Positions 1 to 64,000 of a stretch of DNA of 64,000 nucleotides are shown in pieces. The position numbers and the translations under genes are program-made. Below the pieces are notes generated by a model, which ran no database searches, was not told the origin of the DNA, and was given only the letters and a program-made list of their open reading frames with translations. The stretch is from Eubacteriales bacterium. GTDB lineage: Bacteria > Bacillota > Clostridia > Saccharofermentanales > DTU023. Numbering within the stretch: position 1 is the first letter of the stretch; every line of letters begins with the position of its first letter. Location of the stretch: contig JAUNLW010000002.1 in assembly GCA_030532065.1 (NCBI GenBank), positions 1 through 64,000 of the forward strand, given 5' to 3'.

Positions 1-290
1 CCTCAAGGCTTTGCGGGCGACCGCATACCTTTATACTGTCAAAGACGGGATTATACAAGACAGAACCGGCCAGGCCTAAAAGATATTGCCCAGGTAGACA
101 TGGCGCAACTTCTTTTCGGCTTTCTGCCTTAGCTCTTGCAGGACATTCTGCAAGCTAAGGACAAGTTTACTGCAATAGCGTAACTTATTGCCTTGTCTTA
201 ATTCGGGACAGTCTTTATCATTTTTATAAAAGCTATGGCTTTACCCGCCCTATCTTTGCCGTACAGCGGCAACCCTGGAAGGAGTTTCAT
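1..290. other. Upstream stretch, no complete gene
   Basis: No full gene is visible. An open frame runs from base 2 to a TAA at 77-79 and could be the last 25 codons of a plus-strand gene cut by the window edge; another frame stays open to 132, so neither is assigned. A strong imperfect hairpin sits at 127-160: CCTTAGC/GCTAAGG outside, TTGCAG/CTGCAA inside, a two-base bulge. It has no T-run, so it may be a processed terminator remnant or a leader structure. Confidence 0.4.
193..221 (+). promoter_or_regulatory. Sigma-A-type promoter of the flavoprotein gene
   Basis: A TTGTCT -35 box (193-198) and a TATCAT -10 box (216-221) are separated by 17 bases. They lie about 70 bases upstream of the ATG at 291, which has a strong GGAAGGAG ribosome site at about 275-283. 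Assigned by consensus match only. Confidence 0.5.
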
Positions 291-1982
291 ATGAAAATAT
301 TAGTTATTGGTGGTGTTGCCGGAGGTATGTCTGCCGCCGCAAGATTACGTAGACTGGATGAACAGGCTGAGATCATTGTCTTTGAACGCGGCGACTATGT
401 TTCTTTCTCCAATTGTTGCTTGCCTTATCACCTAAGCGAAACCGTGCCAGAAGCACAAAATCTGGTACTCATGACACCCGAGGTCCTGAATGCCAGACAC
501 AAGCTGGACGTCAGAGTCAAAGAGGAAGTCATAAGTATAGATCGCGCCGCCAAAAAGGTGCGCGTCAAAAAGCTGGCATCTGGTGAAGAGTATGAGGAAG
601 ATTACGATAAACTAGTGCTTAGCCCCGGTGCTAAAGCCTTGGACTTCCCCATTCCCGGTAGCGATACTGTGCCTTCCTCATTCTTAAGAACCGTTAATGA
701 CGCGGCCTACATCCACGACTTTATAAAAGAGAAAAATCTCAAAAATATTTTGGTTTTGGGCGGCGGCTTTATCGGTATTGAGGCAGCTGAAAATCTCAAG
801 TTGGCAGGTTATGAAGTAACGATCGTGGAAGCTTTGGATCAGGTACTCGGCCAATATGATGAGGATATGATCCAGATTATCCATAAGGAGCTCTACGATC
901 AAGGCGTAAAACTGTATCTGGGACGCCGTTTAGAACGCTTTGAGCATGGCAAAGCTATCTTGTCCGATGGCACTCAGCTGGCATGTGATTTCTTAGTTAA
1001 GGCCGCAGGGGTTCGACCGGAAAGCAGCCTGGCCAGGGATGCCGGCTTGAGCCTGACCGAAAAGGGAGCAATCGCTGTCGATCAGAACTATGTTACTTCC
1101 GATCCGGACATCTACGCTCTGGGGGATGCTATTGAGGTCTACAACGCCCTTTCCAAGCAAAAATTCAACCTGGCACTGGCAGGACCGGCTCAGAAGCAGG
1201 CCCGTTATGTCGCTGACCACATCATGGGCAAGGCTCATATCAATCACGGCTTTATTGGCTCTTCCTGCATTAAGGTGTTCGACTATAATGCGGCGGCTAC
1301 GGGCTTAAGCAGCCGTGAACTTGAACGCCTGGGTCGCAAAGACTACGACTATGCTTACGTTATCCCCAAAGATTCTGTCGGCCTAATGCCTGATTCGGAA
1401 AACCAATACGTAAAAGTAATTTTTGAAGTCCCAAGCGGAAAGCTCCTGGGTTGCCAGGCTATCGGTAAGGGTGATGTTGTCAAACGCGTAGATGTCGTAG
1501 CCGCCCTGCTAAAATTTGGAGCCACCGTGGAAGACCTCATGGATCTAGAGCTCTGCTACGCTCCGCCCTTCTCCATTGCCAGAGACTCACTAAACTTTGC
1601 CGGTTACGTGGCAACTAACCTTCTGCACGGAACTTATCGACATGTACATGTTTCTGATGTACGTCCTCTGGTAGAGCAAGGAGCTTTTATTGTAGATGTG
1701 AGAGAACCTGACGAATTTAAAGCCGGCCACCTTGTTAACGCTGTAAACATTCCTCTCAGTCAAATTCGGGAACGCATGGATGAGATTCCCAAAGATCAGC
1801 CAGTTTATCTGCATTGCCGCTCCGGCCAACGTAGTTACAACGCTATCATGGCCTTGCAACAATATGGCTTCAACAATCTCTATAACATTGCCGGTTCCTT
1901 CCTGGGTATTTCCTGCCACGAATACTTCCAGGACCAGGTTAGCGGCCGTAAACCTATAGTAACTGTGTATAGCTTTAACTAA
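291..1982 (+). CDS. CoA-disulfide reductase-like FAD oxidoreductase with rhodanese domain
   Basis: This is a pyridine nucleotide-disulfide oxidoreductase with a C-terminal rhodanese domain (CoADR-RHD type, 563 aa). The FAD-binding GGVAGG motif is at residues 7-12, a second dinucleotide-binding GGGFIG motif at about 158-163, and the redox-active cysteine lies in the SFSNC-C-LPY segment. The aligned catalytic residue is Cys42; the family normally has Gly at the next position, here Cys43. The rhodanese domain (about 455-550) has HCRSGQRS with Cys509. Known relatives reduce CoA disulfide, CoA persulfide or polysulfide with NAD(P)H, so a role in thiol redox or sulfur metabolism in the cytoplasm is likely, but the substrate is not fixed by sequence. 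It is monocistronic, with its own promoter and a terminator about 60 bases downstream. Confidence 0.85.
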   Translation: MKILVIGGVAGGMSAAARLRRLDEQAEIIVFERGDYVSFSNCCLPYHLSETVPEAQNLVLMTPEVLNARHKLDVRVKEEVISIDRAAKKVRVKKLASGEEYEEDYDKLVLSPGAKALDFPIPGSDTVPSSFLRTVNDAAYIHDFIKEKNLKNILVLGGGFIGIEAAENLKLAGYEVTIVEALDQVLGQYDEDMIQIIHKELYDQGVKLYLGRRLERFEHGKAILSDGTQLACDFLVKAAGVRPESSLARDAGLSLTEKGAIAVDQNYVTSDPDIYALGDAIEVYNALSKQKFNLALAGPAQKQARYVADHIMGKAHINHGFIGSSCIKVFDYNAAATGLSSRELERLGRKDYDYAYVIPKDSVGLMPDSENQYVKVIFEVPSGKLLGCQAIGKGDVVKRVDVVAALLKFGATVEDLMDLELCYAPPFSIARDSLNFAGYVATNLLHGTYRHVHVSDVRPLVEQGAFIVDVREPDEFKAGHLVNAVNIPLSQIRERMDEIPKDQPVYLHCRSGQRSYNAIMALQQYGFNNLYNIAGSFLGISCHEYFQDQVSGRKPIVTVYSFN

Positions 1983-2040
1983 GCGCGGAGCATTGCTAGA
2001 TTAGGCTTTGGTTTACATCTCCATAGCAACCAATAAAAAG

Positions 2041-2081
2041 TTCAAGCAGTAAGAGCTGGTCGCTCCTACTGCTTGAATTTT
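2041..2081. terminator. Bidirectional rho-independent terminator
   Basis: An 11-bp perfect stem (TTCAAGCAGTA at 2041-2051 with TACTGCTTGAA at 2067-2077), an inner GAGC/GCTC helix, and T4 on the plus side. The minus strand reads TTTTT after the stem, so it can end both the flavoprotein transcript and the convergent ABC exporter transcript. Confidence 0.85.
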
Positions 2082-2121
2082 CTAAGACTAGGCACAGATA
2101 AGCTTCTTCCGCTTACTCTTG

Positions 2122-2247
2122 CTATCTAACTGGCTTAAATTTATTAACTATCCAAAGTAAGATACAGGCCCCGATAACAGAAATCAAAACGCTATATAGA
2201 TTTAACACCAGAATCTTTGGCAATCTGCTGTGCTTCAAACAAGGCAT
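2122..2247 (-). CDS. Possible 41-aa single-span membrane peptide
   Basis: This small ATG frame encodes a 41-residue peptide with a basic N-terminus, one hydrophobic stretch (about residues 12-34) and a basic end (KFKPVR). It lies just 3' of the ABC exporter gene and before the shared terminator. There is no convincing Shine-Dalgarno site, and it overlaps the antitoxin-like relic in another frame, so it may be chance. If real, size and charge would fit a small membrane toxin or a hydrophobic signal-peptide precursor. No family was recognised. Confidence 0.2.
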   Translation of the reverse strand: MPCLKHSRLPKILVLNLYSVLISVIGACILLWIVNKFKPVR

Positions 2248-2302
2248 CAATCGTGTCTTGATTGGGCTTCTGAGTTGAGATTTCGATTCGATCAACAAAT
2301 CT
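2192..2302 (-). pseudogene. C-terminal relic of a RelB/DinJ-type antitoxin
   Basis: Directly after the exporter stop codon the same frame stays open for 36 codons with no start. The peptide includes EISTQKPNQDTIDALFEA followed by QQIAKDSGVKS. That pattern (short beta segment, PN-x-x-T, then a helix ending in IAKD) is what I know from the C-terminal half of RelB/DinJ antitoxins. There is no N-terminal ribbon-helix-helix part and no toxin gene beside it, so I read it as a decayed fragment. The assignment rests on pattern memory over a short segment. Confidence 0.4.
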
Positions 2303-4018
2303 TTATTGCGCGATTGTGTAGAGAGAATAGAAGTAATCTTTCTTATCCATGAGTTGATCGAAGCTGCCTTGTTCGGCTATAGTGCCGTTTTTGAGTACCA
2401 GGATACGGTCATACTGTCGCAGCAAAGAAGCTTCCAGGCGGTGCGTGATGACCATGCGGGTCAGACCACGCAGTTCCAGGATGGAGCGAGTGATTTTGGC
2501 GGAGGTCTCCACGTCTAAGGAGGAGGTTGCCTCGTCGACTAAGAGAACGGAGTTCTTGTGGAGTAAGCTGCGCGCGATGGCTATGCGCTGGCGTTCACCA
2601 CCTGAGAGATGGACGCCATTCTCACCGCAGCGGTACTCGTGGCCTTTGGCAGCGACTAATTGCTCAAGACCTGCATCTCGTATGGCCTGACCTACTTCCT
2701 CTTCAGAAAATTGCCTGTACAAAGTGATGTTATCTCTAATAGATGCGTTAAAGATAAATACGTTCTGTTGGATCAGGGTCAGTAGGTCATAAAGCGAATC
2801 GGTACGAATATCACGTAATTCCTGACCATCATAACGGATGTCTCCTCGATATTTCCGGTCTGAGCCCATCATGAGTTGGAAGAGAGTGGACTTGCCGCTG
2901 CCAGAGCCACCTACTAAGGCCACGCACTCGCCTGCATCGATATTAAAGTCCACACCTCTGAGCACATCTTCTCCGCCGTCATAGGCATAATGCAGGTCTT
3001 TAATCTCAATACGATCTTTGAGTTCCTGATCTATGGCCAAGCCGGTATCGTCCACATTTTCTGCCAAGATATTTTCCATCTTTTCAATCAAAGCTATAGA
3101 TGCTTTGCGTTTTGCCAAGAGGTCAGGCAGCTCACGTATAGGCTGCATAATGATACCGGTCAAGTTGACAAAGGCCATCAGCATACCGACAGTGAGGCTG
3201 AAGTCAGAATGGATGAGGAAGGCACCTATCAAGAAAACACCCATCTGAGCACTAATGCCGGCGATGGCGCTGTTGAGTACCACCAAGGCTTCCGCTCTTC
3301 TTTTTTGTCTTTTGGCTTCTTCCAGTGTTTCATTGCTTTCAGAAAACTGCTCAAACAGCGCGTCTTCTGCCTGGAAGGCCTTGATTACAGAGAAACCGTT
3401 GAGACTGTCTTTTAGCTGCGCTACAAATGAAGCATTACGGTCTGAAGCTTCTTTCTCGTAAACAGCGACCTTTTTACCGCTAAAGAGAGCTGCCAGGATC
3501 GGGAGCAGCAGGAGCAGCAGCGCAGTAAATGTTAGCAGCGGGTTGTAAGAGAGCATTAGCGCCATGCTAGCGATAAAGACCATTACATGAGCTACCAGGC
3601 TGAAGCTCTTTTCCAGGTAGTTTAGCTCAATGCTGGCTACATCGTTAGATAAGGCTGACAAGTAGGTAGAGCTGTCTTCTCTGGCAAATGAAGCCAGGTT
3701 TTTCTGTGTTAGCTTGTGATAGACTTGATTTTTGTATTGCAGCATGGCCTTCTGCAGGAAATTAGGCAATACACGCCGTCTAAGAGCCAGAACTCCAAAG
3801 GCCATCAAGATTAAGCCCAGGGTTACCCAAGCCAGAGCGCCCAGCGGCAGGGCGGCGTCGCTACCAACTGCCGCATCCATTAGCTGCTGAATCAACCATG
3901 ATAATAAGACGTTTAAAAGTCCCAGGAAAATATCGCTTAAAAGACACAGAGTCCAATTGAGCTTGTTGTGCTGGAAAAAGCTACGTGACAGCGCAGTGTG
4001 GTTATTTTCCTTCTTCAT
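2303..4018 (-). CDS. ABC exporter, fused permease and ATPase
   Basis: Type IV (ABCB/MsbA-like) half-transporter of 571 aa. The N-terminal half has six likely membrane spans. The ATPase half has Walker A GGSGSGKST (about 368), signature LSGGERQRIAIARSL, Walker B VLLVDEATSSLD and the H-loop ITHRLEA. I chose the ATG at 4018 because AGGAGGA lies 6 bases upstream, inside the end of the preceding regulator gene; an upstream in-frame ATG at 4051 lacks such a site. The 17-base overlap with the XRE gene means one transcript. Substrate unknown: drugs, lipids or peptides are all possible. It ends at the shared terminator near 2041-2081. Confidence 0.85.
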   Translation of the reverse strand: MKKENNHTALSRSFFQHNKLNWTLCLLSDIFLGLLNVLLSWLIQQLMDAAVGSDAALPLGALAWVTLGLILMAFGVLALRRRVLPNFLQKAMLQYKNQVYHKLTQKNLASFAREDSSTYLSALSNDVASIELNYLEKSFSLVAHVMVFIASMALMLSYNPLLTFTALLLLLLPILAALFSGKKVAVYEKEASDRNASFVAQLKDSLNGFSVIKAFQAEDALFEQFSESNETLEEAKRQKRRAEALVVLNSAIAGISAQMGVFLIGAFLIHSDFSLTVGMLMAFVNLTGIIMQPIRELPDLLAKRKASIALIEKMENILAENVDDTGLAIDQELKDRIEIKDLHYAYDGGEDVLRGVDFNIDAGECVALVGGSGSGKSTLFQLMMGSDRKYRGDIRYDGQELRDIRTDSLYDLLTLIQQNVFIFNASIRDNITLYRQFSEEEVGQAIRDAGLEQLVAAKGHEYRCGENGVHLSGGERQRIAIARSLLHKNSVLLVDEATSSLDVETSAKITRSILELRGLTRMVITHRLEASLLRQYDRILVLKNGTIAEQGSFDQLMDKKDYFYSLYTIAQ

Positions 4019-5090
4019 GGTCTTCCTCCTGAATCCGTTCCCAGATCTCATACACTTCTTCAGCTGGAAATTCTTTAAGAGAGCTGCCGATCGCCTCTAG
4101 AGAATCTCTGCCGAAATCGTCATAAATGTAGTAGTTTTCCTCAAGATAGAAGTGCGGAAAACCCGTCAAATCAAAATTCGGGCAGTTATCGAAGCGCAAG
4201 GCGGCTTGTTTTGCCAGACGCAGAGCCTCCTCACATTTATCTAGTTGACCCAACCCATAGAAATCCATTGCCTCCATTGTTCGATAGATGACCTCCATCT
4301 TGTCGAAAATTGACACGTGTTCCCGATCTATAAAGGAAGCCGGTAAGGGCCAAGTGCGGTGCAAGATATCAAGTGCTTCTTCATAGCGTCCCAGGCACTG
4401 ATAAGCTCGAGCAAAGGCAATTGATAAGGCAAAAAGCTTGGAAATCAATAAATAAAGCTCTTGTGAAAGCAAGGGCAAAGCCTCTTCACTTTGATCAAGG
4501 TAGCGGACCATCGTCTGAGCAATGAGGTAATCATTAACGTTATAGATGTTGTTCTTCTTAAGAATAACTATCGCTTCCTCATACTCACCCAACTCAATCA
4601 TTAATTGGGCCGTCAAATCTTCCAGGACAGCTTGATTAATATGAGGATTTTGATTTTGTTCCAAAAGCAGAATGGACTTGCGGTAGAGCGCGATCGCTCT
4701 TTTTAGAGCATCACGATCTTTCTGTTCCACACCATTTAGATGGTAGAAGCGTGCTGAATCCAAATTGACCTGAAAGTCATTCGGATAAGTCGCCAGTATT
4801 TCAACTACCTGTTCTTTTCCTTCCTCATAAGCTTTATCTCTAGTCAGTTGTCTGATTTGCTCTAAACAGGCTTCTTTACTTTTTTGATTCTCTAAGTCAA
4901 AACCGGTAAGGGCATCAAGCGAAGTCTGAAAGCAGAGTGCCAGCCGCATTAAGAGTGAAAGCTCCGGTGTGCTGGCTCCAGATTCCCACTTGGAAACTGC
5001 CCCCACTGACACGTTCATTTTTTCGGCCAATTCTTCCTGGGTCAGGCCCATTTTCTTGCGACCAGCTCGGATATTCTTGCCAAGTTCCAT
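4002..5090 (-). CDS. XRE-family regulator with TPR-like C-terminal domain
   Basis: A 362-aa cytoplasmic regulator. Residues about 5-60 are a clear HTH_3 domain (GLTQEELAEKMNVSVGAVSKWES). The rest is a series of helical pairs rich in Leu, Tyr and Glu, typical of TPR-like sensor domains in RRNPP-type regulators. The ATG has AGGAGG 7 bases upstream. It is co-transcribed with the overlapping ABC exporter, which it probably controls. A perfect palindrome inside its own promoter suggests autoregulation. The inducer is unknown; peptide sensing is possible only by architecture. Confidence 0.8.
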   Translation of the reverse strand: MELGKNIRAGRKKMGLTQEELAEKMNVSVGAVSKWESGASTPELSLLMRLALCFQTSLDALTGFDLENQKSKEACLEQIRQLTRDKAYEEGKEQVVEILATYPNDFQVNLDSARFYHLNGVEQKDRDALKRAIALYRKSILLLEQNQNPHINQAVLEDLTAQLMIELGEYEEAIVILKKNNIYNVNDYLIAQTMVRYLDQSEEALPLLSQELYLLISKLFALSIAFARAYQCLGRYEEALDILHRTWPLPASFIDREHVSIFDKMEVIYRTMEAMDFYGLGQLDKCEEALRLAKQAALRFDNCPNFDLTGFPHFYLEENYYIYDDFGRDSLEAIGSSLKEFPAEEVYEIWERIQEEDHEEGK

Positions 5091-5115
5091 ATACCTACCT
5101 CCTTGTTCTGCCGAT

Positions 5116-5144
5116 ATTATCTAGTGCCCTTAGGGGCAAGACAA
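5116..5144 (-). promoter_or_regulatory. Promoter of the XRE-exporter operon with operator-like palindrome
   Basis: On the minus strand a TTGTCT -35 box (5139-5144) and GATAAT -10 box (5116-5121) are 17 bases apart. The spacer holds TGCCC-4-GGGCA (5125-5138), a perfect inverted repeat placed where a bound dimer would block polymerase. It is the natural candidate operator for the XRE protein encoded immediately downstream. Confidence 0.55.
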
Positions 5145-5256
5145 TACCCCACCAGTAAAATTACTCAAGAAATAATTCTACTATTAGTAAAAAGCGCAGA
5201 AATAAGAAGGAATCTTCTATGTTTTTGCAGAAGTTCTTTGTCGATTGCCTATTATT

Positions 5257-5784
5257 CTATGAATTGGCATGACTCCTGGCTTCCATATCCAGAATGTCAT
5301 CTACCACGATTAGGAGCGCTAGCAGTTCTTCCTCAAACTCCGGATCTAAAACAGTAATTACAAAGGTGTCACCCCAGGCCAGGAAGGCTTTCTCGATGTA
5401 ACCCACCTTTGTCGTACCGTTATAGACGTCAAAATAAAGGTCCAGAATAAAATCACCCTTTAAATTTAGCTGATAGTCTTTTGATGACACTTCAATTTGC
5501 TTACGAAACAAATTGATTCTCTGTCGGATAGTCATTCTGCTGCCATCGTTAAAGCGCACTTGGTATCGCGGCATAAGACGCAAGAGCTCGCGGTCAATAA
5601 CGAAGGATCTTTGATTGCTAACATGATTTACGTGTACAGTATTGCCAATCAATCGGAAATCCTGTTCCACCTGATAAACGGCATTACCGTCTTCATCCAA
5701 AACAGGGTAAACATCCCGTAATTTAAACACTTTTTGTCTGATATAGAGCTTGTACATGCTGTTTTTTTTGCTTGAGCTAGCCAA
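5257..5784 (-). CDS. LURP-one-related (YxjI-like, tubby C-terminal fold) protein
   Basis: A 175-aa protein resembling the bacterial YxjI/LURP-one-related family: it begins MYKLYIRQKVFKLRD and repeats short beta-strand units (VYPVLDEDGNAVYQV, VNHVSNQRSFVIDREL). The fold is a tubby-like beta barrel around a buried helix, possibly a membrane-tethered scramblase-like or lipid-binding protein; function in bacteria is unsettled. The start is uncertain: TTG at 5784 or ATG at 5757, neither with a well-spaced ribosome site. The AAGGAG about 17 bases before the TTG lies inside the upstream small gene, 5 bases away, so translational coupling is likely. Confidence 0.65.
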   Translation of the reverse strand: MASSSKKNSMYKLYIRQKVFKLRDVYPVLDEDGNAVYQVEQDFRLIGNTVHVNHVSNQRSFVIDRELLRLMPRYQVRFNDGSRMTIRQRINLFRKQIEVSSKDYQLNLKGDFILDLYFDVYNGTTKVGYIEKAFLAWGDTFVITVLDPEFEEELLALLIVVDDILDMEARSHANS

Positions 5785-5789
5785 CTTAT

Positions 5790-6005
5790 CTAGTCAAAAT
5801 ACTCCTTTTGTGTGAGTCTAAGATCAAAATCAAATATGACATCGTTCAGGTCATCGGTCAAATAGTCAAAAACTTTATTAGCTAAGGCTTTGGGCAGGCC
5901 ATAATAAGCTTCTGCTTGTTCCCATTTTTCCGGCGACGGGTAGACTCGTCGTAAAACCAACATGTTACCCCAAAGTCGGCGCTTAGCAGCATCGGTTATA
6001 TTCAA
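5790..6005 (-). CDS. Small hypothetical protein
   Basis: A frame of 71 codons starting at TTG 6005 or, perhaps better, at ATG 5963 (57 aa), which has GGGG a few bases upstream. The product is acidic at its C-terminus (DDLNDVIFDFDLRLTQKEYFD) with an aromatic middle (PEKWEQAEAYYGLP). I recognise no family. It sits 16 bases after the LPXTG gene and 5 bases before the LURP-one gene, so it is probably in one transcript with them. Confidence 0.4.
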   Translation of the reverse strand: MNITDAAKRRLWGNMLVLRRVYPSPEKWEQAEAYYGLPKALANKVFDYLTDDLNDVIFDFDLRLTQKEYFD

Positions 6006-6021
6006 ACCTCTGGGGGCAGCA

Positions 6022-7887
6022 TTATTTTTTCGGCCGGACTAAAACTACAAAACCAAAAATGAGTAGGGCAAAGTTCAGGAATACAGGGGAAGTTGCTTGT
6101 CCTGTCTTAGGCAGTAAGGGGATGGGATTAGGACTATCCGTTTCGTCTAAAGGACTCTCCTGCGATGTTGTAACCTGGATGGTCGGTACGCTTTCTTCAC
6201 CTGTCTGCCAGCTCAGTTCGAAAGTGAAATCAGGATTAAGACTAGGGCTAGGAATAGGGCTAGGGATAGGATCTGGAAACGGAGGCGGAGCAGGTAGATC
6301 GGGCTGTGGCTCCACAGGTTTCAGATGTGCGGTGATCAAAAATCCCGTACTAGCATTACCACTTATTTCCGTATAATAGTCGTGACCTATATCCTCAACG
6401 GAAATATCATACTCGATATTAGACCCAGACAGACTCTGGGGCAAACCCATTAATGAGCCTCTCCAATTATTTGAGTGAGATAAACGTAAGCTTTTGCCAG
6501 TTGGGTTGCCATTTTCCAATAATCCTATAGTTATGCTCTGTGGTCGCAAACCCTGTGCATTTTCTTGGTCATCCCAATTCACTTGCGCTGATATATCTAT
6601 GGTGTCTGGCTCTTGCTGAGAATACCCGGCAACCAGGTAGAGATCTTTATTCAGATTATCGGTTAAAGTAAGTTGTTCGGTCGGGTTACTCTCACTGTAG
6701 CGGTCGTCAGGATTGTCGTGATACCAGCCGGTTATATTTCGTTCATCTCCTTCCGCTAGACGTTCATTCATTTTCTCTACAGAGGGGAGATTTAGAGAGT
6801 GTGTACCATCCTCTGTTAAAGAAAAGCAAACATCAGAAGCAGCGCCACCAGCACTGTTGAAAGCGACAAGTGAATTGGTTATTGACACGTCAGAATCTTG
6901 CGCAAAAATCCCTCCGCCATAGCCTTGATTTCCGTCAATTGAGTTTCCGGTTATTTGCGTGTCAGACACTCTTATATCAGAATCTAACACAAAGATGCCT
7001 GCACCATAACCTGAACCATCATCGGTAATAATTTGGTTGTCTGTGATAGATCCACCTGATACATTTACGGTACTACCCCAAGCAAAAAGAGCTGCACCAT
7101 AACCTGAACAACCATCGGTAATAATTTGGTTGTCTGTGATAGATCCTCCTGATATGTTTACCATACTGCTAAAAGCACAAACAGCCGCACCCCTTACAAA
7201 TTCTGTAGGATTAGTAATAGTTGGAGAGCTTAGCCTTTTCACCCTATTATTCTTGATGCTGCCTCCGGACATATTAAAAGTTCCCTTATTGACACATATC
7301 ATCGACTGGCAACCATCATACATTCCACCAGCGTCAGAAACTTTACAATTTTGTATACTACCTCCGAGCATGTTGAAAATACCATTCATCTGGACCAAGA
7401 CAACCGTTGCCAAAGAATTAGTATGGCTAATATCACGATTATCAATAATTGTGCCCTCATGCATATTGATAGTGCCTCCCCCTAAGGCTTGTAAAAGAGG
7501 ACGAGGAGTCGAAGTGGGATGATCCCACCCACCATCTATACGTAGCGTATCTCCAGTCTCTCCCAAGTGTACGATAGCTCCATTAGAAACAACCAATTGA
7601 TCAAATCCGCTTAGCGAATGGCCATTACCTTTAATTGTCGTGCTACCCTTATCGAAGCTCAGCTTATCATCTTGATCAGCTACAATATCTGCTTTTAGTT
7701 CTAGCAGGTATGAAAGATTTGGCTCTGTAGACTCATTTATTTCCGCTATGGCTGCTCTCAATTCTCCTATATTACTAATTTCTTTGACGTTAGGAGGATC
7801 TTCCGCATACACAAAAAACGGTACAATAAGCCATTGACCGAGCAATAGTAACAAGAAAAGGCAGATAGAAATAGCGAAACGTTTCAT
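6022..7887 (-). CDS. LPXTG-anchored surface protein with beta-helix repeats
   Basis: Secreted, sortase-anchored protein of 621 aa. It has a signal peptide (MKRF, then a Leu/Ile/Val core ending near FVYAEDP) and a C-terminal sorting signal: LPKTG, hydrophobic stretch, RPKK. The middle carries repeated short units such as NMSGGSI-x-N and VSGGSITDNQ, typical of right-handed parallel beta-helix surface proteins. Two adjacent 31-aa units are nearly identical. A Pro/Ser-rich stretch (PPPFPDPIPSPIPSPS) precedes the anchor as a wall-spanning linker. The ATG at 7887 was chosen over 7932 because TTGGAGAAATAAAA precedes it and the signal peptide starts there. Likely adhesin or polysaccharide-binding function; ligand unknown. 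Confidence 0.8.
   Translation of the reverse strand: MKRFAISICLFLLLLLGQWLIVPFFVYAEDPPNVKEISNIGELRAAIAEINESTEPNLSYLLELKADIVADQDDKLSFDKGSTTIKGNGHSLSGFDQLVVSNGAIVHLGETGDTLRIDGGWDHPTSTPRPLLQALGGGTINMHEGTIIDNRDISHTNSLATVVLVQMNGIFNMLGGSIQNCKVSDAGGMYDGCQSMICVNKGTFNMSGGSIKNNRVKRLSSPTITNPTEFVRGAAVCAFSSMVNISGGSITDNQIITDGCSGYGAALFAWGSTVNVSGGSITDNQIITDDGSGYGAGIFVLDSDIRVSDTQITGNSIDGNQGYGGGIFAQDSDVSITNSLVAFNSAGGAASDVCFSLTEDGTHSLNLPSVEKMNERLAEGDERNITGWYHDNPDDRYSESNPTEQLTLTDNLNKDLYLVAGYSQQEPDTIDISAQVNWDDQENAQGLRPQSITIGLLENGNPTGKSLRLSHSNNWRGSLMGLPQSLSGSNIEYDISVEDIGHDYYTEISGNASTGFLITAHLKPVEPQPDLPAPPPFPDPIPSPIPSPSLNPDFTFELSWQTGEESVPTIQVTTSQESPLDETDSPNPIPLLPKTGQATSPVFLNFALLIFGFVVLVRPKK
7001..7153. repeat. Two near-identical 93-bp tandem units in the LPXTG gene
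   Basis: The block starting GCACCATAACCTGAAC recurs at 7001 and 7094, a 93-base (31-codon) period, with near-identical sequence through the NQIITD unit. The low divergence suggests recent duplication or gene conversion and possible repeat-number variation between strains. Confidence 0.8.
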
Positions 7888-8140
7888 TTTTATTTCTCCA
7901 ATAACTTTTGAGCGATAATATACTGTATCCACTGTAGCACTAACTCGATTTACTTAAAATTACATTTGGGTTAAAGTGTACCACTAGTTTCGATCAAAAA
8001 AGGGTATGTATCTACCCAGTTGAACTGATAAAGTTAATTTTAGTAGCCACAGAGTATATGAGCTACGAGATCTGGTCAACTAATTGCTTTCAACTAAGTG
8101 CTTTATGGATCGCTTCTCAACAGAGGTCAGATCAGAACAA

Positions 8141-8178
8141 AAAACTCCGCTACGACTGTATCCGTAACGGAGTTTTTT
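8141..8178 (-). terminator. Terminator of the tRNA-Gly/tRNA-Cys transcript
   Basis: On the minus strand the CCA end of tRNA-Cys runs straight into AAAAAACTCCG, an 18-base loop, then CGGAGTTTTTT (stem arms 8143-8149 and 8168-8174). Confidence 0.8.
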
Positions 8179-8253
<75 letters not shown>

Positions 8254-8291
8254 TTGTATAAAAAATGACCACCTTGCGGCGGTCATCTTTG

Positions 8292-8366
8292 TGGAGCGGG
8301 ATACGAGATTCGAACTCGCGACTTTCACCTTGGCAAGGTGACACTCTACCACTGAGTTAATCCCGC
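8292..8366 (-). tRNA. tRNA-Gly(GCC)
   Basis: Acceptor GCGGGAT with ATCCCGC, anticodon stem CACCT/AGGTG around TGCCA (anticodon GCC), T-loop GTTCGAAT, encoded CCA. Between this and tRNA-Cys lies a hairpin at about 8265-8287 (ATGACC.../GGTCAT), probably a processing feature. Confidence 0.95.
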
Positions 8367-9300
8367 GTGTAGCGCGTTCAAATTATTTGAGCGCCTCTTG
8401 CTGAACGCTTTGGTATGATAGCAAACATTTTTGGGGCTTGTCAAGGCTTTTAAATTTTTTCACTACAATTTAATTGAAAATCTTAAAAAGCGCCTTGATA
8501 TCAGAGCCCGCTCAGCACTTGGTTTGTGTGCTTTGCTTAAGTTGGAGTTCCAAATTGATCTGGCAAAATTTTGGTTCAACTATTGAGGTGACACTCTATC
8601 ATCTAGATTCTACTTTTAGATTCTACGTAAAATCTGCTAGTCGTGGATGTTCTACATAAAATCTGCTAGTTTTGGATGGTTAAATTAGCGCCGATCTCAG
8701 CTTCTAAATTTGAGTTCTGAGATTCCCCGTAAAGTTTGCAAGTTGTGGGTAACTGGGTGGACTGATCTAGCCTTATAAATCTGACTTCTAGGATTCTTTG
8801 TAAATTTTGCAAGTTGTGGGTGGCCGTCGCAGCTTTGAACAGCCTTGGACGGGCCTACTAAATTCGAGAATCGAGAATCCCCGTAAAATTTGCAAGTAAT
8901 GGGTGGTGCCAACGGGGCAAAGCTGGCTTTGAAGGCCAAGATAGCTTGGTAATTCGGGATTTCCCGTAGAATTTGCAAGTAATGGGTGATTTTTCCACCC
9001 ATTATCTGCAGATTTGCAGCAGAAACGCAAACCATCGATTTACTAAGCCACATAAGGGCAGACCTGCCACCCATTATCTGCAGATTTGTAGTAGGAACGG
9101 AAACCATCGAAGTCAAGTCCACAATAGTGTGTAAATTTGTAACTGCCTTTCTAAAACTTTATTTATCTTAAGCTACTGCAGCTATGATGCATTGCTGGCG
9201 AGCAAGATCAACAAGCAGCAAAGCTCTACATAAACGATAGGTAGTCAAAAAGCACTCTATGTTGGCCTTGCGAAGACTTAAAGTGGCTCCCATTAATTTC
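8367..9300. other. Gene-free stretch of about 0.9 kb
   Basis: No credible coding region is seen on either strand. Minus-strand frames at 8697-9122 and 8788-9030 are open only because they run through the repeats below and have no convincing start signal or family features. The stretch holds the degenerate repeat cluster and then AT-rich sequence leading to the promoter at 9301. Confidence 0.6.
8619..9110. repeat. Degenerate direct and inverted repeat cluster
   Basis: A motif near GATTCCCCGTAAAATTTGC followed by AAGT-(A/T)-(A/G)-TGGGTGG occurs six times on the plus strand at about 8619, 8650, 8721, 8791, 8875 and 8958; the first two are more diverged. Copies from 8721 on are 70-86 bases apart and share further upstream similarity (TTCTAAAT-type segments), with variable bases between. 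Two closely similar 44-base inverted copies start at 8995 and 9067 (CCACCCATTATCTGCAGATT). Where directions meet, TAATGGGTG (8980-8988) and CACCCATTA (8996-9004) form a perfect hairpin. Unit irregularity rules out a CRISPR array; function unknown. Confidence 0.75.
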
Positions 9301-9329
9301 TTGTAAAAAACAATGTTCGTCGTTATAAT
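9301..9329 (+). promoter_or_regulatory. Promoter of the MacAB-like operon
   Basis: TTGTAA (-35, 9301-9306), 17-base spacer, consensus TATAAT (-10, 9324-9329). It is followed by a 5' leader of about 125 bases with a short hairpin around CGC-TATTA-GCG near 9388. No riboswitch class was recognised in the leader. Confidence 0.7.
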
Positions 9330-9462
9330 TATTATAACAGTTTAGACAAGCTGGAGGAGAGGTGTGAATCCGGGTGTCGCTATTAGCGCAGCCGGAGAAA
9401 ACCTATTCTCAGCATAGAAACGTTTGAGACGTATGAGCTTGGGCTAACAGGAGAGTAAGGCA

Positions 9463-11523
9463 ATGGGCGAGAATAAAAACGGGAGAAAGCAACATCGGAG
9501 CAAGATAAAGAAGGCTATTTCTACGATATTGGTTATCGCTCTGGTGCTGGGTGCGTTTTACGCATACCAGCAATACAAAGCATTCCTTAATAGGCCAACC
9601 GTGGTCTTAGCAGAAGCAGAGCGCGCTTCTTTCAATCGTACTTTGAACCTTAACGCGCAGGTTGAGGCTCTAGATAGCCAAGCCATCATGTCTAATTATG
9701 GCTTTACCGTAGATAAAGTACTGGTCAAGGAAGGTGACCTGGTAGAAAGCGGTCAGGAACTCTATCGTTACAGCCGCATAGATGTGCAAAAACAGCTAAG
9801 GCAAACTAAAGATGCTCTAGCTAAAATGGATAAAGCAGAAGAGGAACGTAAAGAACGCTTTGAATCTGTATTGAACGATTTGGCCGCTCAGATGTCGGCT
9901 CAATTCGGAATGAGCCTGCAGTCCAGTGCCGCCCTTTTAACACAAGGACTTTCTGACTTTGACCTTAAGGGACAGATACAAGGCTTATTACCGGACGGTT
10001 TAGAAGAATGGGGTTTGGATCCTTCCAAGATATCTACAACCATTACCAGCTTGAATAACGCGCTCACCGCCGGTGAGTCTACGATGCTCGAGATTGAATC
10101 GCTTATAGAGCAAGTCAGCTACTCTGGCATTAGTGAGCTTACCGCGGCTAATCTTTACCAGTTACTAGTACAATCACAAGCTTTATATGAGCAAGTACAG
10201 GCTATCCTGAAGACAGCTAACCAACTGCTTGAGAATGGTCTCCCTAAAGATCTGGCAGATTTAGTATCTGACATTAGAGACAGAGCGGAGAAGCTGGAAG
10301 CGAATCTGGCTAAAGCAATTGAGAAAATCAAAGAGCTCTTGGAATGGACTAAAGACAATGTATCACCCTTCCCTCCAGGTTTTATCCAGCCTGATGACGA
10401 ATTTGACGATGATTTCCTGGACTCACCTTCTGATGCGGATATAGACACAGGAATAGACGAGAATACAGATCCAGATACTAATCAGCCTGAGGAAAATCCA
10501 GATTCCAATAATTCCGACAATAATGAGATAACGATTCCAGAAGAAATTTCCGATCCCTATAATCCAGATGTAAATGGACCCGGTACTGTTGACGGGATCA
10601 ATAGCAATAACGAAGAAGTACTTTCTCCTGAAAATAATGATTCAACAGGCGAAAATACCAACGACTCCAGCGGATACTATACCGGAGACTCCAGCGGAGA
10701 CTCTACCGGTGGCGGTGGTAATCCGGCAGCCGAGGATTCGGTAGATGCCAACCCTGCCCTGCTCCTAGCTTTACTTCAAATGGACCAAAAACAAGGCCAG
10801 GCCGATCGGCAAAAACTGGAAGAAACCAAGTCCGAATTAGAAGGCTTACTCAAATCCAATAGTCTCACCGTGAAAGCCGATATGAGCGGTTTGGTTGCCA
10901 GCCTTAAAGTAACTGAAGGAGATGCGATTGAGCAGGGTGAGTTAGAGGCCTTGATCTTGGATAATGACCACTTGGTAGCCAACTGCTGGGTAGGCAAACA
11001 AGATGCCAGTCGTTTAGAGGAAGGCCAGCCAGTCGTGTTCCACTATGATGATCTGGACCTGTACGGTGAGATCACGTATAAAGCTGCCATTGCCAGCAGA
11101 GAGCCTAGTACTTTGGGTAGCCTTGGCGTCTTAAGTTCGCAACTCGGCCTGGATGACGCTGCCGGACTTTTAGGTTCCGGTGTGGGCGCGGGAAGTCCCA
11201 AAGTACAAATCCGTATGAGTATAGAAGGTCCGGATATCCATTTGCTCACTATTGGTTTTGATATCAACTGTGAAGTTGAGGTCGCAAAAGTCGAGAATGT
11301 ACTTTCCATCCCCGTAGAGGCTTTAGTCCAGGAACGCGATCATTACTACGTCTACTGTGTAGACGAGGATCAGCTGCTGCGAAAACAAGAAATTGAACTG
11401 GGCTTAGTCGGTGCCAGCAGAGTGGAGATCAAATCCGGTCTAACTGAGCATGATCCCATAGTGGTAAATGCCATGTCCGGCCTGGAAGTGGGCCAGAAGG
11501 TTAAAGTAAAAGATGACAAATAG
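9463..11523 (+). CDS. Efflux periplasmic-adaptor-like (HlyD/MacA) subunit
   Basis: Membrane-anchored adaptor of 686 aa for the ABC exporter encoded just downstream. It has a basic N-terminus, one membrane span (about residues 20-40), then a split barrel-sandwich (lipoyl-like) domain: first half near GFTVDKVLVKEGDLVESGQE, second half near LVASLKVTEGDAIEQG. Between them lie long helical, coiled-coil-prone segments and a low-complexity Asp/Asn/Ser/Gly-rich insert (about 315-425) that is unusual for the family and may span the wall. The C-terminal beta-barrel part includes VEALVQERDHYYVYCV. The ATG is preceded by AGGAGAGTAAGGCA. It overlaps the ATPase gene by 11 bases. Confidence 0.8.
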   Translation: MGENKNGRKQHRSKIKKAISTILVIALVLGAFYAYQQYKAFLNRPTVVLAEAERASFNRTLNLNAQVEALDSQAIMSNYGFTVDKVLVKEGDLVESGQELYRYSRIDVQKQLRQTKDALAKMDKAEEERKERFESVLNDLAAQMSAQFGMSLQSSAALLTQGLSDFDLKGQIQGLLPDGLEEWGLDPSKISTTITSLNNALTAGESTMLEIESLIEQVSYSGISELTAANLYQLLVQSQALYEQVQAILKTANQLLENGLPKDLADLVSDIRDRAEKLEANLAKAIEKIKELLEWTKDNVSPFPPGFIQPDDEFDDDFLDSPSDADIDTGIDENTDPDTNQPEENPDSNNSDNNEITIPEEISDPYNPDVNGPGTVDGINSNNEEVLSPENNDSTGENTNDSSGYYTGDSSGDSTGGGGNPAAEDSVDANPALLLALLQMDQKQGQADRQKLEETKSELEGLLKSNSLTVKADMSGLVASLKVTEGDAIEQGELEALILDNDHLVANCWVGKQDASRLEEGQPVVFHYDDLDLYGEITYKAAIASREPSTLGSLGVLSSQLGLDDAAGLLGSGVGAGSPKVQIRMSIEGPDIHLLTIGFDINCEVEVAKVENVLSIPVEALVQERDHYYVYCVDEDQLLRKQEIELGLVGASRVEIKSGLTEHDPIVVNAMSGLEVGQKVKVKDDK

Positions 11524-12262
11524 TAAACAAGAATCTGTTATCCAGCTCTTGGGAGCCGGTAAAACTTACCGAACCGGCTCGGTCGTTTATCAAGCTTTAA
11601 AAGATGTCAGCTTGGAGATTTATCAGGGTGAGTATGTAGCCATTGTCGGTCCGTCCGGCTCTGGCAAATCAACCTGTATGAATATAATAGGTCTACTTGA
11701 TAGCCTAGATGAGGGGCAATATTTGCTCAAAGGTCAAGATGTTTCCACCTTAACTGAGGAAGAAAAAGCTCACTTTCGCAACCGGTTCATCGGTTTCGTG
11801 TTCCAATCTTTTAACCTCTTAGCAGACCTGAGCCTGCTTGATAATGTTGCCCTTCCTCTCTTTTACGCTAATGTGTCGGAAGCTAAACGGCGAGAAAAAG
11901 CTCAGCAAGCCCTAGAAGCGGTGGGTCTTGGCAAATATGCGGAACACAGGCCAACTGAGCTATCTGGTGGTCAAAAGCAACGCGGAGCCATTGCCCGAGC
12001 ACTTATCAATGATCCTGCCCTGATTTTGGCAGATGAGCCAACCGGTAACCTTGACTCTCATTCAGCTACGGAAGTATTGCATCTATTTGATGACCTGGTA
12101 GGCCAGGGACGTACGGTGCTCCTTATCACCCACGACGACATCGCGGCTAAATGCGCTCAGAGAAGACTGCATATTCTGGATGGCCAGATTCAAAGCGAAG
12201 CGGAACTTGCAGCCCACGGGCTGGACTATAGCTTCACCAAGGGAGGAGGCAGAGATGAGTAA
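11513..12262 (+). CDS. MacB-type ABC transporter ATPase
   Basis: LolD/MacB-family nucleotide-binding subunit, 249 aa. Walker A GPSGSGKST (about 47-55), Q-loop FQSFNLL, signature LSGGQKQRGAIARAL, Walker B LILADEPTGNLD, H-loop LLITHDD. It pairs with the adaptor upstream (11-base overlap) and the FtsX-like permease downstream (8-base overlap), so the three are translationally coupled. In this class ATP hydrolysis drives mechanotransmission through the permease to export peptides, drugs or lipoproteins. Confidence 0.9.
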   Translation: MTNSKQESVIQLLGAGKTYRTGSVVYQALKDVSLEIYQGEYVAIVGPSGSGKSTCMNIIGLLDSLDEGQYLLKGQDVSTLTEEEKAHFRNRFIGFVFQSFNLLADLSLLDNVALPLFYANVSEAKRREKAQQALEAVGLGKYAEHRPTELSGGQKQRGAIARALINDPALILADEPTGNLDSHSATEVLHLFDDLVGQGRTVLLITHDDIAAKCAQRRLHILDGQIQSEAELAAHGLDYSFTKGGGRDE

Positions 12263-13529
12263 GCTTAAAGAGAATTTACGTCTCGCCTTCTCTTCAATAA
12301 AGTCCAAGCTAGTAAGAAGTCTCTTAACCATGCTTGGTATCATAGTTGGTATCGCCGCGGTAATGAGTCTGGTAGCCGTAGGCAAGGGTGTGCAGCAGAC
12401 TATCCTGGGAAATTTCGAGAAAATTGGCGCCTCCACTGTAGTTATCACGCCTGACTGGTCGCTTCTAAGTGAGTCAAACGCGATTACCGAAGATGATATC
12501 GAGGCTTTACGCAAGCAGGTGCCATTAGCACGCTATGTAGCGCCCCTCAGCAGCCATACCGGTTCGGCGCGTAGCGGCGATGCTGAGGATCATATGCAAA
12601 CTAGTGATAATTTCCTGCTATACGCTTATGGCATGGATATTGATGGCTTTAATCTATTGAAGCCCAGCATGATTTATGGTCGTAGCCTAAGCCCCATGGA
12701 CTACCAAGATGGCTTGCCCAACTGCCTCATTGATGAATACAGCGCCACGATCATTTACGGAGATGCCTCTCTGGCGGTTGGTCAGACCTTAGAAGTAGAA
12801 CTATCAGGCGGAATCAGTGGCCGACTTAACATCGTGGGGGTCGGTACTTTCGACAGCCTTAATCTTATTACCGGAGTTGCCGAAGGGCTGATGAGCAAGC
12901 AAGATCAGAAGGATCTCGCCTCCGCCAGCGTCTTCACTCCACTCGCCAGTTTGGGACGCCTGTCAGGTAATCCAGAAAACGCCAAGGTTCTCTTTCTCAT
13001 GGCTGAAGAAGCCGGCCAGGCAGAGAATGCGGGCAATCTTGCCCTGCAAATCCTGGAGCGCCGCCATAACAGTGAAGGGCAAGGCAACTACCGCCTGCAA
13101 ACCATGTCCGGGATTGTCGAACAGCTAGATTCCTCTCTGGGCCTCATGTCTACTCTGATTTCCGTTGTAGCCTCAATTTCTCTTTTAGTAGCAGGTATAG
13201 GTGTCATGAACGTCATGCTCATCAACGTTACTGAAAGAACCAGAGAAGTCGGTATCCGTAAAGTCCTGGGCGCCACACCTAATGACATCACTCTACAATT
13301 CCTCGCGGAGTCTGTAATTTTAACCAGTATAGGTGGTGTTATCGGGATCTTTGCCGGTTTTGGCCTGGCGCGTGTTTTGGCAGCTTACATGCATATCACG
13401 CCTAAGTTTAGCCTGGGCTGGTCTGCAGCCTCTCTACTGGTTTCTGCCGCAATCGGACTCATTTTTGGTATTGCTCCGGCAAAACGAGCTGCCAATATGA
13501 ATCCTATTGATGCTCTGCGTTATGAATAA
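12255..13529 (+). CDS. MacB/FtsX-family ABC permease
   Basis: Membrane subunit of 424 aa. One N-terminal span (LLTMLGIIVGIAAVMSLVAVG), a large extracellular MacB_PCD-like domain (about 60-270), then three C-terminal spans with the conserved FtsX segment MLINVTERTREVGIRKVLGA. I chose ATG 12255 because GGGAGGAGG lies 5 bases upstream; longer in-frame starts would extend deep into the ATPase gene. Completes a MacA-MacB-type exporter. Substrate unknown; its wall-enzyme neighbours downstream hint at an envelope role. Confidence 0.9.
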   Translation: MSKLKENLRLAFSSIKSKLVRSLLTMLGIIVGIAAVMSLVAVGKGVQQTILGNFEKIGASTVVITPDWSLLSESNAITEDDIEALRKQVPLARYVAPLSSHTGSARSGDAEDHMQTSDNFLLYAYGMDIDGFNLLKPSMIYGRSLSPMDYQDGLPNCLIDEYSATIIYGDASLAVGQTLEVELSGGISGRLNIVGVGTFDSLNLITGVAEGLMSKQDQKDLASASVFTPLASLGRLSGNPENAKVLFLMAEEAGQAENAGNLALQILERRHNSEGQGNYRLQTMSGIVEQLDSSLGLMSTLISVVASISLLVAGIGVMNVMLINVTERTREVGIRKVLGATPNDITLQFLAESVILTSIGGVIGIFAGFGLARVLAAYMHITPKFSLGWSAASLLVSAAIGLIFGIAPAKRAANMNPIDALRYE

Positions 13530-13610
13530 TACACTCACGCAAAATTTAAGTTATTATAGTGGTAGTCTAACACTCACAATGGTAGCCGTATCCTTCCGCA
13601 AGGACTAGTT

Positions 13611-15971
13611 TTGGCAAACGAAGAAAGTAAAGAAAAGATGGAATTTAAAACTTCAGCAGACTTTGAAACCTCGGCAGACTATGTGCTGGTAAAATTAATT
13701 AAAAATGTTAAGGGTGTAAAAATAGACGTTTTCGATGTTTTGCCACAGGGCCGCGGCTCTGTGTCGTATGAGCATCTGATCTATCCCTTCTATGAAGACA
13801 ATGACCGGGCTGTCTACCAGCTACAGCCCGGAGGTTACACCTGGAAGTACGCTCAGCGCAGGACCTACGACCACATCAATATGTATAACGTACAAGATGC
13901 CTTCTTCCTGACCGAGGATGACCTGGGACAGGAGATCGAAATTGTGGCTGATGCCGGTCAGGTAAAGGCCACCGGTTTTGAAATCGCCGGTCTTCAGGTA
14001 AAATCCAACTTCCCGGACTACCCTGCTACGATCTCGGATAATCCCACCGATACAGCCATCAATGTACCCTTGAAGCAGGTATCGGAAGTTTATTTCCACG
14101 ATCCACGCGATTTCGGGCCGGTAGACCCTGACTTGTTGGCAATGCTTGGTATAGAAGATCAATATAGCTGGGGTAATGATCCCTGGGGGCGTTGGGCTAA
14201 CCACGGTCTGGTAACCCCTGGCTTTAACCCTGAGCTTGGTATGCACGAATTCACATCCAATGAAGCGCTGTTTGATTTCCTGACGATATTAGATGAGTAC
14301 GATAATCAGAAAAATGGCAATGACGGGCGTGGCTTTATGCATTTCTATACCGCCGGGCAAAGCGAGATCGGTACCGATATCTATTTTGCTTTGTTCACTA
14401 AAGAAGGCGTTACTACGCCAGAAGAAGCAGTCGCTTTAGGCCGACCCATTATTTTCTATCAATGCCAGGTACATGGTAACGAATACAGCCCCTCAGAAGG
14501 TGGTCTGGAAAACGCTCTCCGCCTGGTTACTAAAGATCTGGATGTATTAGATAAGGTAACCATCCTCATGTGCCCCCGGGTCAATGTGGATGGCGCCAGA
14601 GCCGCTACCAGAATACCGGCTAACTCATACGACAAGGATTTTAACCGCGATAACTTCACCTTTGACAACGCAGAGTCGCGCGTAGTCCACGGTGAGTTTA
14701 TTAAGTTCCATCCGCACTTCTTCCTCGATGCCCACGAGTTTAGCGGCAACGGACAGTACACCATCCAAATGGAACAGGAAAACGGCGAGACACGTCCGGT
14801 ACAGCATATGTTCGCCTATGACTTCGAACTCTCATCAGGTAAGAACTTCAATATTCCCCAAGAAGTGCGTGACCTGACCAATAACGTAATCGTGCCGGAA
14901 GTCGTACAAACACTTTCCGAATTGGGCGGCTATCGCATGATCGAATATACCGAACAAAACAGCATTACCGGTGCTGGCCCAGTAGATCCGGAAGCTCTGA
15001 AAGATCTAAAAGAGTATCAGAAGGATGAATTGGGTGAATACGTTCTGGATAGTAAGGGCGAGAAGATCCTGCAGGAAAGCACGAATCCCAGTTATGACAA
15101 CATGAAATTATCCGAGATTCCCGGTGACTACTTCCGTGAATTAATGCCTAACAGCCGTCACTCTTATGACGCTCACGGCCTACAGATCGCAGTCAACTTC
15201 TTAGTTGAGATCCGCGGTTTGGGTATTGGTAAAGAAAACTGGGATCGTCGGGTCAAGACTCACGCCGATGTCTGCGCTGAGATGATCAAATGGGCAGCCA
15301 CTAACGATCAACTGCTTCTGGATATTGTTAACGGAGCGCGTGAGAAAGCTATTGCCAGCGGTGCTACCTACAACGATGACGATAAGGTAGTACTGGAAGT
15401 AACGCAAGACTACAGTGAGGTACGTGATTTCTCGGCTATTAACCTGGAAGATTTCAGCTTGACGACCCTGCCAGTCGCCTTCTGGAACACTCAGAAAGCA
15501 ACTATCAGCAAGAGTCGTCCTGAGCCTACCGCCTATCTGCTGCCCAAGGGAATGGACTTCACTATCCCCTACAACGGTTTTAAGACCAGTACTGATAAGA
15601 TCGCCCAGGATATGATGAAGTACGACGGCGCGGAAGTCTTTGAGCTTCAACCAGGTACGACAGTAGAGGTTGAGCAATATAAAGTACTTAGCCGCGCGTT
15701 AGCGGAGAAACCGATCAGCTTTGAAGGATATCCTCGCTTCTATATTACGGTGGAAACCCAGGAGGCCCAGCAGCTCTTTGAGAAGGGAGCTTACGTCTTC
15801 CCCATGGATCAGCTGGCCAAAGTACTGATCAAAGTCTCCTTGGAACCGGATCTGGACGGCAGTCTCTTTATGTTTAACAAATTTGGTACTGACTGGCAGC
15901 CAGGTGACATTCTTCCCATCTACCGCTATGTTAGCGATAATCCGAGAGACAACTTAGATTTGAAGCCGTGA
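13611..15971 (+). CDS. M14-family zinc carboxypeptidase
   Basis: Metallocarboxypeptidase of 786 aa. Zinc ligands are visible: His288 and Glu291 in QVHGNEYSPSEGG and His375 in FFLDAHEF. The substrate-binding segment RVNVDGARAATR, then YDKDFNRDNF, and catalytic Glu533 in LVEIRGLGIG also fit. The N-terminal about 200 residues and C-terminal about 200 residues are extra domains I cannot name. No signal peptide or membrane span is seen, so it would be cytoplasmic unless exported otherwise. The start is TTG with AAGGA 6 bases upstream. Its stop overlaps the GTG start of the DacA-like gene, so they are co-transcribed. Likely substrates are peptides or wall-derived peptides. Confidence 0.8.
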   Translation: MANEESKEKMEFKTSADFETSADYVLVKLIKNVKGVKIDVFDVLPQGRGSVSYEHLIYPFYEDNDRAVYQLQPGGYTWKYAQRRTYDHINMYNVQDAFFLTEDDLGQEIEIVADAGQVKATGFEIAGLQVKSNFPDYPATISDNPTDTAINVPLKQVSEVYFHDPRDFGPVDPDLLAMLGIEDQYSWGNDPWGRWANHGLVTPGFNPELGMHEFTSNEALFDFLTILDEYDNQKNGNDGRGFMHFYTAGQSEIGTDIYFALFTKEGVTTPEEAVALGRPIIFYQCQVHGNEYSPSEGGLENALRLVTKDLDVLDKVTILMCPRVNVDGARAATRIPANSYDKDFNRDNFTFDNAESRVVHGEFIKFHPHFFLDAHEFSGNGQYTIQMEQENGETRPVQHMFAYDFELSSGKNFNIPQEVRDLTNNVIVPEVVQTLSELGGYRMIEYTEQNSITGAGPVDPEALKDLKEYQKDELGEYVLDSKGEKILQESTNPSYDNMKLSEIPGDYFRELMPNSRHSYDAHGLQIAVNFLVEIRGLGIGKENWDRRVKTHADVCAEMIKWAATNDQLLLDIVNGAREKAIASGATYNDDDKVVLEVTQDYSEVRDFSAINLEDFSLTTLPVAFWNTQKATISKSRPEPTAYLLPKGMDFTIPYNGFKTSTDKIAQDMMKYDGAEVFELQPGTTVEVEQYKVLSRALAEKPISFEGYPRFYITVETQEAQQLFEKGAYVFPMDQLAKVLIKVSLEPDLDGSLFMFNKFGTDWQPGDILPIYRYVSDNPRDNLDLKP

Positions 15972-17101
15972 AGAAAAAGCAACAAGATAAGATAGCAAAG
16001 CAAGGCAAGCAGCAACGGCCCATAGATAAAAGGCCTGCATCTCATCGTGCCTTGGGCTGGCTAAGTGCTGTGGCCCTGGTCCTGGTAATTGCGGTGGTAG
16101 TAGTACTCGTCTTACAAAATGGCTTAGGGAACTCTTTGTTCATCCCTTCCGGCAAGCATGCCAGCAAAGCAAGCACGAGTTTTGAGTTCAATAATTCTCT
16201 TGTCAATGAGGCGGCTACACAAACCGTTAGCAAGTCTAGCAGCGAAGCCAGCAGTAGCGAAACTAGCAGAGAAATTATCACTACAGAAAAGCCAGTTTTC
16301 TCGTATATCAATCAGAGCTTTGACCCCGAGTCTGTGGCCAGCCTCGCCTACTGTCTGCTTGATGCGGAAAGCGGAGAAACTCTGGCCACTAAGCAAGCTG
16401 AGCTGCCACTAGAACCTGCCTCACTCACAAAGATCATGACTGCTATGCTGGTACTGGAGCATTATGATGACCTCTCAACTACAATCGAAATCCAAGCAGA
16501 AGATCTGGCTGAGCTTGACGCTCTGGGAGCCAGTGTAGCAGGTCTTCCCGCTGGCGCTCTGGTTTCTGTAGAAGATATTTTATATGCGATCATGCTGCCT
16601 TCAGGAGCGGATGCTTGCCACGCCGCGGCCAGGGCTGTCACCGGCAGCCAAGAGGCCTTTGTAGACATCATGAACCAAAAAGCTAAGACTTTGGGCATGG
16701 CTCAGACCCACTTTACTAACCCAACGGGACTGCCCGATCCTGATCTCTACTCCACAGCTGCGGATATGGCCAGGCTCATGGCATATGCCTGCGATAATCC
16801 TGAGTTTGTAAAGATCGCCGGTTCTAACTACCACGAGATCGATGATTGGGGTGAGGATGGAGGCCCACTAGCTCTGGTTTCCACTTTTTTCTGGAAGTTT
16901 AATTCTTCTACTGATTTTAAAGGCATCAAATTATTAGCCGGTAAATCCGGTTTTACAGGACTTAATCAGTGCCAGGCCAGCTATTTTGCTAAAGGTCATC
17001 AGAAATATATCCTCGTTACTCTAGGCGCCTATACCGAGGATCCCGGCTCGCATCAGGCGGTGGAAGATCATATTCTAATCATGAATAAACTGATCAAGTA
17101 G
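15968..17101 (+). CDS. D-alanyl-D-alanine carboxypeptidase (PBP5/DacA family, S11)
   Basis: Peptidase S11 enzyme of 377 aa that trims the terminal D-Ala from peptidoglycan stem peptides outside the membrane. N-terminal signal anchor (about 28-50), then a Ser-rich linker. Active-site motifs: S152-x-x-K155 (ASLTKIMT), SGADACHAAARA in place of the usual SGN motif, and K326-SG (the KTG equivalent). The GTG start overlaps the previous stop (GTGA). Replacement of the Asn in the SxN motif is worth noting but the rest of the family signature is intact. Terminator downstream at 17161. Confidence 0.85.
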   Translation: MKKKQQDKIAKQGKQQRPIDKRPASHRALGWLSAVALVLVIAVVVVLVLQNGLGNSLFIPSGKHASKASTSFEFNNSLVNEAATQTVSKSSSEASSSETSREIITTEKPVFSYINQSFDPESVASLAYCLLDAESGETLATKQAELPLEPASLTKIMTAMLVLEHYDDLSTTIEIQAEDLAELDALGASVAGLPAGALVSVEDILYAIMLPSGADACHAAARAVTGSQEAFVDIMNQKAKTLGMAQTHFTNPTGLPDPDLYSTAADMARLMAYACDNPEFVKIAGSNYHEIDDWGEDGGPLALVSTFFWKFNSSTDFKGIKLLAGKSGFTGLNQCQASYFAKGHQKYILVTLGAYTEDPGSHQAVEDHILIMNKLIK

Positions 17102-17160
17102 CCTAATATAAATTGGTTATGCTTTAATCACTTGCTATTTGAGATTGACTTATTAAATAA

Positions 17161-17199
17161 AATAACCCTGCCAGCAAAATACGGGCAGGGCTATTTTAT
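17161..17199. terminator. Bidirectional terminator
   Basis: CCCTGCC (17166-17172) pairs with GGCAGGG (17184-17190), extended by AATA/TATT and flanked by A-rich and T-rich tracts. It ends the DacA transcript on the plus strand and the tRNA-Val transcript on the minus strand. Confidence 0.8.
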
Positions 17200-17202
17200 T
17201 TA

Positions 17203-17279
17203 TGGTGGGCGCTGAGGGATTCGAACCCGCGACCTCTCGCATGTGACGCGAGCGCTCTAACCAACTGAGCTAAGCACCC
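17203..17279 (-). tRNA. tRNA-Val(CAC)
   Basis: Acceptor GGGTGCT with AGCGCCC (one G-U pair), D-arm GCTCAGTTGGTTAGAGC, anticodon stem CTCGC/GCGAG with loop GTCACAT giving anticodon CAC, T-loop TTCGAAT, encoded CCA. Residue 32 is G rather than a pyrimidine and the T-stem has one C-U mismatch, so isotype is firm but the fold is slightly unusual. Confidence 0.9.
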
Positions 17280-17386
17280 ATCGCTGTTCCAAAGCAGTAC
17301 TAGCGGTAATTATACTCTTGTCTAAAAGCCTTGGCTAGCCCTCTAACTGATCATTTACCAGCCCCAGCCGTCTTAATTCGTCAGAA

Positions 17387-18604
17387 TTAAGCTATAAGAC
17401 TGCTTGCTCTCCTGGCCAGTTCTGCTGCCACACCTTGCCAGGTAAAAGGAGCCAATTCCTGGCTGAAATCAGCTATTTGGTAGTCTTTCTCGCGGAAATT
17501 ATGGACGGACACTAAAATTGCTTCCGTGAGATTTTTTACGTGTTGAGCTATGGCTGCCTCTGCCACCCGGTCCAAGTCAACTAGCTCCGGCATTTCTACA
17601 CGCGTGATGTCTTCGTGAAACCAGAGTTCTTCGCCCATAAAGGCTCTAAGTCCAGGTAAGTGAGTGGTAACCAGATAAAGTCCGGAAGCCATGGCCTCCA
17701 AAGCGCTTAGACCCAGTCCTTCATAGTAGGAAGGAAAAATAAAGATGTCGTACTTACGCATCTCCTGGGCTAACTCAGCTTGACTTAAAGGGCCGTATTG
17801 GCTGATCCGGTTATCGTTTTTGAGATAGGAAGTAACCAAGTCGCGGTCTTGTTCTTCCACGTGACTTAAGAGATGCAAGCTGACATTTTCCTCCTCGGGG
17901 ATGGCGTGAAAGGCTTCTAAAAGCTCATAGCAGCCTTTTGCTCTCGCAAAGCGACCGGCATAGAGAAGGCGCACATCCGGACCTGGTTCTCGCTTGGTTT
18001 TGCGTAAGAAGACCTCATGGTCAAAACCGGCGCCGCCAACAAAAATCTTTTCTGGCTTGAGCCCATAGACCTCCTGTAGGTCCTCAATCTGCTCGTGCGA
18101 CAGAGCAGAAACTAAGTCCAGGCCTGATAAGTCTCCCACATACTTATGGAAATAATCCGGATTCTGTTTAGCCTGACGAATATCTGTACCGTGTGACAGG
18201 GCTAGGACCGGGATATCGTAATCCAGGCAAAGTGAAGTCAGTAGCCAGAGATGATGGGCAATAATCAGGTCAGGCTTAAATTCTTTGACGGCTAGGTCCA
18301 GCGCCTGGCGGAAACCGGCGATCCATTGTTCAACTTGTACCTCGGTCATCTCTTTATAAACCGTGGAGCGGTAAGGCATAACATCAGACATACCGGCTAC
18401 CGGGAAAGGGAGCGCCTCCGTATCAAAGTCAACTGGATAGCTACGGCAAGCCAGATCTGTTAGCTTCTGCTCAGGATTGTGGCCATAGATCAGTGCTTGG
18501 TCTTCGACTTCATCAAAGCTGCGCATGCACTTAATAATGTTGCGGCAAGCGATACCGCTGCCTGTACGGTCAGGATACTGCGCTATCGTATGCAAAATTC
18601 TCAT
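17387..18604 (-). CDS. Glycosyltransferase, GT4-like
   Basis: GT-B-fold retaining glycosyltransferase of 405 aa. The N-terminal Rossmann half starts MRILHTIAQYP and has the Gly-containing loop (GSGIACRN). The C-terminal nucleotide-sugar half has the KPEKIFVGGAGFDHEVF region, VRLLYAGRFARAKG and the E-x7-E signature FPSYYEGLGLSALEAMASG. Probably acts on surface or capsular glycans or glycolipids at the cytoplasmic face. It overlaps the ABC ATPase gene by 4 bases (ATGA), an odd pairing with a nutrient importer. Acceptor unknown. Confidence 0.85.
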   Translation of the reverse strand: MRILHTIAQYPDRTGSGIACRNIIKCMRSFDEVEDQALIYGHNPEQKLTDLACRSYPVDFDTEALPFPVAGMSDVMPYRSTVYKEMTEVQVEQWIAGFRQALDLAVKEFKPDLIIAHHLWLLTSLCLDYDIPVLALSHGTDIRQAKQNPDYFHKYVGDLSGLDLVSALSHEQIEDLQEVYGLKPEKIFVGGAGFDHEVFLRKTKREPGPDVRLLYAGRFARAKGCYELLEAFHAIPEEENVSLHLLSHVEEQDRDLVTSYLKNDNRISQYGPLSQAELAQEMRKYDIFIFPSYYEGLGLSALEAMASGLYLVTTHLPGLRAFMGEELWFHEDITRVEMPELVDLDRVAEAAIAQHVKNLTEAILVSVHNFREKDYQIADFSQELAPFTWQGVAAELARRASSLIA

Positions 18605-19566
18605 GCTGTCTTTCCTTGTCTTTTAATAATGGTTACTTGTCTGCCAACTGGCGGGCGGCATGCTTCCGGGCTGTTTATTTCCATCAGGCGTAAGCGACTG
18701 TCGTCTGCTGTAAGCTTACAGTCGTAATAGATCACCGCCCCTTGAAAAATGCAATGCTCCACAACGGCGTCCAAAGCCAACTGTCCGGGTGCTGGCTTCT
18801 CATGTGGTTTGAGAAAGCGCCAGGCTTCTGGCCTTTCGGGCGCTTTTTGCGGATAGAAGCTAGACTCACCTAAGAACTCTCTGGTAAAGGCAGCCTGTGG
18901 CCAACTGTAGAGTTCCTGACCTCTACCCTCTTCTACCTTTTCTCCCGCGTACATCAATACCAGGTGGTCAGCCAATTCAAAGGCTTCATCCTGGTCGTGG
19001 GTCACCATGATTGTGGTAATGGCAAAGTCTTCCTGGATCTGTTTAAGCTCAGAACGCAAGCTAACTCTTAACTTGGCATCTAAGTTGGAAAGCGGCTCGT
19101 CCAAGAGTAGTAATCTGGGCTGAATGATCAGGCTGCGGGCCAGGGCTACTCGCTGCTGCTCACCGCCTGAAAGTTCGTGGACACGTTTATCACCATAGCC
19201 TTCCAGATCTACGCGCATCAGCATATCCCTCAACAGCTCAGCCTGTCGCTCGCGTGGCACTTTTCTCAGGCGAAGACCATAACAAATATTAGCGCCAACC
19301 GTCATATGAGGAAAGAGGGCGTAGGACTGGAAAACCGTGGCAATAGGCCTTGCCTCCGGCGGTTGTGTTAGTTCTTCTCCCGCCAGATAGATCTTGCCGG
19401 AGGCTTGCTTGACAAAGCCGCCCAGGGCACGGAGGAGCGTAGTCTTACCGCAACCGGAAGGGCCGAGCAGGCAGGCGAAAGTTCCTTCTTCTAGAAATAG
19501 GTCAAAGTGCTTTACCGCTGTAAAGTCTTGATATTTTATGCTAAGGTCTTTGATTTCTAAAAACAT
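18601..19566 (-). CDS. ABC importer ATPase (FbpC/PotA-like)
   Basis: Nucleotide-binding subunit of 321 aa. Walker A GPSGCGKTT (about 35-43), Q-loop FQSYALFPHMTVG, signature LSGGEQQRVALARSL, Walker B LLLLDEPLSNLD, H-loop VTHDQDEAF, then a C-terminal TOBE-like segment. ATG 19566 was chosen because GAGGAGGATGCG precedes it; the longer start at 19599 overlaps the permease gene more. It works with the double permease and binding protein encoded upstream. Family members import ferric iron, 2-aminoethylphosphonate, polyamines or thiamine. Confidence 0.85.
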   Translation of the reverse strand: MFLEIKDLSIKYQDFTAVKHFDLFLEEGTFACLLGPSGCGKTTLLRALGGFVKQASGKIYLAGEELTQPPEARPIATVFQSYALFPHMTVGANICYGLRLRKVPRERQAELLRDMLMRVDLEGYGDKRVHELSGGEQQRVALARSLIIQPRLLLLDEPLSNLDAKLRVSLRSELKQIQEDFAITTIMVTHDQDEAFELADHLVLMYAGEKVEEGRGQELYSWPQAAFTREFLGESSFYPQKAPERPEAWRFLKPHEKPAPGQLALDAVVEHCIFQGAVIYYDCKLTADDSRLRLMEINSPEACRPPVGRQVTIIKRQGKTA

Positions 19567-19582
19567 CGCATCCTCCTCTTTT

Positions 19583-21292
19583 TTAATCTGCTTCCACACC
19601 TGACAGTTTACGAGCCACTAGCTCTACCAGGAGACAGATCAGAGTAATTACGAAAGCTAAGAAGGAGGCCACACCATATTTGCCAGACTGGATCAAGTCA
19701 AAAAGCACCATGGTGGCCAGTTTACGTTGAGGATAAACCAGGAAAATGATGGAGCCTATGGTTGTCATGCCGGCAGTAAAACTGCGAAAAAAACAGAGTA
19801 AGAGCGTAGGTAAAGTCTGTGGTAGAAGCACATCCTTAAAGATATACAAAGGGTGACCTCCCAGATCTCGCACACTATCTCCCAGACTTGGCTCAATACC
19901 CGCTACGCCTGCAGATGCAAGTTTAGTAGCTAACGGCACCTGCTTAAAGAGCATATTCAAAATTACAATCGCGGCAGTGCCGGTCAATTTCAGCGGCGGA
20001 TCGCGGAAGGCTAGAATATAGGCTATACCATAGAAAGAGCCCGGCACAATATAGGGCAGCGTCAAGATCCACTCCACGCCCTGCATAAAGCGCATCTTAC
20101 GTAGGTGCAGGTAATAAGCCAGGAGAAAACCCATAAGACTGGCTAAGGCACCAGAAAGGAGTGAATAGCCCACTGAGCGCCAGAGGCTGCTGCCAATATG
20201 ATTTTTGCTGTCATAAAGATTATCCAGAGTCAGGAAGAACTGACCTTTACTATATTTACCGAAGGCCTGAAGAAAGATAGAGCCGTACTGCAGGACCATG
20301 GCCACGAGAAAAACTATGGTCAGGACCTGGGCTATGCGCAAAAAAGTTCCTTTGCCTCGATTGTCTACCTGTCTTCTGCCTACACCGTGTGAGGCAGAGT
20401 TAGCTTGGCGATAGGCGCGCATATAGACAATCATAGCGAGGAGCGAAGGCAAGAGTAAAAGCAGGTTGAGACCGGTTGCCCGCTGCAAGTCACCCCGAGA
20501 AATAAAGGACAAATAAGCCTCGGTAGCCAGGACCGAATAGCTACCACCGATGATGGTGGGCGTAGAGAAATCAGCCAGGCTGCGGATAAAGGTCAACATA
20601 ATGGCCACCAAAGTAGCTGAGCGCAGCTGCGGCAGGATAACATCGCGGATTACTTGGTTGGTATTGGCTCCCAAAGATCTGGCTGAATCAATCAGGCTTT
20701 GGTCAATATCGCGCAAACGAGCCATGAGGATCATGGCAGCTAAAGAGATAAAGGAAAAGGTTTCCATCAGCACAATGCCTTGGAGGCCATAGGGGTTGTA
20801 ACGCAGACCCAGAAGGCGATAAGTGATCAGGCCGCGACGGCCAAACAGATTGATAAATGAGAGAGCAGCCACAAAAGGTGGCGAAATTATGCTGAGCGTG
20901 AGTAGAGCGCGAATCAGCTTTGAGAGCCGTGGTCCGGCAAAAAACAAAGTGATACTGATAGCTAAAGCCCACAGTATGGTCAGCGAAGTAGTGAGCGCGG
21001 CTACCGTTAGCGAATTTCGGATCAGACCCCTGGAAGATCGGATAAATTCCCACAATTGTTCCGAGCTCTGCTCTCTCACGCCTTCATAGAAGATCGCGAC
21101 AAATGGCCATAAAACAAAAAGCAACGCAGACACGACCAAGATAAGGATCAGCAGCTTGTCCAAAAGGCCCAGCCAGCGTTGACGGCGGCTTAAGATTTGC
21201 TCACTTGAGTTAAAAATACGCTCCCCCGGGTAAAAGAGCCCAGCCCCTCGAGGCCAGGCTCTCAGCATAGTGCAACCAAATACCCCGACCAC
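19583..21292 (-). CDS. ABC importer permease, double BPD domain (FbpB-like)
   Basis: About 569 aa with two tandem permease domains of about six spans each, as in FbpB/AfuB and phosphonate-type permeases. EAA-loop-like segments: DSARSLGANTNQVIRDVILP in the first half and DSVRDLGGHPLYIFKDVLLP in the second. The start is uncertain: the longest frame begins at GTG 21292, but a terminator-like hairpin lies inside its first 20 codons, so the true start may be further downstream, before the first span near 21160. Same transcript as the binding protein (upstream) and ATPase (downstream). Confidence 0.8.
   Translation of the reverse strand: MVGVFGCTMLRAWPRGAGLFYPGERIFNSSEQILSRRQRWLGLLDKLLILILVVSALLFVLWPFVAIFYEGVREQSSEQLWEFIRSSRGLIRNSLTVAALTTSLTILWALAISITLFFAGPRLSKLIRALLTLSIISPPFVAALSFINLFGRRGLITYRLLGLRYNPYGLQGIVLMETFSFISLAAMILMARLRDIDQSLIDSARSLGANTNQVIRDVILPQLRSATLVAIMLTFIRSLADFSTPTIIGGSYSVLATEAYLSFISRGDLQRATGLNLLLLLPSLLAMIVYMRAYRQANSASHGVGRRQVDNRGKGTFLRIAQVLTIVFLVAMVLQYGSIFLQAFGKYSKGQFFLTLDNLYDSKNHIGSSLWRSVGYSLLSGALASLMGFLLAYYLHLRKMRFMQGVEWILTLPYIVPGSFYGIAYILAFRDPPLKLTGTAAIVILNMLFKQVPLATKLASAGVAGIEPSLGDSVRDLGGHPLYIFKDVLLPQTLPTLLLCFFRSFTAGMTTIGSIIFLVYPQRKLATMVLFDLIQSGKYGVASFLAFVITLICLLVELVARKLSGVEAD
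21232..21262 (-). terminator. Terminator-like attenuating hairpin before the permease
   Basis: On the minus strand AGAGCC (21262-21257) pairs with GGCTCT (21240-21235), with inner CCTCGAGG, followed by TTTT. A second inverted repeat, CCGACC/GGTCGG, lies just upstream (21285-21313). Such hairpins often lower expression of permease genes relative to the binding protein. Confidence 0.45.
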
Positions 21293-21325
21293 AGGCTCTA
21301 TAACCAGGGTCGGAGAAGTTAGTTA

Positions 21326-22531
21326 TTAGTCTTTGCTTTCAGCCTTATCGCCGGCAATTTCTAAGAATTTTTCGAGGATGGCGTCACGCTCAGAACCAAA
21401 AGTAGTCAAGTCTTCTTTGATCAGCTTGTCTTCAGGCAGGCCTAACTCAGCGCCCTTGAGGCCAGGTTTGACCATCTGAGCCGGATCTTTACCGTCGAGC
21501 TCAGCTAAGAGCTGCAGGTTATCATCTTCCAGCATGAAGTCGATGAAAGCCTTGGCTACATCTAGATTTTCCGCGTTCTTAAAGATAGCGACACCTTCAG
21601 GTACCCAGGGAATAGCGTCAGGGTAAACAACGGTGCAGTTATGCTCTTCTGCGGCGTCAAAAGCAGACTTGTCCGCAGGAATAATGCCAATAGCAAATTC
21701 GCCAGCTACGGTCTTCTCTTGCGGATCTTTACCACGTTTGCCGTAGAAAGAGATGTTAGCATTGATTTTCTCGATCAGATCCCAACCTTCTTCCTCGCCG
21801 AAGTGATCCAAAAGACCCTTGACTACAGCATAGTTAGTGCCGGAAATGGCGGGGTTGGACATAATAACCTCATCCTTGTATTCCTCTTTAGCCAGGTCTT
21901 CCCAGCTGGCAGGCATATCAAGGCCTTTTTCTTCAAGGATGTCGTTGTTGACGATGAAGCCAGCTACCGTTATGCCCTTGGAGAGCCAGTAATTATCACC
22001 GTCACGATAGTCAGCGCGGATATCTTCGATACCGGCCGGTTTATATTGTTCTAAGAGTCCGTCTTCTTTGGCTGCCAGGAAAGCATCAAGGCCACCGCCA
22101 AACCAGACGTCCAGGGAGACGCTGTCGCCTTCGGCCTTGACACGGGAGAAGACCTCACCAGAGCTCATGGACAGGAATTCTACTTTGGCACCAGTTTTAG
22201 CGCTAAAGCGATCAAAGAGTTCTTGATACTTTTCTGAAGTGGTAACTACATTGAGTTGGCGGCCAGCGAAGATTTGCTCTTCTTTAGCCTCCTCACTTTC
22301 TTGCTCTGCTTCTTTTTCCTGAGCTTCAGTTTCTGTTTCCTGATCCGCGGCCTCGGTAGGAGCTTGTGTCTCCTCCTCGGTCACTTTCTCATCAACTTTT
22401 TCTTCCGCTGCCAGAGTGGTTTGCTCAGGGCTATTGGTCTTAGCGGAGTTGTCAGTGTTACAGGCTACTAAGCCAAAGCTCAGCACAAGAGCTAAGATCA
22501 GAGCCAGAGTATGTTTTACTTTAACTTGCAT
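21326..22531 (-). CDS. ABC importer substrate-binding lipoprotein
   Basis: Extracellular solute-binding protein, family 1 / Fbp-like, 401 aa. The signal peptide ends in lipobox LVAC with Cys24 as lipid anchor. A Glu/Thr-rich tether (about 30-90) follows. The binding domain starts near QLNVVTTSEKYQELFDRFSAKTG and includes VWFGGGLDAFLAAK and ADKSAFDAAE, as in ferric-iron and 2-aminoethylphosphonate binding proteins. No obvious Tyr-Tyr iron ligand pair was identified, so the ligand is open. ATG with TAGGAGGAATT upstream; first gene of the operon. Confidence 0.85.
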   Translation of the reverse strand: MQVKVKHTLALILALVLSFGLVACNTDNSAKTNSPEQTTLAAEEKVDEKVTEEETQAPTEAADQETETEAQEKEAEQESEEAKEEQIFAGRQLNVVTTSEKYQELFDRFSAKTGAKVEFLSMSSGEVFSRVKAEGDSVSLDVWFGGGLDAFLAAKEDGLLEQYKPAGIEDIRADYRDGDNYWLSKGITVAGFIVNNDILEEKGLDMPASWEDLAKEEYKDEVIMSNPAISGTNYAVVKGLLDHFGEEEGWDLIEKINANISFYGKRGKDPQEKTVAGEFAIGIIPADKSAFDAAEEHNCTVVYPDAIPWVPEGVAIFKNAENLDVAKAFIDFMLEDDNLQLLAELDGKDPAQMVKPGLKGAELGLPEDKLIKEDLTTFGSERDAILEKFLEIAGDKAESKD

Positions 22532-22601
22532 AATTCCTCCTAGATGCGATTATTGTGTGATATTTGGTATGGTCGCTACCGAGAAACTATTCAGAGCAAG
22601 G

Positions 22602-22651
22602 CTAAGCTCTAACAGCTTAGATAGGCCATACGCCAAACGAGAATTATAGCA
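22602..22651 (-). promoter_or_regulatory. Extended -10 promoter and leader inverted repeat of the importer operon
   Basis: The minus strand reads TGC-TATAAT (-10 at 22643-22648 with the TGN extension); the -35 is poor. In the leader CTAAGC (22602-22607) pairs with GCTTAG (22615-22620), a seven-base-loop inverted repeat that could be an operator or an RNA hairpin. Confidence 0.5.
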
Positions 22652-22713
22652 TAAATTAGAAATTAATTCATTATGCCCTGTTTTTAAGCTTATTTAGTCA
22701 GCTTTGTTACACT

Positions 22714-24759
22714 TTAATTGTATAGCAGCTGGTATTCGCCTTGTTTGTCCTCCGGCAGGGGCAAGAAAGGGCTGGACTCGCCCACGCTGAGCACGTGCAG
22801 CTGGTGAAGGGCTCGGGTGCAAGCTACGTAAAGTAGACGCTGTTCACGCGGAGTATGGTACTTTTCTTTAGAAGCGTCTGCCACCAACACAGCGTCAAAT
22901 TCTAATCCCTTAGCGCGGTAGGGCGTAACAAAATAGAGTTCCAACAGACCAGTCTGTCCCGCCTGGTCTTGCGGTAAGAGTTGCGGCCAGGGAAAACTGA
23001 GGAACTCCAGGACCAGTGGTCCAGACTCAACCGCCATTTTGCTCTCAGCGCTCCAGGTCTTTATGGTATATGAAAGTTCTTCGCATTCGGTATCAGTTCT
23101 GCAAACCAGGGCTACCCTTCTGGCACCCCGACTGTAGAAATCAGCTAAGATTGCGGGCAGCCTTAACAGCTGTTCTTTACGCGAAGACAGGACTTCAAGC
23201 TTTACCGGTATGCTGTGGCGTTGGAAAGGCTGCAAGCTGGGATCATCTAATACCTGTTTGGCAAATTGCATGATCTCATAGCTGGAGCGGTAGGTGGTCA
23301 ACAAGTAGAACACTTGCTCTTCCTGCAATTGATATATTTCACAGACCTTCTTACTGTAGTCTTTAGGCAGCTGGAAGCGTATTGCCTGACTCTCGTCCGC
23401 AAAAAGATTTGTCGGACAGGGATGAGCCTGGTGTAAAAAGATGTGTTCCAAAGGCAGAAGGTCTTGCGCCTCGTCCACAATCGCCTGGTAGAAAGGGCTG
23501 CGTGTTGGCTGCGGGTCTAACAATTGAGCCATGCGAGCAAGAACAGCCAGATCCAGACGGTCATAGCGCCGGTTCATCTTCGGCTCATACAAGGCAGGAA
23601 ACTGGCGTTTAAGGCCGGGTGAGGCCAAAAACTGCCGGTAGATCAGGAGCAGATCACGAGCTTCCGTTTGATCATCCAGTCCTGGCAGTTTGAGCTCTAC
23701 TTCTGCCGGTCCACCTGCTACAGCTGAGGAAGGCTGAGTGCTTTTCTCAGCCACAAAAGCATCCACATAGTTTACAAACTCCAGGCTAGCAGCTGCGTCT
23801 AGACGTTCGGCAGTGGCTTCTTCATAGGTATAGGAGCTGAAACGCGGGTCCAGTTTTTCTACTTGCGCTACCTGTAATTCCTGGATCGTAGCCAGCGTGA
23901 GACTTTCCTCGCCCAAGCTGGGCAGGACTGATTTTACATACTCTCCAAATAGTCTGCTGGGGCTGACAAAAAGGATCTGCCTGGCGTCAAAGCGGCGTTG
24001 GTAAAGCAGCCAGGCCGCCCTGTGCAGAGCAATCGACGTCTTACCGGATCCGGCTTTGCCGAGCAACAAGAAGGATTCGTGCGAGGGTTGGCGCACGATG
24101 GCATTTTGTTGCTTCTGCAAGCTAGAAACAATCTCGCGCATATGCGCGTCAGAGGGGCGAGAAAGCAGTTCCGCTAAGACTTCATCGCTGTTGCCGCCGT
24201 AATAAGGCTCAACTGCTAACAGCTCACCGCGTGAAATAGACAGTAAGAGCTTATCCAAAAGCTCCCCGTCCAGGTCCCCTTTGGGGCCAGGCACGGTTAC
24301 TGAGCCTAAAGCATCCTCGTAGTAGAGTGAAGCTAGAGGGCTACGCCAATCGAGAACCAGGCTTTCGCAGGCCTCATCATCGTAGATTCCCCTAAGTCCG
24401 ATGTAGTAGTCTTCTGCTTCTTGGTCCTGATCGTAGCGGAAACGGATCTTGCCAAAATAAGGCTTGTCCAGGATTTTCTTGTATTCAAGGATGCGTTTTT
24501 TGGCGTTCTCCTGCTCACCTATGTTATGTCGGAGATGTGCTTGGGCCACTGCGTTATCAGCTATGTTGGCATTATCTTTCAGATCCAGACGTCCTTCCCA
24601 GGCCTCTGCCTTGATCTGTACGCTATCATCTTCCAAAGCCCAGATGAGAGCCTCCAGCTTACTGATGGCCTCTTCAATCCAAGCGCGTGTAAGGCGCAGT
24701 TGTTCGCTTTCCCTGGCAAAAATTAACTTGTCGGACACCTTGTCATCTCGTGTTGGCAT
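22714..24759 (-). CDS. HelD-like superfamily 1 helicase/ATPase
   Basis: UvrD/Rep-related ATPase of 681 aa resembling HelD, which releases stalled RNA polymerase in Firmicutes. The N-terminal about 100 residues are a charged helical (coiled-coil-prone) arm, typical of HelD. Then Walker A GKAGSGKTSIALHRAAWLLY (about 234-253), motif II VDEAQDLLPLE (about 428), LTTYRSS, and a C-terminal helicase half ending with FVTPYRAKGLEFDAV and RLLYVACTRALHQL. DNA helicase IV is the alternative. Monocistronic; a 272-base gap separates it from divergent alaS. Confidence 0.8.
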   Translation of the reverse strand: MPTRDDKVSDKLIFARESEQLRLTRAWIEEAISKLEALIWALEDDSVQIKAEAWEGRLDLKDNANIADNAVAQAHLRHNIGEQENAKKRILEYKKILDKPYFGKIRFRYDQDQEAEDYYIGLRGIYDDEACESLVLDWRSPLASLYYEDALGSVTVPGPKGDLDGELLDKLLLSISRGELLAVEPYYGGNSDEVLAELLSRPSDAHMREIVSSLQKQQNAIVRQPSHESFLLLGKAGSGKTSIALHRAAWLLYQRRFDARQILFVSPSRLFGEYVKSVLPSLGEESLTLATIQELQVAQVEKLDPRFSSYTYEEATAERLDAAASLEFVNYVDAFVAEKSTQPSSAVAGGPAEVELKLPGLDDQTEARDLLLIYRQFLASPGLKRQFPALYEPKMNRRYDRLDLAVLARMAQLLDPQPTRSPFYQAIVDEAQDLLPLEHIFLHQAHPCPTNLFADESQAIRFQLPKDYSKKVCEIYQLQEEQVFYLLTTYRSSYEIMQFAKQVLDDPSLQPFQRHSIPVKLEVLSSRKEQLLRLPAILADFYSRGARRVALVCRTDTECEELSYTIKTWSAESKMAVESGPLVLEFLSFPWPQLLPQDQAGQTGLLELYFVTPYRAKGLEFDAVLVADASKEKYHTPREQRLLYVACTRALHQLHVLSVGESSPFLPLPEDKQGEYQLLYN

Positions 24760-24832
24760 CTGATTTCACTCCTTGCTTCCGGACAGATTCTCCGCTCCGT
24801 TCATGGCTTTTTATAAAGCGCACGAAACTTTT

Positions 24833-24861
24833 TTGAATTAAAGCTAGTACTTCAGTATAGT
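24833..24861 (+). promoter_or_regulatory. alaS promoter
   Basis: TTGAAT (-35, 24833-24838), 17-base spacer, TATAGT (-10, 24856-24861). The leader to the ATG at 25032 is about 165 bases. No T-box core (AGGGTGGNACCGCG) is present. Confidence 0.65.
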
Positions 24862-24875
24862 TTACGGCCTAAAGT

Positions 24876-24924
24876 CCTGCAAGCAAACTAGCCGCGAAAC
24901 AGGCTCATACTTGCTTGTAGCAGG
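24876..24924 (+). promoter_or_regulatory. Nested hairpin in the alaS leader
   Basis: Three successive helices nest in order: CCTGC/GCAGG, AGCAA/TTGCT and AGCC/GGCT, closing an 8-base loop. This starts about 8 bases after the expected transcription start. A second small hairpin (AGCC-TTAC-GGCT) is at about 24968-24979. Likely a regulatory or stabilising leader structure; the class is not recognised. Confidence 0.5.
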
Positions 24925-25031
24925 CCTTGCAATCTAGTAGAATAAGGGATCGTAAGCTTAATTCCACAGCCTTACGGCTAAAAAATAAAAAGCTTCACTA
25001 AGCTTATGGCGCTGCCGCGCAAGGAGAAGAT

Positions 25032-27686
25032 ATGAAATATTTTTCAGTCAACGAGATCCGCAAGACCTATTTGGATTTTTTTGAGTCCAAAGGTCATTTG
25101 GCCTTGCCTAGTTTTTCCCTGATTCCGCACGATGATCCGTCTATTTTGCTGATCAACGCCGGTATGACTCCTATGAAAAAGTGGTTCACCGGCGCAGAAA
25201 TTCCGCCTAGTAAAAGGGTCACCACTTGCCAAAAGTGCATTCGGACACCAGACATTGACCAGGTAGGTCAAACTGCCCGTCACGGCACCTTTTTTGAAAT
25301 GCTGGGAAACTTCTCCTTTGGAGATTATTTTAAAAAAGATGCTATCTCCTGGGCCTGGGAACTTCTGACCGAAAAATTTGAGATGCCAGCCGAGCGTCTC
25401 TATGTCACCGTCTTTGAGGAAGACGACGAAGCCTACGACCTCTGGCACAAGGAGATCGGGCTCGCGCCTGACCATATCCTGCGCATGGGGAAGGAAGATA
25501 ACTTCTGGGAACATGGCGTAGGTCCTTGTGGCCCTTGCTCGGAGATTTTCTTCGATCGCGGCGAAAAATACTCTTGTGGTCCCACTTGCCATTTCGGCTG
25601 TGACTGCGACCGTTTTATGGAAATCTGGAACTTGGTCTTTACTCAGTTCGATCGCCAGGAAGACGGCACTTACCTGCCTCTGGAGCATAAGAATATTGAT
25701 ACCGGCGGCGGTCTGGAGCGCTTTGCTATAGTACTTCAGGAAGTCGACAATTTCTTCGATGTAGATAATATCCAGGCCATCCTGCAAGCGGCAGCCAAGA
25801 TGGCAGGTGTCAGCTATGGAGAATCTGATCACACCGACATAGCTTTGAGGGTCATTACTGACCATATCCGTTCCGCCACCATGATGATCGCGGATGGCGT
25901 AGTTCCTTCTAACGAAGGCCGCGGCTATGTGTTGCGCAGGCTTTTGCGCAGAGCCGTGCGTTATGGTCGCCGACTGGGCATGCCAGAAGATTTCCTGCTG
26001 CCATTAGCTAAGATCGCCATCCAGGAATCAGTAGAGGCCTATCCAGAGCTTGGAGAGCGTCAGGAGATTATCCTCACGCATATCGCGCGCGAACAGGAGA
26101 GCTTTAACCGTACCCTAAACCAAGGTCTCTTGCTCTTGGAAGAAGAGATAAAGAAAGCTAAGGCTGCAGGTCAAGAACAGCTATCCGGTGACTTGGTCTT
26201 TAAGCTGCACGATACGTTCGGCTTTCCTTACGATCTTACGCGTGAGATCTGCGCAGAGCAGGGCCTCGCAGTAGACCACGCAGGCTTTGAAGCTGCCATG
26301 TCCAAACAAAGAGAAGCTGGCCGCAAGGCACAGCTTGCCAAATCTGCCTCCGCCTGGGAGTCAGTTGAGCTGCCGGAAAGCGTAGACCGCACCACTCCCA
26401 CGGAGTTTACCGGTTATGAGCGACTTACAGATGAGGCTAAGCTCCTGCATATCTTAGTGAAACACGACAAACAATTGGTGGATGTTCCTTCTCTGGAAGC
26501 AGGTCAAAGCGCTCTGCTCATCTTTGACCGAACCCCTTTCTATGCTGAAAGTGGTGGCCAAGTTGGTGATCGCGGTATTATCAGCGGTGAAAACTGTGAG
26601 GCACAGGTTCTGACTACAACCAAAGATGGTGACAGAATCTTCTACCATCAGGTAGATCTCCTGGACGGAGTTTTGGAGCAAGGAGAGACTTACCGCTTAC
26701 AGGTAGACCGCAAACTTAGACTGGCTACCGCTCGTAACCACTCAGCTACTCACCTTCTGCATAAAGCTTTGCGAGATACCCTTGGTAATCACGTAGAGCA
26801 GGCTGGTTCATACGTCAACGAGCATTATCTACGCTTTGACTTCCGTCACTTCCAAGCCTTAACTCCTGAAGAGATCCAACAAGTGGAAGCTGAAGTCAAC
26901 GCAGCTATCTTGGCAGACTACCCTATTTCCACCAACAATATGGACTTAGCCGAAGCCAAAGCCAGCGGTGCCATGGCCCTCTTCAGCGAGAAATACGGTC
27001 AAAAAGTCCGGGTAATCTCTATGGGAGACTTCTCACGCGAGCTTTGCGGTGGTACCCACCTGCAGAACACTTCTCAAGCTGCTTACTTTAGAATTGTGTC
27101 TGAGACCGGTATTGCCTCCGGCGTACGCCGTATAGAAGCCTACACCGGTGAGGCAGCAGTAGAGCTGTCAGCCAAAGAGCACCAGGAGCTGCTGACTGCG
27201 GCTCAGATCTTAAAGACCAACGAGCACGAGCTCCTGCATCGTCTGGAATCAATTTTAGATGAGAAAAAGCAGCTGGAGAAAGAAATCCAGTCCATCCACG
27301 CTCAAGCTGCCGCCAAGCAAGCCGGCAATTTAGCCGAAAATGCCGAAGAAGTAGCAGGTATCAAGTTAGTCTTAGCCGAAGTAGCGGCTGCAGATCCTGC
27401 CAGTCTTAGAGAAGCCGGTGACAGCCTCAAAAATGAACTGGGTAATGTCTTCCTGCTCTTAGCGTCACCTTCTGATGGCAAAGTCATCTGGCTCGCCATG
27501 GCCAGCCAAAGCGCGGTAGACAAGGGGCTCAACGCCGGCAAAATCATCCGCAACGCCGCCAAGATAACCGGCGGTGGTGGCGGTGGAAGGCCCGATATGG
27601 CCCAGGCCGGTGGCAAAGACGCTTCCAAGATCAAAGCTGCTTTAGAGGCAGCCCATCAGGAAATCATAGACACATTAAACAAGTAG
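25032..27686 (+). CDS. alaS: Alanyl-tRNA synthetase
   Basis: Full-length class II synthetase of 884 aa, charging tRNA-Ala in the cytoplasm. N-terminal catalytic core: SKGHLALPSFSLIPHDDPS and INAGMTPMKKWFTG, motif 2 region TARHGTFFEMLGNFSFGDYFK, and motif 3 GRGYVLRRLLRRAVRYGR. The editing domain has zinc motifs HSATHLLH (about 570) and CGGTH (about 672), then a C-terminal coiled coil and the glycine-rich C-Ala tail (GGGGGGRPDMAQAGGKD). ATG preceded by CAAGGAGAAGAT. Co-transcribed with the HIT protein 10 bases downstream. Confidence 0.98.
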   Translation: MKYFSVNEIRKTYLDFFESKGHLALPSFSLIPHDDPSILLINAGMTPMKKWFTGAEIPPSKRVTTCQKCIRTPDIDQVGQTARHGTFFEMLGNFSFGDYFKKDAISWAWELLTEKFEMPAERLYVTVFEEDDEAYDLWHKEIGLAPDHILRMGKEDNFWEHGVGPCGPCSEIFFDRGEKYSCGPTCHFGCDCDRFMEIWNLVFTQFDRQEDGTYLPLEHKNIDTGGGLERFAIVLQEVDNFFDVDNIQAILQAAAKMAGVSYGESDHTDIALRVITDHIRSATMMIADGVVPSNEGRGYVLRRLLRRAVRYGRRLGMPEDFLLPLAKIAIQESVEAYPELGERQEIILTHIAREQESFNRTLNQGLLLLEEEIKKAKAAGQEQLSGDLVFKLHDTFGFPYDLTREICAEQGLAVDHAGFEAAMSKQREAGRKAQLAKSASAWESVELPESVDRTTPTEFTGYERLTDEAKLLHILVKHDKQLVDVPSLEAGQSALLIFDRTPFYAESGGQVGDRGIISGENCEAQVLTTTKDGDRIFYHQVDLLDGVLEQGETYRLQVDRKLRLATARNHSATHLLHKALRDTLGNHVEQAGSYVNEHYLRFDFRHFQALTPEEIQQVEAEVNAAILADYPISTNNMDLAEAKASGAMALFSEKYGQKVRVISMGDFSRELCGGTHLQNTSQAAYFRIVSETGIASGVRRIEAYTGEAAVELSAKEHQELLTAAQILKTNEHELLHRLESILDEKKQLEKEIQSIHAQAAAKQAGNLAENAEEVAGIKLVLAEVAAADPASLREAGDSLKNELGNVFLLLASPSDGKVIWLAMASQSAVDKGLNAGKIIRNAAKITGGGGGGRPDMAQAGGKDASKIKAALEAAHQEIIDTLNK

Positions 27687-27696
27687 GAGGACCGAA

Positions 27697-28044
27697 ATGG
27701 ATAATTGTATTTTTTGCGCAATCGCCGAACACAAAATCCCTAGTGAGATCGTATATGAAGATAACCTGGTCGTAGCCTTTAAGGACGTAAAACCCATCGC
27801 GCCCACTCACCTGCTCATCATTCCCAAAGAGCACTTCAAGGATTTCCTGGAATTCAGCCAATCTCCCAAACGAGCAGAAATCTCTGAAGCCTTGATGCAC
27901 GCTGTCAATACCATTTGTGAAGAGCAAGGCATCGAGTCCTTTCACCTGCTCAACAACTGTGGTGAAGCTCACGGACAGTCAGTCTTCCATCTACACTTCC
28001 ACTTGATCAGCGGAGTGGATTTGACTAAACATATTAAGTTTTAA
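27697..28044 (+). CDS. HIT-family nucleotide hydrolase (HinT-like)
   Basis: 115-aa histidine-triad protein. N-terminal CIFC (CxxC, often zinc-binding) and the catalytic triad H98-L-H100-F-H102, after the CGEAHGQS motif. HinT proteins cleave AMP from purine phosphoramidates such as AMP-lysine and aminoacyl adenylates, so placement 10 bases after alaS, with a GTAGGAGGACCGAA ribosome site, makes sense as clean-up of synthetase by-products. Followed by a strong terminator. Confidence 0.95.
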   Translation: MDNCIFCAIAEHKIPSEIVYEDNLVVAFKDVKPIAPTHLLIIPKEHFKDFLEFSQSPKRAEISEALMHAVNTICEEQGIESFHLLNNCGEAHGQSVFHLHFHLISGVDLTKHIKF

Positions 28045-28080
28045 GGACTAATAAATCCCCAGGCTAAGCAATCTGTCAGT

Positions 28081-28112
28081 CCCCTGCTCGCTTTTGAGCG
28101 GGGGATTTCTTT
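28081..28112 (+). terminator. Terminator of alaS-HIT operon
   Basis: CCCCTGCTC (28081-28089) pairs with GAGCGGGGG (28096-28104), loop GCTTTT, then ATTTCTTTT. Confidence 0.85.
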
Positions 28113-28127
28113 TATTAGATATATAAA

Positions 28128-28152
28128 AAACCGCCGACTCAGCCGGCGGTTT
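28128..28152. terminator. Terminator of the LysM protein gene (bidirectional)
   Basis: Perfect 9-bp stem AAACCGCCG (28128-28136) with CGGCGGTTT (28144-28152); six A on the plus strand before it become a T6 tail on the minus strand, downstream of the LysM gene. Confidence 0.85.
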
Positions 28153-28191
28153 AAGGTTTTGGATTTATCAAGCCCTAAAGAAACTTGCTTA

Positions 28192-30468
28192 TTATTGTCC
28201 TGCAGGGATAGGAGGTAAGAGAATCTCCATACCCTCGGTGAGGAAGTCAGGGTTACTGATCTGCGGGTTGGCCTCAAGTACCAGGTTGGTTACCACGCTA
28301 TCGGTCCGCTGATAGTAAGAAGAGATGATGGCATAGAAGGTATCACCGGCTTTTACTACGTAGGACTGCGCTTGGGCGTTGCCCGGAGTTGAGGGATTCG
28401 GATTTTCCGTATCGGTGCCGGGTTCCGGTGCTTCTTCTAAGGTTTCGCCGGTAAGAGGATCAGTTTCCTGAGCCTTGTTGGTTTCCTCAGTGGTTTCCGC
28501 GGGAGTTGTCTCTTCTGCGGTGGTTTCCTTGGTTTCTTTGGCTTCAGTAGTTTCTTCAGCCATTGTCTCTTTTACCGAGGTGCTTTCTACCGGATTATTT
28601 TTGTCCGATCCGCCGATGAGGCGTACCAGGATGAAGATGCAGACAGCGATGATTGCTACCAGGATCACGTAGAACACGATGCGTTTGGTTTTCTCTTTCT
28701 TGTCATCTTCGTAATAATCGCCATAAGCATCATCGTAGTAATTCTGCTGATAATCGTTGTAGTACTGATCGCGATATTCGTCCTCATAGGATCCTTGATC
28801 ATAGTACTCTCCACCTTGACCTTCGTCATAGTAAGAGCCGTCATCATAGTAGCCTTGGTCTTCCTGTTGATCAGGATAATAGCCGTCATTGTACCCATCA
28901 CCGTAAGGAGGCTGGTTGGGATCGTAGTAATCGCCACCGCCATAACCTTGATCTTGGTAAGGCTCATTGCCATAACCATCCTGGTAATTGTCTTCGGGAT
29001 AGCCATTGTTGGAATATTGACCATAATCGTCTGCCGGATATTGAGCGTAATCATCAGTAGCCTGGTATTGGTCATAAGGCTGTTGATCATAATTTTGGTC
29101 GTATGGTCCAGGAGCAGCACCTTGCTGGTCAGGATAGGCATCCTGTTGGGGCTCATAACCGGCGTTGTCGTAAGGCTCGTTATAAGCAGCGTTGCCGTAT
29201 TGGTCGTAGTTATAGTCGCCGTAATTATCTGCCTGATAATTATTGTCTACCTGGTAGTCAGCATAGCCTTGGTCAGGTGTTTCCGGCTGACCATAGGCAG
29301 GATAATCACTTGCTGAAGCATAGTCTTGACCTGCGGCATAGGCCTGGCCCGCAGCAAAAGCGTCATCTTCTTCCGGAGACGTGGGCGGTACGTTTTGGCC
29401 GGGTTTCATTCCTGACTGAGGTGCAGGTGCCTGACCGTAATAATTATTCTCAGGCATATCGTTTCCACCGACCTGCAAAGCAGAGGCATCATAGCGGATA
29501 GTGGCCTGACTTTGGTCATAAGGAGGAACAAAATTCGGGTCATGCTGGGCGTAAGAGGCAGCCTGCTGATTATTGGCTGTGCCGTTAGAAGCTTGACCCT
29601 GGTATGGCGCGTTGTTGGGTCCACCGTAAGCAGGAGGAGGCGTTTGCGCATGAGGAGCATTGCTCTGTACTTGTCCTTGATCGTCTTTACTCATATCTTC
29701 CACATAATCTACATTGGCCACTAAGACTTGCAGCGAAACACCGGAACGTTTGGCCGCAGCTGCGGTTACTAAAGCAGAGGCTGCCGCTTCCTGATTTTCC
29801 GAGTCCGCTAAAATACGGAGCATTTCCCGCTGTCCGAGAATATCTACAATGGCCTTATTGCACAGGACCAGACTGTCGTAAGCCTGGATCTGGGCTAAGT
29901 TGGAGTAACGAATAGTACCTGCTACGCCAGCTGCGTAATCATGCAGGTGTTGGATAGGATTGCCATTAACATCAATGGCTTCAAAATCAAAGTCACCGGC
30001 AGTTAAAGGATAAAGCGCGTTGGAACGGTAAAGGAAGGCGCAACCGTCTGCGGTGGTTACCGCGGCGATCTCCCCTTCTTTAACGATCAAGCCTGTAAAA
30101 TAAGATTGTCTTACGCCCTCTTGGGCTAAAGTGGCTTTGCCACCTACTTCAATGGCTAAGTCTGCCAGATCGTTGATCTCTGTATCGATGGATTGAGGTC
30201 CTCGCTTAACGTCCCGCATGAGTTTTTGCATGCTGCCGGCAAAGTGAGTCTGCTCAACTGCAGTGCCGTTTTCGGCGGGATAAGCAAAGAGGGCATAAAG
30301 GAAGCCTCTGTCCTCTCGGTCGTGAGACTGCTGGGCAGCTCGACTTTCACTGGGACTGGTGAAGCGGCCATCCAGAAAATAAGCGTCAACAACCTTATCG
30401 TCAGGATAGTATCTAGCATTCACCATCGTCGCGAGTCGGGAACCCACGTAGCGAGAATTTTTGGCCAT
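28192..30468 (-). CDS. PP2C-like pseudophosphatase / disordered / TM / LysM fusion protein
   Basis: Unusual 758-aa protein. Residues 1-250 resemble a PP2C (PPM) fold: GLIVKEGEIAAVTTADGCAF then YRSN matches the 'GDSR-YL-R' strand region, YDSLVLCNKAIVDIL the 'LLCSDGL' region, and AAASALVTAAAAKRSGVSLQ the C-terminal 'A-x-x-LV...DNIT' helix. The metal-binding aspartates expected there are missing, so it is probably catalytically dead. Residues about 255-590 are low complexity, rich in Tyr, Asp, Gln, Asn, Pro and Gly. A single span follows (about 595-618), then a Thr/Glu-rich linker and a C-terminal LysM domain (about 702-755, YVVKAGDTFYAI...). By topology the PP2C-like part is cytoplasmic and LysM binds the wall. 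ATG with AGGAGGCAAGTT upstream. It may relay wall state or cluster at division sites; that is inference. Confidence 0.7.
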   Translation of the reverse strand: MAKNSRYVGSRLATMVNARYYPDDKVVDAYFLDGRFTSPSESRAAQQSHDREDRGFLYALFAYPAENGTAVEQTHFAGSMQKLMRDVKRGPQSIDTEINDLADLAIEVGGKATLAQEGVRQSYFTGLIVKEGEIAAVTTADGCAFLYRSNALYPLTAGDFDFEAIDVNGNPIQHLHDYAAGVAGTIRYSNLAQIQAYDSLVLCNKAIVDILGQREMLRILADSENQEAAASALVTAAAAKRSGVSLQVLVANVDYVEDMSKDDQGQVQSNAPHAQTPPPAYGGPNNAPYQGQASNGTANNQQAASYAQHDPNFVPPYDQSQATIRYDASALQVGGNDMPENNYYGQAPAPQSGMKPGQNVPPTSPEEDDAFAAGQAYAAGQDYASASDYPAYGQPETPDQGYADYQVDNNYQADNYGDYNYDQYGNAAYNEPYDNAGYEPQQDAYPDQQGAAPGPYDQNYDQQPYDQYQATDDYAQYPADDYGQYSNNGYPEDNYQDGYGNEPYQDQGYGGGDYYDPNQPPYGDGYNDGYYPDQQEDQGYYDDGSYYDEGQGGEYYDQGSYEDEYRDQYYNDYQQNYYDDAYGDYYEDDKKEKTKRIVFYVILVAIIAVCIFILVRLIGGSDKNNPVESTSVKETMAEETTEAKETKETTAEETTPAETTEETNKAQETDPLTGETLEEAPEPGTDTENPNPSTPGNAQAQSYVVKAGDTFYAIISSYYQRTDSVVTNLVLEANPQISNPDFLTEGMEILLPPIPAGQ

Positions 30469-30506
30469 AACTTGCCTCCTGTCATCTATTGAATCTGATT
30501 TTAAGC

Positions 30507-30515
30507 ATTATAGCA
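30507..30515 (-). promoter_or_regulatory. Extended -10 promoter of the LysM protein gene
   Basis: Minus strand TTTGC-TATAAT (-10 at 30507-30512, TG extension upstream). No clear -35. The start codon is about 40 bases downstream. Confidence 0.5.
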
Positions 30516-30585
30516 AAATCGGCTTGTTAATATGCCGTATTTTGTTTAGTGTACCGCTTTTTGCCAGGCAGGTAAAGCTTAGCTG

Positions 30586-31476
30586 CTATTTACAGCCAGT
30601 CTTAAAACCCAGGTAATATTCGGCTAAAAGCAGGTCTTCCGGTCGCGTTAGTTTTATATTATCTCGTTTGCCAGGGAATAGTTTTACAGAATAACCTGCA
30701 TATTCCAGTGCCATGAGATCATCACTTATTTGGGCCTTCTCTTCTCTCACCTGGCGGTAGGCCTGATAGAGCGCGTCAAAGTCTGCTCCCTGCGGCGTTT
30801 GCATCTGCCTTACTAAAGAGCGCTCTGGCGTAAGGCTGACCTCTCCCTGCTGGTCCAGTATTCGGATCGTATCTGTTGCTGTGATCGCGGGAGCTGCTCC
30901 CCAGGCACCTTCTAAACAGATATCCACGGCTTGTCGGATAGTCTCTCTATCAACCAGGCAGCGGGCGCCATCTTGTACCAGAACGATCAATCTTGTTTTA
31001 TTTTCTGTATCGTCAGAAGTTAAGCTTCGTTTAAGTTCAAGCTCTATATCACTACTATTTATATTGGACACAAAGTCAGGGCTACTCTTATATTGAGAAA
31101 CTGCTAGGCCATTGGCTACTTGCTCACGTAAATCCGCCAGCCAGCTTAAGCCGCGCCAGACAGATTCCTGTCTGCTCTCCCCACCATTTAAGATACCAAC
31201 GAGTTTGGAAGCTCTCAGGTATGGGGAAAGCTCTTTTGCCATTCGCTCTTGGTCTTCCGGAGAAGTGAGAACTAAGTAATAATCAACCTCTGGGCTATCT
31301 TCGAAAGCGGCGCAAGTCCTGCTGATCACCGTTTTGCCACTAATCTCCAGGAGTTGCTTGCCTCCGGCAATCCCCATCCTGCTACCTTGTCCGGCAGCAG
31401 CGATTAGGGCAAAAACTGGTAGCCTTTCTTTACTACTGGCGTTTGATAATCCGTTGTCCCTTGTATAATCACGCAT
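30586..31476 (-). CDS. ispD: 2-C-methyl-D-erythritol 4-phosphate cytidylyltransferase
   Basis: IspD of the MEP isoprenoid pathway, making CDP-methylerythritol from CTP. N-terminal AAGQGSRMG nucleotide loop (27-35), then GGKQ with the conserved Lys40, NGGESRQESVWRGL (97-110), VLVQDGARC (usual VHDAARP), ATDTIRI, MQTPQGADF, and C-terminal DNIKLTRPEDLLLAE. At 296 aa it is longer than the usual about 230: it has an N-terminal extension of about 18 residues and a polar Ser/Asp/Glu-rich insert at about 117-160. ATG 31476 has only a weak ribosome site; it lies 15 bases after radA, so coupling is likely. Confidence 0.88.
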   Translation of the reverse strand: MRDYTRDNGLSNASSKERLPVFALIAAAGQGSRMGIAGGKQLLEISGKTVISRTCAAFEDSPEVDYYLVLTSPEDQERMAKELSPYLRASKLVGILNGGESRQESVWRGLSWLADLREQVANGLAVSQYKSSPDFVSNINSSDIELELKRSLTSDDTENKTRLIVLVQDGARCLVDRETIRQAVDICLEGAWGAAPAITATDTIRILDQQGEVSLTPERSLVRQMQTPQGADFDALYQAYRQVREEKAQISDDLMALEYAGYSVKLFPGKRDNIKLTRPEDLLLAEYYLGFKTGCK

Positions 31477-31491
31477 GGACGATCCAACTTC

Positions 31492-32883
31492 TTAATCTCG
31501 AAAGAGCAAGTCAATTGCTTCACTGACTTGCCCCACGTAGAAGAGTTTTAGTTGTGGTGGGAGCTTGATACCGGCCAGGCGTTCTTCACTTTGGGCCGGC
31601 AAAAGGAACTTATTCCAGCCAAGGCGTCCTGCTTCCAGTACTCGACGCTCAGGGAAACTAATACTGCGAATCTCACCGCTCAAACCCAGTTCCCCTAATA
31701 CAAGGAAGTCATCTGGCACGTTTTTGTCTTCCAGACTGGAGACTATAGCCATGGCAGCCGCAAGGTCGCAAGCCGTCTCGTGGATCTTCAGGCCGCCAAT
31801 AACGTTGAGATAGCAGTCATAGCCTGAGAGATCGCGTTTTAATTGTTTTTCCAGAACAGCCAATAGCAGGTTTAGTCGCATGCGATCAAAGCCCTGGCTC
31901 ATGCGGCTGGCCTGCTGGTACTGACTGGGTGTGAGCAAGGCCTGTATCTCCAGGAGGATAGAACGCGTACCCTCCAAAGCAGAACTGATTACGGTACCAG
32001 GCACAGCCAGAGGTCTTCCCTGGAGCATGGCTAGCGAAGGATTGTCTACCGATACCAGTCCCTGCTCTCGCATCTCAAAAATACCCAACTCATCGGTATT
32101 ACCGAAGCGGTTTTTTACGCAGCGCAGTATACGCAGATTTTGTGAAGCCTCTCCTTCAAAGTAGAGAACCGCATCCACCATGTGCTCTAAGATTCTGGGG
32201 CCGGCAATCGCGCCTTCTTTGGTTACGTGCCCCAGAAGCACGATACATACTCCTAGGCCTTTAGCCAGGCGCAAGAGACCTCCCGCGCATTCTCTGACTT
32301 GGCTAACACTGCCAGGAGCTGAGCTGAGATCAGGCTGATAGATGGTTTGAATGGAGTCTATTACGACAAAATCTGGCTTAGTTTCCTGGATTTCTTCACT
32401 AATACGGCTGAAATTAGTAGAGGTCAATAATGATATCCCTTTGGGAGCTAAACCCAAACGGTCAGAGCGCATACGAATCTGCTGCGGAGACTCCTCTCCT
32501 GATACATAGAGAACTCTTTGACCTTGAGCCACCAAGCTGGCGGACGTCTGCAACAGGAGTGTCGATTTGCCTATGCCGGGGTCGCCACCTACCAGTACCA
32601 GTGAGGCACGGACAAAGCCTCCGCCTAAAACACGGTTCAGCTCTGGTATGCCTGTATCTAGTCTAATTTCTTCCTGACTGGCAGTAACATCGCCTAAATC
32701 TTGCAGTTGTTCCTGGCGCTGAGTACTTTCTGCCTCCAGCCAGGTGCCCCGCTGTTTGGGTTCCGGCTCTATTTTTTCTTCGACAAAGGTATTCCAGCGG
32801 CCACAGCCGGGGCACTTACCCAGCCAGCCACTGGATTCGTAACCGCACTCAGAACAAAAGAATTTGCTTTTTACCTTGGCCAT
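31492..32883 (-). CDS. radA: DNA repair protein RadA/Sms
   Basis: Branch-migration ATPase of 463 aa helping RecA-dependent recombination. N-terminal zinc finger (CSECGY...CPGC), Walker A GDPGIGKST (about 99-107), Walker B FVVIDSIQTIY, the RadA-specific KNRFG motif (about 256-260), and a C-terminal Lon-like fold (KIHETACDLAAAMAIVSS). I chose ATG 32883, where the canonical N-terminus MAKVKSKFFCSECG starts with AAGG just upstream; a longer frame from 32952 has no family support. Likely co-transcribed with ispD. Confidence 0.95.
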   Translation of the reverse strand: MAKVKSKFFCSECGYESSGWLGKCPGCGRWNTFVEEKIEPEPKQRGTWLEAESTQRQEQLQDLGDVTASQEEIRLDTGIPELNRVLGGGFVRASLVLVGGDPGIGKSTLLLQTSASLVAQGQRVLYVSGEESPQQIRMRSDRLGLAPKGISLLTSTNFSRISEEIQETKPDFVVIDSIQTIYQPDLSSAPGSVSQVRECAGGLLRLAKGLGVCIVLLGHVTKEGAIAGPRILEHMVDAVLYFEGEASQNLRILRCVKNRFGNTDELGIFEMREQGLVSVDNPSLAMLQGRPLAVPGTVISSALEGTRSILLEIQALLTPSQYQQASRMSQGFDRMRLNLLLAVLEKQLKRDLSGYDCYLNVIGGLKIHETACDLAAAMAIVSSLEDKNVPDDFLVLGELGLSGEIRSISFPERRVLEAGRLGWNKFLLPAQSEERLAGIKLPPQLKLFYVGQVSEAIDLLFRD

Positions 32884-32957
32884 CTTCCTTACTTTCTTGC
32901 TTTTTCTCAGGCTTGGGCCTAAGATATCTCTATGCCTTTTGGCAATAACCATTATCC

Positions 32958-33033
32958 GGGGATATAGCTCAGTTGGGAGAGCGCTGCCTTCGCAAGGCAG
33001 AGGCCACGAGTTCGACTCTCGTTATCTCCACCA
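32958..33033 (+). tRNA. tRNA-Ala(CGC)
   Basis: Acceptor GGGGATA with TATCTCC, D-arm GCTCAGTTGGGAGAGC, anticodon stem CTGCC/GGCAG with loop TTCGCAA (anticodon CGC), T-loop TTCGACT, discriminator A, encoded CCA. The acceptor's third pair is G-U, the identity element of tRNA-Ala (G3-U70). It is divergent from radA. Confidence 0.95.
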
Positions 33034-33036
33034 GAT

Positions 33037-33067
33037 AGCCCTGAAAGCCAGTGTTTTCAGGGCTTTT
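33037..33067 (+). terminator. Terminator of tRNA-Ala
   Basis: AGCCCTGAAA (33038-33047 region) pairs with TTTCAGGGCT (33055-33064), followed by TTT, starting three bases after the CCA end. Confidence 0.8.
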
Positions 33068-33131
33068 ACTTTTGAGCAACAAGCTGTAGGCTACTGATAT
33101 TTGAGCCATGCAGCTTTTTTCTTCCTATATT

Positions 33132-35036
33132 TTAGAGCAGTTTTCTTACATCTCCCTGCATACGTGTCAACTTACAGCTGTCAAAATAGTCCAGGATTGC
33201 CAAAGCATACTTACGAGAAGAATCAATATAATCTCTAAAGTCTGCTAACTTTAGCTCACCTTGTTCCTGTATGGTCTTGACCACAAAGGAACGTGCTTCT
33301 TCAAGGCATTGCGGGTGGATATTGAGTTTATCGTCTAAGCGGATCAGGCGGCCTTCATCCAGCAGGTGCGATAGGAGTGCAGGAATATCCTGGAAATTAT
33401 TGAATTTAGCACGCACTTCTTCTACTTCTGGTGGCGCAAAGCCTGACTGATGGTATAAATCCACTATCTTGTCTTCAAGCGCGATCTGCTCCGGACTCAA
33501 GTCCAAGCTGAAGTTAGCTAATGAAATTATTCCATTCTTTTCTTTGAGTATGCCCTGGCTGACTAGTAAGTTAAGTATCTTATCAGTATACTCCAGCTTT
33601 ACCTCCGGCAAGAGACTGGTGCGCAGGGATTCTCTACGCAAGCCACTCTTGAGCGGGTTTACCTTGTGGAAGTCATGCAATACTCGCTCAGCCGCGCCGG
33701 CCATATTTTCTAGGAACAGGGCTGAGATGTAGACCTGACCGGTTAACTGATAGATTTTAGCATGTTCTAATAAGTCCGCTAGCGCTGCTTTGCCAACTTC
33801 TGGCACTTCGGCAGTCAAACCGCTCCGACGCATGGCCTGTTTGATGTCGCTGAAGAAAGGGCTGGCAGTATCTATAGCCGCCAATAGACGTTCTTCGGGC
33901 GTGGCCATCCGCAGAGCGCTCAAATGCTCATACCAACTGACGTTCTTTACTCTTCTGGTGCGAGGGCAAGGATCTAACACATGTCCGCCGCCAATGGTTA
34001 CTGTCGGAGAAAAAAAACGTAAGACAAAAGGATCGCCATACTTGAGAACTACGTCATCTTGGAAGTTTAACCTGGCTACCGTAGATTCACCCGGTAAAAG
34101 TTCTTCCCGGTCTAAAAGTCGTACCTGACAAACCTGTTCTGCCGCACCGTAATGGAAGTGTACTCGCGAGCGATTTTTAATGCTGTAGGGTGATTTAGCC
34201 GCCAGGCGCAGGCTCACATCCAAAATATTGCTTAAATCCAGGCTGCCAGCGGCGGCTAAAACCTGTCCTCGCTCAATATCTTCTTTGGATACTTGGGCCA
34301 GATTGATAGCCGTTCTTTGTCCGGCAAAAGCTCTTTCCTGGTCTTGATCATGAACTTGTACATTGCGTACTCGTACTTCCAACCCTTGCGGATAGACCAT
34401 GAGTTTATCTCCTGGCGCTACCTGTCCTTCAAAGACGGTGCCGGTCACTACCGTACCAAAGCCACCCACAGAAAAGACTCGGTCGATGGGCTCACGGAAG
34501 GGCAGGTCTGGATCTTTTTCCGGCAGTTCGGCTACGGCCTGGGCAATGGCCTGGCGCAGCTCATCGACACCCTCTCCTGTATATGCAGATACTTTATAGA
34601 TAGGACTTTGCTCAAAGAAAGTTCCGGCCACGCTCTCGCGAACTGTTTCCTCAACCAGCTCCAACCATTCTTCGTCAACCAGGTCAGTCTTAGTTAAGAC
34701 CACCATGCCGTGCTTAATATCCAGCAGGCGTAAAATCTCCAAGTGTTCTTCGGTTTGCGGCATAACGCCTTCATCAGCGGCAATAACCAAAAGCGCCAGA
34801 TCTATGCCGCCGGCACCGGCCAGCATATTGTGCACAAAGCGTTCGTGACCAGGCACATCGATAATGCCCGCGCGCGAACCGTCCGGCAGGTCCAGGTAGG
34901 TAAAGCCCAACTCAATGGTGATTCCCCTCTTCTGCTCTTCTTTGAGGCGGTCGGGATTTACACCTGTCAAAGCCTTGATCAGGCTGGATTTGCCGTGATC
35001 TACATGGCCGGCAGTACCGATAATTACGTGCTTCAT
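33132..35036 (-). CDS. selB: Selenocysteine-specific elongation factor SelB
   Basis: 634-aa GTPase that delivers Sec-tRNA to UGA codons marked by a SECIS hairpin. G1 motif [11 protein letters not shown] at the N-terminus, effector segment [14 protein letters not shown]3 DVPGHERF, G4 TKTDL. Central EF-Tu-like domains II and III follow, and the C-terminal half carries winged-helix repeats that bind SECIS RNA (final segment [21 protein letters not shown]). Starts at ATG 35036, only 3 bases after selA's stop, with AGAGGAAAG upstream. The three recoded genes in this window are its expected targets. Confidence 0.97.
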
Positions 35037-35039
35037 TTT

Positions 35040-36488
35040 TTATTCTACTTTCCTCTTCTGACCTGAGGTCGGCATAGGGTTACGCACTTTATCCAGTGCC
35101 TCTTGGATAGCTTCCACCAGTGGCGCGAATTCTTCATCCGCCACAGTCCGCAGATCGAAGATCAGCTGGTCGTTTTGAATAAAGCTGATAACCGGAATTT
35201 CTCCCAGTCGGAGAGCCTCCTCCAATACATCAAGGCTGAAGTCTACATCCTTGCCTTCTATGGCCAAGGCTGGGGTTGTAAAGTAAAGGCCGGGTGCTGA
35301 GCCACCACCAACTTCACCTCTGGTCTCAATAATTTTGGCCGGTAGTTCTTCTGAGCTCAGATGGTGGGCCAGTTTCTGGCACTTAGCTATCAGTTCTTCT
35401 GAAGTTTGTGACAACATGCGGAAGAGCGGTATCTCGCGGTTGATCCTCTCAGGATCCGGATAAATACGCAGAGTTTCCTGAAGCGCGATCAAAGTTAGTT
35501 TGTCGCAGCGCAGTGCCCTGGTCAGTGGATTAGCCTTGATCTGCTCAATAAGATTCTTTCGACCCACGATGATACCTGCTTGAGGTCCACCCAACAGCTT
35601 ATCGCCACTAAAAGAGATAAGATCACAACCAGCAGCAACCGCTTCCTGCACGGTGGGTTCATTGCGCAGGATCGCCGGCGGCTCAGGATGGAGCAGGCCG
35701 GATCCGAGATCGTACAAGATGAGGCTACCTTTCTCATGGGCCAGTTTTACCAAATCTTCAATGGAAACTTCTTCCTGGAAACCCTCCAAACGGAAGTTGG
35801 AGCGGTGGACCTTGAGAATACAGGCGGTCTCGTCACCCATAGCCTGCTCGTAATCTTCAAGGCGAGTCTTATTGGTGGTGCCAACTTCTCTAAGAGTTGC
35901 GCCACTTTCTTCCATAACGTCAGGAACGCGGAATTTGCCACCTATCTCCACCAGTTCTCCACGCGAGACAATAGCTTCTTTATCTCTGGCTAAGGCTCTC
36001 AGCATGAGCATTACTGCGGCGGCATTATTATTAACCACCATGGCAGACTCTACACCCAAAAGCTTTTTTAGCTGGTCTTCAAGGGCATCATAGCGTGAGC
36101 CACGCCGCCCTTCCTGCAATCGGTATTCCAGATTGCTGTAAGCATGCCCAATATCCACTACTCGTTCCATCAAGTTTCTGTCGAGCGGAGAACGTCCCAG
36201 GTTGGTGTGGAGACTGATACCTGTACAATTGATAACCGGTTGGAGTAAGAGAGCGTTGTCTTCTTCGTAGTCACGCTTAACTCTCATAAAGATACCAGCA
36301 GGACTTAATTCGTCCTGGCTTTCGATCTCACCGCGGCCTATGGCTTGTCTAAGCTCAGCCAGTTGTTTCTGAACGCTCTGATAGAGCCTACTCTCTCCCC
36401 AGACTCGGGCCAAATCACGGAAGCTCTCTTCCTGGAGCAAACCGTCTACCGGGGGTATAGAGCGAAATAGTTGTTGCTTGTCAGGCAT
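35040..36488 (-). CDS. selA: L-seryl-tRNA(Sec) selenium transferase SelA
   Basis: 482-aa PLP enzyme converting Ser-tRNA(Sec) to Sec-tRNA(Sec) using selenophosphate. The N-terminal segment LFRSIPPVDGLL is typical, then INCTGISLHTNLGRSPL, and PLP-binding Lys297 in SFSGDKLLGGPQAG. Length is close to the family norm. ATG with AAGGAG upstream. Likely one transcript with downstream selB; the DUF3343 gene ends 34 bases upstream of the start. The cognate tRNA gene (selC) was not found in this window. Confidence 0.97.
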   Translation of the reverse strand: MPDKQQLFRSIPPVDGLLQEESFRDLARVWGESRLYQSVQKQLAELRQAIGRGEIESQDELSPAGIFMRVKRDYEEDNALLLQPVINCTGISLHTNLGRSPLDRNLMERVVDIGHAYSNLEYRLQEGRRGSRYDALEDQLKKLLGVESAMVVNNNAAAVMLMLRALARDKEAIVSRGELVEIGGKFRVPDVMEESGATLREVGTTNKTRLEDYEQAMGDETACILKVHRSNFRLEGFQEEVSIEDLVKLAHEKGSLILYDLGSGLLHPEPPAILRNEPTVQEAVAAGCDLISFSGDKLLGGPQAGIIVGRKNLIEQIKANPLTRALRCDKLTLIALQETLRIYPDPERINREIPLFRMLSQTSEELIAKCQKLAHHLSSEELPAKIIETRGEVGGGSAPGLYFTTPALAIEGKDVDFSLDVLEEALRLGEIPVISFIQNDQLIFDLRTVADEEFAPLVEAIQEALDKVRNPMPTSGQKRKVE

Positions 36489-36522
36489 GGCAGGTCTCCT
36501 TTCGCTGTTTGCCAGCTAAGCC

Positions 36523-36768
36523 CTAATCTTGTGACCAGAGCTTGGTATAACTGTCATTCTCACGGAGGTAGATGGAATCCAGGTCCGGATTGGCCATCTT
36601 CTCCTCATCAAAAGGTAGGGAAAACACTACGCCCGTACCGCAGGACACACTTATCTGGCGAGGTATGGGCAGCATGCGGGCCGTCTTATCGCCCAAAGCT
36701 ACCAGGCACTCATGAAATTCTACAGCGCCCAACATAGTATAAAAACTGGCAATGTATGTGTGGGTCAT
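36523..36768 (-). CDS. DUF3343 putative Se/S carrier-like protein (copy 1)
   Basis: 81-aa DUF3343 protein: ATG 36768 has GGAGGGC upstream, and the body has YTMLGAVEFHECL, PIPRQISVSCG and a short C-terminal tail. The conserved Cys in SVSCG is the likely selenium or sulfur carrier site. The family is often found with selenium genes but its biochemistry is largely inferred. A second copy lies at 39651. It sits between tusA-like and selA genes. Confidence 0.85.
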   Translation of the reverse strand: MTHTYIASFYTMLGAVEFHECLVALGDKTARMLPIPRQISVSCGTGVVFSLPFDEEKMANPDLDSIYLRENDSYTKLWSQD

Positions 36769-36822
36769 AGTTAGGCCCTCCTTCTTCCTCAGATATTCTA
36801 ACACGAGGCCATAAAGAAAAAT

Positions 36823-36845
36823 CCTGCCGGTTCCGGACCGGCAGG
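36823..36845 (-). terminator. Terminator between the tusA-like and DUF3343 genes
   Basis: CCTGCCGG (36823-36830) pairs with CCGGCAGG (36838-36845); the minus strand continues ATTTTTC. It should end the yedE-tusA transcript or let part of it read into the DUF3343-selA-selB genes. Confidence 0.75.
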
Positions 36846-36875
36846 AAAGCAAGCTTTAGCGCTAGCTGATTATGG

Positions 36876-37082
36876 TTAACGGCTGATACGTAATTCGGTG
36901 TAATCCTCTTTGTCCTGTCTTTTTACCTGGCAGCCGTGGTTCTCAGCATAGCGAGTGCAGTTCTCGATAGGAGCAAAGTCATCTACCAACAAGAGAATTT
37001 CTTTTTCTTGACCTTTGAGAGCGTCAGCTAAGAGCATTACCGGCTCTGGGCAAGACAAACCTCTCGCATCTACTTCTTTCAT
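36876..37082 (-). CDS. TusA/SirA-like sulfurtransferase family protein
   Basis: 68-aa TusA-fold protein with the CPxP motif (GLSCPEPVMLL). The Cys is the persulfide or perselenide carrier in known members. ATG 37082 chosen because GAAAGGAACAGACT precedes it and the fold starts at KEVDARG. It directly follows the YedE-type transporter gene, a common pairing in selenium-using bacteria. Confidence 0.88.
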   Translation of the reverse strand: MKEVDARGLSCPEPVMLLADALKGQEKEILLLVDDFAPIENCTRYAENHGCQVKRQDKEDYTELRISR

Positions 37083-37143
37083 AGTCTGTTCCTTTCTCAC
37101 CAGATACGCCAGATAATGCGCTCTGGTCCTAATAAAATCTGTC

Positions 37144-38205
37144 CTAGGCTTTTTGACGGCGGGTATTCATCAGGCCAATAACCAGAACGATGACGATAAT
37201 AACGATGGTTGCGATACGACCGGCGGGAGTAGTTCCATTGCCGCTGGAGGCGAGGCCGAAGTTGTGCGCGAAAGCAGCACCAATCATCATACCCAAGACC
37301 GTAATTGCGGAGTCGGTGTTACCGGTACCGGCCAGCACCAGCTGACGCATGGGGCAACCGCCTAGCAGTGTGGAGATCAGGCCAACAATGAAGAGGCCGA
37401 GGATGTTCCAGAGGTGTTCGGTGTGAGCGATCGGTTGACCGGCAAAACCAAAGTTAAAGTTACCATAGATGAGATTCATCACCAGGGCGGTAGCAAAGAG
37501 AGCTACGGAACCCCAGAGCAGAGTAGCATCTTTGAACATGATCAGGTCGCGAATACCACCTGCTTGGCAGAGGCGAGTCTTCTGAGCTGTACAGCCAACC
37601 ACCAGAGCGATTACGAGTGACAACCAGATAGGAGCATGTTGCGAACCGGGGCCTTCGGTTGAGAAAGCTAAAGTGGCGGGATAAGCCAGCAAGAGGATCA
37701 AAAGGATAACTTCAAAGAGCGGCATAGCCAAGCCTTCAGCAATACCCAGTCCATGGTTGCGGCCTAGGCTAAAGCCACGTTTGAGATAGAGTGTACCTGC
37801 ATATACACCAAGAATGAAGCCGATCAGGCCTACCCAGGCGTTGAGGTCACCACCTGCCATACGCAGCACCATGCGGAGCGGGCAGCCTAAGAAGACCAAA
37901 GCACCGATAGCCAACATCATGCCCATGAAAAAGCGCAAGACCGGAGAAGAGCCGCCACGCACTTTAAATTCTTTGGTTCCCAAAGATATAAGGAATGAGC
38001 CTAATACCAGTCCGATGATCTCCGGACGCAGATACTGCACGACAGGCGCAGTGTGGAGCTTTAGAGCGCCTGCTGTATCACGTAGGAAACAGGCAATGCA
38101 AAAGCCCATGTTGGCCGGGTTGCCTTTGAGCATGAGGACAATGGAAAGAATACCGATCAGTCCTCCGACCAGCAACAAGTAGTTGCGTTCTTTGTTTTTT
38201 GTCAT
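37144..38205 (-). CDS. yedE: YedE-family putative selenium transporter
   Basis: 353-aa integral membrane protein with about nine or ten spans and the YeeE/YedE-type cysteine-glycine motifs (GFCIACFLRDTAG near the N-terminus, FLGCPLRMVLRMAGGDLNAW, LLGGCPMRQLVLAGTGNTDSA). Relatives are implicated in uptake of selenium or thiosulfate-like compounds. ATG with AGGAGGTTTTT upstream. First gene of a minus-strand group with the TusA-like gene. Its leader holds a perfect hairpin (38228-38247). Confidence 0.88.
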   Translation of the reverse strand: MTKNKERNYLLLVGGLIGILSIVLMLKGNPANMGFCIACFLRDTAGALKLHTAPVVQYLRPEIIGLVLGSFLISLGTKEFKVRGGSSPVLRFFMGMMLAIGALVFLGCPLRMVLRMAGGDLNAWVGLIGFILGVYAGTLYLKRGFSLGRNHGLGIAEGLAMPLFEVILLILLLAYPATLAFSTEGPGSQHAPIWLSLVIALVVGCTAQKTRLCQAGGIRDLIMFKDATLLWGSVALFATALVMNLIYGNFNFGFAGQPIAHTEHLWNILGLFIVGLISTLLGGCPMRQLVLAGTGNTDSAITVLGMMIGAAFAHNFGLASSGNGTTPAGRIATIVIIVIVLVIGLMNTRRQKA

Positions 38206-38227
38206 AAAAACCTCCTATACGCGCTGT

Positions 38228-38247
38228 CCCGAATATGCGTATTCGGG
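38228..38247 (-). promoter_or_regulatory. Perfect hairpin in the yedE leader
   Basis: CCCGAATA (38228-38235) and TATTCGGG (38240-38247) flank a 4-base loop about 22 bases upstream of the yedE ATG. There is no T-run, so it is an RNA structure or DNA-binding palindrome, not a terminator. Confidence 0.5.
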
Positions 38248-38427
38248 CAGCTTGCGATTCGGCACGATACCGCTCGCTTAGTCGCACTTTATATTTAGCA
38301 TATACAAAGTTCATTTATTATAGGTCAAAGGGATTACAAAGGGCTTTATTATCGTAAAAACCGATAAATCTAATAGCCGGCACTTCTGCTAAGATATGTC
38401 TAGAGAAGTAGCAAGGAGATTATTGCG

Positions 38428-39654
38428 ATGGATACTGTATATTTAGATCAAGCTAGCACCTCTTCACCTAAGGCAGACGGCCTGGGCGAGGTTATCGCGC
38501 GCTACTTCGCCAGTGGCGCCTATACCGTCAGCCGTGGCCAATACGAAGGTGCCATAAGTACGGCCCAAGCGGTCTACCAGGCCCGCAAGGACATTTGCCA
38601 GTATTTTGGCGAAGAGGATGTTCGCAAATTGATCTTTACTGGCAATGTAACTCATTCACTCAATTTGGTGACCAAAGGGCTGTTAAAAGCAGGCGATGAG
38701 GTAATCTGTTCTTCCATGGAACACAACGCGCTCATGCGTCCTTTGTATCAACTAAGCAAAAGAGGGGTCAAGGTTAAGATCATTCCGGCCAGTAGCGAGG
38801 GGGAGTTGGATCCTCAGAAGGTGGCGGATGCTATCAGCTCCGACACCAGGGCTCTGGTCTTTACAGCAGCCTCCAACGTGTGTGGAAGCTGTCTCCCACT
38901 TGCGGATTTAGCGGAAATTGCTCATAAAAATAATTTGTACTTTATTGTGGACTCGGCTCAAGTCGCTGGCCATTTCCCCTGGCAGATCAAAGATCTGGCC
39001 ATTGATGCTTTCTGCTTTACCGGCCACAAGGCTCTCCGCGGTCCACAGGGCATTGGCGGAGTTATTCTTTCTCAGAAAATGGCCGAAAACCTTGAGCCTT
39101 TGATCTCCGGCGGTACAGGATCTTATTCTGATCTGGAGGATATGCCTCCGCACCTGCCTGATCGCTTTGAAGCGGGTACGCCTAATCTGCCGGGTATTTT
39201 AGGTTTAGGCCATGCGGTAGAACTTCGATTAAAAGAAGAAGCTTTTGAGTCATACATCCAGGAAATGGAATTGCTCTGCCTCTTCTTAGCCGGTTTGGGA
39301 GAACACTTACCTGCTTATCTGGTAGAAATCAAAGGACTGGGACTACCAGGAGCAGAAGCCAGCTTAGCCTGGGCTAAGACTTTGCAGCGTCACCATTTAA
39401 CTGCCGGCTCTAGCCTGCCTTTTACCATGCCTCTGGTATCGCTAAACTTCCCCAAACATGATAATGCCGCAGTCGCCTTCCACTTGGAAAACGAATACGG
39501 CATCATGACGCGTTCTGGCCTCCACTGCGCTCCACGCGCCCACAAGACGCTAAACACCTTCCCACAGGGAACGGTGCGTTTCTCTCTTGCTTCTACCAAT
39601 ACGTTAGAAGAGATCGATTACACTCTGAGCGCTTTGAGGAAAGTACTGGCCTAA
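38428..39654 (+). CDS. Class-V PLP aminotransferase: cysteine desulfurase / selenocysteine lyase-like
   Basis: 408-aa fold-type I PLP enzyme. PLP Lys201 in FTGHKALRGPQGIGG, active Cys367 in RSGLHCAPRAH, N-terminal YLDQASTSSPKA. Such enzymes strip sulfur or selenium from Cys or Sec. Divergent from yedE and tail-to-tail (4-base overlap) with the second DUF3343 gene; the location suggests supply of selenide to SelD, though sulfur transfer cannot be excluded. ATG with GCAAGGAGAT upstream. Confidence 0.85.
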   Translation: MDTVYLDQASTSSPKADGLGEVIARYFASGAYTVSRGQYEGAISTAQAVYQARKDICQYFGEEDVRKLIFTGNVTHSLNLVTKGLLKAGDEVICSSMEHNALMRPLYQLSKRGVKVKIIPASSEGELDPQKVADAISSDTRALVFTAASNVCGSCLPLADLAEIAHKNNLYFIVDSAQVAGHFPWQIKDLAIDAFCFTGHKALRGPQGIGGVILSQKMAENLEPLISGGTGSYSDLEDMPPHLPDRFEAGTPNLPGILGLGHAVELRLKEEAFESYIQEMELLCLFLAGLGEHLPAYLVEIKGLGLPGAEASLAWAKTLQRHHLTAGSSLPFTMPLVSLNFPKHDNAAVAFHLENEYGIMTRSGLHCAPRAHKTLNTFPQGTVRFSLASTNTLEEIDYTLSALRKVLA

Positions 39655-39896
39655 AGCATAAGCTCATATCGGCCCATGTATTCCAGAGCTGCCCCTTCTC
39701 CATTGAGGAAATCGGTCAGCTCTTTTTCTGCTGTCTGGCGTGACATCCAGGCCATACCACAAGACGCGGAAATCTCACGAGGCACTGGTATCAGGCGACC
39801 CTGCACACCAGCTGCCTGAGCCGTAGACTCAAAGGCCATGGCGGCAGTGGTGGTGGGAAAGGTTATGACAATAGATTCTTGTTTTTTAATCGCCAT
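39651..39896 (-). CDS. DUF3343 putative Se/S carrier-like protein (copy 2)
   Basis: 81-aa protein related to the copy at 36523: ITFPTTTAAMAFES, PVPREISASCG with the conserved Cys, then a longer Glu-rich end. It is the last gene of the selD-yedF-DUF3343 group and overlaps the convergent PLP enzyme gene by 4 bases. Confidence 0.85.
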   Translation of the reverse strand: MAIKKQESIVITFPTTTAAMAFESTAQAAGVQGRLIPVPREISASCGMAWMSRQTAEKELTDFLNGEGAALEYMGRYELML

Positions 39897-39898
39897 AA

Positions 39899-40501
39899 TT
39901 AGGGTTTAATAACTTTAGCGGCCTGCATCTGCATTTCAAGAATCTCATACATATTGGAAACAGCACCGACTTCGACGGCATCTTCCAAGTTCAAGTACTT
40001 CAGGCAAGTACCACAGGAGAAGATCTCAACACCGGCTTCAGCCAGATTCCGCAGATCTTCCAGCACAGGTGAACCTTTAGTAGTCAGCTTAACGCCGTCG
40101 TTGTAGAAGATCATTCGCCTGGGCAGTACATCCATCTGAGTAACGGAGAAGCAGAAGGCCTTCATCAAAATATGACCCAGTTCTTCGTTGCCCTGGCCCA
40201 TCACGTCTGAGCCGAAGACGATCACTGTATGGCCGGAGTCAGCTGCAGGCTGCTCGGCTTCTGCCGCCGGCTGTTCTTTTTTCTGGATGCGAACCGTAAA
40301 ATTCTCGCCCAGAGGCTCGTGCTCCACATAGTAGCCGCGATTTTGTGCCATACGGGTGAGGTTTTGCACCTGAGTTTCTCCATCTACATCAATGGAAAGC
40401 CATTCGCCGTCCGCCAGTTGAGGGAGAGCTTGTTTGGCTTTTACTACCGGCATGGGGCAGCCCATGCCGAGACAATCCAGTTTTTGTTCTTGCATAGTCA
40501 T
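39899..40501 (-). CDS. yedF: YedF: selenium metabolism TusA-DsrE fusion protein
   Basis: 200-aa two-domain protein. The N-terminal TusA domain has LDCLGMGCPMPVVKAK (CPxP); an Ala/Glu/Gln-rich linker follows; the C-terminal DsrE-like domain begins TVIVFGSDVMGQG and contains FSCGTCLKYL. Such proteins are found with selD in selenium users and are thought to carry reactive selenium. Start ATG 40501 is one base after selD's TAA, with ATG 40495 as alternative; neither has its own strong ribosome site, suggesting coupling to selD. Confidence 0.9.
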   Translation of the reverse strand: MTMQEQKLDCLGMGCPMPVVKAKQALPQLADGEWLSIDVDGETQVQNLTRMAQNRGYYVEHEPLGENFTVRIQKKEQPAAEAEQPAADSGHTVIVFGSDVMGQGNEELGHILMKAFCFSVTQMDVLPRRMIFYNDGVKLTTKGSPVLEDLRNLAEAGVEIFSCGTCLKYLNLEDAVEVGAVSNMYEILEMQMQAAKVIKP

Positions 40502-40502
40502 G

Positions 40503-41543
40503 TTATAAAAGTCTGACGCTGACATTTTCCTGCGCTTTTACTTCGCCAATGACCCTCACATCCAAGCCGGCAATTTTACAACGCTTCAGATATTCCTCCG
40601 CGCTGTCCGGACTCATGGTGTATAGCAGGCCACCTGAGGTCTGCGGATCAAAGCAGATATCCTCCAGTTCCAGAGGTAAACTTTCTGATCCCAGGTAGCG
40701 GCCGCACATGAAGTCTCGGTTTTTATAGGCTCCTGCGGGAATGATTCCGTCACGAGCCAGCTCGATAGACTGAGGTAGGAGCGGCAGTTTTTCTGCATGG
40801 ATATAGAAGGTAAGTCCAGCGGTTTCTGCCATCTCGGCTGCATGTCCAATCAGACCAAAGCCGGTGACATCGGTACAAGCTGAGACATCCAAATCCTTTA
40901 TCTGCTCATAAGGCCAGCGATTCAAGGCCGACAAAGTAGCCACTAATGTGGTGTGATCTGCCGGGCTGAGCAGTCCTGCCTTATCTGCGGTAGTAAGAAT
41001 GCCGGAACCCAGGGCTTTAGTAAGAATAAGTAAGTCTCCCACTCTGGCACCGCCATTAGACAGGATCTCACTTTCTCTGGCAATACCAACTACGGATAAA
41101 CCATACTTAGGCTCATCATCTTCGATGCTGTGCCCACCCGAGATATTGATTCCTGCCTCAGCCGCTTTATCACTACCACCTTCAAGAATCCGCCTGGTGA
41201 TCTTCTCATGATCAAAGTCACCTGGAATGCAAAGCAGGTTTAAGGCGGATATCGGCCGACCACCCATGGCGTATATGTCGCTTAAGGAGTTAGTAGCCGC
41301 GATCAGTCCAAACTCGTAGGGGTCATCTACGATAGGGGGGAAAAAGTCTACTGTATGGATGAGGCAAAGGTCTCCCTCGATACGATAGACGGCTGCGTCA
41401 TCGGAGGAGTCAAAGCCCATGATGAGATTCTCATCCGGTATTTTTTTGATCCCTTTCAGAATATCCGCCAGGACACCCGGTCCCAGTTTGGCGCCTCAAC
41501 CTCCTGCCGAGGTATAGTCAGTCAACTTGCAGACGTCAGACAT
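40503..41543 (-). CDS. selD: Selenide, water dikinase SelD, itself a selenoprotein (in-frame UGA)
   Basis: SelD makes selenophosphate from selenide and ATP. Read through UGA at 41498-41496 the protein is 346 aa with Sec16 in SAGG-U-GAKLGPG, matching the family motif GG(C/U)xAK; Lys19 is the conserved catalytic Lys. Later: MGFDSSDDAAVY, AMGGRPISALNL, SGGHSIEDDEPKYG, TDVTGFGLIGHA and DPQTSGGLLY. ATG 41543 has AAAGGAAAATAAA upstream. A naive frame starting at Met after the UGA would lose the active site. A SECIS-like hairpin follows the UGA. Because SelD is needed to make its own Sec, expression self-limits in selenium shortage. Leads a three-gene group with yedF and DUF3343. Confidence 0.96.
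41466..41498 (-). promoter_or_regulatory. selD UGA codon and SECIS-like hairpin
   Basis: Immediately after UGA (41498-41496) the mRNA can form CGCCA/TGGCG (41489-41493 with 41466-41470 region) and an inner GGGAC/GTCC helix capped by a CGGGU loop. Size, position and a G-containing loop fit bacterial SECIS elements. Confidence 0.75.
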
Positions 41544-41569
41544 TTTATTTTCCTTTCGTAATATTATTG

Positions 41570-41609
41570 AGGCAGGTCAGACCTGCCTTTCCGTTTATTA
41601 ATTTTAGCA
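41570..41609 (-). promoter_or_regulatory. selD promoter with 19-bp palindrome
   Basis: Minus strand ATGC-TAAAAT gives an extended -10 (TAAAAT at 41601-41606). About 12 bases downstream lies the palindrome AGGCAGGTCAGACCTGCCT (41570-41588), 9-bp arms around one base, 26 bases before the ATG. It overlaps the expected transcription start, so it could be a repressor site or a 5' RNA hairpin. Confidence 0.5.
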
Positions 41610-41671
41610 TTAATACTAAAGTCATTTAATGATCAAGCGGCTTTAACGATCAATGCGATAGCTTTTACAGA

Positions 41672-41717
41672 TAAAAAAGCTGCCCCCTCCCCGACTGCGA
41701 ATCGGATGGGGGCAGCT
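41672..41717 (-). terminator. Terminator of the grd operon
   Basis: AGCTGCCCCC (41678-41687) pairs with GGGGGCAGCT (41708-41717), and the minus strand continues with TTTTTT. It closes the operon after grdD and separates it from selD. Confidence 0.9.
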
Positions 41718-41742
41718 TCTAAACTATAATTACGAAGCCTTC

Positions 41743-42909
41743 TTACTCAGATAAGTAACCAGCTTCCACCAAGGATTTATGAGCGTTCTCTAATTTAGCC
41801 TCATTTACCTTGATTACGGGACCGGTGCAGCCCATGCCGGATTCGGCATAGATGCCGAGCTTCCAAAGAGCTTTTGTCGCATCTTCCAGGTCCAGTACGT
41901 CTACACCCAGGATCTCACCAGTAGCAACTTCCTTCTCGGGTACTTTTACTTCTTCTTCAGCGGGAGCTGAGGCAGAAGCTTTTGCCTTGCGCTCTTCCAG
42001 AAGTTCCTTTAAGCCTGCGGCGTGAGCGGCATGGTATTCGGCGTGAACCTTGTTGATCAGGTCACCCTGGACCATCTTGGCGGCATACTCGATAGCGTTT
42101 GCGATAAGCGGCGCGCCGGAAGCACGCGAAACAATGTGTACGATCTGGTCATAGCCTTCGCCAACGCCTGGTCCGTAGCCGTATCCAACCGTCTCAACGT
42201 GTCCACCGGTATAGCCGGCTGACAGCATTTTTGTAATGACGTTACCGGTTAAGGTATCGCAAACCATGATGTCAGGGGTGCCTAAGAGCACATCGTTACC
42301 GCGCATTACAGCACCACCGTCAGCACGAGCGCTTTCACTGAACTCAAAGTCATAACCGTTCTTCTTGAGCGTGTTGAGCGCGATCTCTACCTGGCGAATA
42401 CCATCCAGATTCAAGAGGCCAACAGTTGGTTTCTCGATACCATAGGCTTTGGCAGTAGCAATACCAGAGATGGTATTGAGGATCATGCCTTCTACACGTT
42501 CGGTAGAAGAGGTACCTGTGGTAGTGGCCAGGAAGAAAGGCTTACCGGTACCTGGAGCGATACTCAGACCTACAGTGGATACGCCAATGGGGAAAGGATA
42601 GTGCATAGTTACAGCAGCGTCAGCCTTACCCGTCTTGAGCAAGTCTTCCATAATATGGAAAGCCTCGTCTTGGCAAGTTGCCTTAATAGTTTCTACGCCA
42701 GAACCTTCAGGGGCTTCAGTTTCACCGATGAAGATAACCTTAATACCTTTGGCGGCAGCGTTAAGCGCAGCACGCATGGTGGTCTCTTCACCGTGTTCAG
42801 AACCAACGCCCATCAGAGCGACGGTAGCACCGCCGCCGAAGCGGCCGGTCTCCAAGCCTTCAGCCAGTTCTAAGAAGGTATCGGCAATGGTTTGTTTAAT
42901 TTTATCCAT
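41743..42909 (-). CDS. grdD: Glycine reductase complex component C, subunit alpha
   Basis: 388-aa GrdD. With GrdC it takes the carboxymethyl group from GrdA as an acetyl thioester and releases acetyl phosphate. The N-terminal two thirds resemble phosphate acetyltransferase-like PlsX/FabH-linked folds (MGVGSEHGEETTMRAAL). The C-terminal ESGMGCTGPVIKV holds Cys361, matching the catalytic cysteine known in GrdD (Cys359 in Eubacterium acidaminophilum). Between them is an Ala/Glu/Lys-rich linker. Starts 11 bases after grdC with CAGGGAATGG-type spacing (AGGAGCAGGGA upstream). Confidence 0.95.
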   Translation of the reverse strand: MDKIKQTIADTFLELAEGLETGRFGGGATVALMGVGSEHGEETTMRAALNAAAKGIKVIFIGETEAPEGSGVETIKATCQDEAFHIMEDLLKTGKADAAVTMHYPFPIGVSTVGLSIAPGTGKPFFLATTTGTSSTERVEGMILNTISGIATAKAYGIEKPTVGLLNLDGIRQVEIALNTLKKNGYDFEFSESARADGGAVMRGNDVLLGTPDIMVCDTLTGNVITKMLSAGYTGGHVETVGYGYGPGVGEGYDQIVHIVSRASGAPLIANAIEYAAKMVQGDLINKVHAEYHAAHAAGLKELLEERKAKASASAPAEEEVKVPEKEVATGEILGVDVLDLEDATKALWKLGIYAESGMGCTGPVIKVNEAKLENAHKSLVEAGYLSE

Positions 42910-42920
42910 TCCCTGCTCCT

Positions 42921-44462
42921 TTAGTTTTCTTCAGTTACTAAGCTGCCTGCGAAGTCACGTAAAGATTCCGCGATCAGTTTGCGGATGGTGTCCTTGGAAA
43001 CGCCGGTCTCTTCAGCTTCGCCAGTGTTAGGAATGAGCATGAAGGAGATACCGTCGAAGAGGTTGGTGAGGCGGCCCAGGAAGAGGGAACCTTTACCGAT
43101 GATCATTACGCGTTGCATCTTGCCAGACACGATATTCTCGCGAGCATAGCCTACATAAGGTACACCGGAGGGTATGTGGCCTTGAGTAGGAGCATAACCC
43201 TTGATGCCGTGCTCTTTGATGAAGTTAGGCAGTTCTTTACGATCTAACCAGCCCATCTTTACAGACAGAGCGCCGATCATCTTTAAGTTAGCTTCAGGAA
43301 CGTTACCAGCGCCCGCGGGCATGGTGATGTCAGGGTTCTGCATTTCGGGAGAATATTTGTCTACATCCTTGGTGGTCAGGCCAGCACTCTCTAAGGGGTT
43401 AGATACGAGAGCAGTCATTACTGCCTGCGGAGCGGAGCCGGTACCGATGGTATGACGGCCGATATGAGCTAAGTCAATGATGGGGCTCTTAAGGTCATCT
43501 TCACCAATGATGACGCAGAAACCGCCGACCATGTCTTCTAAAATAGGTAATTCTTTGGCGACGTGATCTTTACCATTCATACCAAGCTTAGCGGTAGATC
43601 CACCAGCAACCACAGCTACGTTCTTATAAACACCAGCTTTAACCAGAGAAGCAGCCTCTACGATAGCATGGCTAGGGCCGGCGCAGAAAGAACGGGTATC
43701 AGAACCGGTGGCGTTCTTGAGTTGGACGATCTCACCGATGGACTTGGCAAAGTTACCGCCGCCACGTTGATTAGCATCGCCGCAAGCTTCTTCGCAGCAG
43801 TCGATCACATACTCAACGTCACCAGCTTCGATGCCTTCTGTATTCTTAATGCCGTGAGCCAAAGCGATAACAGCGGAAGCCTTAGATACGATATTTTCGA
43901 TCATCACGTGAGCAGAGAGGTTAACGTCGATATCGTGTGCACGCTTAATGCAGCCTACCAACTTATGGTTATGCATGAGTTTTTCGGAGTGCTCTTCTTC
44001 AACCAGACGCTTGATGTCTGCAGCGTCTTTACCTTCGCCTAAACGTCCCATCATAAATTCAGAAACGATAGGGTTTTCTGCGAATTTTTCTTTATATTCA
44101 GCTATAAAGTCTTTGTCGAGTTGTACCAGATCAAAGTCATCAACAACCTTCATCATGAGGAAAAACTCTTCTTGAGGCATGATCTCGCCGAAATGGCCAA
44201 AGCGCTCAGCCTTTTCAGCTTTTTTGTCGTGCCAGGGCATGGGCAGATCATCCAGGACTTCAGGGTCGTAGTTACCGATATAAACTTGGTTGGGGTAGTA
44301 GGCCAAGGCGTCCTCATAACTTCTGAGGTGCTCAGGCACTTTTTTGAGATATTCACTCTCCGGATTGATGATTCTTTCATTAGTTTGGGTTACACCATTT
44401 TGCAGAACCATGTCTGGGGTGTGGGCCAAAATGTAAGAAGTTCCTTTAACAACACTGTTCAC
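42921..44462 (-). CDS. grdC: Glycine reductase complex component C, subunit beta
   Basis: 513-aa GrdC, thiolase/FabH-like partner of GrdD. N-terminal VVKGTSYILAHTPDMVLQNG, the middle has DTRSFCAGPSHAIVEAASLV with a candidate active Cys, and VIIGEDDLKSPIIDLAHIGRH. Starts at GTG 44462, with AGAGGG 8 bases upstream. Located after grdA beyond a strong hairpin, so read-through or an extra promoter is needed. Confidence 0.95.
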   Translation of the reverse strand: MNSVVKGTSYILAHTPDMVLQNGVTQTNERIINPESEYLKKVPEHLRSYEDALAYYPNQVYIGNYDPEVLDDLPMPWHDKKAEKAERFGHFGEIMPQEEFFLMMKVVDDFDLVQLDKDFIAEYKEKFAENPIVSEFMMGRLGEGKDAADIKRLVEEEHSEKLMHNHKLVGCIKRAHDIDVNLSAHVMIENIVSKASAVIALAHGIKNTEGIEAGDVEYVIDCCEEACGDANQRGGGNFAKSIGEIVQLKNATGSDTRSFCAGPSHAIVEAASLVKAGVYKNVAVVAGGSTAKLGMNGKDHVAKELPILEDMVGGFCVIIGEDDLKSPIIDLAHIGRHTIGTGSAPQAVMTALVSNPLESAGLTTKDVDKYSPEMQNPDITMPAGAGNVPEANLKMIGALSVKMGWLDRKELPNFIKEHGIKGYAPTQGHIPSGVPYVGYARENIVSGKMQRVMIIGKGSLFLGRLTNLFDGISFMLIPNTGEAEETGVSKDTIRKLIAESLRDFAGSLVTEEN

Positions 44463-44576
44463 GTTTTTTTCCCTCTCTTTTTCAAGACTTTAGTAAACTG
44501 ATATAAATAAGGCACGAAGCCTAATTCAACGATACATATGGAGGCAGGACAACTGCGTAAGAAAATTCAAGACGCA

Positions 44577-44635
44577 CAAAAGCCTCCGGCAAGATCACGA
44601 GTAGATCTCGCAACTTCTCATCCGGAGGCTTTTTT
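44577..44635 (-). terminator. Intercistronic terminator-like hairpin, grdA-grdC
   Basis: AGCCTCCGG (44581-44589) pairs with CCGGAGGCT (44622-44630), with an inner CGAG/CTCG helix; the minus strand ends TTTTGTG. It begins about 10 bases after the grdA stop. A leaky terminator here would give more grdA than grdCD mRNA. Confidence 0.7.
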
Positions 44636-44644
44636 CATTTGAGG

Positions 44645-45118
44645 TTAGCAGTATTTGCAGTATTCGCCTCTGATGTCTTCCATCTCTTCAACGATTTCGT
44701 CAACATCAAGGACCATTTCCATCATACTGACTTGCTCCTCATAGATTGCCTCGTCAAATTCTTCTTTGACAACCGGCTCACAGACGTGATAACAAGCGAG
44801 TCCCAACGAGACTCCTGTCAACGGACCTGCATAAGTAGGATCACCAGCTTCAACAGTTTCAGCTGCGAGTCCAGCACCTTCTGCGTCAGCGGCACCAACG
44901 AGAACTACAACGTTCTCAGCACCGAGTTCTTCAGCGAAGGACAGAACACGTTTCTGGTTCTCCAGGTCCATTGCACCTGCGGCGGTTCAGACGAAACACT
45001 CCGTAGAGGAGAAGACCACGTCGGCACCGGCGGACTCAGCGCAAGCTGCGATGGCGGGGCCAGGGATACCGTCACGGTCACCAATGACTAAGACTTTTTT
45101 GCCTTTTAAAATAGCCAT
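44645..45118 (-). CDS. grdA: Glycine reductase selenoprotein A (in-frame UGA)
   Basis: 157-aa GrdA, the small redox carrier whose selenol takes the carboxymethyl group from protein B and passes it to protein C. ATG 45118 has AAAGGAGAAAGTC upstream. UGA at 44989-44987 encodes Sec44 in [16 protein letters not shown], the conserved CxxU motif with Cys41; Sec44 is the known position. A frame starting at Met after the UGA gives a false 108-aa protein. C-terminal part is acidic and ends in CKYC. A SECIS-like hairpin follows. Electrons come from the thioredoxin pair just upstream. Confidence 0.98.
44963..44989 (-). promoter_or_regulatory. grdA UGA codon and SECIS-like hairpin
   Basis: After UGA (44989-44987) the mRNA forms CAGGT/ACCTG (44963-44967 with 44975-44979 on the plus strand) closing loop GCAATGG. 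Confidence 0.65.
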
Positions 45119-45197
45119 GACTTTCTCCTTTCAGGTTTATTTATATTTTAGAAATGCGGGAAAGGGTTTAGCCTTCCCCACAAAATCTAACAATTTG

Positions 45198-45203
45198 ATT
45201 ATA
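45198..45203 (-). promoter_or_regulatory. Possible internal promoter before grdA
   Basis: The 134-base trxA-grdA gap contains a consensus TATAAT on the minus strand at 45198-45203, but the -35 region is poor. An internal promoter would suit the high demand for GrdA. Confidence 0.3.
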
Positions 45204-45252
45204 AGCTACGCTACTATAAATAACCGTAACTTATGCGCTTAATCGAGCCAGC

Positions 45253-45582
45253 TTACGCTTGCTCGTGATACTTCTTGATCAATTCTTCGACAGCTTCAGG
45301 AGTAGCGTCGTCTTTGACCAATTCTTCAAGTTTTTCGCCGTCTTTATATACAGCAACTACGGGCAGACCCATGATTTGTTGGCCGATAGCTACTCTTCTG
45401 GCGCTAGAGGTGTTGAGGCAGGTGAATTTAAGCTTATCACCATATTTTTCGGCATAAGCATCATAGTGAGGCTTCAGAGCGGCGCAAGGTACGCAGCCGT
45501 TACCAAAAAAGTCAACAAAAATGTAGCCGGAGCCCTTTAATACTTCTTCTTCAAAGTTCTTACGATCTAGTTCGAGTACCAT
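45253..45582 (-). CDS. trxA: Thioredoxin, glycine reductase-associated
   Basis: 109-aa thioredoxin. The redox site is G-C30-V-P-C33 instead of WCGPC, a form known from thioredoxins of amino-acid-fermenting clostridia beside grd genes. ATG has TAGGAGGAAAAA upstream. It passes electrons from TrxB to GrdA and GrdB. Confidence 0.93.
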   Translation of the reverse strand: MVLELDRKNFEEEVLKGSGYIFVDFFGNGCVPCAALKPHYDAYAEKYGDKLKFTCLNTSSARRVAIGQQIMGLPVVAVYKDGEKLEELVKDDATPEAVEELIKKYHEQA

Positions 45583-45598
45583 TTTTTCCTCCTAAATG

Positions 45599-46549
45599 CT
45601 ATTCGTTAGCGGCGATATATTGTTCTACCTGCATGGCGGAGATAGCTCCATCAGCTGCAGCAGTAACAACCTGTCTGAGACTCTTTACACGCATGTCACC
45701 GGCAGCATAGACACCGGGGATATTGGTGCGGCAATCCTCGTCAGTAATGACGTAGCCTCTCTCATCACATTTAACCTGATCTTTGAAAAGGTCGGTGTTG
45801 GGAATGTTACCAACGAAGACAAAGCAACCTAAGAGGCCATCATCTTCATCAGCCTCATAAGTAGTGACCTCGCCGGTCTTTCTATTCTTGAGAACGATCC
45901 TCTGGAGCAAGCCGTCACCTTCTAAACGCTCAGGTACGGTATCCCAGATGATCTCTAATTTTTCATTCTTGAATGCGCGCTCTTGGATAGATTTAGCAGC
46001 GCGCAGCTCGTCTCTACGGTGGACGAGGTAAACTTTACGGGCGAAGTTAGTCAGATACATGGCTTCTTCAACGGCAGAGTCACCGCCACCAATGACAAAG
46101 ACTTCGAAATCCTCAAAGAAGTTAGCATCGCAGGTAGCGCAATAAGATACGCCCTTACCGGTGAATTCTGCTTCGCCGGGGACTTCTAACTTTCTGGGAT
46201 TTGCGCCGGTAGCCAGAATAACGGCTTTGGACTCATAAAGGGTCTGATCTTTACCGACATAAACTTTTTTGATGTCACCGGTAAGTTCAACCTTGGTGAC
46301 GTTGCCGCTTATACGTTTGGCGCCGAATTTATCAACTTGTTGGCTGAAACGCTCGATCAGTTCAGGACCGGACTCGCCTTCAACCTTTTGTCCCGGATAG
46401 TTCTCAATATCGTCAGTGATTGCGATCTGACCACCGTCAGCGGCTTTCTCAATGAGAAGGGTGTTCAGACGAGAACGTCCGGCGTAGAGGCCTGCTGCAA
46501 GTCCGGCAGGACCAGCGCCAATAATAATTAAATCATATACTTCGCTCAT
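45599..46549 (-). CDS. trxB: Thioredoxin reductase
   Basis: 316-aa FAD/NAD(P)H flavoprotein. N-terminal DLIIIGAGPAGLAAGLYAGRS (FAD), redox site C137-A-T-C140 (YCATCDA), NAD(P) motif VIGGGDSAVEEA, C-terminal FAD segment GVYAAGDMRVKSLRQVVTAAADG. I start at ATG 46549 (MSEVYDLIIIG) with GAGAGATT upstream rather than the in-frame start at 46645, which would run through a palindrome. The 126-base gap after grdB carries strong hairpins. Confidence 0.95.
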   Translation of the reverse strand: MSEVYDLIIIGAGPAGLAAGLYAGRSRLNTLLIEKAADGGQIAITDDIENYPGQKVEGESGPELIERFSQQVDKFGAKRISGNVTKVELTGDIKKVYVGKDQTLYESKAVILATGANPRKLEVPGEAEFTGKGVSYCATCDANFFEDFEVFVIGGGDSAVEEAMYLTNFARKVYLVHRRDELRAAKSIQERAFKNEKLEIIWDTVPERLEGDGLLQRIVLKNRKTGEVTTYEADEDDGLLGCFVFVGNIPNTDLFKDQVKCDERGYVITDEDCRTNIPGVYAAGDMRVKSLRQVVTAAADGAISAMQVEQYIAANE

Positions 46550-46562
46550 AATCTCTCTTTTC

Positions 46563-46610
46563 CCTGCCTTGTGCAGGCTTTGGTATTTCCCCCGGGACAT
46601 GTCCCGGGGG
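46563..46610. repeat. Perfect 22-bp palindrome and second hairpin between grdB and trxB
   Basis: 46589-46610 is a perfect GC-rich 22-bp palindrome (CCCCCGGGACA and its complement). A second hairpin, CCTGC/GCAGG, is at 46563-46577, closer to trxB. Neither is followed by a T-run, so RNA stabilisation or processing in the operon mRNA is more likely than termination. Confidence 0.8.
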
Positions 46611-46675
46611 ATGGGCTTGTACTTCTTATAAAAGCCTATAGCCAATAACTGTGACCGGCTTTAGGCCAACAGGAA

Positions 46676-47986
46676 CTATTTTACCTCAAAGATAGTTTGT
46701 TCATCAACTTCGGTCGTTAAAGCGTGGAGCGCAGTCTCGACGATCTTGCGTCTCAGCTTATATTCCTCTTCCCGGTCCAGCCCAGGATCGCCAAGCGGGT
46801 GAGGAATTGCAATAGCCGGTACGATTCGGTTCGCACCAACCGTTAAGGAAATAGGAGTTACCGTACAAATATGTACAACTGGGAAACCAGCTCTCTCAAT
46901 TTCTTTTACCATCGTTGCACCGCAACGTGTACAAGTTCCTCAGGTGGAGGTGAGGATGACTGCGTCAACATTAGCGTTTTTCAGCTTCTGGGCAATCTCC
47001 TCAGCAAATTTCTTGGCGGAGGCAACGGCCGTACCGTTACCAGTAGTGGTGTAGAAGCGTTCAAACAGCTTGCCAATCTCACCATCTTTTTCCATCTCAC
47101 GTAAAACGTCTACCGGTAATACACGGTCAGCGTCTTCGTTGGCATAGACAGGGTCATAGCCGCCGTGAGCGGTTTCAGAGTTGCTGGGATCAAGGTCGGC
47201 AATACCTTCAATGCTGTACTCGCCGTATTTGGAGGCAGAAGAGCTCTCGATACGATCAGGGTTGCCCTTGGGCACGATACCACCGGAGGTTACCAGGGCG
47301 ATCGTTGCTTTGGACAGATCCTTGACTGCGGGAGCGGGATCTACCTTGTCAAAGATAGGCATGGGGTACTCAGTAATAAAGGGCTCACCGGCCAGTTTCT
47401 TGACCAGCATGTCAACGGCACGTTTGGAGCCGCGCTCTTCAGCAAAGTAGTTGGTACGAACACCAGTGGGGATGTAGCCTTCCTCTTCGGCGGAGCCAAG
47501 CTCTTCACCTTCAGCCAGTTTCTTCGCGATCTTGGCCATAGCGGGAACAGCTTTTCTCATACCTGCGGCAGAGTCACGAGTCTTGACGATGATGGTGTCA
47601 GACTTGTACATATCCGCGCCAGGGTTCTCTTCGTACATACCGGTGACGGTAGGAATACCTAATTCGCCTACTGCTTTGCAGACAGCGCCGCAAGCTACAC
47701 CATAACGGCCAGCGTTAAAGGCAGGGCCAGCAATAAAGAGGTCAGGCTTGATCTCTTCTACCCATTTAGTAATAACAGGGAGCGCCTCATCCATGTGTTC
47801 GCCGAAGTAAGAGTCACCGCAGATAATGGTTTCTACGATCTCATAGTCATCGCCCAGTGCTGTGGCTAAGCCCAGACCAGGTCCTAACTTACCTTCATGC
47901 TTCTCAGGTGGGATGTCAGCTTTCTCTTCGCCACCGATTTGGCCGTAGAATTGGTTTACATAATGGACAACTTTATATTTAGCCAT
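46676..47986 (-). CDS. grdB: Glycine reductase selenoprotein B gamma subunit (in-frame UGA)
   Basis: 436-aa GrdB, the substrate-specific component that, with GrdE, binds glycine via a pyruvoyl group and hands a carboxymethyl group to GrdA. UGA at 46942-46940 encodes Sec349 in ILTST-U-GTCTRCGATM, close to the position known in other GrdB proteins. Stopping at UGA would lose the last 87 residues. ATG 47986 has AAGGAGAATTGT upstream, 13 bases after grdE. The body includes PAFNAGRYGVACG and GGIVPKGNPDRIESS. A SECIS-like hairpin follows the UGA. Confidence 0.97.
46913..46942 (-). promoter_or_regulatory. grdB UGA codon and SECIS-like hairpin
   Basis: Twelve bases after UGA (46942-46940) the mRNA has CGTTGC-GGT-GCAACG (46913-46927), a 6-bp perfect stem with a GGU loop, typical of a bacterial SECIS. 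Confidence 0.8.
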
Positions 47987-47999
47987 ACAATTCTCCTTC

Positions 48000-49280
48000 C
48001 TATCGTGCGCTGAGCTTGTTAAAGCCCATCTCGTTGGTGGCGCCTGTGATTACCTGGAGCTCTGCTTCGATGCTGCCGTCTTCCGCGAGGGAGCCGTCAT
48101 GGCCACCGGCGATCTTGTCGACATAGTCGAGAGTACCGATGACTTTATCCATCTTAGGCAGGTGAATGACCATGTTAGCATTACCACCAGTTACGCAGGC
48201 GTTAGCCTTGGGGTCAGCGTCAGCCAGAGATTGGCTCTTGCCGTCTTGACCAGCGTATTCGTCGGTAATGATTACGGTCTTAATGCCCTTATCCTCGATC
48301 TTGGTGCAGTTCATGATCAAGTCGGTATCGGGGTTACCGAAGCCTTCCTGAGAAATGATGGCACCATCAACAGCGAGGTATTCGCAGAGTTTTGCAGTCC
48401 AATCTGAACTGCGGATCTTATCTGCCAGGTAGACGTTCTCATTAGTGATAACCTGACCAACAAAGTTGATCGTCTTGCCGTGGGCTGCGTAGAGCTCAGC
48501 TACCACCGGGTTGTTCTGATGGTGGTAAGTGGTGTTCTTATCGCAAGCGGAAACGCAGTTACCGGAAATGATGGCACCGTCCATGGTTTCTGTAGGATAG
48601 ATAATGGTGGGCACAATGCGCTTGGCATCTACGCCATAGACGTAGGTATCATGCAACAAGCCTTGGCTTTGAAGCATTTGGACATAAGCCACGCGAGGCA
48701 GGTCCGGATATTGCTTAAAGCTCTCCTTAATACTAACTGTTTCAAATTCTTGAGTCTCGTCAGGAGTAAGATTACGTGCCATTTCCGCGATCTCGCAAGC
48801 AACACGGAAGCCTGCCATACGGGCAGCGTGCTCATATTCGTGTTGTTTGAAGTTTTCGACGGGTTCCATTACCAGACAGAGGTTGTTCAGCTTGGAGAAG
48901 GGGGTATAATCGGCGCCGGGGCCGGTCATATCAATAATACCTTCTTGGAAACCCACGATACGGCCTACTGTTACTACAGACATGCCGCGGAGTACGTGAG
49001 TTACGCCGGAACCTACAGTGGTGGTCTTAGCCATGACGCCGGGGAAGATGCCACCTTCGCCTTCGACTTTTACGCGAGGCTGGATGACGTCTTTGACCGG
49101 AGTAATGCGGACACTCTCACCAGGTCTGGCAATCTCGAAATGCGCATCTTTAATCAATTCATCCTGGAGAACTGATTGGATCAAGGCGTCAGGATCAACA
49201 AAGAGCACACCGTTTTCAATACGGGGGTTCTTGTCAAACTGGATATCCTTGATATCGATGTAACCGAGTTGAAGTTTCAC
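48000..49280 (-). CDS. grdE: Glycine reductase component B alpha/beta proprotein
   Basis: 426-aa GrdE proprotein, self-cleaved in known systems at an internal Cys to give two subunits, the Cys becoming a pyruvoyl group that binds the amine substrate. Here Cys242 in SGNCVSACD is the cleavage candidate, agreeing with the known position. Other marks: N-terminal LGYIDIKDIQFDKNPRI, GSGVTHVLRGMSVVTVGRI, EGFGNPDTDLIMN. Starts at GTG 49280 with AAAGGAAC upstream, first enzyme gene after grdX. Confidence 0.95.
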   Translation of the reverse strand: MKLQLGYIDIKDIQFDKNPRIENGVLFVDPDALIQSVLQDELIKDAHFEIARPGESVRITPVKDVIQPRVKVEGEGGIFPGVMAKTTTVGSGVTHVLRGMSVVTVGRIVGFQEGIIDMTGPGADYTPFSKLNNLCLVMEPVENFKQHEYEHAARMAGFRVACEIAEMARNLTPDETQEFETVSIKESFKQYPDLPRVAYVQMLQSQGLLHDTYVYGVDAKRIVPTIIYPTETMDGAIISGNCVSACDKNTTYHHQNNPVVAELYAAHGKTINFVGQVITNENVYLADKIRSSDWTAKLCEYLAVDGAIISQEGFGNPDTDLIMNCTKIEDKGIKTVIITDEYAGQDGKSQSLADADPKANACVTGGNANMVIHLPKMDKVIGTLDYVDKIAGGHDGSLAEDGSIEAELQVITGATNEMGFNKLSAR

Positions 49281-49361
49281 CTTAAATAGTTCCTTTCTTT
49301 AAGTTGTCGCTATAAAATCCGCCCGAAGGCGAGTTTTATCAAATTTCAATCGGATATTCCA

Positions 49362-49760
49362 TTAAATAGTAGATATCCCGGCTGAGGGCAAGGCGCTGTA
49401 TATGAGGGTATAGTCAATCAATTGACAATCTTTCCTCACTCGCTCCGTAAAGTTCCTCTCAAAGTCAGGTTTATCCTCTATAAACTTTTTGGCAGTCAAG
49501 ATTGCCGACTCGATCAACTTGATTGATTCCAGGTCGGTCAATTTGTCTGATCCTTCTGTCAGGAGTACCGATTTATAGGGAGTTTCGTTAGGCTTAACGC
49601 TCCCCGATAGAGGATGAGTCAGGAGGATTGCCCCTTGGTGTACCAGATCACGTACAGCCTCTAAAAGACCTGGATAGTCTACATCCAGGTACTCAACCGT
49701 AACAAAATCTTCAAGTTTTTCTTTTACTAACGGGTTGTTAGTTACGATATACTTTCCCAA
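49362..49760 (-). CDS. grdX: GrdX family protein
   Basis: 132-aa protein at the head of the operon, matching GrdX proteins that accompany glycine/betaine/sarcosine reductase genes; function unknown. Features: MGKYIVTNNPLVKEKL, THPLSGSVKPNETPYKSVLL. Start TTG 49760 with GAGGT 6 bases upstream. Cytoplasmic, no membrane span. Confidence 0.85.
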   Translation of the reverse strand: MGKYIVTNNPLVKEKLEDFVTVEYLDVDYPGLLEAVRDLVHQGAILLTHPLSGSVKPNETPYKSVLLTEGSDKLTDLESIKLIESAILTAKKFIEDKPDFERNFTERVRKDCQLIDYTLIYSALPSAGISTI

Positions 49761-49789
49761 GTGCTGACCTCACAAAACTTATCAAATTT

Positions 49790-49795
49790 ATTATA
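49790..49795 (-). promoter_or_regulatory. Possible -10 of the grd operon promoter
   Basis: TATAAT on the minus strand at 49790-49795, about 30 bases before the grdX TTG. The -35 region is weak, which could mean activator dependence. Confidence 0.4.
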
Positions 49796-49907
49796 ACTGA
49801 AAAGCAGTCAGATTACTAGTTCATTACCCACTGTTAAAAAAGCCTATCGTTGTTTACGATAAGAGAATATTAGCCGTCGGGCTCTGTTATGTCCGTAGCA
49901 GCAGGCT

Positions 49908-50462
49908 CTAAACTTGGTGCTCAGCTCTGCTGCCTCCTACGAGCTTTGGTCTGTAAACCAATGCAGTCACTCGCGCGGCTCCCACCTGTTTAGTTGTAGG
50001 GCGCACCGGTTTCTGCACATGGCGTATATGCATGCCGATCTCGGTGTCACCAATATCCAGGCCCAGGCTGGCAGTGATATGTTCCACACAAACCGGGTCT
50101 TGGAACAGTTCCCAGGCCGCGACCGACGCAGCGCCACCGGCATGCAGTTGTGGAAGGACGTTAACTTCTTCCAGGTTATGGACCAGCATGGCCGATCTTT
50201 CTACAGTCAAGGCACGGTTAATATGCTCGCAGCCTTGCACGGCTAGCTCCAAACCGTGCTCGCGGCACACTGCCATTATGGCTTTTGTCACCGTACGGCC
50301 GGTCTCCTCACTGGAAGCTTTGCCGATTACTCCGCCCTGGATTTCGCTGGTAGAGCATCCGAGAACAAAAAAGTCTCCCGGCAGGGTATGTTGAGCTGCC
50401 TCGATAACTTCCTTGGCGGCCTCAGTGGCCTGACGGAAGATAGTTGCTTGATCTACGGACAT
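49908..50462 (-). CDS. TIGR01440/DUF436 (UPF0340) family protein
   Basis: 184-aa conserved protein of unknown function. Family signatures: FFVLGCSTSEIQGGVIGKASS, LAVQGCEHINRALTVER, HAGGAASVAAWELFQDP and a C-terminal PVRPTTKQVGAARVTAL. I start at ATG 50462 (MSVDQATIF) with GAGGAGGGAAAT upstream; a longer frame to 50516 has no site. Monocistronic beside the grd operon. Confidence 0.88.
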   Translation of the reverse strand: MSVDQATIFRQATEAAKEVIEAAQHTLPGDFFVLGCSTSEIQGGVIGKASSEETGRTVTKAIMAVCREHGLELAVQGCEHINRALTVERSAMLVHNLEEVNVLPQLHAGGAASVAAWELFQDPVCVEHITASLGLDIGDTEIGMHIRHVQKPVRPTTKQVGAARVTALVYRPKLVGGSRAEHQV

Positions 50463-50539
50463 ATTTCCCTCCTCTACCGTATTTGTTACAGGGAGAGCGC
50501 ATAAAATCGCTATCAATTTGTCTATATTCTAATCAGATG

Positions 50540-51769
50540 TCAGCTTCTAATCAATAGAGTATCTACTAATCTAATCACCTGGTAGGGATTGTCGGGATAG
50601 ATTCTGAGCAGTCCTTCTGCCATGGTAATTTGAATATATTCCCCCTGGTTGAACATGACTCCACGCTTGCCGGATAGTGACAGACTTAGCTGCTCACGCT
50701 CTTCTCTATCCAAAAGCAACGATCCCGCATTTACATTTACTCGATAGTGACCACGTCCTTCTTCTAGAATTTTGCCGCTTTTTAATTCCAGGAGTTTCCA
50801 GCCGCAGTCATGAACAGCTGCTTCGGAGTCTGGATTTAAGACCAGAAGTTTGCGTTCTTCTTCTATTTGCCAAGCATGCCAGTCAGCGATATCTAAAAAT
50901 TCCGCCTCTACTTCTGCCCCTTCAGAATTATATTTGATAAAACTAAGGTCTGTTCTAAAACTATAGCGAACACCACAAGACGAGCAGATCAACTGCTTCC
51001 AGCTGCTGGTCAGGCTTTCCGCGCAGCCACAGGAGGGGCAGCGATGCAAGATGAGGTGCAAACCCGGCACTTTGCGAAATGAAAGATAGCGACGTCGCTT
51101 TTCTCTCGCCCAGGTATGCTCATCTTGATTAAGCTCTGCGCACAGCTTCTCCACGTATGGTTCTGTGCCTTCCCTTTGTAAGTCTTCCGGTCGGCAAAGC
51201 AACTTAATTTCTGCCCGGACCGGACCGAGTCGGAAGGGCCCTTTGATCCATCGTGGCCAGGCTAAATAGGCGCCAGAGAGTTTTAGCGTTACTACGCTGG
51301 CTCTGTTTCTTTTGGCAAAATTTAAGATGTCAGGCGAAAAAGAAAGACTACTGCCATCAATAGAGCGTTGACCTTCCGGATAAATAAATACGCGCTCATT
51401 ATTGCGTAGCGCTCTGGTCATTTCGCGCACTGCCCGTATATCTACCTTAAACTGCTGTATTGGTATGGTTTGCATATATTGCAAAAGAGGGCGGATCGGG
51501 CTGTGAAAAAGAAATTGTCCTACTACCATGCGCGCCGGCCGCAGGCCCATAGCAACGATACCCAAGAGGGGATCTAAAAATGACTGGTGATTAGCCAGAA
51601 TCAAGATCGGTCCATCCAGCTTATGCCAGGCAGGATCTCGCCTAACCCGGAAGGCAAAAAAAAGCTTACTCAGTAGCCACATCAGGCCGAAGCCCATCGT
51701 GTATAGTAGCCGGAACAGTAATTCTCCCAAGAAGGACCGCTTACTTTTCGGCTTGGGCTCTTTTTTCAT
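50540..51769 (-). CDS. PlsC-like acyltransferase with C-terminal zinc-ribbon domain
   Basis: 409-aa protein. The N-terminal half is a 1-acyl-sn-glycerol-3-phosphate acyltransferase: membrane segment about 16-38, NHQSFLDP (H-x4-D, near residue 60), FIYPEGQRSIDG (motif III). The C-terminal half, absent from ordinary PlsC, has a zinc ribbon (HRCPSCGC...CSSCGVRY) and beta-rich repeats. ATG with AAGGAGGACAAG upstream. It probably acylates a phospholipid precursor or glycolipid at the inner face; the extra domain's role is unknown. Confidence 0.8.
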   Translation of the reverse strand: MKKEPKPKSKRSFLGELLFRLLYTMGFGLMWLLSKLFFAFRVRRDPAWHKLDGPILILANHQSFLDPLLGIVAMGLRPARMVVGQFLFHSPIRPLLQYMQTIPIQQFKVDIRAVREMTRALRNNERVFIYPEGQRSIDGSSLSFSPDILNFAKRNRASVVTLKLSGAYLAWPRWIKGPFRLGPVRAEIKLLCRPEDLQREGTEPYVEKLCAELNQDEHTWAREKRRRYLSFRKVPGLHLILHRCPSCGCAESLTSSWKQLICSSCGVRYSFRTDLSFIKYNSEGAEVEAEFLDIADWHAWQIEEERKLLVLNPDSEAAVHDCGWKLLELKSGKILEEGRGHYRVNVNAGSLLLDREEREQLSLSLSGKRGVMFNQGEYIQITMAEGLLRIYPDNPYQVIRLVDTLLIRS

Positions 51770-51836
51770 CTTGTCCTCCTTGTATCTTACAGTGAATTAT
51801 CTGCCCACTATTCTATAAGAACCCGCGCCAAATAAA

Positions 51837-51866
51837 TAGGGGAGGTTGTACTTGAAACCTCCCCTA
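51837..51866 (-). terminator. Terminator of rpoBC
   Basis: Perfect 11-bp stem TAGGGGAGGTT (51837-51847) with AACCTCCCCTA (51856-51866); the minus strand continues TTTATTTGG. Confidence 0.85.
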
Positions 51867-51893
51867 CTTAATATTCTCTGATTTCTGGCTTAG

Positions 51894-54800
51894 CTAGTTA
51901 GTCTGACGGTTGAGCAGTTCTTTATTCTCTGGAATAACTGGTACAGCGGTTATGTCACGGTACTCTGCCATGCCGCTTCCAGCCGGGATGAGCTTACCGA
52001 TGATTACGTTCTCCTTCAGGCCACGCAGTCTATCCACCTTACCCTTAAGAGCAGCGTCAGTAAGGACTCTGGTCTGTTCCTGGAAGGAGGCTGCTGAGAG
52101 GAAGGATTCGGTAGCCAGCGCGGCTTTGGTGATACCCATGAGTACTCGCTCGCCCTGGGCCGGCTCTTTGCCCTCTTTCGCCAGTCTGGCATTTTCTTCC
52201 GCAAATACGAAGCGGTCTACAGTGGTACCGGTGAGGAATTTACTGTCACCTGGATCTTCCACTTTTACCATACGGAGCATCTGGCGGACAATGATCTCGA
52301 TATGCTTATCATTGATATCAACACCGTTGTTCTTATAAACCTTGAGGACCTCATTGATGATATAGGATGCGACACCAGCCGCGCCCTTGATCTTCATGAT
52401 GTCATGCGGGTTTACCGAACCGTCGGTGATTAGATCGCCGGCTTCTACCGTATCACCATCCTCAACCAAGAGGCTGGTATTAATGGGAACGGTAACTTTC
52501 TGTAAGCTGCCTTCAGCGTCGGTAATGGTGACGAGACGCTTCCTGCTCTCATCTTCGGTTACAGCCACCACGCCGTCCAAGTCACTGATAATGGCCTGGC
52601 CCTTTGGTCTACGAGCCTCAAAGAGCTCCTCAACTCTGGGAAGACCCTGTGTAATATCGTCACTGGACGCGACACCACCGGTGTGGAAAGTTCTCAGAGT
52701 CAGCTGCGTACCAGGTTCACCGATAGACTGAGCTGACATGATACCAACCGTCTCACCAATTACGGTCTCTCCTCCAGTTGCCAGGTTCTTACCATAGCAG
52801 TGGGCGCAAACGCCGTGCTTGCATTCACAAGTTAGATTAGAGCGGATGGGCACTTTCTTGAATCCCAGATTATCGATTTTTTGGGCTTGTTCACTGCTGA
52901 TAAGTGTATTCTCTTCGACAATGACCTCGCCGCTTTCGGGATCAACGATATCTCTAGCCGCGTAACGGCCGACAATACGGTCGCCCAGGCTCTCAATAAC
53001 CTTACGGTTAGCGCCGGATCCCACTACTACTGGTCCAATATCGATGTAGTCGCGAGTACCGCAGTCAGTCTTGCTGACGATAACATCTTGTGCTACGTCT
53101 ACCAGACGACGAGTAAGATAACCTGAGTCAGCGGTTTTAAGCGCGGTATCGGAAAGTGACTTACGGGCACCGTGTGACGAAATAAAGAATTCGTGAACCT
53201 TCATGCCTTCACGTAAGTTGGACTTGATAGGAATCTCCAAGGTCTTACCGGAGGTATCTACCATGTTACCGCGCATACCTGCCAGCTGCTTGATCTGGTT
53301 GATATTACCACGAGCGCCGGATTGGCTCATCATATAGACTGGGTTGTACTTACCCAGGTTGATCTTGAGTTCTTCAGTAATGGCGTCGGTCGTTTTGCGC
53401 CAAACGTCAACTACGGCTCTGGAACGGCCGGTGTTATTGAGAATACCACGCTCGTATTGTTTATTGATCTTCTCAACTCTGGCTTCTGCTTCTTCAATCA
53501 TGCTGTCCTTAACATCAGGTACGACCATGTCAAAGATACCGATGGAGATACCACCGATAGTTGAATAGTGGTAGCCCAGGCTTTTTAAGTTGTCCAGCAT
53601 CTTGGAAGTTTCGCTAAGGCCATGTTTGGTAATGGTTCTGGCGATAATGTCGCCTAATTGTTTCTTGCCGCAGAGGAAGTCGCACTCGAGGACCAGCTCG
53701 TTGCCAGGCAGGCTGCGATCTACATAGCCGATATCCTGAGGGATAACGGAGTTAAAGATAAAGCGGCCCAAAGTAGAAGACACGACTTGTTGGAAAGGCT
53801 TGCCGTCCTTCTCGCCCTTGCGGAGCAGCCTAATCGGAGTGTGAAGCTCAATTTCTTTACGGTCGTAGGCCATGATTGCCTCATCAAGACCGGTAAAGGC
53901 TCTGCCCTCACCTTTGCAACCTTCCTGGTCAATAGTCAGATAGTAGGCACCCAAGACCATGTCCTGGCTGGGCACAGTTACCGGTTTACCGTCTTGCGGT
54001 TTGAGCAGGTTGTTGGAAGCCAGCATCAGATAACGGGCTTCTGCCTGAGCCTCAGCGGACAGAGGAACGTGTACAGCCATCTGGTCACCGTCGAAGTCGG
54101 CGTTAAAGGCGGTACAGGCTAGGGGGTGCAGCTTGATGGCTCGGGATTCTACCAGTACAGGCTCAAAGGCCTGGATACCCAGGCGGTGCAAAGTAGGCGC
54201 ACGGTTGAGTAGGACCGGGTGATCCTGAATAACTTCTTCCAGGATTTCCCAGACCACATCGTCGGCTCTCTCAATCATGCGTTTTGCTGATTTCATATTA
54301 TGAGCCAGTTCTCTTACTTCCATCTCGTGCATGACAAAGGGCTTAAACAGCTCCAAAGCCATTTCCTGAGGCAGTCCGCATTGGTGCATCTTGAGCTCAG
54401 GTCCAACTACGATAACCGAACGGCCGGAATAGTCTACACGTTTACCTAAGAGGTTTTGACGGAAACGGCCTTGCTTACCCTTCAGAAGGTCTGATAAGGA
54501 CTTTAGCTTTCGGTTACCGGCACCGGTGACAGGGCGGCCACGGCGTCCATTATCGATCAGGGCATCTACTGCTTCCTGCAGCATGCGCTTCTCGTTACGT
54601 ACGATAATATCCGGCGCGCCCAGCTTCATCAGTTTGCTCAGGCGGTTGTTACGATTGATTACACGACGGTAAAGGTCGTTTAAGTCGGAGGTCGCGAAGC
54701 GGCCACCGTCTAACTGGACCATTGGTCTCAGTTCCGGAGGCAGTACCGGCAGAACATCCAAGATCATCCATTCCGGTTTGTTACCAGAACTTTGGAATCC

Positions 54801-55445
54801 TTCGATAACTTCCAGGCGACGGATCAGGCGTACTTTTTTCTGACCTTTGGAGTTACGCATTTCTTCGCGCAAGTCAGAAGCCATCTGGTCGATATCCAGA
54901 GTTTTCAGCAGGATCTGAATAGCTTCAGCGCCCATGCGGGCGTCGAAAGAGCCACGTCCATACTTGGCTTCCGCTTCACGATACTGTCCTTCAGTGATAA
55001 GTTCTTTTTCGGCAAATTCCGTTACGCCGGGATCCAGCACGATGTAAGCCGCAAAATAAAGTACTTTCTCCAGATCTCTGGGCTTCATGTCTAAGACCAG
55101 GCCCAGTCGAGAAGGAGTTCCTTTGAAATACCAAATGTGTGAGCATGGGGTGGCCAGTCGTATATGACCCATGCGCTCACGGCGCACTTTTGCCCGTGTG
55201 ACTTCTACACCACAGCGGTCGCAGACAATACCACGGTAACGGATTTTCTTGTACTTACCGCAATGGCACTCCCAGTCCTTGGTCGGTCCGAAAATGCGTT
55301 CGCAGAAGAGGCCATCACGCTCAGGTTTCAGGGTTCTGTAGTTGATAGTCTCCGGCTTAGTTACCTCACCGTGAGACCATTCGAGTATTTTTTCAGGAGA
55401 AGCCAAGCCAATGCCAATGCTCTCAAAATTTTTAATCTCAGCCAC
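51894..55445 (-). CDS. rpoC: RNA polymerase beta' subunit
   Basis: 1183-aa beta'. N-terminal zinc finger ([20 protein letters not shown]), [13 protein letters not shown], catalytic NADFDGDQM (about 447-455) with the three Asp that hold magnesium, second zinc cluster ([13 protein letters not shown]), and trigger-loop region [16 protein letters not shown]. Starts at GTG 55445 with GAAGG upstream, 17 bases after rpoB's stop. Followed by the terminator at 51837, so rpsL-rpsG-fusA are not in this transcript. Confidence 0.99.
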
Positions 55446-55462
55446 TATCTTTACCTTCTTTC

Positions 55463-58400
55463 CTACTCGTCGTCCTCGTTCTGATCAAGGTCCCAATCAT
55501 CGTTGTCCTCATCTTCATAGGCTTCATCTTCATCAATGCCGCCTTCCGCGTTGAGTTCTCCGGAACTGTAACCAGCATCAGCTAAGTTTACTGCCGCTGC
55601 TCTGCCGAAATAATCACGGATTTGATCGGGATTTACGTCATCTTCATCATCTTCAGTGAGTTCCATAGGTGACTCATCGCCGGTGTAAACCTTGACATCC
55701 AGGGCTAAGCTCTGCATCTCTTTGACCAGAACTTTGAAGGCCTCAGGGATGCCTGGCTCGGGGATATTCTCACCCTTAACGATAGATTCATAGGTCTTGG
55801 TCCGGCCTTGGATATCGTCGGACTTAACCGTCAGGATCTCCTGCAGCGTGTGGGCCGCACCGTAAGCTTCCAGAGCCCAAACTTCCATCTCACCGAAACG
55901 TTGGCCACCGAATTGAGCCTTACCGCCCAAGGGTTGCTGGGTAACCAGAGAATACGGTCCGATAGAACGAGAGTGGATCTTGTCATCTACCAAGTGGTTG
56001 AGCTTAAGATAGTACATATAGCCGACCGTAATCCGATTCTCGAAGGGTTCGCCGGTACGTCCGTCGTAAAGAATGGTCTTGCCGTCGGGGTCTATGCCGG
56101 CTTTCTCAAAGGATTCGCTTACATCTTTTTCAGTAGCGCCGTCAAATACCGGCGTGGCTATCTTCCAGCCTAGTTTTTTAGCAGCCAGCCCCATATGGAC
56201 TTCCAGCAGCTGGCCGATATTCATACGTGAAGGCACGCCCAGGGGGTTGAGCACAATGTCAAGCGGAGTACCGTCAGGCATAAAGGGCATGTCTTCTACC
56301 GGTAGGATACGGGAAATAACACCCTTATTACCGTGGCGGCCAGCCATCTTATCACCGACAGAAATCTTACGTTTCTGGGCCACATATACACGGACCATCT
56401 TATTGACGCCGTGCTTTAATTCGTCATTATTCTCACGTGTGAAGGTATGGACATCTACCACGATGCCGGACTCACCGTGCGGTACTTTAGTGGATGTGTC
56501 ACGTACTTCGCGGACATTCTTGCCAAAAATAGCGCGATAGAGGCGCTCCTCCGGTGTAAGCTCGGTCTCACCCTTAGGAGAGATCTTACCTACCAGAATA
56601 TCGCCGGCACGAACTTCTGCTCCAATGCGTACGATACCCTCATCATCCAAATTAGCAATAGCGTCTTCACCTACGTTAGAGATCTCACGCGTGATTTCTT
56701 CCGGTCCCAGCTTAGTGTCACGTGCTTCGCACTCATATTCACTGATATGGATAGAGGTGTATACGTCGTCCTGCACCAACCGCTCGGAGATCAAGACAGC
56801 ATCCTCGTAGTTGTAACCTTCCCAGGTCATAAAACCAATCAGCACATTGCGGCCCAGAGCAAGCTCACCATTATCAGTTGAAGGGCCATCGGCGATAACA
56901 TCTCCAGCCTTAACTTTGTCACCTAAGCGCACGATAGAACGCTGGTTCTCGCAGGTTCCCTGGTTGGAGCGCTGATATTTTTTAAGTTCATAATTGTGTT
57001 CGCTACCGTCCTCGGCCTGGATGGTAATCCTGGTAGGACCAACATAGGAAACAAAGCCGTCTTCCTTGGCCACTACGCAGACGCCGGAGTCTTTAGCGGC
57101 ACGATATTCCATACCGGTACCCACGATCGGAGATTCTGTCTTGATCAGTGGCACTGCCTGACGCTGCATGTTGGAGCCCATGAGGGCACGGTTGGCGTCG
57201 TCCGAGCCCAGGAAGGGAATCAGAGACGTAGCAACCGAAACCAGTTGTTTCGGCGAAACGTCCATGTAGTCCACTTCGTCTTCGGCCAGTTCCTTAAACT
57301 CATCACGCCAGCGGCAAACAATCCACTTATTGACGAAATGTCCCTCTTCATCCAGCGGTTCGTTAGCCTGGGCGATGTTATAGAGGTCTTCTTCGTCAGC
57401 CGTCATATAGCGGACTTCAGAAGTAACACATTTGTTTTCTTTGTCATAGACCCGGTAAGGAGTTTCCAAAAAACCATATTTATTTACACGGGCATAGATC
57501 GCCAGTGAGTTGATCAAACCGATGTTCGGTCCTTCTGGTGTCTCAATGGGGCACATTCTACCGTACTGAGAGGAGTGAACGTCACGCACTTCAAAATTGG
57601 CGCGCTCACGTGAAAGTCCGCCAGGTCCTAAAGCCGTCAGACGGCGCTTATGTGTGATCTCGGCCAGAGGGTTGGGCTGGTCCAGGAATTGCGACAGCTG
57701 AGAGGAGCCAAAGAACTGCTTGATCACAGCTGAAGCAGGACGCGAGTTAACAATTTGCTGCGGTGTTGCCTCATCGATATTCTGCATGGACTGCATGCGC
57801 TCGCGAATATTGCGCTCCATACGGGTAAAGCCGATGCGGACCTGATTTTGCAGGAGCTCACCTACCGAACGGATGCGACGGTTGCCCAGGTGGTCAATGT
57901 CATCGGTGTAACCAATGTTGTAGCGCAAACCGATAAAGTAAGAAACCATGGCTACAATATCATCCAAGGTCAGATGGTTCGGCAGCAGCTGATATCTGGC
58001 CTCTCTCAACAACTGAGCCAGGCTTTTCTCATTATTCTCATCCTGATAACGACTGATGATCTCTTCCAAGACCGGACGATAGACCAGTTCTTCAATATCT
58101 AAAGCTTCCGGATCCAGACCTTTGAGGTCTTCTTCCGGCAGGCAGCGGCCCAAGTAGGTTGAGAGATCTACTCTCTGGTTACCGTTTACCTGTACAGCGG
58201 CCTCAGACTGGATACGCTGGTGACCCATCATACTAACCGGGTAAATGGATACCTCATTGATACCGGCGTTTTGAATTTCCCAGGCAACTACCGGCAAGAT
58301 GATCTCACCTTCGCGGCAAAGGATCTCACCCTCATCGTCTACCACGTTTTCTGCCGCGGCATGACCGATGATGCGGTTAGCCAGAGACATTTTTTTGTTC

Positions 58401-59224
58401 AACTTATAGATACCAACGTGAGCCAGATCGTAGCGGCGTCCATCAAAGAGCATGTTCTCAACATAGCTGCGAGCACCCTCAGAGGTATACACCTCGCCCG
58501 GACGCAGCTTACGGAACATCTCACGCGAACCGTCTTCCTGATTCTTGCAACCGTCCTTTTCGGCGGTACGCATAATATATTCTTCTGAGCCAAAGAGCTT
58601 GGCGATGTCCGCATCGGTTGCATAGCCTAAAGCTCTCAACATAGTTGTCACATGGAATTTTCTGGTACGGTCCACACGCACCCAAACGATACCGTTAGCG
58701 TCGGTCTCAAACTCCAGCCATGCTCCTCGGTTCGGAATGAGCTGACCTGAGTACAGATCGATATTATTCTTGTCTACACTGGTATCAAAATATGCACCCG
58801 GCGAGCGGACAATCTGGCTGATTACAACACGCTCCGCGCCATTGATAATAAAGGTGCCCGTATCTGTCATAATAGGAAAGTCGCACACGAACATCATCTG
58901 CTCGGTAACAACATCCTTTTTCTTATTATGTAGGCGAACTTTTACTTGCAGGGGAGCCGAATAGTTCTCGTCTCTTTCCTTACATTTCTGGGGTGTATCA
59001 GAACATTTATCCAGGTCCAGCTCAGCTTCCACGAAGGAAAGTTCTACATCACCGGAATAGTCAGTAATTGGAGAAACTTCATCTAAGACTTCCTGAAGGC
59101 CTTTGTCCCAAAACCACTGGTAACTATCCTTTTGGACGGCTAATAAATCAGGAATATCTATTACTTCGTCAATTCTGGAATATGACATCCTTGTAGCGCG
59201 TCCATACTGAACAGGTTTGACCAT
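55463..59224 (-). CDS. rpoB: RNA polymerase beta subunit
   Basis: 1253-aa beta. Rifampicin-pocket region [20 protein letters not shown] and [24 protein letters not shown]-type segment ([17 protein letters not shown]), catalytic [14 protein letters not shown]-terminal [24 protein letters not shown]. The C-terminus carries an acidic tail of about 40 residues ([23 protein letters not shown]-like), longer than in many relatives. I start at ATG 59224 ([10 protein letters not shown]) with GAGAGGTGG upstream. The usual upstream rplJL genes are absent; a divergent FemX-like gene lies there. Confidence 0.99.
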
Positions 59225-59245
59225 CAATACCACCTCTCGTAGCAA

Positions 59246-59287
59246 CCGTAGCGCACTACGGCCTGTTACCGTCTTTGCCTTGACGGT
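59246..59287 (-). promoter_or_regulatory. Two hairpins in the rpoB leader
   Basis: CCGTAG/CTACGG (59246-59251 with 59256-59261) just before the ribosome site and ACCGTC/GACGGT (59268-59273 with 59282-59287). No T-runs. They could govern translation or stability of rpoBC mRNA. Confidence 0.5.
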
Positions 59288-59393
59288 AGTGCCTAATCTG
59301 CTATAATAACGCTAAGAGTCCTGATATACGTTCGCTTTCAGCCTTTTCGACAAGCAAGACGTACGTACCCTAGACATAGCGATACGATAGAGT

Positions 59394-59422
59394 ATTATAC
59401 CAGTTGCTATTGACAAAAGCAA
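59394..59422 (-). promoter_or_regulatory. rpoBC promoter
   Basis: Minus strand TTGCTT (-35, 59417-59422), 17-base spacer ending TGG, TATAAT (-10, 59394-59399). It gives a leader of about 165 bases. The rest of the 59246-59567 gap holds only a short GGCGG/CCGCC inverted repeat (59493-59509) and the femX-like leader. Confidence 0.65.
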
Positions 59423-59567
59423 CTTTTTTGGTGTTTGCTTATCCCACAGATTTAGACGATTTTTGCCAGTATATCTGTAATATTGATGAAGAGGCGGCTT
59501 GTAACCGCCTTGCCATAGCATTATGCTAGTCTATCTATAGCACGAGTGTAGAAAGAAGGATCTGCTT

Positions 59568-60767
59568 ATGGAAATCCGGGAAATATCTCCCGAAGAATTT
59601 AGCTATTACGGCGCCGCTTGTCCCGATTCATTTTATAACCAGACTATGGCCTCTTACCAGGTAAATCTGGCTCAAGGGTTGGATAGCCACTTGCTGGGGC
59701 TCTATGATGCTGAAAGTTTACGCGCTGTTTGCAAAATACTTTACCTGCCTTGGAAGAAAATCTTTAAGACAGCCGAAATCTACTACGGTCCTCTTTTCCA
59801 GGAATCCAGTCCGGAACTCTTTTCTGAATTCCTGACTGCTCTGGCAGCTTACTTTCGTAAGCAGCCTCGTCTTATCCGTTGTCGGCTCGCTCCTTTAGTT
59901 AAAAGGTCCATTATCTCTGACAATATGGAGATACAAGAAGACCCCGAGGCTGCCTTCTATGACCAAGTCTTGGCCGATCATGGTTTTAAGCATCTGGAGA
60001 TTCCCTTTCAGGAGCAACCTGGTCTGCAGGCAGACTTTCTCTATATCAAGGATATTGAAGGATTAAACGAAGAAGAGATGTTTGCCAGCCTTTCTGGTAA
60101 ATGCCGTACAAACATGCGTAAAGCTAAGAGCTATGGCGTGCAAGTCCGCTTCCTGGAAGCCTCGGAGTTTGACCTGTTTAGAGATATGCTGCGTAATACC
60201 ATCCAACGTACTGGCATGCCTGAGTTCGTCGCTCTGCCTCCTACAGCTGAGCAGGCAAAATACTTCAAGGACGACATGCTGGTTCCCTTGGCTTACCTGG
60301 ACCGGGATCATTCTGAAGAAATTTTGCGCCAAGAGATCGCTGACTATGATGTAGAGTTAGAAAGATTAGCCGAGCAAGTACAGGGACGGCGTACCGTGAG
60401 ACAGATAAAAGATATTACTATCGCCCGTAAAGTAGACGAGGCGCGCTTAGCAGAGATTGAGGAATATTTCAGCGTACACGATAAGCTGGTTCCACTGGCC
60501 AGCTCACTTTACTTCTTCACCCCTTCTGACTGCATCTACCTGTCCAGCGCCTCCTACGATGATGCCTTTAACTTCAGTGCTGTTTACGCCATACATGAAG
60601 TCATGCTTAAGAAAGCCGTTGAGGCTGGAGTAAAGCGCTACAACATGTTCGGTGTCACTAATCCTCTAGTAGACGAAAATGATTCCGCCGGTGTGTTAAA
60701 TTTCAAAAAGAACTTCAACGGTTATACCTTGCAACTATTGGGCAACTACGAGTGGAAGCGCTTCTAA
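59568..60767 (+). CDS. FemX/FemAB-like peptidoglycan bridge aminoacyltransferase
   Basis: 399-aa FemABX-family enzyme, which adds an amino acid from aminoacyl-tRNA to the stem peptide of lipid II. Double GNAT-like fold with segments YYGPLF, LSGKCRTNMRKAKSYGVQVRF, a helical arm (about 250-300) and C-terminal YAIHEVMLKKAVEAGVKRYN then MFGVTNPL and GVLNFKKNFNGYTLQLLG. ATG with AAGAAGGATCTGCTT upstream. The amino acid added is not predictable. Monocistronic. Confidence 0.85.
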   Translation: MEIREISPEEFSYYGAACPDSFYNQTMASYQVNLAQGLDSHLLGLYDAESLRAVCKILYLPWKKIFKTAEIYYGPLFQESSPELFSEFLTALAAYFRKQPRLIRCRLAPLVKRSIISDNMEIQEDPEAAFYDQVLADHGFKHLEIPFQEQPGLQADFLYIKDIEGLNEEEMFASLSGKCRTNMRKAKSYGVQVRFLEASEFDLFRDMLRNTIQRTGMPEFVALPPTAEQAKYFKDDMLVPLAYLDRDHSEEILRQEIADYDVELERLAEQVQGRRTVRQIKDITIARKVDEARLAEIEEYFSVHDKLVPLASSLYFFTPSDCIYLSSASYDDAFNFSAVYAIHEVMLKKAVEAGVKRYNMFGVTNPLVDENDSAGVLNFKKNFNGYTLQLLGNYEWKRF

Positions 60768-60806
60768 AATTATAGGCCATTGCCTTTAGCAAAAATACAA
60801 AGAAGT

Positions 60807-60847
60807 AAAAGCGGGACCTTGAGTCTAACTCAGAAGTCCCGCTTTTT
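60807..60847. terminator. Bidirectional terminator
   Basis: AAAAGCGGGAC pairs with GTCCCGCTTTT around an inner GAGT/ACTC helix. It serves the convergent femX-like and foldase genes. Confidence 0.85.
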
Positions 60848-60881
60848 TAGTGCTTATTTTTAGCCCCTGGAGGCTAAGAAC

Positions 60882-62669
60882 CTATTCGTTGCTCTCACCC
60901 TGGCCGTCCTCGGCTTCTTTGATGCTCTCAAGCACAGCTTCCATCTCTTTTTCGTTGTAAGGCAGAACATATTTCATGCCAGCTTCTTGACGTTCAAAGC
61001 TGTAACCCTCACGGATAGTTTCCATTTCTTGCTCAAAGCGTTCATTAGCTAATCTGGTGTGAGCTGTCTCTTTCCAAACTGGTTCGCCTGAGCCGATGAA
61101 GTAGATGATATGGTAACCGGAGTAATTGGCGCTCTCAACTCTGACCAGGCCAACATCGCCAGGCTTGCGCTCGGGATCCAGGCACCATTCTTCATAAGCA
61201 GGTACAAACTGTCCAGGCTCGACGTTCTCGTAAAGTCCACCATTAGCTTTGCTACCCATGTCTTCACTCAAAGAAGTTGCCAGAGCGGCAAAAGCTTCTT
61301 CGGTCTGCTCACCTTCTAAATAACGGTCCAAGATATTTTGGGCGCGCTCTTCAGTGACCTTGGTGTCTTCATCCGTGGTGTCTTTAATTAAGATGTGACG
61401 AGAGTTATAGGTGCTGTTATCGTCACGGCTGCGAGAAACAAAGTAGAGGACTGAAGGTACACCGTTTACATCTAATACAGTAGTGTCACCAGCTTTACGT
61501 TCCTGGTCAAACAGCCAGTCGGCCATATCCGGTTGCAGTTGGCTTCTGACAGCCTTCTTGACCAGCGTGGGATTCTCTTCTGCTTCCAGCATGGGCTTTT
61601 GTTCCGGAGATGCCAGTTTGAGAGCCCATTCCTTAAAATCCTCTTCGGATTTTACAGTATCAGCCATTTCCTGAGCCTTGTTCTTAGCCTGAGCAATGAG
61701 CTTCTCAATTTCGTCCATATCTTCTGAAGGCTCAGTAGTCTCTTGCTGGTCGGAAGCCTCTTCTGTTTCTGCTTCGCTAGGCTCAGTGCCCTCAGCTTCA
61801 GTTACTTCGACTTCGGTTTCTTCTGCAACTTCGGCAGTGGTCTCTTCCACCTGCTCGTCTACAGTCTCTTCGCTTTCGGCATCCGCTTCAGTCTTTACAG
61901 GTTCTTCCTTCTGTACCGCAGGGTTATCGGGGTGCACGGCAAAAGCGTGGAAGCTTACAAAATCGTAGTCATCTTTGTGAGCTTCGTACTCCGCCTCATA
62001 TTCGGCATCGGTAAACTCATAGGCATCGGTGGTCTGCTCTTGGTAAAGAGCGGCCAGAATCTGACGCTCCATAATAGGACGTAAGGATTTGAAGTTTGCG
62101 CCGCGGCCAAAGAGACGAGAAAAGAGATCGTCAGGGCTCATTTGCTGTTGGACAGCGGCCATCTCCAAACGAGACTGGAGGGACTTAAGGTATTCTTTAT
62201 TCTCGTCGTCCATCTCAATGCCGTTTTCCTCAGCCAGGTCACTTAAGGCATAGACTTCGCTGATCTGCTGTTCCATACCTTCCAGCAGTGAATCACGCAG
62301 GATGGTTACGCCTTCTTCTCCCGGGAAAGTAAGAGTCAGAAGGCTCTTGCCGTTAGGAGTAAAGGCAGCTGACTGGTACAGAGCGTTGAAGTTATTACCT
62401 ACCATGTAGTTGCACTCCAGGGCGCTGACTTCGTGTTTACCGTTGACAATACCGGCTACTTTATTACGTTCAAAATAGCCGCCATCGATCATCAGGATAG
62501 CTACTGATCCCAAAATAAAAGCAATGACCAGAACGGTAATTAAGATCTTTTTACCGCTGTGGCTTTTTTTGAGCTTCCTGCCACCAGCCTTTTGCTCTTG
62601 CAGGCGTTGCTTACGCTCATTGCGCTGATCCGCGCTTTTCCAGTTTTCCTTGTTATCCTTGTTTGTCAT
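60882..62669 (-). CDS. PrsA/SurA-like peptidyl-prolyl isomerase with acidic insert
   Basis: 595-aa membrane-anchored foldase for secreted proteins. Lys/Arg-rich cytoplasmic N-terminus, one span (about 40-62, ILITVLVIAFILGSVAILMI), a SurA_N-like helical domain, then an insert of about 75 residues (about 247-323) almost wholly Glu, Thr, Ala and Val, then a parvulin-type PpiC domain (about 415-530: YNSRHILIKDTTDEDTK, GSKANGGLYENVEPGQFVP, GYHIIYFIGSG). No lipobox Cys is seen, so it is a transmembrane rather than lipoprotein form. ATG with AAAAGGTGAGTGT upstream. Confidence 0.85.
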   Translation of the reverse strand: MTNKDNKENWKSADQRNERKQRLQEQKAGGRKLKKSHSGKKILITVLVIAFILGSVAILMIDGGYFERNKVAGIVNGKHEVSALECNYMVGNNFNALYQSAAFTPNGKSLLTLTFPGEEGVTILRDSLLEGMEQQISEVYALSDLAEENGIEMDDENKEYLKSLQSRLEMAAVQQQMSPDDLFSRLFGRGANFKSLRPIMERQILAALYQEQTTDAYEFTDAEYEAEYEAHKDDYDFVSFHAFAVHPDNPAVQKEEPVKTEADAESEETVDEQVEETTAEVAEETEVEVTEAEGTEPSEAETEEASDQQETTEPSEDMDEIEKLIAQAKNKAQEMADTVKSEEDFKEWALKLASPEQKPMLEAEENPTLVKKAVRSQLQPDMADWLFDQERKAGDTTVLDVNGVPSVLYFVSRSRDDNSTYNSRHILIKDTTDEDTKVTEERAQNILDRYLEGEQTEEAFAALATSLSEDMGSKANGGLYENVEPGQFVPAYEEWCLDPERKPGDVGLVRVESANYSGYHIIYFIGSGEPVWKETAHTRLANERFEQEMETIREGYSFERQEAGMKYVLPYNEKEMEAVLESIKEAEDGQGESNE

Positions 62670-62730
62670 ACACTCACCTTTTCATCAGCCGCTGAGAAAG
62701 GCGGCCTTAATTTTCACAAATAACCGTGCC

Positions 62731-62739
62731 ATTATACCA
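62731..62739 (-). promoter_or_regulatory. Extended -10 promoter of the foldase gene
   Basis: Minus strand ATGG-TATAAT (-10 at 62731-62736 with TG extension). The -35 (TTTAAG) is weak. Confidence 0.45.
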
Positions 62740-62768
62740 TGTAGCAGCTAATACTTAAAAGTTTAAAG

Positions 62769-64000
62769 CTAGCTATGCTGTAAGCTATGAGGCTCAGTAC
62801 AAGGCTGATAGGCCATTACCAGCTTACTGACACGTTTTTCGTCCATATCTCGCACAGTCAAAACATAGTCTCCCCAACGCACGCTGGGTTTCTCACCTTC
62901 CTCGGGGATGCGGTCTAAAAGTTCTAAGACCAGGCCCGCAACTGTATCGTGTTCTTCACAGGGCAAGTCAAGTTCGAGCTCACGGCTCAGATCTTCCAGG
63001 TCTAAGCTGCCATTGAGCAACCATTGTCCTTCGCCCAGGGGGATAATATCCGCCTCTTCTGCCTCGTCGTATTCATCTTCGATTTGGCCCACTAGCTCTT
63101 CCAGCACATTTTCCATGGTAATAATACCGGCCGTACCACCATACTCATCAATGACCACAGCCATATGCATATTGCCATTTTGCATTTGAGCAAAGAGAGC
63201 AGAGATCGGCTGGCTCTCCGGAGCATAAAGCAGCGGACGCAAGAAGGATTTAAGTGAAAAATTTTCCGGCTTACCAGTTAAGGCATAAAAGAGCACATCA
63301 CGCGAATGTACCTGGCCGATGATATTATCAATATCTTCTTCGTAAACCGGGATACGCGTATACTTTTCCTGCTTGAGCAGATCTATAAACTCGTCCATCC
63401 CCATGTCAGCTTCTGCAGCCACTACTTCTGTACGGTGAGTCACACATTCCGACACGGTCTTATCCCCGAAGGAAAAGACATTTTCCAAAAAGTCTGGGTT
63501 ATAAAAATTATCCTGCTCATTTTCCTGAGCCTGCTCCAAGAGATCTAAGAGATCACTCTCCGCAATGACCACACTGGCATCTTCCGGCTCGATTCCTTGC
63601 TTTACCAGCATTTTTAGAGACATCCTATAAGATAGTTTGCTCAAAGGTTTTAGCAGAGCGGCGCAGGATACAAAGATAGGATATGCACGCTCCGCGAAGG
63701 CATAACCCTTGTGGATAGCCCAACGGCTGGAATACTCATTTGCCAAAGTTACCAGCAGGAAGCAAAGCGCCAGTAATACAATAATGGTTAAGATCAGTGG
63801 CCAAGCACTGGTTTGTCCAGCAAAAACCAGATTCCAAGCCTCAAAAGTGGTATGGCCCAGAGCCCAGGTTAAAAAGACCAAAGAGAAAATTTGTATGGTG
63901 ATTATCTGATGTGATAGCTCTTTGCGGTCTTCGCGCAAGAGCTTCAACTTTTCCGCTGTAGTCTCACCGGCTTTGATCCGGTCATCCAGATCTTCTTCTG
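62769..64000 (-). CDS. CNNM/CBS-domain membrane protein (HlyC/CorC family), 5' end cut
   Basis: The frame is open to the window edge, so the start lies outside. Visible: the end of the DUF21/CNNM membrane domain (EEDLDDRIKAGETTAEKLKLL, then spans near 63880 and 63760), a tandem CBS pair (VTHRTEVVAAEADMGMDEFIDLL ... AVVIDEYGGTAGIITMENVLEELVGQIEDEYD) and a C-terminal CorC_HlyC (transporter-associated) domain. Relatives are linked to magnesium or other divalent-cation export. A TTG at 63947 looks like a start but the conserved region extends upstream of it. Confidence 0.88.
   Translation of the reverse strand, partial: EEDLDDRIKAGETTAEKLKLLREDRKELSHQIITIQIFSLVFLTWALGHTTFEAWNLVFAGQTSAWPLILTIIVLLALCFLLVTLANEYSSRWAIHKGYAFAERAYPIFVSCAALLKPLSKLSYRMSLKMLVKQGIEPEDASVVIAESDLLDLLEQAQENEQDNFYNPDFLENVFSFGDKTVSECVTHRTEVVAAEADMGMDEFIDLLKQEKYTRIPVYEEDIDNIIGQVHSRDVLFYALTGKPENFSLKSFLRPLLYAPESQPISALFAQMQNGNMHMAVVIDEYGGTAGIITMENVLEELVGQIEDEYDEAEEADIIPLGEGQWLLNGSLDLEDLSRELELDLPCEEHDTVAGLVLELLDRIPEEGEKPSVRWGDYVLTVRDMDEKRVSKLVMAYQPCTEPHSLQHS

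Follow-up and report, generated by a model that had tools for sequence, protein, structure and literature searches.

A probable cell-wall-tethered PP2C pseudophosphatase retained across an order of Clostridia

Introduction

Why would a bacterium keep a phosphatase-like domain in a membrane protein when most of the residues expected to bind its catalytic metals have gone? This question is raised by a gene on the minus strand of the window, by which we mean the whole 64,000-nucleotide stretch of DNA analysed here, from a Eubacteriales bacterium of the order Saccharofermentanales. The first-pass annotation had read its product as a PP2C-like domain lacking the metal-binding Asp residues, followed by a low-complexity region, one membrane span, a Thr/Glu linker and an extracellular LysM domain, an arrangement with which it was unfamiliar. 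Here, we describe the fold, ancestry, catalytic state and distribution of this protein family and weigh the roles that it may play.

Results

The following features were assigned to the gene and its flanks:

30507..30515, minus strand: perfect extended -10 element TGCTATAAT, 5' of the ATG
30475..30480, minus strand: ribosome-binding site AGGAGG, from the sequence
28192-30468, minus strand: coding sequence, ATG start, 758 aa, with orthologues; putative PP2C-like pseudophosphatase with disordered arm, membrane span, Thr/Glu linker and LysM
29698..30468, minus strand: PP2C-fold domain, residues 1-257 (AlphaFold2, PDB matches, HHalign, motif table); D28 kept, Asps of DG, SDG and DN absent
28699..29694, minus strand: cytoplasmic arm, residues 259-590, of low complexity and presumably disordered, differing in length and composition between genera
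28618..28680, minus strand: single membrane span, residues 597-617, from hydrophobicity and sequence
28378..28617, minus strand: Thr/Glu/Pro-rich linker, predicted extracellular, residues 618-697, from composition
28204..28374, minus strand: LysM domain, residues 699-755 (Pfam, AlphaFold2, PDB match, alignment)
28128..28152, minus strand: intrinsic terminator, an 11-pair stem and then a T run, 3' of the coding sequence

The gene has a promoter and terminator of its own, as first annotated, in TGCTATAAT and the stem at 28152-28128, and TGNTATAAT is also found 5' of the orthologues L031, L071, L034, L043 and L047. The coding sequence lies 117 bases after ispD on the same strand, and the alaS-HIT pair is convergent to it. 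A wall or phosphorylation theme is absent from the neighbours radA, ispD and alaS-HIT, and from serC-serA in other families; likewise, no kinase or FHA gene was found nearby. In families f2 and f4 (L043, L044, L046, L047 to L049), serC and serA follow the gene, and radA-ispD and alaS are not beside it; the protein is conserved although its neighbourhood changes between families of the order. Separately, selB and selA lie at 33132-36488 of the window, directly upstream of radA-ispD, which makes selenoprotein synthesis by this organism probable; an in-frame TGA in the neighbouring open reading frames should be read with that possibility in mind.

AlphaFold2, with 41 orthologues in the input, modelled residues 1-257 as one confident domain (pLDDT 89.5). 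The PDB matches of this model were PP2C phosphatases, with E down to 6e-9 (Foldseek), and VIA-align gave Z of 17.1 for the S. agalactiae phosphatase and 16.5 for PstP, each with about 195 residues aligned at an rmsd of about 4 A. Profile-profile comparison with HHalign related the domain to canonical Stp1 (P 3.8e-6), to active FYxNG-type PP2Cs (P 4.6e-13) and to degenerate LysM relatives (P 2e-25), in an alignment collinear with the PP2C motifs; column-permuted decoys scored 22-24, compared with 47-97 for the real profiles. The PP2C beta-sandwich fold and sequence homology both place the domain in the PP2C/PPM superfamily, and we conclude that its ancestry lies among the active PP2C phosphatases of the organism's own class. 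The structure prediction, set beforehand as the result that could overturn the PP2C reading, returned a PP2C fold and not an unrelated one, and the proposed HMM-HMM search agreed with it. Against Pfam and NCBIfam, the N-terminal domain alone gave no match above cut-off; weak Stp1 matches below cut-off appeared in 9 of 21 members, and the Stp1/IreP equivalog NF033484 reached 13.3 bits against a cut-off of 230. Since no PP2C was found when PDB chains were searched by sequence with the domain profile, sequence alone would miss this kinship, which is visible only via folds and intermediates.

We counted the catalytic Asps column by column at five positions (NED, DG, GD, SDG and DN) in 21 diverse proteins of the order. 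The Asp of motif I (NED), D28 in the window protein, is kept in 20 of 21; the DG and SDG Asps occur in none, the DN Asp in one, as a stray D by position, and the GDSR Asp in three, unconserved. At least three of the five are lost in every member sampled. The window protein has lost three and retains D28 and D141, the latter at the GDSR position that is unconserved in the family, and so does not hold the complete metal-binding set of an active PP2C phosphatase. The earlier statement that the metal-binding Asps are absent is therefore right for DG, SDG and DN, but it overlooked the near-invariant D28 and the presence of D141. From the loss of the DG, SDG and DN Asps, we regard the protein as a PP2C-derived pseudophosphatase, predicted from its sequence to be inactive. 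The alignment shows no evident counterpart of the phosphate-binding Arg of canonical PP2Cs; any binding of phosphoproteins would therefore require a new mode. Mean entropy at residues 179-193, in the strand that follows the former FLAP region, is 0.79 compared with 1.56 overall, and this strong conservation suggests a new binding face. Two family-specific conserved surfaces were recognized, the FY-[LIM]-DGR insert and a segment, AGxAGTxRYSN, located past the former FLAP region.

Many polar residues of the domain are near-invariant, and a re-purposed active site could in principle be built from the conserved D28, D33, D95, E133, D198 and N204, with the motif-I Asp kept in nearly all members, so that the protein would still be an enzyme. 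However, the DG, SDG and DN ligands have all been lost, and two or three metals are required by the known PPM phosphatases (PMC12002173). Positions 141 and 205, once catalytic, also vary freely (entropy 2.6 and 2.5, respectively). D198 is shared with canonical PP2Cs, where it belongs to the GD that precedes LLCSDG, and its role is probably structural. We consider a surviving enzyme highly unlikely.

The arm bears out the low-complexity stretch first described, with 72% Y/D/Q/N/P/G and 16.8% Tyr over residues 259-590. Its Tyr content is 15-17% in the window's genus and one g7 member, 9% in another, incomplete g7 member, and 0-9% in other genera, and its length ranges across the family from 70 to 677 aa. 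Because the Tyr-rich form is confined to two genera, it cannot be the core function of the family. A membrane condensate formed by the arm, an idea that grew from the 16-17% Tyr with Q/N/P/G in the window's genus, would be very improbable as the main function: Tyr is at 9-17% in two genera only, compared with 0-9% elsewhere, and the same ends also flank much shorter arms, down to 70 aa.

The membrane span is single, as annotated, and strongly hydrophobic, with K/R on its N-terminal side (KKEKTKRI), a basic flank fitting the predicted N-in/C-out topology. The PASTA kinase model NF033483 scored 21.3 bits against a cut-off of 450, in the membrane region only, and the SAG1386/EF1546 model NF042931 scored 25.2 bits against 80, at residues 573-713 only. 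Weak matches to PD-T4-6 defence and phage superinfection-exclusion profiles fell only in the low-complexity membrane/linker stretch and were rejected. In most of family f1 (L033, L035, L036, L037 and others), a motif resembling R-[TS]-G-[RK]-[LI]-N-L-G-[RL]-F-x-T directly follows the PP2C-like domain; it is missing in the window's genus and may be a docking peptide for the domain.

The Pfam LysM model PF01476 scored 20.8 bits in the window protein (E=3.7e-4), just below its cut-off of 20.9, and 26-53 bits in most orthologues tested, with a top score of 52.6. AlphaFold2 predicted a beta-alpha-alpha-beta arrangement for the C-terminal region, whose top structural matches are LysM domains at modest E-values. 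These results confirmed the C-terminal LysM domain and, together with linker composition, upheld the proposed Thr/Glu linker and LysM, with their extracellular position predicted. In genus g2 (L016, L017, L020, L021, L025, L034), bacterial SH3_3 takes the place of LysM in an otherwise retained protein (Pfam, tested on L034), which shows that the module for wall binding can be exchanged. Some family members have no recognisable LysM.

The gene was found in 176 of the 188 genomes of the order, in 101 of 106 good ones and in all 30 genera, almost always as a single copy. Its frequency is far higher than expected by chance, and this retention implies that the protein does a real job. It is absent from a few high-quality genomes and is therefore not strictly essential everywhere. 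Named relatives are MAGs labelled Mageeibacillus, Fastidiosipila, Clostridiaceae and Oscillospiraceae. The order of parts is constant among the orthologues compared. Between congeners, the PP2C-like domain shows 73% identity, pN of about 0.17 and dN/dS of about 0.09, ratios that are rough because synonymous sites are near saturation; identity is 27-41% in the arm and linker (pN 0.40-0.52) and 50-59% in LysM. The PP2C-like domain is under strong constraint. The frame is open, selection is purifying and the gene is retained across the order, so a decaying pseudogene was rejected. Two loci of the same order, L217 (G044:C44) and L229 (G047:C17), encode insert-type PP2Cs of 541-570 aa with all five Asps intact and a hydrophobic C-terminal tail; such an intact PP2C may be an active partner of the dead protein.

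Elsewhere in the class, PP2C-TM-LysM homologues have the same order of parts and range from intact through fully degenerate. One of them, L134/L167, combines all five Asps with a membrane span and two LysMs, L168, L169 and L172 keep four Asps, and others one to four. The FYxNG/FYxDGR insert is common to these homologues, while most canonical Stp1 proteins are without it. In a separate clade, of membrane proteins that lack LysM, zero to three Asps are kept. L218, L219, L220, L226, L227 and L228 (f18 and others) form a separate membrane PP2C-like clade whose members have long tails rich in Pro and Thr and have lost catalytic residues, a second, independent run of catalytic decay. Outside the class, only short, canonical-like PP2Cs were among the best loci fetched from a phylum-wide sample.

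When the catalytic columns were left out of tree building, the proteins of the order formed one clade (100/100) on a long stem, nested among PP2C-TM-LysM proteins. The enclosing clade of LysM-type proteins is well supported (100/99); the intact proteins closest to it are soluble enzymes, L174 among them. L167 branches outside the main LysM clade, with modest support, and may therefore have gained its LysM independently. By parsimony, no fewer than three changes on the tree account for the incomplete catalytic sets, which puts the number of catalytic losses at about three. A membrane span is present in every sampled member with an incomplete Asp set, and the span-less members are all intact.

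Discussion

We consider it probable, on balance, that the protein is a cell-wall-tethered PP2C pseudophosphatase acting as a scaffold or sensor that connects a cytoplasmic process with wall state or position. LysM would bind peptidoglycan, the linker would span the wall gap, and the flexible arm would keep the dead PP2C domain close to the membrane. The domain may then bind a protein partner through the FY-[LIM]-DGR insert and the AGxAGTxRYSN segment, and the wall would thereby be coupled to the cytoplasmic process, most likely wall growth or division. A possible route is the PASTA kinase/Stp1 (PrkC/Stp1) pair of most of these genomes, in an MviN-like manner. The PASTA kinase gene is present in 53 of 59 relatives and a genuine Stp1 in most, which allows, but does not show, such a link.

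An alternative role would be that of a structural membrane-to-wall tether or localisation factor: the PP2C fold would serve as a stable cytoplasmic knob for binding a cytoskeletal or division protein, unconnected with phosphorylation signalling. The loss of all signalling chemistry, an arm as free in length as a spacer, the exchange of LysM for SH3 and the lack of kinase or FHA genes nearby would all suit it. However, four or five Asps are still present in L167, L168 and L169, relatives from other parts of the class that share this architecture, which argues for an ancestry in signalling, and we regard the purely structural role as rather unlikely. For Clostridia as a whole, we tentatively propose, at somewhat less than even likelihood, a receptor-like PP2C class that mirrors the PASTA kinases: its active members would be wall-responsive phosphatases, and several lineages would have become pseudophosphatase regulators, with this order as the extreme.

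Among known systems, the nearest functional precedent would be MviN, and the nearest PP2C pseudophosphatases would be PHLPP2 and TAB1. MviN (Rv3910) is a mycobacterial membrane pseudokinase that tunes peptidoglycan synthesis via PknB and FhaA, and MviN and EssB provide a precedent for wall-linked pseudoenzymes (PMC12599244). Like the window family, MviN and EssB/YukC are membrane proteins with a dead cytoplasmic signalling-enzyme domain; unlike it, they have a kinase fold, other membrane parts and no LysM. TAB1 and PHLPP2 share the PP2C fold, have lost metal ligands and are thought to scaffold (PMC12002173), but they are eukaryotic, soluble or LRR-linked, and keep a single metal. The PPM phosphatases Stp1, PrpC and PstP have the fold, the order of strands and helices and profile homology in common with the window family, which differs in its incomplete metal site, FYxDGR insert, rewritten FLAP region, membrane anchor and LysM; canonical Stp1 is a separate gene in the same genome. 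PrkC-type PASTA kinases likewise join a cytoplasmic signalling domain through one membrane span to a wall-binding ectodomain, but the kinase is active, the ectodomain consists of PASTA repeats and only the membrane/linker stretch matches by profile. In the SAG1386/EF1546 surface proteins (NF042931), the match covers the stretch before the span, the span, the Thr/Glu linker and the start of LysM, and leaves the PP2C-like domain unmatched.

The architecture that the first-pass annotation could not place indeed has no named family: Pfam and NCBIfam hold no model for the N-terminal domain or for the whole. However, it is no one-off, since it is found across the class and is near-universal in the order. 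We found no description of a bacterial PP2C pseudophosphatase, with or without LysM, in the open-access literature; bacterial pseudokinases are known, and their PP2C counterpart is apparently undescribed. The intact-to-dead series within one architecture allows the change from signalling enzyme to scaffold to be studied, and the protein is a candidate for a missing partner in wall-linked Ser/Thr phosphorylation.
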